Assembly: GCA_002068815.1 (NCBI GenBank)
Contig: MWAC01000100.1
Location: 1 to 13,515, forward strand
Direction of reading: 5' to 3'
Length of the DNA: 13,515 nt
Source of the DNA: Firmicutes bacterium ADurb.Bin467
Lineage (GTDB): Bacteria; Bacillota; Clostridia; Christensenellales; Aristaeellaceae
The translations under genes were made by a program, and so were the position numbers. Shown here in pieces: positions 1-13,515 of this stretch (within the stretch, counting starts at the first letter, position 1; the number at the start of each line of letters is the position of its first letter). The notes under the pieces are model-generated. The model worked only from the letters and a program-made list of their open reading frames with translations. It was not told the DNA's origin and did no database searches.

Positions 1-183
1 GCGACAGGTACGACGTCTGATGGCCGAAGCTGAAACGCGCTAACGGCTGTTCAAGGGCAGAGGCATGGCGCATGCGGAAGCGGTCCCCGAGGCATTCGCA
101 GACAGGTATCCCGTCGCGAGGGCATAGAGGTCCCCTTTGAGGCACTGCGAGCCGTAGACACAGCTATAAATGCGATTGAACAT
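1..183 (-). pseudogene. Possible decayed gene start (weak comM/yifB resemblance)
   Basis: A minus-strand reading frame starts with ATG at 183, eight bases after a good GGAGG site, and encodes 47 residues beginning MFNRIYSCVYG before a stop at 40-42. The first residues resemble the usual start of ComM/YifB magnesium-chelatase-like AAA proteins (M-F-x-R-V-Y-S). Further pieces look ComM-like only if the frame is shifted: DGIPVCECLGD in another frame, and R-stop-RVSASAI near 20-40, where ComM has a GLP..VGLPD...RERVRAAI block. I read this as a possible frame-damaged gene running off the left edge. It could equally be a small unrelated ORF. The plus strand also shows a 13-codon open end stopping at 43, which may be chance. 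Confidence 0.2.
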
Positions 184-291
184 TGCGCCATCCTCCTCTC
201 GATTTTGATGATTCGCAATCCACTCGGAGTTGCCAAACGTCATTTTTGACGCTTTGCAATCCGTTTTCGGATCGCCTGATCCTTTATACCA
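184..291 (-). promoter_or_regulatory. Extended -10 promoter and hairpin-rich leader of the 183 ORF
   Basis: On the minus strand TGG-TATAAA (TATAAA at 283-288) looks like an extended -10 element; no good -35 is visible. The following roughly 90 bases contain two perfect small hairpins, GGATC-AGGC-GATCC and CGTCA-AAAA-TGACG, before the GGAGG site and ATG at 183. The signals suggest that a transcription unit starts here and runs left out of the window, whether or not its gene is intact. Confidence 0.35.
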
Positions 292-330
292 CGAAAATGC
301 AGGAAAATCAATCAACCATTGGTTGCTTTT

Positions 331-368
331 CCAAAAAATAACCCGCCGCGCCCGTTAGAGCGCGGCGG
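331..368 (-). terminator. Rho-independent terminator of metNIQ
   Basis: A 9-bp perfect GC stem (CCGCCGCGC at 343-351 with GCGCGGCGG at 360-368) is followed on the minus strand by TTATTTTTTGG. It lies 14 bases past the metQ stop codon. Confidence 0.9.
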
Positions 369-382
369 ATTGGGGTACTCGC

Positions 383-1195
383 TTACGCGACGGGCGTGAA
401 CGTCGGCACGAAGCCGCGCTCGACGATCAGGTCGTAGACCTTCTGCGTATAGACGACCTTCTCGAGCGCCTTGACGAAGTCGGCGTCCTTGTTCTCGGCC
501 TTGACGGCGAACAGGTTCACGTAGGACCGGCCGGCGAGGCTGTCGGGCTTCTCGGCATAGACGGCGTCGGTGTTCGGGTTGAGCCCGGCGAGCGACGCGT
601 TGTTGCCGTTGATGACCGCGAACGCGACGTCGTCGCGCAGGCCCGGCGTGAGCTCTGCGTTGACCTCGTAGATGTCGAGGTTCTTCGGGTTCAGGTCGCC
701 CACGATGTCGTCCTTCGTGACGACGCTGTTGAGGTCGGTCCCCTCTGGCAGCTTGATCAGCCCGGCGTCCGCGAGCAGTATCAGCGCGCGGGTCAGGTTC
801 GTCGGGTCGTTCGGAACCGCGATGCGGTCGCCGTCCGCGACCTTATCGAGGCTGTCCTTCGTGCCGGGGTAGAGGCCCAGCGGCTCGAAGTGCACCGGGA
901 TCACGCCCGCGAGCTTCTCGGCGTCGCCAACGGACGCGTTGTAGCTGTCCAGATACGGGATGTGCTGGAAGAAGTTCGCCAGCACGTCGCCGCCGGCGGT
1001 CGCGGGGTTCTCGGTCACGTAGTCGGTCACGATCGTCAGATCGAGCTCGTAGCCGAGCGCCGCGAGGTCGTCCTTGACCAGCTCGAGGATCTCGCCGTGC
1101 GGGCTGGGCGTCGCGATGACCGGCAGCGCCTCGGCCATGGCCGCGGCGGACAGGAGAAGCGCCAGGGCGAGCAGAACGGAAACCAGCTTTTTCAT
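383..1195 (-). CDS. metQ: Methionine ABC transporter substrate-binding protein MetQ (NlpA family)
   Basis: This 270-residue protein is the extracytoplasmic receptor of the MetNIQ methionine importer. It captures methionine and delivers it to the MetI channel. The start is the ATG at 1195, seven bases after a perfect AAAGGAGG site. Residues 1-20 form a signal peptide (MKK, hydrophobic LVSVLLALALLLSAAAM) ending in AMA/AEA-type signal peptidase I sites. The mature part carries NlpA-family blocks: ATPSPHGEIL near the N terminus, FFQHIPYLDSYN around 75-90, the IAVPNDPTNLTRAL hinge block, and NGNNASLAGL. Length is normal for MetQ. It is the last gene of the operon, 59 bases after metI, with an intrinsic terminator behind it. 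Oddly there is no lipobox cysteine, although MetQ is usually a lipoprotein. Family assignment is firm; methionine specificity follows from metN/metI and the leader. Confidence 0.93.
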   Translation of the reverse strand: MKKLVSVLLALALLLSAAAMAEALPVIATPSPHGEILELVKDDLAALGYELDLTIVTDYVTENPATAGGDVLANFFQHIPYLDSYNASVGDAEKLAGVIPVHFEPLGLYPGTKDSLDKVADGDRIAVPNDPTNLTRALILLADAGLIKLPEGTDLNSVVTKDDIVGDLNPKNLDIYEVNAELTPGLRDDVAFAVINGNNASLAGLNPNTDAVYAEKPDSLAGRSYVNLFAVKAENKDADFVKALEKVVYTQKVYDLIVERGFVPTFTPVA

Positions 1196-1225
1196 GGGGA
1201 TGCCTCCTTTATATTGTGTATCCAA

Positions 1226-1250
1226 GGAACGGGGCCCGGGCCCCGGAACC
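1226..1250 (-). repeat. Perfect GC palindrome between metI and metQ
   Basis: GGGGCCCGGGCCCC at 1231-1244 is a perfect 14-bp palindrome flanked by direct GGAAC copies (1226-1230 and 1245-1249). It sits in the 59-base gap, upstream of the metQ ribosome binding site. There is no U-tract on the minus strand, so it is not a terminator. A role in stabilising the 3' metQ message, or as a processing boundary, is inferred. Confidence 0.5.
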
Positions 1251-1254
1251 CTCT

Positions 1255-1901
1255 CTAGCGGATGCGGTGGTCGAACTTGCGCGTAAAATAGGCGCCCAGC
1301 ATCGTGATGACCTGCACGAGGATGACCAGAATCACGCTCGCGGCGTACATGATGTCGAACTTCCGAAGGTTCAGACCCTTGATGATCGCGAGGCTGCCGA
1401 GTCCCCCGCCGCCCGCGGCCGAGGCCATCGCGGTGTAGGCGAGTATCGTCGTCATGCAGATCGCGAAGCCGTTGATGAGCGAGGGCAGAGCCTCCGGGAT
1501 CAGCACTTTCCGGATGATCTGGAGCGTCGTCGAGCCCATCGACTGCGCGGCCTCGATGATTCCGCCGTCGACCTCGCTGAAGCTGCCCTCGACCATGCGC
1601 GCGACGTAGGGGAACGCGCTGACCGTCAGCGGGAAGATGATCGACTGCGTGCCGATCGCCTTGCCCATCACGATGCGCGTGACCGGGAACAGCATCGCGA
1701 GCAGGATGATGAACGGTATCGAGCGCAGGAAGTTCACGACCGCGCCGAGCACCGTGTTGAACGTCGGCAGAGGCTTGATGCCGCCCTTCCTGGTGATCAC
1801 GAGCAGCACGCCCAGCGGAAGCCCGAGCGCGTAGGCGATCAGCGTCGAGGGAACGGTCATGTAGACGGTCTCGCCGAGCGCCTCCCAGAGGATGTCCCAT
1901 T

Positions 1902-1905
<4 letters not shown>
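1255..1905 (-). CDS. metI: Methionine ABC transporter permease MetI
   Basis: This 216-residue inner-membrane protein forms the channel of the methionine importer as a homodimer. About five hydrophobic helices are visible. The EAA coupling loop that docks on the ATPase reads EAAQSMGSTT followed by LQIIRKVLIPEALPSLINGF, at about residues 135-165. Other MetI-type blocks are FLRSIPFIILL, TVSAFPYVARMVEGSFSEVD and AMASAAGGGGLG. The ATG at 1905 overlaps the metN stop as ATGA and is preceded by GGAGGTG ten bases upstream, within metN, so translation is probably coupled. The length is typical of the family. Assignment is firm from sequence and operon position. Confidence 0.95.
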
Positions 1906-2912
<1,007 letters not shown>

Positions 2913-2941
2913 TTTCGACCGCCCTTTCCGAACTGTTCTGC

Positions 2942-2984
2942 GGAAAAACAAAAACCGCCGGATCGCACGATTGCGAAGCGGCGG
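2942..2984 (-). terminator. Leader terminator (attenuator) ahead of metN
   Basis: On the minus strand CCGCCG (2979-2984) pairs with CGGCGG (2955-2960), with an inner CGCA/TGCG stem, and TTTTTGTTTTT follows at once. It lies downstream of the leader ORF and 30 bases before the metN start, so full-length metNIQ transcription must read through it. Part of its 5' arm and loop (2968-2977) is complementary, with one bulge, to leader codons at 3061-3069, offering an alternative fold. Confidence 0.9.
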
Positions 2985-3028
2985 GTATCCACGGAAAAAA
3001 TTTCAGCGAATGCCGACGGCAACACAAA

Positions 3029-3082
3029 TCACGCGGAGACCGGGCCCGCGCACATGAACATTCGCATCGCACATCGATTCAC
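3029..3082 (-). CDS. Met/Cys-rich leader peptide of the metNIQ attenuator
   Basis: A 17-codon ORF reads MNRCAMRMFMCAGPVSA and stops with TGA. The GTG start at 3082 sits seven bases after GGAGGAGGG, the strongest binding site in the operon. An in-frame ATG at 3100 would add six residues but would use the binding site itself as codons, so GTG is preferred. Codons 6, 8 and 10 are Met and codons 4 and 11 are Cys, an extreme density. The ORF begins about 40 bases after the predicted transcription start and is followed 45 bases later by an intrinsic terminator, then metN. By analogy with trp, his and leu leaders, the inference is that ribosomes slowing at Met codons when charged tRNA-Met is scarce would favour an antiterminated fold. 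The peptide itself probably has no function. GCGAATG across codons 6-8 (3059-3065) is perfectly complementary to CATTCGC (3006-3012) downstream of the stop. Confidence 0.75.
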   Translation of the reverse strand: MNRCAMRMFMCAGPVSA

Positions 3083-3127
3083 GCGCAAACCCTCCTCCAT
3101 GCTTGATATGCCGTCCTTGTTTGCATC

Positions 3128-3156
3128 ATTATATCGTCAATCGCGCGCATTGTCAA
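3128..3156 (-). promoter_or_regulatory. Consensus sigma-70-type promoter of metNIQ
   Basis: TTGACA (3151-3156), a 17-base spacer and TATAAT (3128-3133) match the housekeeping consensus at all twelve positions. Transcription should start near 3121, giving about 210 bases of leader before metN. A promoter this strong with an attenuator behind it suggests control at elongation rather than initiation. Confidence 0.92.
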
Positions 3157-3204
3157 CTGCCCCGCGGAAAAAATCCGGGAACTTAAAAACCTATGGGATT
3201 AATG

Positions 3205-3225
3205 GAATTTACGCCGCGGCCGGCG
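3205..3225 (-). terminator. Weak hairpin after the nitroreductase gene
   Basis: CGCCG-GCCG-CGGCG on the minus strand (3212-3225) directly follows the stop codon and is followed by TAAATT rather than a clear U-run. It may be a weak terminator. If it fails, transcripts would read into the metNIQ leader from upstream. Confidence 0.3.
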
Positions 3226-3227
3226 AG

Positions 3228-3791
3228 CTATCGGACGAATAGGATCTTCTCCCGGTCCGGGACATGCGGCGGCTTCGCCGCGTTCGCGTACCCCAGCAGC
3301 ACCGAGCAGCCGAACCTGTAGCCCTCCGGGAACCCCAGCCGCCCGCTGAATTCCTCGGCGCGCAGGCCGCTCGCGAACGCCATGCCGGTGAATCCGCACA
3401 TCGTGCTGGCGATGCCGAGCGACGCCGCGGCCAGCGCGATGTTCTGGCAGAGTATGCCGCAGTCGATCAGCGCCGGGCCGTATTGCGCCGGATCGATCGG
3501 CACGACGATCATGCAGGGCGCACCGTAGAACAGCCTGCCGCCGCGCTCCATGATCCTCCTGTAGCCGGACGGATCCTCCATCCCCGCGAGAAACGCAAGC
3601 CCCTCGGCCTCCATCTCCCGCATCAGTTCCCTGTCCTTTACGACGATCACCCGCCACGCCTGCCGGTTCATGCCGCTCGGGGCCTGTATCGCCGCCTCGG
3701 CGATCGCCCAAAGGAGTTCATCGGGCGGCATCTCGCTCTTGTAGTCGCGGCAGGTGTACCGCTCCGCGATGACCTTCAGCGTCTCGTTCAT
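3228..3791 (-). CDS. Nitroreductase-family flavoprotein
   Basis: A 187-residue cytoplasmic protein of the FMN-dependent nitroreductase fold, which reduces nitro compounds, quinones or other electron acceptors using NAD(P)H. Visible hallmarks are the N-terminal ERYTCRDYK (the family's R-(S/T)-x-R-x-(F/Y) flavin phosphate site), APSGMNRQAWRVIVV around 37-52, the central IDCGILCQNIALAAASLGIAS helix, and the C-terminal VLLGYANAAKPPHVPDREKI. The ATG at 3791 is six bases after GGGAGG; a second ATG six bases earlier is part of that spacer. The gene has its own promoter and sits between tRNA-Arg and metNIQ, all on the minus strand. The physiological substrate cannot be read from sequence, and the neighbours give no clear clue. 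Confidence 0.85.
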   Translation of the reverse strand: MNETLKVIAERYTCRDYKSEMPPDELLWAIAEAAIQAPSGMNRQAWRVIVVKDRELMREMEAEGLAFLAGMEDPSGYRRIMERGGRLFYGAPCMIVVPIDPAQYGPALIDCGILCQNIALAAASLGIASTMCGFTGMAFASGLRAEEFSGRLGFPEGYRFGCSVLLGYANAAKPPHVPDREKILFVR

Positions 3792-3837
3792 TTCCATCCT
3801 CCCGTTCGAGTGTCCCCTGCGCAAATCGCGCCCAGCG

Positions 3838-3866
3838 CCGCGCGGGAAAATTCCCCGCCCGCGCGG
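3838..3866 (-). repeat. 9-bp inverted repeat at the nitroreductase transcript start
   Basis: CCGCGCGGG (3838-3846) and CCCGCGCGG (3858-3866) form a perfect inverted repeat with an 11-base AT-containing centre. The predicted transcription start lies near 3864, so the repeat covers roughly -2 to +27. It could be an operator or a 5' mRNA hairpin; sequence alone does not decide. Confidence 0.5.
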
Positions 3867-3870
3867 TACA

Positions 3871-3879
3871 ATCATACCA
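3871..3879 (-). promoter_or_regulatory. Extended -10 promoter of the nitroreductase gene
   Basis: TGG-TATGAT on the minus strand (TATGAT at 3871-3876) is a good extended -10 element. The -35 region would fall in the T-rich tail of the tRNA terminator and has no clear match to TTGACA. Confidence 0.5.
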
Positions 3880-3890
3880 CGCTTTTCCAT

Positions 3891-3929
3891 AAAAAGAAAG
3901 GCATGGCGATCCTATCGGAAAGCCATACC
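3891..3929 (-). terminator. Terminator of the tRNA-Arg gene
   Basis: GGTATGGC (3922-3929) pairs with GCCATGCC (3900-3907), an 8-bp stem with one G-U pair, followed on the minus strand by TTTCTTTTT. It begins six bases after the encoded CCA end. Confidence 0.88.
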
Positions 3930-3934
3930 TGCTC

Positions 3935-4011
3935 TGGCGTCCCCGGCGAGATTCGAACTCACGGCCTTTCGCTTAGGAGGCGAACGCTCTATCCTGCTGA
4001 GCTACGGGGAC
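3935..4011 (-). tRNA. tRNA-Arg, anticodon CCU (CCA end encoded)
   Basis: On the minus strand the cloverleaf is complete: acceptor GTCCCCG/CGGGGAC, D-stem GCTC/GAGC, anticodon stem TTCGC/GCGAA with loop CTCCTAA (anticodon CCT, reading AGG), and T-stem GTGAG/CTCGC with loop TTCGAAT. The discriminator is G and CCA is encoded at 3935-3937. It is a single-gene unit with a consensus promoter and its own terminator. Confidence 0.96.
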
Positions 4012-4027
4012 ATATGGAGCAAAAGCT

Positions 4028-4056
4028 ATTATACGGATTTTGGGCGCGCTTGTCAA
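4028..4056 (-). promoter_or_regulatory. Consensus promoter of tRNA-Arg
   Basis: TTGACA (4051-4056), a 17-base spacer and TATAAT (4028-4033) form a second twelve-of-twelve consensus promoter in this window. It lies 17 bases upstream of the mature tRNA 5' end. Confidence 0.92.
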
Positions 4057-4075
4057 GCATGCCGCCGGCTTTTTC

Positions 4076-4225
4076 AAAAACTCGCGAAAATGCTTCGCGG
4101 GCGGGTTGCGGCGGTCTTCATGTAATTGTCCTGTAATCTTTCGGAAACTTAACCGTATCTTTCGATACTTTCGGTCCTATGCAGGCCTTTCCGGGCCGCT
4201 TTCGACTTTTCTCCGGACAAAATTG
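4076..4225 (-). ncRNA. Candidate structured small RNA with intrinsic terminator
   Basis: This stretch between the tRNA promoter and the diguanylate cyclase promoter has no protein gene. Its minus strand carries hairpins with GNRA-type loops: GTATC-GAAA-GATAC (4155-4168), reinforced by an outer ACC/GGT pair across a bulge, and GGCC-CGGAAA-GGCC (4184-4197), with further CCGAAAG motifs. It ends in CGCGAA-GCATT-TTCGCG followed by AGTTTTTG (4076-4099), a minus-strand terminator with no gene upstream to serve. No convincing minus-strand promoter is visible, and I recognise no known RNA family. It could instead be 5' untranslated sequence or operator DNA of the plus-strand gene; on the plus strand the same elements appear as repeated ATCTTTCG copies (4136-4143, 4157-4164). 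Confidence 0.3.
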
Positions 4226-4228
4226 CGC

Positions 4229-4234
4229 TATAAT
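4229..4234 (+). promoter_or_regulatory. -10 box upstream of the diguanylate cyclase gene
   Basis: TATAAT at 4229-4234 lies 41 bases before the cyclase start. No -35 resembling TTGACA is found 16-18 bases upstream, where the sequence is T-rich (CGACTTTTC), so an activator or alternative input may be needed. Confidence 0.45.
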
Positions 4235-4274
4235 GGTTATACATGGAAAATGACGATGGACGGGGGCGTTCGCG

Positions 4275-5408
4275 ATGGTTGAGCGGCGACGGGTGTGGCT
4301 CCGGCTTGTTCCGATGGCTCTGCTATTGCTGGCGGCGCTCATCCTTGCCGTCCACTCCGCCGCGCAGGCGGGCGCGTCCGACGCCGCGGGAATCCGCGCC
4401 GCCGCGGCGGCCGTGGCCGCGCTCGCGCTCGCGATGTGCGTCGCCCGCATGCGCCACGCGTTCCGGGGAGACGCCCTGGGGCTCACGTGGAGCGAGGAGC
4501 GATACCGCATGCTTGCCGAGGCGTCCGACGAGGTGTTCTTCGAGTTCAGCCTGCGCGACGGCTCTCTCACGGTCAGCAACAACTTCGCGCGCGTCTACGG
4601 CCGGGCGCCGGCGCGCTCGTTCGGGGAGTTTCTCAAGATGCTGCACCCGGAGGACCGAGAGCGGTACGAGCCCCGGTGGCGCGCGCTCGCGTCGGGGGCG
4701 GACTGCGCGCACATGGTGGCCGACATCCGGCTTTTGTCAAGCGAGGGCGACCCGCCGCGCTACACGTGGTGCCGCATGCGGATGCGCGCGCTCGAGGACG
4801 GCCGCGGCCGGCGGCGCGCGGTCATCGGAAAGCTCGCCGACATCTCGCAGGAGCGGCTCAACTGCGAGCGGCTCGAGCGCAAGGCGCGCACCGACCAGCT
4901 GACCGGCCTTCTGAACCGCGCGGGGCTCGAGGAGGCCATCCGCAGGCGGCTCGCGGACCGCAGGCGCAGCCCCTGCGCGATCGCGATACTCGACGTCGAC
5001 GCCTTCAAGGAGATAAACGACCATTACGGCCACGACGCCGGCGACCGCGTGCTGCGCGCGCTCTCGAATCTCCTGAGCGCCCAGTTCCGGGAGACCGACT
5101 TCGTCGGGCGGTTCGGCGGCGACGAGTTCATGGCGCTGATCGACGGCGCAGACAGCCGGGAAAAGCTCGAACAGGCGCTTCAAAGGCTGCGCGCGGAGAT
5201 CGAGGGGCTCTGTGTGCCCGGCGTCCGCGGGAAGCTCAGCGCGAGCATCGGCGCGGCGCTCTATCCGTCCGCCGGCGACAGCTTCGAGGCGCTCTACAAG
5301 TGCGCCGACGTCGCGCTCTACGAGGCCAAGCGGAGCGGGCGCAGCGGCTTTAAGCTCTATGGAAGGCGCGCGCAGAGCGCGGTGAAAACCACGAACATTT
5401 CCGCATAA
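4275..5408 (+). CDS. Membrane-anchored PAS-GGDEF diguanylate cyclase
   Basis: This 377-residue protein should make cyclic di-GMP from two GTP. Two N-terminal membrane segments (about 9-30 and 39-58) enclose only a short loop, so they are an anchor rather than a large external sensor. A PAS domain follows (about 75-190, with HPEDRERY at 124-131 and a C-terminal VIGKLADISQERL typical of PAS-3 folds). The GGDEF domain spans about 205-365: TDQLTGLLNR (207-215), metal-binding DVDAFKEIND (240-249), and the active-site motif FGGDEF (280-285). RETD at 272-275 lies five residues before GGDEF, the spacing of the RxxD inhibitory site, so product inhibition is expected. The start ATG has only a weak GGGGG site. 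The gene is a single unit. No effector or phosphodiesterase is in view, so the controlled process is unknown. Confidence 0.93.
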   Translation: MVERRRVWLRLVPMALLLLAALILAVHSAAQAGASDAAGIRAAAAAVAALALAMCVARMRHAFRGDALGLTWSEERYRMLAEASDEVFFEFSLRDGSLTVSNNFARVYGRAPARSFGEFLKMLHPEDRERYEPRWRALASGADCAHMVADIRLLSSEGDPPRYTWCRMRMRALEDGRGRRRAVIGKLADISQERLNCERLERKARTDQLTGLLNRAGLEEAIRRRLADRRRSPCAIAILDVDAFKEINDHYGHDAGDRVLRALSNLLSAQFRETDFVGRFGGDEFMALIDGADSREKLEQALQRLRAEIEGLCVPGVRGKLSASIGAALYPSAGDSFEALYKCADVALYEAKRSGRSGFKLYGRRAQSAVKTTNISA

Positions 5409-5465
5409 TATCCCTTCTAAAGTCCGTCTTCTTCAGAACTTTACCGGCAAATTCCCGGATTTCTG

Positions 5466-5494
5466 TTGACGTATCCGCAGGGAAAGTATACAAT
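5466..5494 (+). promoter_or_regulatory. Promoter of the BMP-family gene
   Basis: TTGACG (5466-5471), a 17-base spacer and TACAAT (5489-5494) give a near-consensus promoter about 60 bases upstream of the start codon. Confidence 0.85.
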
Positions 5495-5556
5495 AAACCT
5501 GTATTTGGCGGTAATGTTCGCCTTTCCCATCACAACGGACATGGAGGGAAATCCTG

Positions 5557-6642
5557 ATGAAGAAGTTGTTTATCCTGGTTCTGTCCCTGGCGCTTCTCTT
5601 CTCCTTCGCCGGCAGCGCGTTTGCCCGCGAGGCGGTCCCGGCCGACGAGATCAAGGTCGGTTTCGTTTACATCGGCGATCCCAGCGACAAGGGATACACG
5701 CTCGCGCACCACCAGGGCACGCTGGCCATGCAGGAGGCGCTCGGCCTGCGCGACGACCAGATTCTCGTCAAGACCTTCGTCACCGAGGACAGCGCCTGCG
5801 AAGACGCGATCCTGGAGCTGATCAACCAGGGCTGCGACATGATCTTCGGCAACAGCTACGGCTTCGGAACCTACATGGCCGAGATCGCCGAGGAGTACCC
5901 GGAGATCGTGTTCCTGCACTGCTCCGGCGCGCTCAGCAACGACGTGAACTTCGCCAACTACTTCGGCAAGATCTGGGAAGCGCGCTACCTGGCCGGCATC
6001 GCCGCGGGGCTGCGCACCGAGAACAACCACCTGGGCTACGTCGCCGCGATGCAGATTCCGGAGTGCATCTACTCGATGGACGCCTACTTCCTGGGCGCGA
6101 AGAGCGTGAACCCGGACGTCACGATGGACGTGCAGTTCACGAACACCTGGTATGACCCGACCGTCGAGAGCCAGGCCGCGAAGTCACTGATCGACAAGGG
6201 CTGCGACGTGATCGCGCAGCATCAGGATACGACGATGCCCGTCGCCGCCGCCGAGGAAGCCGGCGTGTGGGCGTGCGGCTACAACGTCGACATGGCCGAG
6301 GAGGGCCCGACCGCGCACCTGACCGCCCCCATCTGGCACTGGGGCCACTACGTGACCGAGCAGGTGCAGGCTGTCATCGACGGCACCTGGGAGCCCGTCA
6401 ACCAGCTGGGCGGCATGGCCGAGGACTGGGTTGACATCGCGCCGCTGACCGCGAACTGCAAAGAGGGCACCGCCGAGGCCGTCGCCGCCGCGCGCGAGGG
6501 CATCGTCTCCGGCAGCCTTCAGATCTTCTCCGGCGAAATCAAGGACAACGCGGGCAACGTCGTCGTCGCGGCCGGGCAGACCCTGACCGACGCCGAAATC
6601 CTCGGGATCGGCTGGTTCGTCGAGGGCATCAAGGTCAACTGA
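5557..6642 (+). CDS. BMP-family ABC transporter substrate-binding protein
   Basis: This 361-residue exported receptor belongs to the basic membrane protein (BMP/PnrA/Med) family, which typically binds nucleosides for ABC importers. The start ATG follows GGAGGG by eight bases. Residues 1-23 are a signal peptide (MKKLF, hydrophobic core, AFA cleavage box). The mature protein opens with KVGFVYIGDPSDKGYTLAHHQG (about 33-54), the family's ligand-entry block. It continues with a CDMIFGNSYGFGTYM segment, NYFGKIWEARYLAGIAAG, and IDKGCDVIAQHQDT, which are the paired strand-helix repeats of the fold. There is no lipobox cysteine, as in MetQ. The gene stands alone between a promoter and terminators with no permease or ATPase nearby, so its transporter must be elsewhere or it works as a sensor or scavenger. 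Ligand unknown. Confidence 0.9.
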   Translation: MKKLFILVLSLALLFSFAGSAFAREAVPADEIKVGFVYIGDPSDKGYTLAHHQGTLAMQEALGLRDDQILVKTFVTEDSACEDAILELINQGCDMIFGNSYGFGTYMAEIAEEYPEIVFLHCSGALSNDVNFANYFGKIWEARYLAGIAAGLRTENNHLGYVAAMQIPECIYSMDAYFLGAKSVNPDVTMDVQFTNTWYDPTVESQAAKSLIDKGCDVIAQHQDTTMPVAAAEEAGVWACGYNVDMAEEGPTAHLTAPIWHWGHYVTEQVQAVIDGTWEPVNQLGGMAEDWVDIAPLTANCKEGTAEAVAAAREGIVSGSLQIFSGEIKDNAGNVVVAAGQTLTDAEILGIGWFVEGIKVN

Positions 6643-6650
6643 CAAGGGTT

Positions 6651-6678
6651 TTTAGAGAGGGCAAATGCCCTCTCTAAA
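6651..6678 (+). repeat. Perfect 12-bp hairpin after the BMP gene
   Basis: TTTAGAGAGGGC-AAAT-GCCCTCTCTAAA is a flawless 12-bp stem with a 4-base loop, eight bases past the stop codon. Neither strand has a U-run after it, so it is not a standard terminator. It may protect the mRNA 3' end or mark a processing point, with true termination at the next hairpin. Confidence 0.6.
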
Positions 6679-6691
6679 GATATAAACGGGG

Positions 6692-6722
6692 CGGCGCGTT
6701 CGAATGGGCGCGCCGTTTTGTT
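6692..6722 (+). terminator. Rho-independent terminator of the BMP gene
   Basis: CGGCGCG (6692-6698) pairs with CGCGCCG (6709-6715), followed by TTTTGTT on the plus strand. The remaining 6723-6842 stretch before the next gene shows only a small GGGGC-CT-GCCCC hairpin (6762-6773) and no clear promoter. Confidence 0.85.
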
Positions 6723-6848
6723 GCGCTTCGCGGGGGAGCGGAATTCGCGGCTTTCTTCGAAGGGGCCTGCCCCCGTACTTGCACTTTTTCGCGCGCTCTG
6801 GAATAAATAGCGTTAGAGCCGTCAAGAATCGCGACGGGGGTGATGGGC

Positions 6849-7007
6849 GTGTACTGCTGTTTCTGCAACGCGGAGCTGGAGGGGGTTCTCCCGAGGTTTT
6901 TGGCGCTTTGTCCCGAGTGCGAGGCGCGGCTGCTGGACATATCGCCGCTCAGGCCGGAGTATCCGTGGTTCGTGGCGGCCGTGCGGCGCGCGTTATTCGG
7001 GGCATAA
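6849..7007 (+). CDS. Small double-CxxC protein resembling sigma-G inhibitor Gin (CsfB)
   Basis: A 52-residue protein (54 if the ATG at 6843 is used). The GTG at 6849 is preferred because GGGGGTGAT, almost a perfect anti-16S match, sits eight bases upstream of it, while the ATG lies only two bases after the G-run. The protein has CCFC, then 14 residues, then CPECE, followed by a short tail with PEYPWFVAAVRRALFG. The Bacillus Gin/CsfB layout is CxxC, about 15 residues, CxxCE, then a DPxYxFYVxxLK tail, a close match in spacing and order. Gin binds zinc and blocks sigma-G before forespore engulfment is complete. If the match is right, the organism is, or descends from, an endospore former. Alternatively it is another tiny zinc-ribbon protein. 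It is a single gene with its own terminator. Confidence 0.65.
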   Translation: MYCCFCNAELEGVLPRFLALCPECEARLLDISPLRPEYPWFVAAVRRALFGA

Positions 7008-7011
7008 GAAA

Positions 7012-7038
7012 GCCGGGCTCTTTGCGCCCGGCCTTTTT
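7012..7038 (+). terminator. Terminator between convergent genes
   Basis: GCCGGGC (7012-7018) pairs with GCCCGGC (7026-7032), followed by CTTTTT on the plus strand. On the minus strand the same stem is followed by TTTCTTAT, so it may also stop the converging polymer operon, whose last stop codon is at 7042-7044. Confidence 0.85.
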
Positions 7039-7041
7039 GCG

Positions 7042-8265
7042 TCATCCGACGAACTGGTAATTCTCGTCCCTCAACATCTGCTGGCTGTACGCGACGACGA
7101 CGATGTCGGGCTCAAATTCCTCGACGAGCTCGGGGAACGTCCTGTTCGAGCGGCGCATGTCGACCGCGTAGACGTCGCTCGCGGTGAGCGACAGGAACGC
7201 GCCGATCGGGGCGCTGTACGAGTCCTTCAAAAGCAATATGCGCGCGCGCGGGGCGGTGCGGTTTTCGATGTGCTCGTAGTTCTCGGTCAGGCCGTAGTCC
7301 ATGTAGGCGTTGATGTTGTAGCCGCTCCGGCCGCGCTCGAGCTTGTCCCAGCGGACGATCGCCTCCCGGAACGAGCCCTCGCCGTTCAGCATCTGTCCGA
7401 GGTAGAACGTCTCGCGGCGCATCTCGGTCTCGTAGGCGGGCCAATAGACCACGATGTCGTCCGGGTCGATGAGCCCGGTGCCGACGCGCTGGCCGTACTT
7501 GCCCAGAAACAGCTTCTCATAGACCTTGGTCTCGAAGCCCTCGGGGTCGATGCGGTTCGGGTCGATCGGGAGCCCGGTCTTCTCGGCGGCTTCGCGCGCG
7601 ATCTCCCGCGCCATGACGATCGCCGCGAGCGTCGTCCAGTGCTGGTCGGTCTTCAAAAGCAGCTCGTCGTACGAATAGCCGGACGCGTTGAGCACCTCGC
7701 GGCTGTCGATCGTGTCGATGCCGCGCGCGCGCATCAGGGACACGGCCTCGTCCGCGAACTCCGTGCCGTAATCGAGCTTTTCATAGCCCTCGGGGAACAT
7801 CCCCTCGTCGTAGACGACCGGGTGCTCGTAGACGAACAGGAACGGGAGGTTCGGGTCGAGCAGGTCCTTGAGGTCCGCGATTTCGGAGACCTTCGGGACC
7901 GCGGAGACCGGGCCCTGCAGGTCGTACAGATGGCCGGTGTTCAGCTTGACCATCTGCGAGCCGCCGGTGTTGATCATCTTCTTTCCGAGCGCGTACTGGA
8001 ACGCGGAGTTGACGTACCCCAATTCCTCCGACTTCCAGAGCGCCCCGCCGAGCTTGCTCTCCAAGGAGCGCAGCCTGGCGTTGAACAGGTCCATGCCGTT
8101 CCAGTGCTCCGGAAGGTAGGCCCTCAAGTAGTCCATGCGCCGGACGGCGTCGTAGATTTCGTCCCACTTCGTAAGAAGCGTCATCACGCTCATCAGCGCG
8201 ATTGCCGCGACGAACAATACCGCCAGTATCCGGTTGACCCTTCCCTGAAAGGATGCGCGCCTCAT
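7042..8265 (-). CDS. DHHW / AlgX-AlgJ-like SGNH protein, membrane anchored
   Basis: This 407-residue protein has one N-terminal membrane segment (about 11-31), so the rest lies outside the membrane. Typical family blocks are GYVNSAFQYALGKKMINTGG (83-102), the active-site-like KTDQHWTT (205-212; DHHW proteins have D-H-H-W, AlgX/AlgJ relatives D-x-H-W) and LLLKDSYSAPIGAF (344-357), which supplies the serine of an SGNH triad. Relatives of this fold O-acetylate exported polysaccharides such as alginate. Here the gene ends a CDP-alditol polymer operon, its ATG overlapping the previous stop as ATGA, so O-acyl decoration of the exported polymer is a reasonable inference. No MBOAT acyl-carrier partner (AlgI/DltB type) is in view. 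The family call is good; the substrate is not known. Confidence 0.75.
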   Translation of the reverse strand: MRRASFQGRVNRILAVLFVAAIALMSVMTLLTKWDEIYDAVRRMDYLRAYLPEHWNGMDLFNARLRSLESKLGGALWKSEELGYVNSAFQYALGKKMINTGGSQMVKLNTGHLYDLQGPVSAVPKVSEIADLKDLLDPNLPFLFVYEHPVVYDEGMFPEGYEKLDYGTEFADEAVSLMRARGIDTIDSREVLNASGYSYDELLLKTDQHWTTLAAIVMAREIAREAAEKTGLPIDPNRIDPEGFETKVYEKLFLGKYGQRVGTGLIDPDDIVVYWPAYETEMRRETFYLGQMLNGEGSFREAIVRWDKLERGRSGYNINAYMDYGLTENYEHIENRTAPRARILLLKDSYSAPIGAFLSLTASDVYAVDMRRSNRTFPELVEEFEPDIVVVAYSQQMLRDENYQFVG

Positions 8266-9395
8266 TGCCGGCCTCCCCCGTCGATCGCCCGGCGCAGCTG
8301 CGTCGAGCTCGTCCCCTCGGTATACGGAAAATAGATGATCTTGACGCCGAGCGGCAGAAGCTCCCGCTCGTAGCGGTTGAACCGCTCGGTGCCCTTGTAG
8401 TCGCTGCCGACAAACAGCAGGTCGTAGCGAATCAAATCGTACATCTGGTCGTCCTCGTCGAGCGTCACGACGACCTCGTCGACGTATTTGCACGCGGCGA
8501 TGAGCGCCATGCGCTCCTCGAGCGGTATATAGACCGGCTTGTTCTTGTGCCGCGAGGTCTCCGGGTGCACGCCGACGACGAGGTGGTCGCAGCACTGCTT
8601 CGCGCGCTTCAAAAGGTTCAAATGGCCGATGTGGAACAGATCGAACGTGCCGCTCAGGAAGCCGATTTTTCCGCGGTTTCCGCCGTCGACCCTGCCGGAC
8701 GCGCGCTTGTGGGCGATGCTCTGCAGCGCGAACGCGTGCGGGTCGCTCCGGCAACGCTCGAGCACGCCTTTGTAGACCTCGTCGTAGAGCGGTATGAAGC
8801 GCGTCTCGCGCGCCCACATCCTTTTCAAAATCTCGTCCGCGAGCGGGCGCGTCTGATCGCGGTCCTCGGGCTTTCCCTCGAAGCCCGTGCCGCCGAAGTA
8901 GCCGGGGTAGACGCCGAGTATGCGGTTTTCGCTCCCGGCCTCCTCGAGCTCGGCGTTCAGCGCGTCGACGAGCTTTTCGACCGCGGCCTTCGCGGCGCCG
9001 TAGGCCGCCATCAGGGGCGACGGCAGCAGTCCCGCGATCGAGCCGAGCACCGCGCAGTAAAAATCCCGCGCTTCCCTGAGCCTCGGAAACGCTTTGTGCA
9101 GCGCGAGCGCGGCGCCCTCGGCGTTCAGCCGGAACGCGCGGGAGACCTCCGCGTCCGTCAGCGCGTCAAACGGCGCGACGCGGCCCGCGCCGGCGGTCAC
9201 GATCAGCGCGTCGGCGCCTTCAAGCGCGTCCTCGAAGATCGACCAGTCGTCCGAGAGTATGTTGAACCGCACGAACCCGGGGCCCTCCGGCTCCGCCCGC
9301 CCGAGCACCGTCACCCGGTCGCCCTGTTCCATAAGCGCGTCCGCCATCGTCCGCCCGAGCCCGCCGGTTCCGCCCAAGATGACAACCTTTTTCAT
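8262..9395 (-). CDS. Fused short-chain dehydrogenase / TagD-like cytidylyltransferase
   Basis: A 377-residue two-domain enzyme. Residues 1-200 are a Rossmann short-chain dehydrogenase: GGTGGLG (8-14) for NAD(P), TAGAG (67-71), catalytic serine near 119 and YGAAK (132-136, the YxxxK pair). After a linker, residues 243-370 are a nucleotidyltransferase of the TagD/glycerol-3-phosphate cytidylyltransferase family: GTFDLFHIGH (249-258, the HxGH CTP site), RAK (264-266), and TEGTSSTQLR (359-368, the RTEGISTT counterpart). The logical reaction is reduction of a keto- or aldo-phosphate to an alditol phosphate, then activation as CDP-alditol. This is analogous to Haemophilus Bcs1, which fuses an SDR to an unrelated IspD-type cytidylyltransferase. 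ATGA overlaps join it to the genes on both sides, and GGAGGG precedes the start. The exact alditol is unknown. Confidence 0.85.
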   Translation of the reverse strand: MKKVVILGGTGGLGRTMADALMEQGDRVTVLGRAEPEGPGFVRFNILSDDWSIFEDALEGADALIVTAGAGRVAPFDALTDAEVSRAFRLNAEGAALALHKAFPRLREARDFYCAVLGSIAGLLPSPLMAAYGAAKAAVEKLVDALNAELEEAGSENRILGVYPGYFGGTGFEGKPEDRDQTRPLADEILKRMWARETRFIPLYDEVYKGVLERCRSDPHAFALQSIAHKRASGRVDGGNRGKIGFLSGTFDLFHIGHLNLLKRAKQCCDHLVVGVHPETSRHKNKPVYIPLEERMALIAACKYVDEVVVTLDEDDQMYDLIRYDLLFVGSDYKGTERFNRYERELLPLGVKIIYFPYTEGTSSTQLRRAIDGGGRQ

Positions 9396-10552
9396 CGAAT
9401 GCCCTCCGAGAGCCGGGCAGCGATGTAGGAAGCGACTGCCCCGGCCGCGCGCCCCGTCTCCGAGGCGCCGTAAAATTTCAGGATTTCCGCGCAGTTTTCC
9501 CGCGCGCCGCCGAGCTTTTCAAACAGCGCGTGCAGCTCGGCCTCCGTCCGCGCGACCCAATAGGGCGAGTCGTCGACGTCGAAGTACAGCCCCCGGTCGC
9601 GCGACACGTACGCCTCGCGGTCGGCCTGGTAGAGGATCACGGGCCTGCCGGTCAGCGCGAAGTCGCCCGCCGAGGACGAGTAGTCGGTGATCAGCATGTC
9701 CGCGGCCAGCAAAAGCTCCGCCATCTCCGGGTAGCCGGTCGCGTCGATCGCGCCGGGGCAGTCGACGCCGCTGTTCATGTCGTGGCCGCGCGCGAGGCAG
9801 AGCCAGCGGCTTCCGGTGATCTCCGAGAGCCTTTCAAGCGCCGCCTCCATCGAAAACGGGCAGGGCTGCCTGCCGCCGCGCGTCGCATCGCGAAACGTCG
9901 GCGCGTACAGAAGCAGCCGATCGTTTTCTCCCGCCCCGAGCGCGCTGCGGACCCGCTCCCTGAGCCCCTCCGGCGGGTCGACGAGCAGGTCGTTTCGCGG
10001 AAGCCCGACCTTCAGGACCGGCCCCGCGTACCGGAACGCCGAGCGGTACTGCCTCTCGCCGTAGTCCGAGCCCGCGACCGCGAGGTCGATCTGCTCCCCG
10101 TCCGGGAACGGCTCGTCCGGGTACGCGTCGAACAGCACCTTCTTGAACGCGCGGTCGCCGTGCCACGTCTGCACGTACACCTGGTTGCGGAACTTCAGCA
10201 TGTAGTGCGCGCGGTTGAAGTTGTCGACGAGCACGCGCGCGGTCGAGACCATGTAGAGCGCCCGGAGCGTGTGCGCGCGCACGCATTTTATGTACGGCGG
10301 GGCGTTCTTCCCGCAGCCGTCGCGGAACTGCCAGACGATCTCCGCGTCCGGACAGAGCTTATGCAGCTCTTCCGAGATCGCGCGCGGGCTGTCGGAATAG
10401 CCCTTGCCCCGGAAGCTCGAGAACAGCACGCGGTGTTTGCGGACGCCCGTCCCATGCGAAAGGCGCATGAACGCGCGCCCGAGCACCCTTCGCGCGAACA
10501 GCGCGCCGCGCCGGACCGCGGGGTTCCGCTCCGCCCATCGCCTGACGTCCAT
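9392..10552 (-). CDS. CDP-glycerol glycerophosphotransferase family protein (TagF-like), copy 2
   Basis: A 386-residue cytoplasmic or membrane-associated enzyme of the TagF/TagB family, which transfers alditol phosphate from a CDP-alditol to a growing surface polymer. Motifs are VYVQTWHGDRAFKK (125-138; the conserved WHG histidine), GSDYGERQ (161-168), PRND (185-188), LLLYAPTFRD (213-222) and ITDYSSSAGDFALTGRP (288-304). The start is the ATG at 10552, six bases after GGAGG, rather than an upstream in-frame codon that would overlap the promoter. It is shorter than full TagF because it lacks the large N-terminal extension, and its N terminus is rich in arginine, as expected for membrane association. 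It has its own promoter and is translationally linked to the fused cytidylyltransferase. Donor (glycerol, ribitol or other) cannot be decided. Confidence 0.88.
   Translation of the reverse strand: MDVRRWAERNPAVRRGALFARRVLGRAFMRLSHGTGVRKHRVLFSSFRGKGYSDSPRAISEELHKLCPDAEIVWQFRDGCGKNAPPYIKCVRAHTLRALYMVSTARVLVDNFNRAHYMLKFRNQVYVQTWHGDRAFKKVLFDAYPDEPFPDGEQIDLAVAGSDYGERQYRSAFRYAGPVLKVGLPRNDLLVDPPEGLRERVRSALGAGENDRLLLYAPTFRDATRGGRQPCPFSMEAALERLSEITGSRWLCLARGHDMNSGVDCPGAIDATGYPEMAELLLAADMLITDYSSSAGDFALTGRPVILYQADREAYVSRDRGLYFDVDDSPYWVARTEAELHALFEKLGGARENCAEILKFYGASETGRAAGAVASYIAARLSEGIR
10137..10183. repeat. 47-bp perfect direct repeat, copy 1 (other copy 11360-11406)
   Basis: The stretch coding the VYVQTWHGDRAFKKV motif is identical base for base between the two TagF-like genes, while flanking codons differ. 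It is a shared functional core kept by recent duplication or gene conversion. Confidence 0.85.
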
Positions 10553-10571
10553 CGCCCGCCTCCAGACCAAC

Positions 10572-10600
10572 AGTATAGCAGACCCCGGCCGCGAGGTCAA
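10572..10600 (-). promoter_or_regulatory. Internal promoter between the TagF-like genes
   Basis: TTGACC (10595-10600), a 17-base spacer and TATACT (10572-10577) give a good promoter. The TGA inside the -35 box is the stop codon of the upstream gene. It allows copy 2, the fusion enzyme and the DHHW gene to be expressed apart from copy 1. Confidence 0.75.
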
Positions 10601-11796
10601 TTTCCGTCGAGTTTCTTGATGATGTATTCGCAGGCGGCCTCGGCGGCGCGGCCGGTCTCGGTCGTGCCGTAGAAGTCGAGTATCGCCCGGTCGTTCTCCC
10701 GGGCGAACTCGGGCGTCATCGCTTCGATCAGGGCCTCGAGCTCCTTCTGCGTGCGCGCGACGAGGTACGGCGAGTCCGTGACGTCGAAGTACAGCTCGCG
10801 GCTCTTCGCCTTATAGTCCTCGAGGTCGTCCTGAAACAGGAAGATCGGCCGCCCGGTCAGCGCGAAGTCGCCCGCGCAGGACGAGTAGTCGGTCACGAGC
10901 GCGTCCGCGATCAGCAAGAGCTCCGCCATCTCCTCGTGCCCGGCGGCGTTGACGATCCTGCCCTCGAGCGCGTCGACGGCGAGCCCTGCGCTCAGGTAGT
11001 GCGCGCGGAACAGGCACATCCACCTGTCGCCGGTGCGCCTCTCGAGCGCCCGGAGCGTCCGGTCCAAGTCGATCTGCGCGCGGTGGCGCTGCCATTTCAC
11101 GAGCAGTTCGTCGCGGAAGGTCGGCGCGTACAAAAGCAGCTTCACGCCCTCCGGGATGCCGAGCGCCCGGCGGATCGCGGCCGCCTCCGCGGGGTCGTTC
11201 CGGACGAGCATGTCGTTTCGGGGATATCCCGCGCGCAGAAGCTCGCCCCCGTAGCGGAACGCCGAGCGGAACTGCCTCTCGCCGTAGTCCGAGCCGACGA
11301 GCCCGAGATCGCACTCCATCTCGAGCAGGAAGTCCCTCTCCGGGTGCATGTCGAAGCCGACCTTCTTGAACGCGCGGTCGCCGTGCCACGTCTGCACGTA
11401 CACCTGCCCGGGCTTCCTGAAGCGAAAGAACGGGCGGAAGCTGAAGTTCGCGACCGTCACGCGCGCGGTCGCGAGCGTCGCAAGCGACCTGATGCTCATC
11501 CACCGCTCGGCCCTCGCGTAGCCGGGCAGCAGCTTCTTCTTCGCGTCGAAGTTCCGGAACATCCACACGATCTCGGTCTCCGGGCGCAATTCGTGCAGCT
11601 TCTCCGATATGTAGCGCGGGTTGTCGGAGTACGAGCGCGCGTCGAACGAGAGGAACACGGCGCGGTTTTTCCGGATTCCGCCGAGCCGGGCGATGCCCAT
11701 GACCATACGCCGGTACAGGTGCGCGATCCCGCGCGCGACGGCATAGGCGGCCCCGCCCATGCGCTCGAACCTCTTGCGCAGCGCGCGGCTGTTCAT
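10597..11796 (-). CDS. CDP-glycerol glycerophosphotransferase family protein (TagF-like), copy 1
   Basis: A 399-residue paralogue of the next gene with the same motif order: VYVQTWHGDRAFKK (132-145), GSDYGERQ (168-175), PRND (192-195), LLLYAPTFRD (220-229), VTDYSSCAGDFALTGRP (301-317) and YFDVTDSPY (336-344). The ATG at 11796 follows a G-rich AAGGGGGGG site; an earlier in-frame start would add 13 residues and has no good site. It leads the leftward polymer operon from a divergent promoter region shared with the exporter genes. Two enzymes in tandem fit a primer plus polymerase pair, as with TagB/TagF, or two different acceptors; which does what cannot be told from sequence. The gene ends within the promoter of copy 2. 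Confidence 0.88.
   Translation of the reverse strand: MNSRALRKRFERMGGAAYAVARGIAHLYRRMVMGIARLGGIRKNRAVFLSFDARSYSDNPRYISEKLHELRPETEIVWMFRNFDAKKKLLPGYARAERWMSIRSLATLATARVTVANFSFRPFFRFRKPGQVYVQTWHGDRAFKKVGFDMHPERDFLLEMECDLGLVGSDYGERQFRSAFRYGGELLRAGYPRNDMLVRNDPAEAAAIRRALGIPEGVKLLLYAPTFRDELLVKWQRHRAQIDLDRTLRALERRTGDRWMCLFRAHYLSAGLAVDALEGRIVNAAGHEEMAELLLIADALVTDYSSCAGDFALTGRPIFLFQDDLEDYKAKSRELYFDVTDSPYLVARTQKELEALIEAMTPEFARENDRAILDFYGTTETGRAAEAACEYIIKKLDGN
11360..11406. repeat. 47-bp perfect direct repeat, copy 2 (other copy 10137-10183)
   Basis: Second copy of the identical stretch inside the upstream TagF-like gene, covering the catalytic TWHGD region. The copies are about 1.2 kb apart in the same orientation. 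Confidence 0.85.
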
Positions 11797-11837
11797 CGGC
11801 GTGCCCCCCCTTGCGTCCATTGTGCCTATGGACACAG

Positions 11838-11866
11838 ATTATAGCACAAAACGGCAAAAACCGCAA
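11838..11866 (-). promoter_or_regulatory. Leftward promoter of the polymer operon
   Basis: TGC-TATAAT (TATAAT at 11838-11843) is an extended -10 element, with a poor TTGCGG -35 (11861-11866) at 17 bases. It drives TagF-like copy 1. Confidence 0.75.
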
Positions 11867-11887
11867 CCCGCGGCGAATGCCACGATG

Positions 11888-11916
11888 TTGCGCTCTTTAC
11901 ACATGCGTGGTATAAT
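11888..11916 (+). promoter_or_regulatory. Rightward promoter of the exporter genes
   Basis: TTGCGC (11888-11893), a 17-base spacer and TATAAT (11911-11916), with an upstream TGG extension, form a promoter of the same design as the divergent one. The two -35 boxes are only 21 bases apart, so one regulator could affect both. Confidence 0.78.
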
Positions 11917-11976
11917 CGTGGAATAATGGGGGTTTGTCGGCGCGCGGCCCCACATCATACGCTGCGGAGGAATTCG

Positions 11977-12843
11977 ATGCAAGGGCAACGGGAACCGTGG
12001 GATGCGATCATCCGGCCGAAGAGCGGCTGGTTCGACATCAACTTCAAAGAGCTGGTCCGCTATTGGGACCTGACGATGCTTCTGGTCAAGCGCAACTTCA
12101 CCGTGCTCTACAAGCAGACGATCCTGGGTCCGGCGTGGGTCGTCATACAGCCGCTGATGACGACGTTGGTGTTCACGGTCGTGTTCGGGGGCATCGCGGG
12201 GCTCCCGACCGACGGCATGCCTTCGTTCTTGTTCTACATGTGCGGCAACATCCTCTGGAGCTACTTCTCCTCGTGCCTGTCGGAGACCTCGAGGACCTTC
12301 ATCAGCAACCGCGCGCTGTTCGGGAAGGTCTATTTCCCGCGGCTCGTGATGCCGATCTCGGTGTCGATCTCGAAGCTGATCAACTTCCTCGTGCAGTTCC
12401 TGTTCTTCATACTGTTCCTGATCTACTACGCGCTCAAGCCGAATTCGCCCGTGCACCCGAACTTCGCGATGATCGCGTTCACGCCGCTGTTGCTCATACA
12501 GACCGCGATCCTGGGCATGGGTTTTGGAATCATCATCTCGTCTTTGACGACGAAGTACTGGGACCTCAACATGCTCGTCGGCTTCGGCGTGCACCTGTGG
12601 ATGTACGCGACGCCGGTCGCCTACGCCTCGTCGCTCGTCATGGCCAAGCACCCGCGCCTGATCGGGCTCTACATGTTGAACCCCATGACGCCGATCATCG
12701 AGTTTTTCCGAAGCGCCTACCTGGGCGTGGAGAACATAAGCCTCCACTACATGCCGCTGTCCGTCGGCGTGACGCTTGTGGTGATGTTTCTGGGGCTTGT
12801 GCTGTTCTCCCGCGTGGAGAAGACGTTCATGGATACGGTGTGA
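11977..12843 (+). CDS. tagG: Polysaccharide/teichoic-type ABC-2 exporter permease (TagG-like)
   Basis: This 288-residue inner-membrane protein is the channel half of an ABC exporter for surface polymers. Six hydrophobic segments are visible after an N-terminal cytoplasmic stretch containing KELVRYWDLTMLLVKRNFTV. The YKQTILGPAWVVIQPL segment that follows (about 44-60) is a hallmark of TagG/Wzm/KpsM-type permeases. C-terminal features such as LTTKYWDLN, LWMYATPVAYA and LNPMTPIIEFFR are also family typical. The start ATG at 11977 follows GGAGG by six bases; an upstream in-frame ATG at 11926 lacks a binding site and would lie almost at the transcription start. The ATPase gene follows after 20 bases. 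Next to CDP-alditol transferases, the exported polymer is probably teichoic-like. Confidence 0.9.
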   Translation: MQGQREPWDAIIRPKSGWFDINFKELVRYWDLTMLLVKRNFTVLYKQTILGPAWVVIQPLMTTLVFTVVFGGIAGLPTDGMPSFLFYMCGNILWSYFSSCLSETSRTFISNRALFGKVYFPRLVMPISVSISKLINFLVQFLFFILFLIYYALKPNSPVHPNFAMIAFTPLLLIQTAILGMGFGIIISSLTTKYWDLNMLVGFGVHLWMYATPVAYASSLVMAKHPRLIGLYMLNPMTPIIEFFRSAYLGVENISLHYMPLSVGVTLVVMFLGLVLFSRVEKTFMDTV

Positions 12844-12863
12844 CGGAAAGGAATTTTTGCGAT

Positions 12864-13515
12864 ATGACGGACCGAACTCTTGAAATCGACGGCGTTTCGA
12901 AGCGATACCGGCTGGGCTCGATCGGCGGCCGCACGCTGCACGGCGACCTGACGAGCTGGTTTGCCCGCGTCCGCGGCAAGGAGGACCCGAACCTGAAGAT
13001 CGGCGCTTCGCCGCGCCCGAGCGCGAACGCGACGTTCATGGCGCTCGACGGGGTCAGCTTCTCGGCCGACCGCGGCGACGCGCTGGGCATACTCGGCCGC
13101 AACGGCGCCGGCAAATCGACGCTTCTGAAGCTGATCTCGCGCATCACCGCGCCGACCGAGGGCGAAATCCGCATTCGCGGCCGCGTCGCGAGCCTGCTCG
13201 AGATCGGCACCGGCTTTCACCACGAATTGACCGGGCGCGAAAACGTCTACTTAAACGGCGCGATACTCGGCATGAGCCGCGCGGAGATCACCTCGAAGAT
13301 CGGCGAGATCATCGAATTCTCCGAAATTGAGCAATTTATAGACACGCCGGTCAAGCGGTACAGCTCCGGCATGTACGTAAAGCTCGCGTTCGCGGTCGCC
13401 GCGCACCTCGACCCGGACGTATTGATCTGCGACGAGGTGCTCGCCGTCGGCGACCTGACGTTCCAGCAGAAGTGCCTGGGCAAGATGAGCGACGTCGCGC
13501 GCGGCGGGCGGACGG
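12864..13515 (+). CDS. tagH: Polysaccharide/teichoic-type ABC exporter ATPase (TagH-like), 3' end outside window
   Basis: The first 217 residues are present, enough for the complete core motifs: Walker A GRNGAGKST (78-86), the GTGFHHELTGRENVYLNGAILG segment (115-136) typical of polymer exporters, signature YSSGM (166-170) and Walker B VLICDEVLAVGD (186-197). A long insert (about 20-58) between the first strands, with LTSWFARVRGKE, is usual for Wzt/TagH proteins. The ATPase pairs with the preceding permease to drive export of a lipid-linked polymer. The ATG at 12864 lies 11 bases after AAAGGA, a slightly long spacing, but no better start exists. Whether the C terminus carries a carbohydrate-binding (Wzt-type) or SH3/GW-type (TagH-type) extension lies beyond the window and would help identify the polymer. 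Confidence 0.9.
   Translation, partial: MTDRTLEIDGVSKRYRLGSIGGRTLHGDLTSWFARVRGKEDPNLKIGASPRPSANATFMALDGVSFSADRGDALGILGRNGAGKSTLLKLISRITAPTEGEIRIRGRVASLLEIGTGFHHELTGRENVYLNGAILGMSRAEITSKIGEIIEFSEIEQFIDTPVKRYSSGMYVKLAFAVAAHLDPDVLICDEVLAVGDLTFQQKCLGKMSDVARGGRT

Follow-up and report, generated by a model that had tools for sequence, protein, structure and literature searches.

A Met-rich leader peptide and its putative transcription attenuator upstream of metNIQ in Clostridia

Introduction

How is methionine uptake controlled when the transporter operon is preceded by a short Met-rich reading frame and a terminator? This question is raised by the metNIQ operon in the DNA analysed here, a stretch of 13,515 nucleotides from Firmicutes bacterium ADurb.Bin467 (the window), which belongs to a 1.67-Mb draft genome that is 74% complete. 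Methionine genes in Firmicutes are usually said to be under the control of two kinds of RNA, SAM riboswitches and T-boxes, to which a leader peptide reading Met codons would add a further solution. The classical leader-peptide attenuators are trpL, hisL, thrL and ilvL of Proteobacteria. According to a 2010 survey, His leader peptides are present in bacilli, and no regular leader-peptide system had been known before outside Proteobacteria and Actinobacteria (PMC2965389). A 2005 survey of Actinobacteria describes methionine operons without conserved RNA structure.

The metNIQ Leader

The leader lies on the minus strand, flanked by a nitroreductase-family gene (PF00881) and metNIQ. In the direction of transcription, the order is promoter, 5'UTR, Shine-Dalgarno sequence, leader ORF, intrinsic terminator and metN, and the features are the following.

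3128..3156, minus strand: sigma-70-type promoter TTGACA-17-TATAAT, consensus 12/12
3109..3115, minus strand: 5'UTR strand GACGGCA, with its partner TGCCGTC (3021-3015) in region 2; putative anti-antiterminator when the ribosome is absent
3091..3098, minus strand: Shine-Dalgarno sequence GGAGGAGG, recognized in the sequence, 8 nt ahead of the GTG
3029..3082, minus strand: leader ORF MNRCAMRMFMCAGPVSA, 17 codons, from GTG at 3082 to TGA at 3029
3053..3070, minus strand: region 1, Met-codon cluster GCG-ATG-CGA-ATG-TTC-ATG, presumed stall site
3030..3052, minus strand: hairpin within the ORF tail, TGCGCGG/CCGCGTG, own arms better than swapped ones (0/10000)
3016..3029, minus strand: region 2, ATTTGTGTTGCCGT, 5' strand of the antiterminator, partner at 2982-2971
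2971..2984, minus strand: region 3, the 5' arm of the terminator, common to antiterminator and terminator
2944..2984, minus strand: intrinsic terminator, stem 2984-2955 and U-tract 2954-2944
1902..2912, minus strand: metN, methionine ABC transporter ATPase with NIL domain (PF00005 and PF09383), TTG start at 2912
1255..1905, minus strand: metI, permease (PF00528, BPD_transp_1), named from its position between metN and metQ
383..1195, minus strand: metQ, NlpA/MetQ-type lipoprotein (PF03180)

The original prediction had described a promoter matching the consensus at 12 of 12 positions, a 17-codon ORF with three internal Met and two Cys codons, a terminator and metN, and each of these was found on the minus strand where it had been placed. 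The -35 box TTGACA (3156-3151) and the -10 box TATAAT (3133-3128) are separated by a 17-nt spacer, and similar promoters, as judged by eye, precede the leaders of relatives. A second promoter with a 12/12 consensus (4056-4028) is found before a tRNA-Arg(CCT) gene (window 3935-4056, minus strand). The internal Met residues of the leader ORF are codons 6, 8 and 10 and the Cys residues codons 4 and 11; in region 1, ATGCGAATG is highly conserved across leaders. The folding energy of the leader corresponds to a z of -2.3. This layout exceeds what chance would give, since relatives repeat the combination of ORF, Met codons and terminator, as described below. The best NCBIfam family of metN is TIGR02314, with a score under its cut-off, and metQ also matches NF008285 and TIGR00363, both under cut-off.

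No Rfam family matched the leader, either at the gathering score or at E values up to 5. The S-box (SAM) riboswitch (RF00162) and the T-box (RF00230) both failed the covariance-model match, in line with the absence of these two elements claimed at the outset, and the possibility that the leader is an S-box, a T-box or another Rfam RNA was thus ruled out. The T-box matches of the source genome, seven in total with one above the cut-off, all lie on other contigs.

Distribution and Genomic Context

The leader is present in six of seven genomes of the same genus, the source genome included, and the seventh (G006) has its metN truncated by a contig end. A covariance model built from 16 leaders matches 94 of 300 genomes of the same family at E up to 0.01, the weakest matches being probably due to chance. 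The 84 better-matching loci were fetched (L062-L145), leaving out two strong matches at contig edges (G244:C82 and G168:C41); among the matches weaker than L145, six (L146-L151) were fetched and kept out of the counts, and metN was found by tblastn in none of these six.

At 75 of the 84 loci metN is located downstream of the leader, in one case (L141) with metA (PF04204) in between. The other nine comprise five leaders at contig edges (L065, L066, L067, L128 and L145), where the contig ends at or soon after the leader (in L066 and L145 after the first bases of an ORF), one leader followed by metY-metF (L142, with a metY-like PLP enzyme of Cys/Met metabolism, PF01053, and an MTHFR, PF02219), and three followed by a DUF218 gene (L094, L129 and L130; PF02698, searched in L094 alone). 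From the metA and metY-metF cases it follows that the leader is tied to methionine, beyond metN alone. The DUF218 cases (L094: 201-358; L129 and L130: 201-360) come from three genomes of a single genus (g25), and in L094 the peptide MSNPLITL, resembling the N-terminus of MetN, is encoded a short distance past the terminator, a hint that metN may have been lost or relocated.

A general rule by which all methionine genes would carry such a leader was rejected, since 28 of 30 metA loci lack a Met-rich ORF (the best-scoring 30 of the matches in 137 genomes, with 210 bases before metA in the source genome). The two that pass a loose scan, each with a TTG-start ORF containing three internal Met codons and unlike the AMRM type, are judged to be chance occurrences.

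Conservation of the Met Codons

The number of Met codons was counted in ORFs chosen blindly, taking the first ATG, else GTG, else TTG, after the best Shine-Dalgarno match and ignoring Met content, in the 84 rows minus an antisense row (second match of L083), L092 and L098 (5' cut). A start was found in 75 of these 81 rows and none in six. At least two internal Met codons are present in 69 of the 75 ORFs (mean 3.56), a single one in four, and none in two, in which the start had been picked out of frame. The expectation that orthologous leaders would keep both the ORF and its Met codons is therefore mostly satisfied. An earlier choice, which favoured Met-rich frames and to which 66 of the 75 blind ORFs are identical, gave internal Met in 82 of 82 leaders, 79 of them with at least two, and a mean of 3.8.

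The peptides of the family, exemplified by MNHFAMRMSMCASFLSCCLCCAA and MYRAMRMFMCASIHSCCLCCAA, commonly share the motif AMRMxM, and CGA serves as the Arg codon before Met in 66 of 78 cases (family leaders L062-L145, ORFs of the Met-favouring choice). This CGA is part of the region 1 pairing and might slow the ribosome as well. Three leaders of one genus (g30: L134, L138 and L140) have one internal Met only, with CGA-ATG kept and with region 2 and the terminator persisting; they are possibly a decaying or retuned attenuator.

Alternative RNA Pairings

The pairings among 5'UTR, region 1 (R1), region 2 (R2) and the terminator arms (T5 and T3) were evaluated by a swap test, in which the pairing energy of segments from the same leader is compared with that of segments exchanged between leaders. 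For this purpose, four of the 84 rows were dropped (the L083 antisense match, the contig-cut L128, and L143 and L144 with long gaps), and the remaining 80 were reduced to 37 non-redundant leaders; the counts are raw for each pairing, of which there were 17 in a first set and 9 with tighter segments. Swapped segments never paired as well as the native ones in the terminator, T5:T3 (0/5000, and 0/10000 with tighter segments), in the ORF hairpin (0/10000) and in 5'UTR:R2 (0/5000, weaker with the 14-nt core only, 123/10000). They rarely did so in the antiterminator, R2:T5 (1/5000; R2core:T5, 1/10000), and in R1:R2 (12/5000; R1:R2core alone is weak, 505/10000). Two pairings are borderline, 5'UTR:R1 (139/5000) and R1:post (210/5000), and for the remaining eleven of the 17 and three of the 9 tighter ones the native segments are no better than swapped ones. 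Unsupported pairings include those that would join the terminator arm to the segment following region 2, or region 2 to either the ORF hairpin or the 3' arm of the terminator.

Two alternative pairings had been proposed for the window from inspection of its letters, and they fared differently. GCGAATG (3065-3059) can pair with CATTCGC (3012-3006) in the window, and the corresponding pairing of R1 with the segment after R2core has support across leaders (9/10000 swaps as good). The pairing of 3061-3069 with the terminator arm (R1:T5), on the other hand, is matched by 4311 of 5000 swaps and was abandoned.

The antiterminator, which pairs 3027-3016 with 2982-2971 and was absent from the original prediction, co-varies. 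It was evaluated in an alignment of 84 rows, whose fitting used the terminator, the ORF hairpin and a short helix between regions 1 and 2 of the model, and not the antiterminator itself. Double-change cells number 48 versus 19.4 in shuffled alignments (sd 4.4; 0/500 shuffles), and paired cells amount to 82.0% versus 79.5 (0/500), above all slid registers; two of the five measures, pairs with double changes (89/500) and pair types (133/500), are unremarkable. Base exchanges are exemplified by UUUGUG/CGCAAA, by CUUGG/CCGAA (L100) and by UUUUGC/GCGAAA (L141). When the segment from R2 to T5 is folded, the antiterminator forms in 36 of 37 leaders, the native arms outperforming swapped ones in each of 10000 permutations; even so, about 33 of 37 would still form it with swapped arms, and therefore much of the helix is invariant. 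The mean energies over the 37 leaders are -17.2 kcal/mol for the antiterminator segment and -18.4 kcal/mol for the terminator.

Met-Rich Leaders Outside the Family

In an order-wide search with the family model 20 of 297 genomes match, eight of these matches being outside the family and weak (best E 9.7e-6), so that recurrence outside the family rests on scans of the regions upstream of metN. In public records, 24 of 80 related metN loci are preceded by an ORF that combines a Shine-Dalgarno-like match with three or more internal Met codons. Nine of the 24 are outside the close relatives, with metN only 51-54% identical, and comprise Agathobaculum (four by name), Herbinix hemicellulosilytica, a Lachnospiraceae bacterium and three others; one further leader, seen by eye (L215), has 12 internal Met codons. 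At the same 80 loci, an S-box precedes metN in five, and three T-boxes lie beyond metN.

In a class-wide sample, a strict Met-rich ORF is found in seven of 89 regions upstream of metN; the reverse strand gives none, and 20 shuffles average 0.2 with a maximum of 2. A script located a terminator in four of these seven and found none in three; in the other 82 regions the strict scan detects no Met-rich leader, and some of the 89 are short because of contig ends. In 12 leaders picked from these scans outside the family a lenient search gives a terminator-like hairpin in 12 of 12, and upstream pairing of the bases of the hairpin 5' arm before the terminator is complete ranges from 3/12 to 10/10.

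Proposed Mechanism of Attenuation

The leader has what an attenuator is known by: a short ORF with a ribosome-binding site in the 5' leader, as read from the DNA alone; codons matching the role of the downstream genes (metNIQ, metA and metY-metF, with the three DUF218 cases as exceptions); an intrinsic terminator between ORF and gene; a mutually exclusive antiterminator using the terminator 5' arm; and a structure favouring termination without translation (5'UTR:R2, weaker with the core only). It is very probably a ribosome-mediated transcription attenuator of metNIQ, with charged elongator tRNA-Met as the signal it senses. The leader-peptide attenuation originally suggested for this operon is thus supported, the Met ORF being kept in orthologues and no riboswitch model matching.

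We infer that the leader is translated, that the ribosome stalls in it and in which direction the operon responds, and the cycle would run as follows. With no ribosome on the transcript, the 5'UTR strand (3115-3109) would capture region 2 and the terminator would form. When Met is plentiful, a ribosome reaching the stop codon would mask region 2, leading again to the terminator and to metNIQ being off; its leading edge would presumably lie at 3018 by the usual footprint, covering region 2. When Met is scarce, the ribosome would stall on Met codon 6, 8 or 10 and mask region 1, and at the later Met codons also the 5' arm of the ORF hairpin; region 2 would then be free to pair with the terminator 5' arm, and the resulting antiterminator would allow read-through into metN.

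Folding of the window leader gives a pair probability of 0.96-1.00 for 5'UTR:region 2 without a ribosome. Before completion of the terminator, the mean pair probability of the antiterminator is 0.67 with a stall at codon 6 and 0.63 at codon 10; with a stall at codon 8 it is only 0.03. The segment energies are -19.2 kcal/mol for the antiterminator and -20.0 kcal/mol for the terminator (2986-2953), or -15.7 kcal/mol for the trimmed terminator segment. Once the terminator 3' arm is complete, equilibrium favours the terminator (0.93-1.00) even under a stalled ribosome; hence the switch, if working, would be a kinetic one.

Alternative Explanations

A structured leader (z of -2.3) in which nucleotides are conserved besides amino acids, such as CGA before Met in most cases, could be taken for an RNA aptamer, that is, a new methionine or SAM riboswitch doing the sensing with the ORF incidental. 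This is very unlikely: no Rfam match exists, the conserved nucleotides lie largely within the alternative pairings, and the Met codons and the Shine-Dalgarno sequence persist. Moreover, the leaders outside the family are mostly unlike it in RNA sequence, yet they have Met-rich ORFs again. The same leaders bear on a TnaC-like arrest, in which the nascent peptide in the exit tunnel would bind methionine or SAM. The AMRMxM motif common in the family would fit such a mechanism, but the non-family leaders share richness in Met and no single motif, except for the RMxM of the Agathobaculum type, and the number of Met codons varies inside the family; we consider peptide arrest highly improbable. A non-regulatory ORF that happens by chance to precede a terminator is hardly credible against the conservation, the covariation and the recurrence, and against the class-wide excess over the reverse strand and the shuffles.

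A different matter is whether the proposed attenuator would gauge methionine only, or would be a dual sensor in which stalling on Met or Cys codons responds to a general shortage of sulfur amino acids. Among residues, Cys ranks second in frequency in eight leaders treated as roughly independent, with 25 Cys codons versus 6.25 expected (0/2000 shuffles); the expectation comes from a plain nucleotide shuffle, and the independence of the eight is assumed. Likewise with the ORF choice favouring Met, 36 family leaders contain 102 Cys codons versus 30.4 (0/500), and 44 versus 13.7 after removal of the last seven codons (0/500). The published metL peptide of Streptomyces lividans ends in ...CMCRRMCAF (PMC8079986). 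However, Cys is absent from nine of the 75 blind-chosen ORFs, two of these being out of frame (from seven of 82 leaders with the Met-favouring choice), and the metY-metF leader L142 has none. In addition, the Cys codons at the end of the ORF form part of region 2, and relatives can have Arg, His or Leu in their place, with tails such as LCCAA, LRRAA, LHCAL and LLGLR, so that much of the tail Cys may follow from RNA pairing. Dual sensing is a minority reading. The wider proposal of a Met/Cys leader-peptide attenuator, a gauge of sulfur amino acids that has arisen or been kept before metNIQ in several Clostridia lineages (perhaps also in Streptomyces), separate from S-box (SAM) and T-box, is put forward only tentatively. 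Because initiation needs fMet-tRNA, severe loss of Met would stop initiation on the leader, and 5'UTR:region 2 would shut the operon; if the proposal is true, the Met/Cys gauge would have this fMet-dependent shutdown as a built-in second response.

Relation to Known Systems

On comparative sequence grounds, the leader appears to be a device of a familiar type whose specificity is rare; it recurs in several groups of Clostridia and has good comparative support. Like trpL, hisL, thrL and ilvL, it has a short ORF rich in the regulated amino acid, exclusive 1:2, 2:3 and 3:4 pairings and an intrinsic terminator; unlike them, it would sense methionine, a 5'UTR strand also captures region 2, and it belongs to Clostridia. 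The nearest case is the metL leader upstream of metNIQ in Streptomyces lividans TK24, which likewise encodes a peptide with Met and Cys codons but has 29 codons and a leaderless transcript; a typical Rho-independent terminator is missing there, and termination is left open in that paper (PMC8079986). Its likeness beyond richness in Met and Cys was judged by eye from the published peptide only. Among the open-licence PubMed Central papers searched, this metL is the only earlier Met leader found before metNIQ, and no Met leader peptide was found for Clostridia.

The His leaders of bacilli are also regular attenuators in Firmicutes where others use a T-box, and differ in reading histidine and in belonging to Bacilli (PMC2965389). 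A Met-specific T-box, such as the initiator-tRNA T-box of S. aureus (PMC3771891), senses charging of Met-tRNA like the proposed leader but binds the tRNA directly. The S-box (SAM-I, RF00162) likewise controls methionine genes in Firmicutes and differs in sensing SAM through an aptamer.

The bearers of the leader are largely uncultured gut bacteria, for which the analysis yields a covariance model, along with leader peptides likely overlooked by short-ORF annotation. It also raises the question of an attenuator that would sense the very amino acid its own ribosome needs for starting. The source genome has a single S-box match (G000:C314; L001: 330-433), ahead of metK, which carries S-adenosylmethionine synthetase domains, so that an S-box and a Met leader peptide coexist within one genome; two sensors could be compared there, the SAM level for SAM synthesis and the charging of Met-tRNA for Met uptake.
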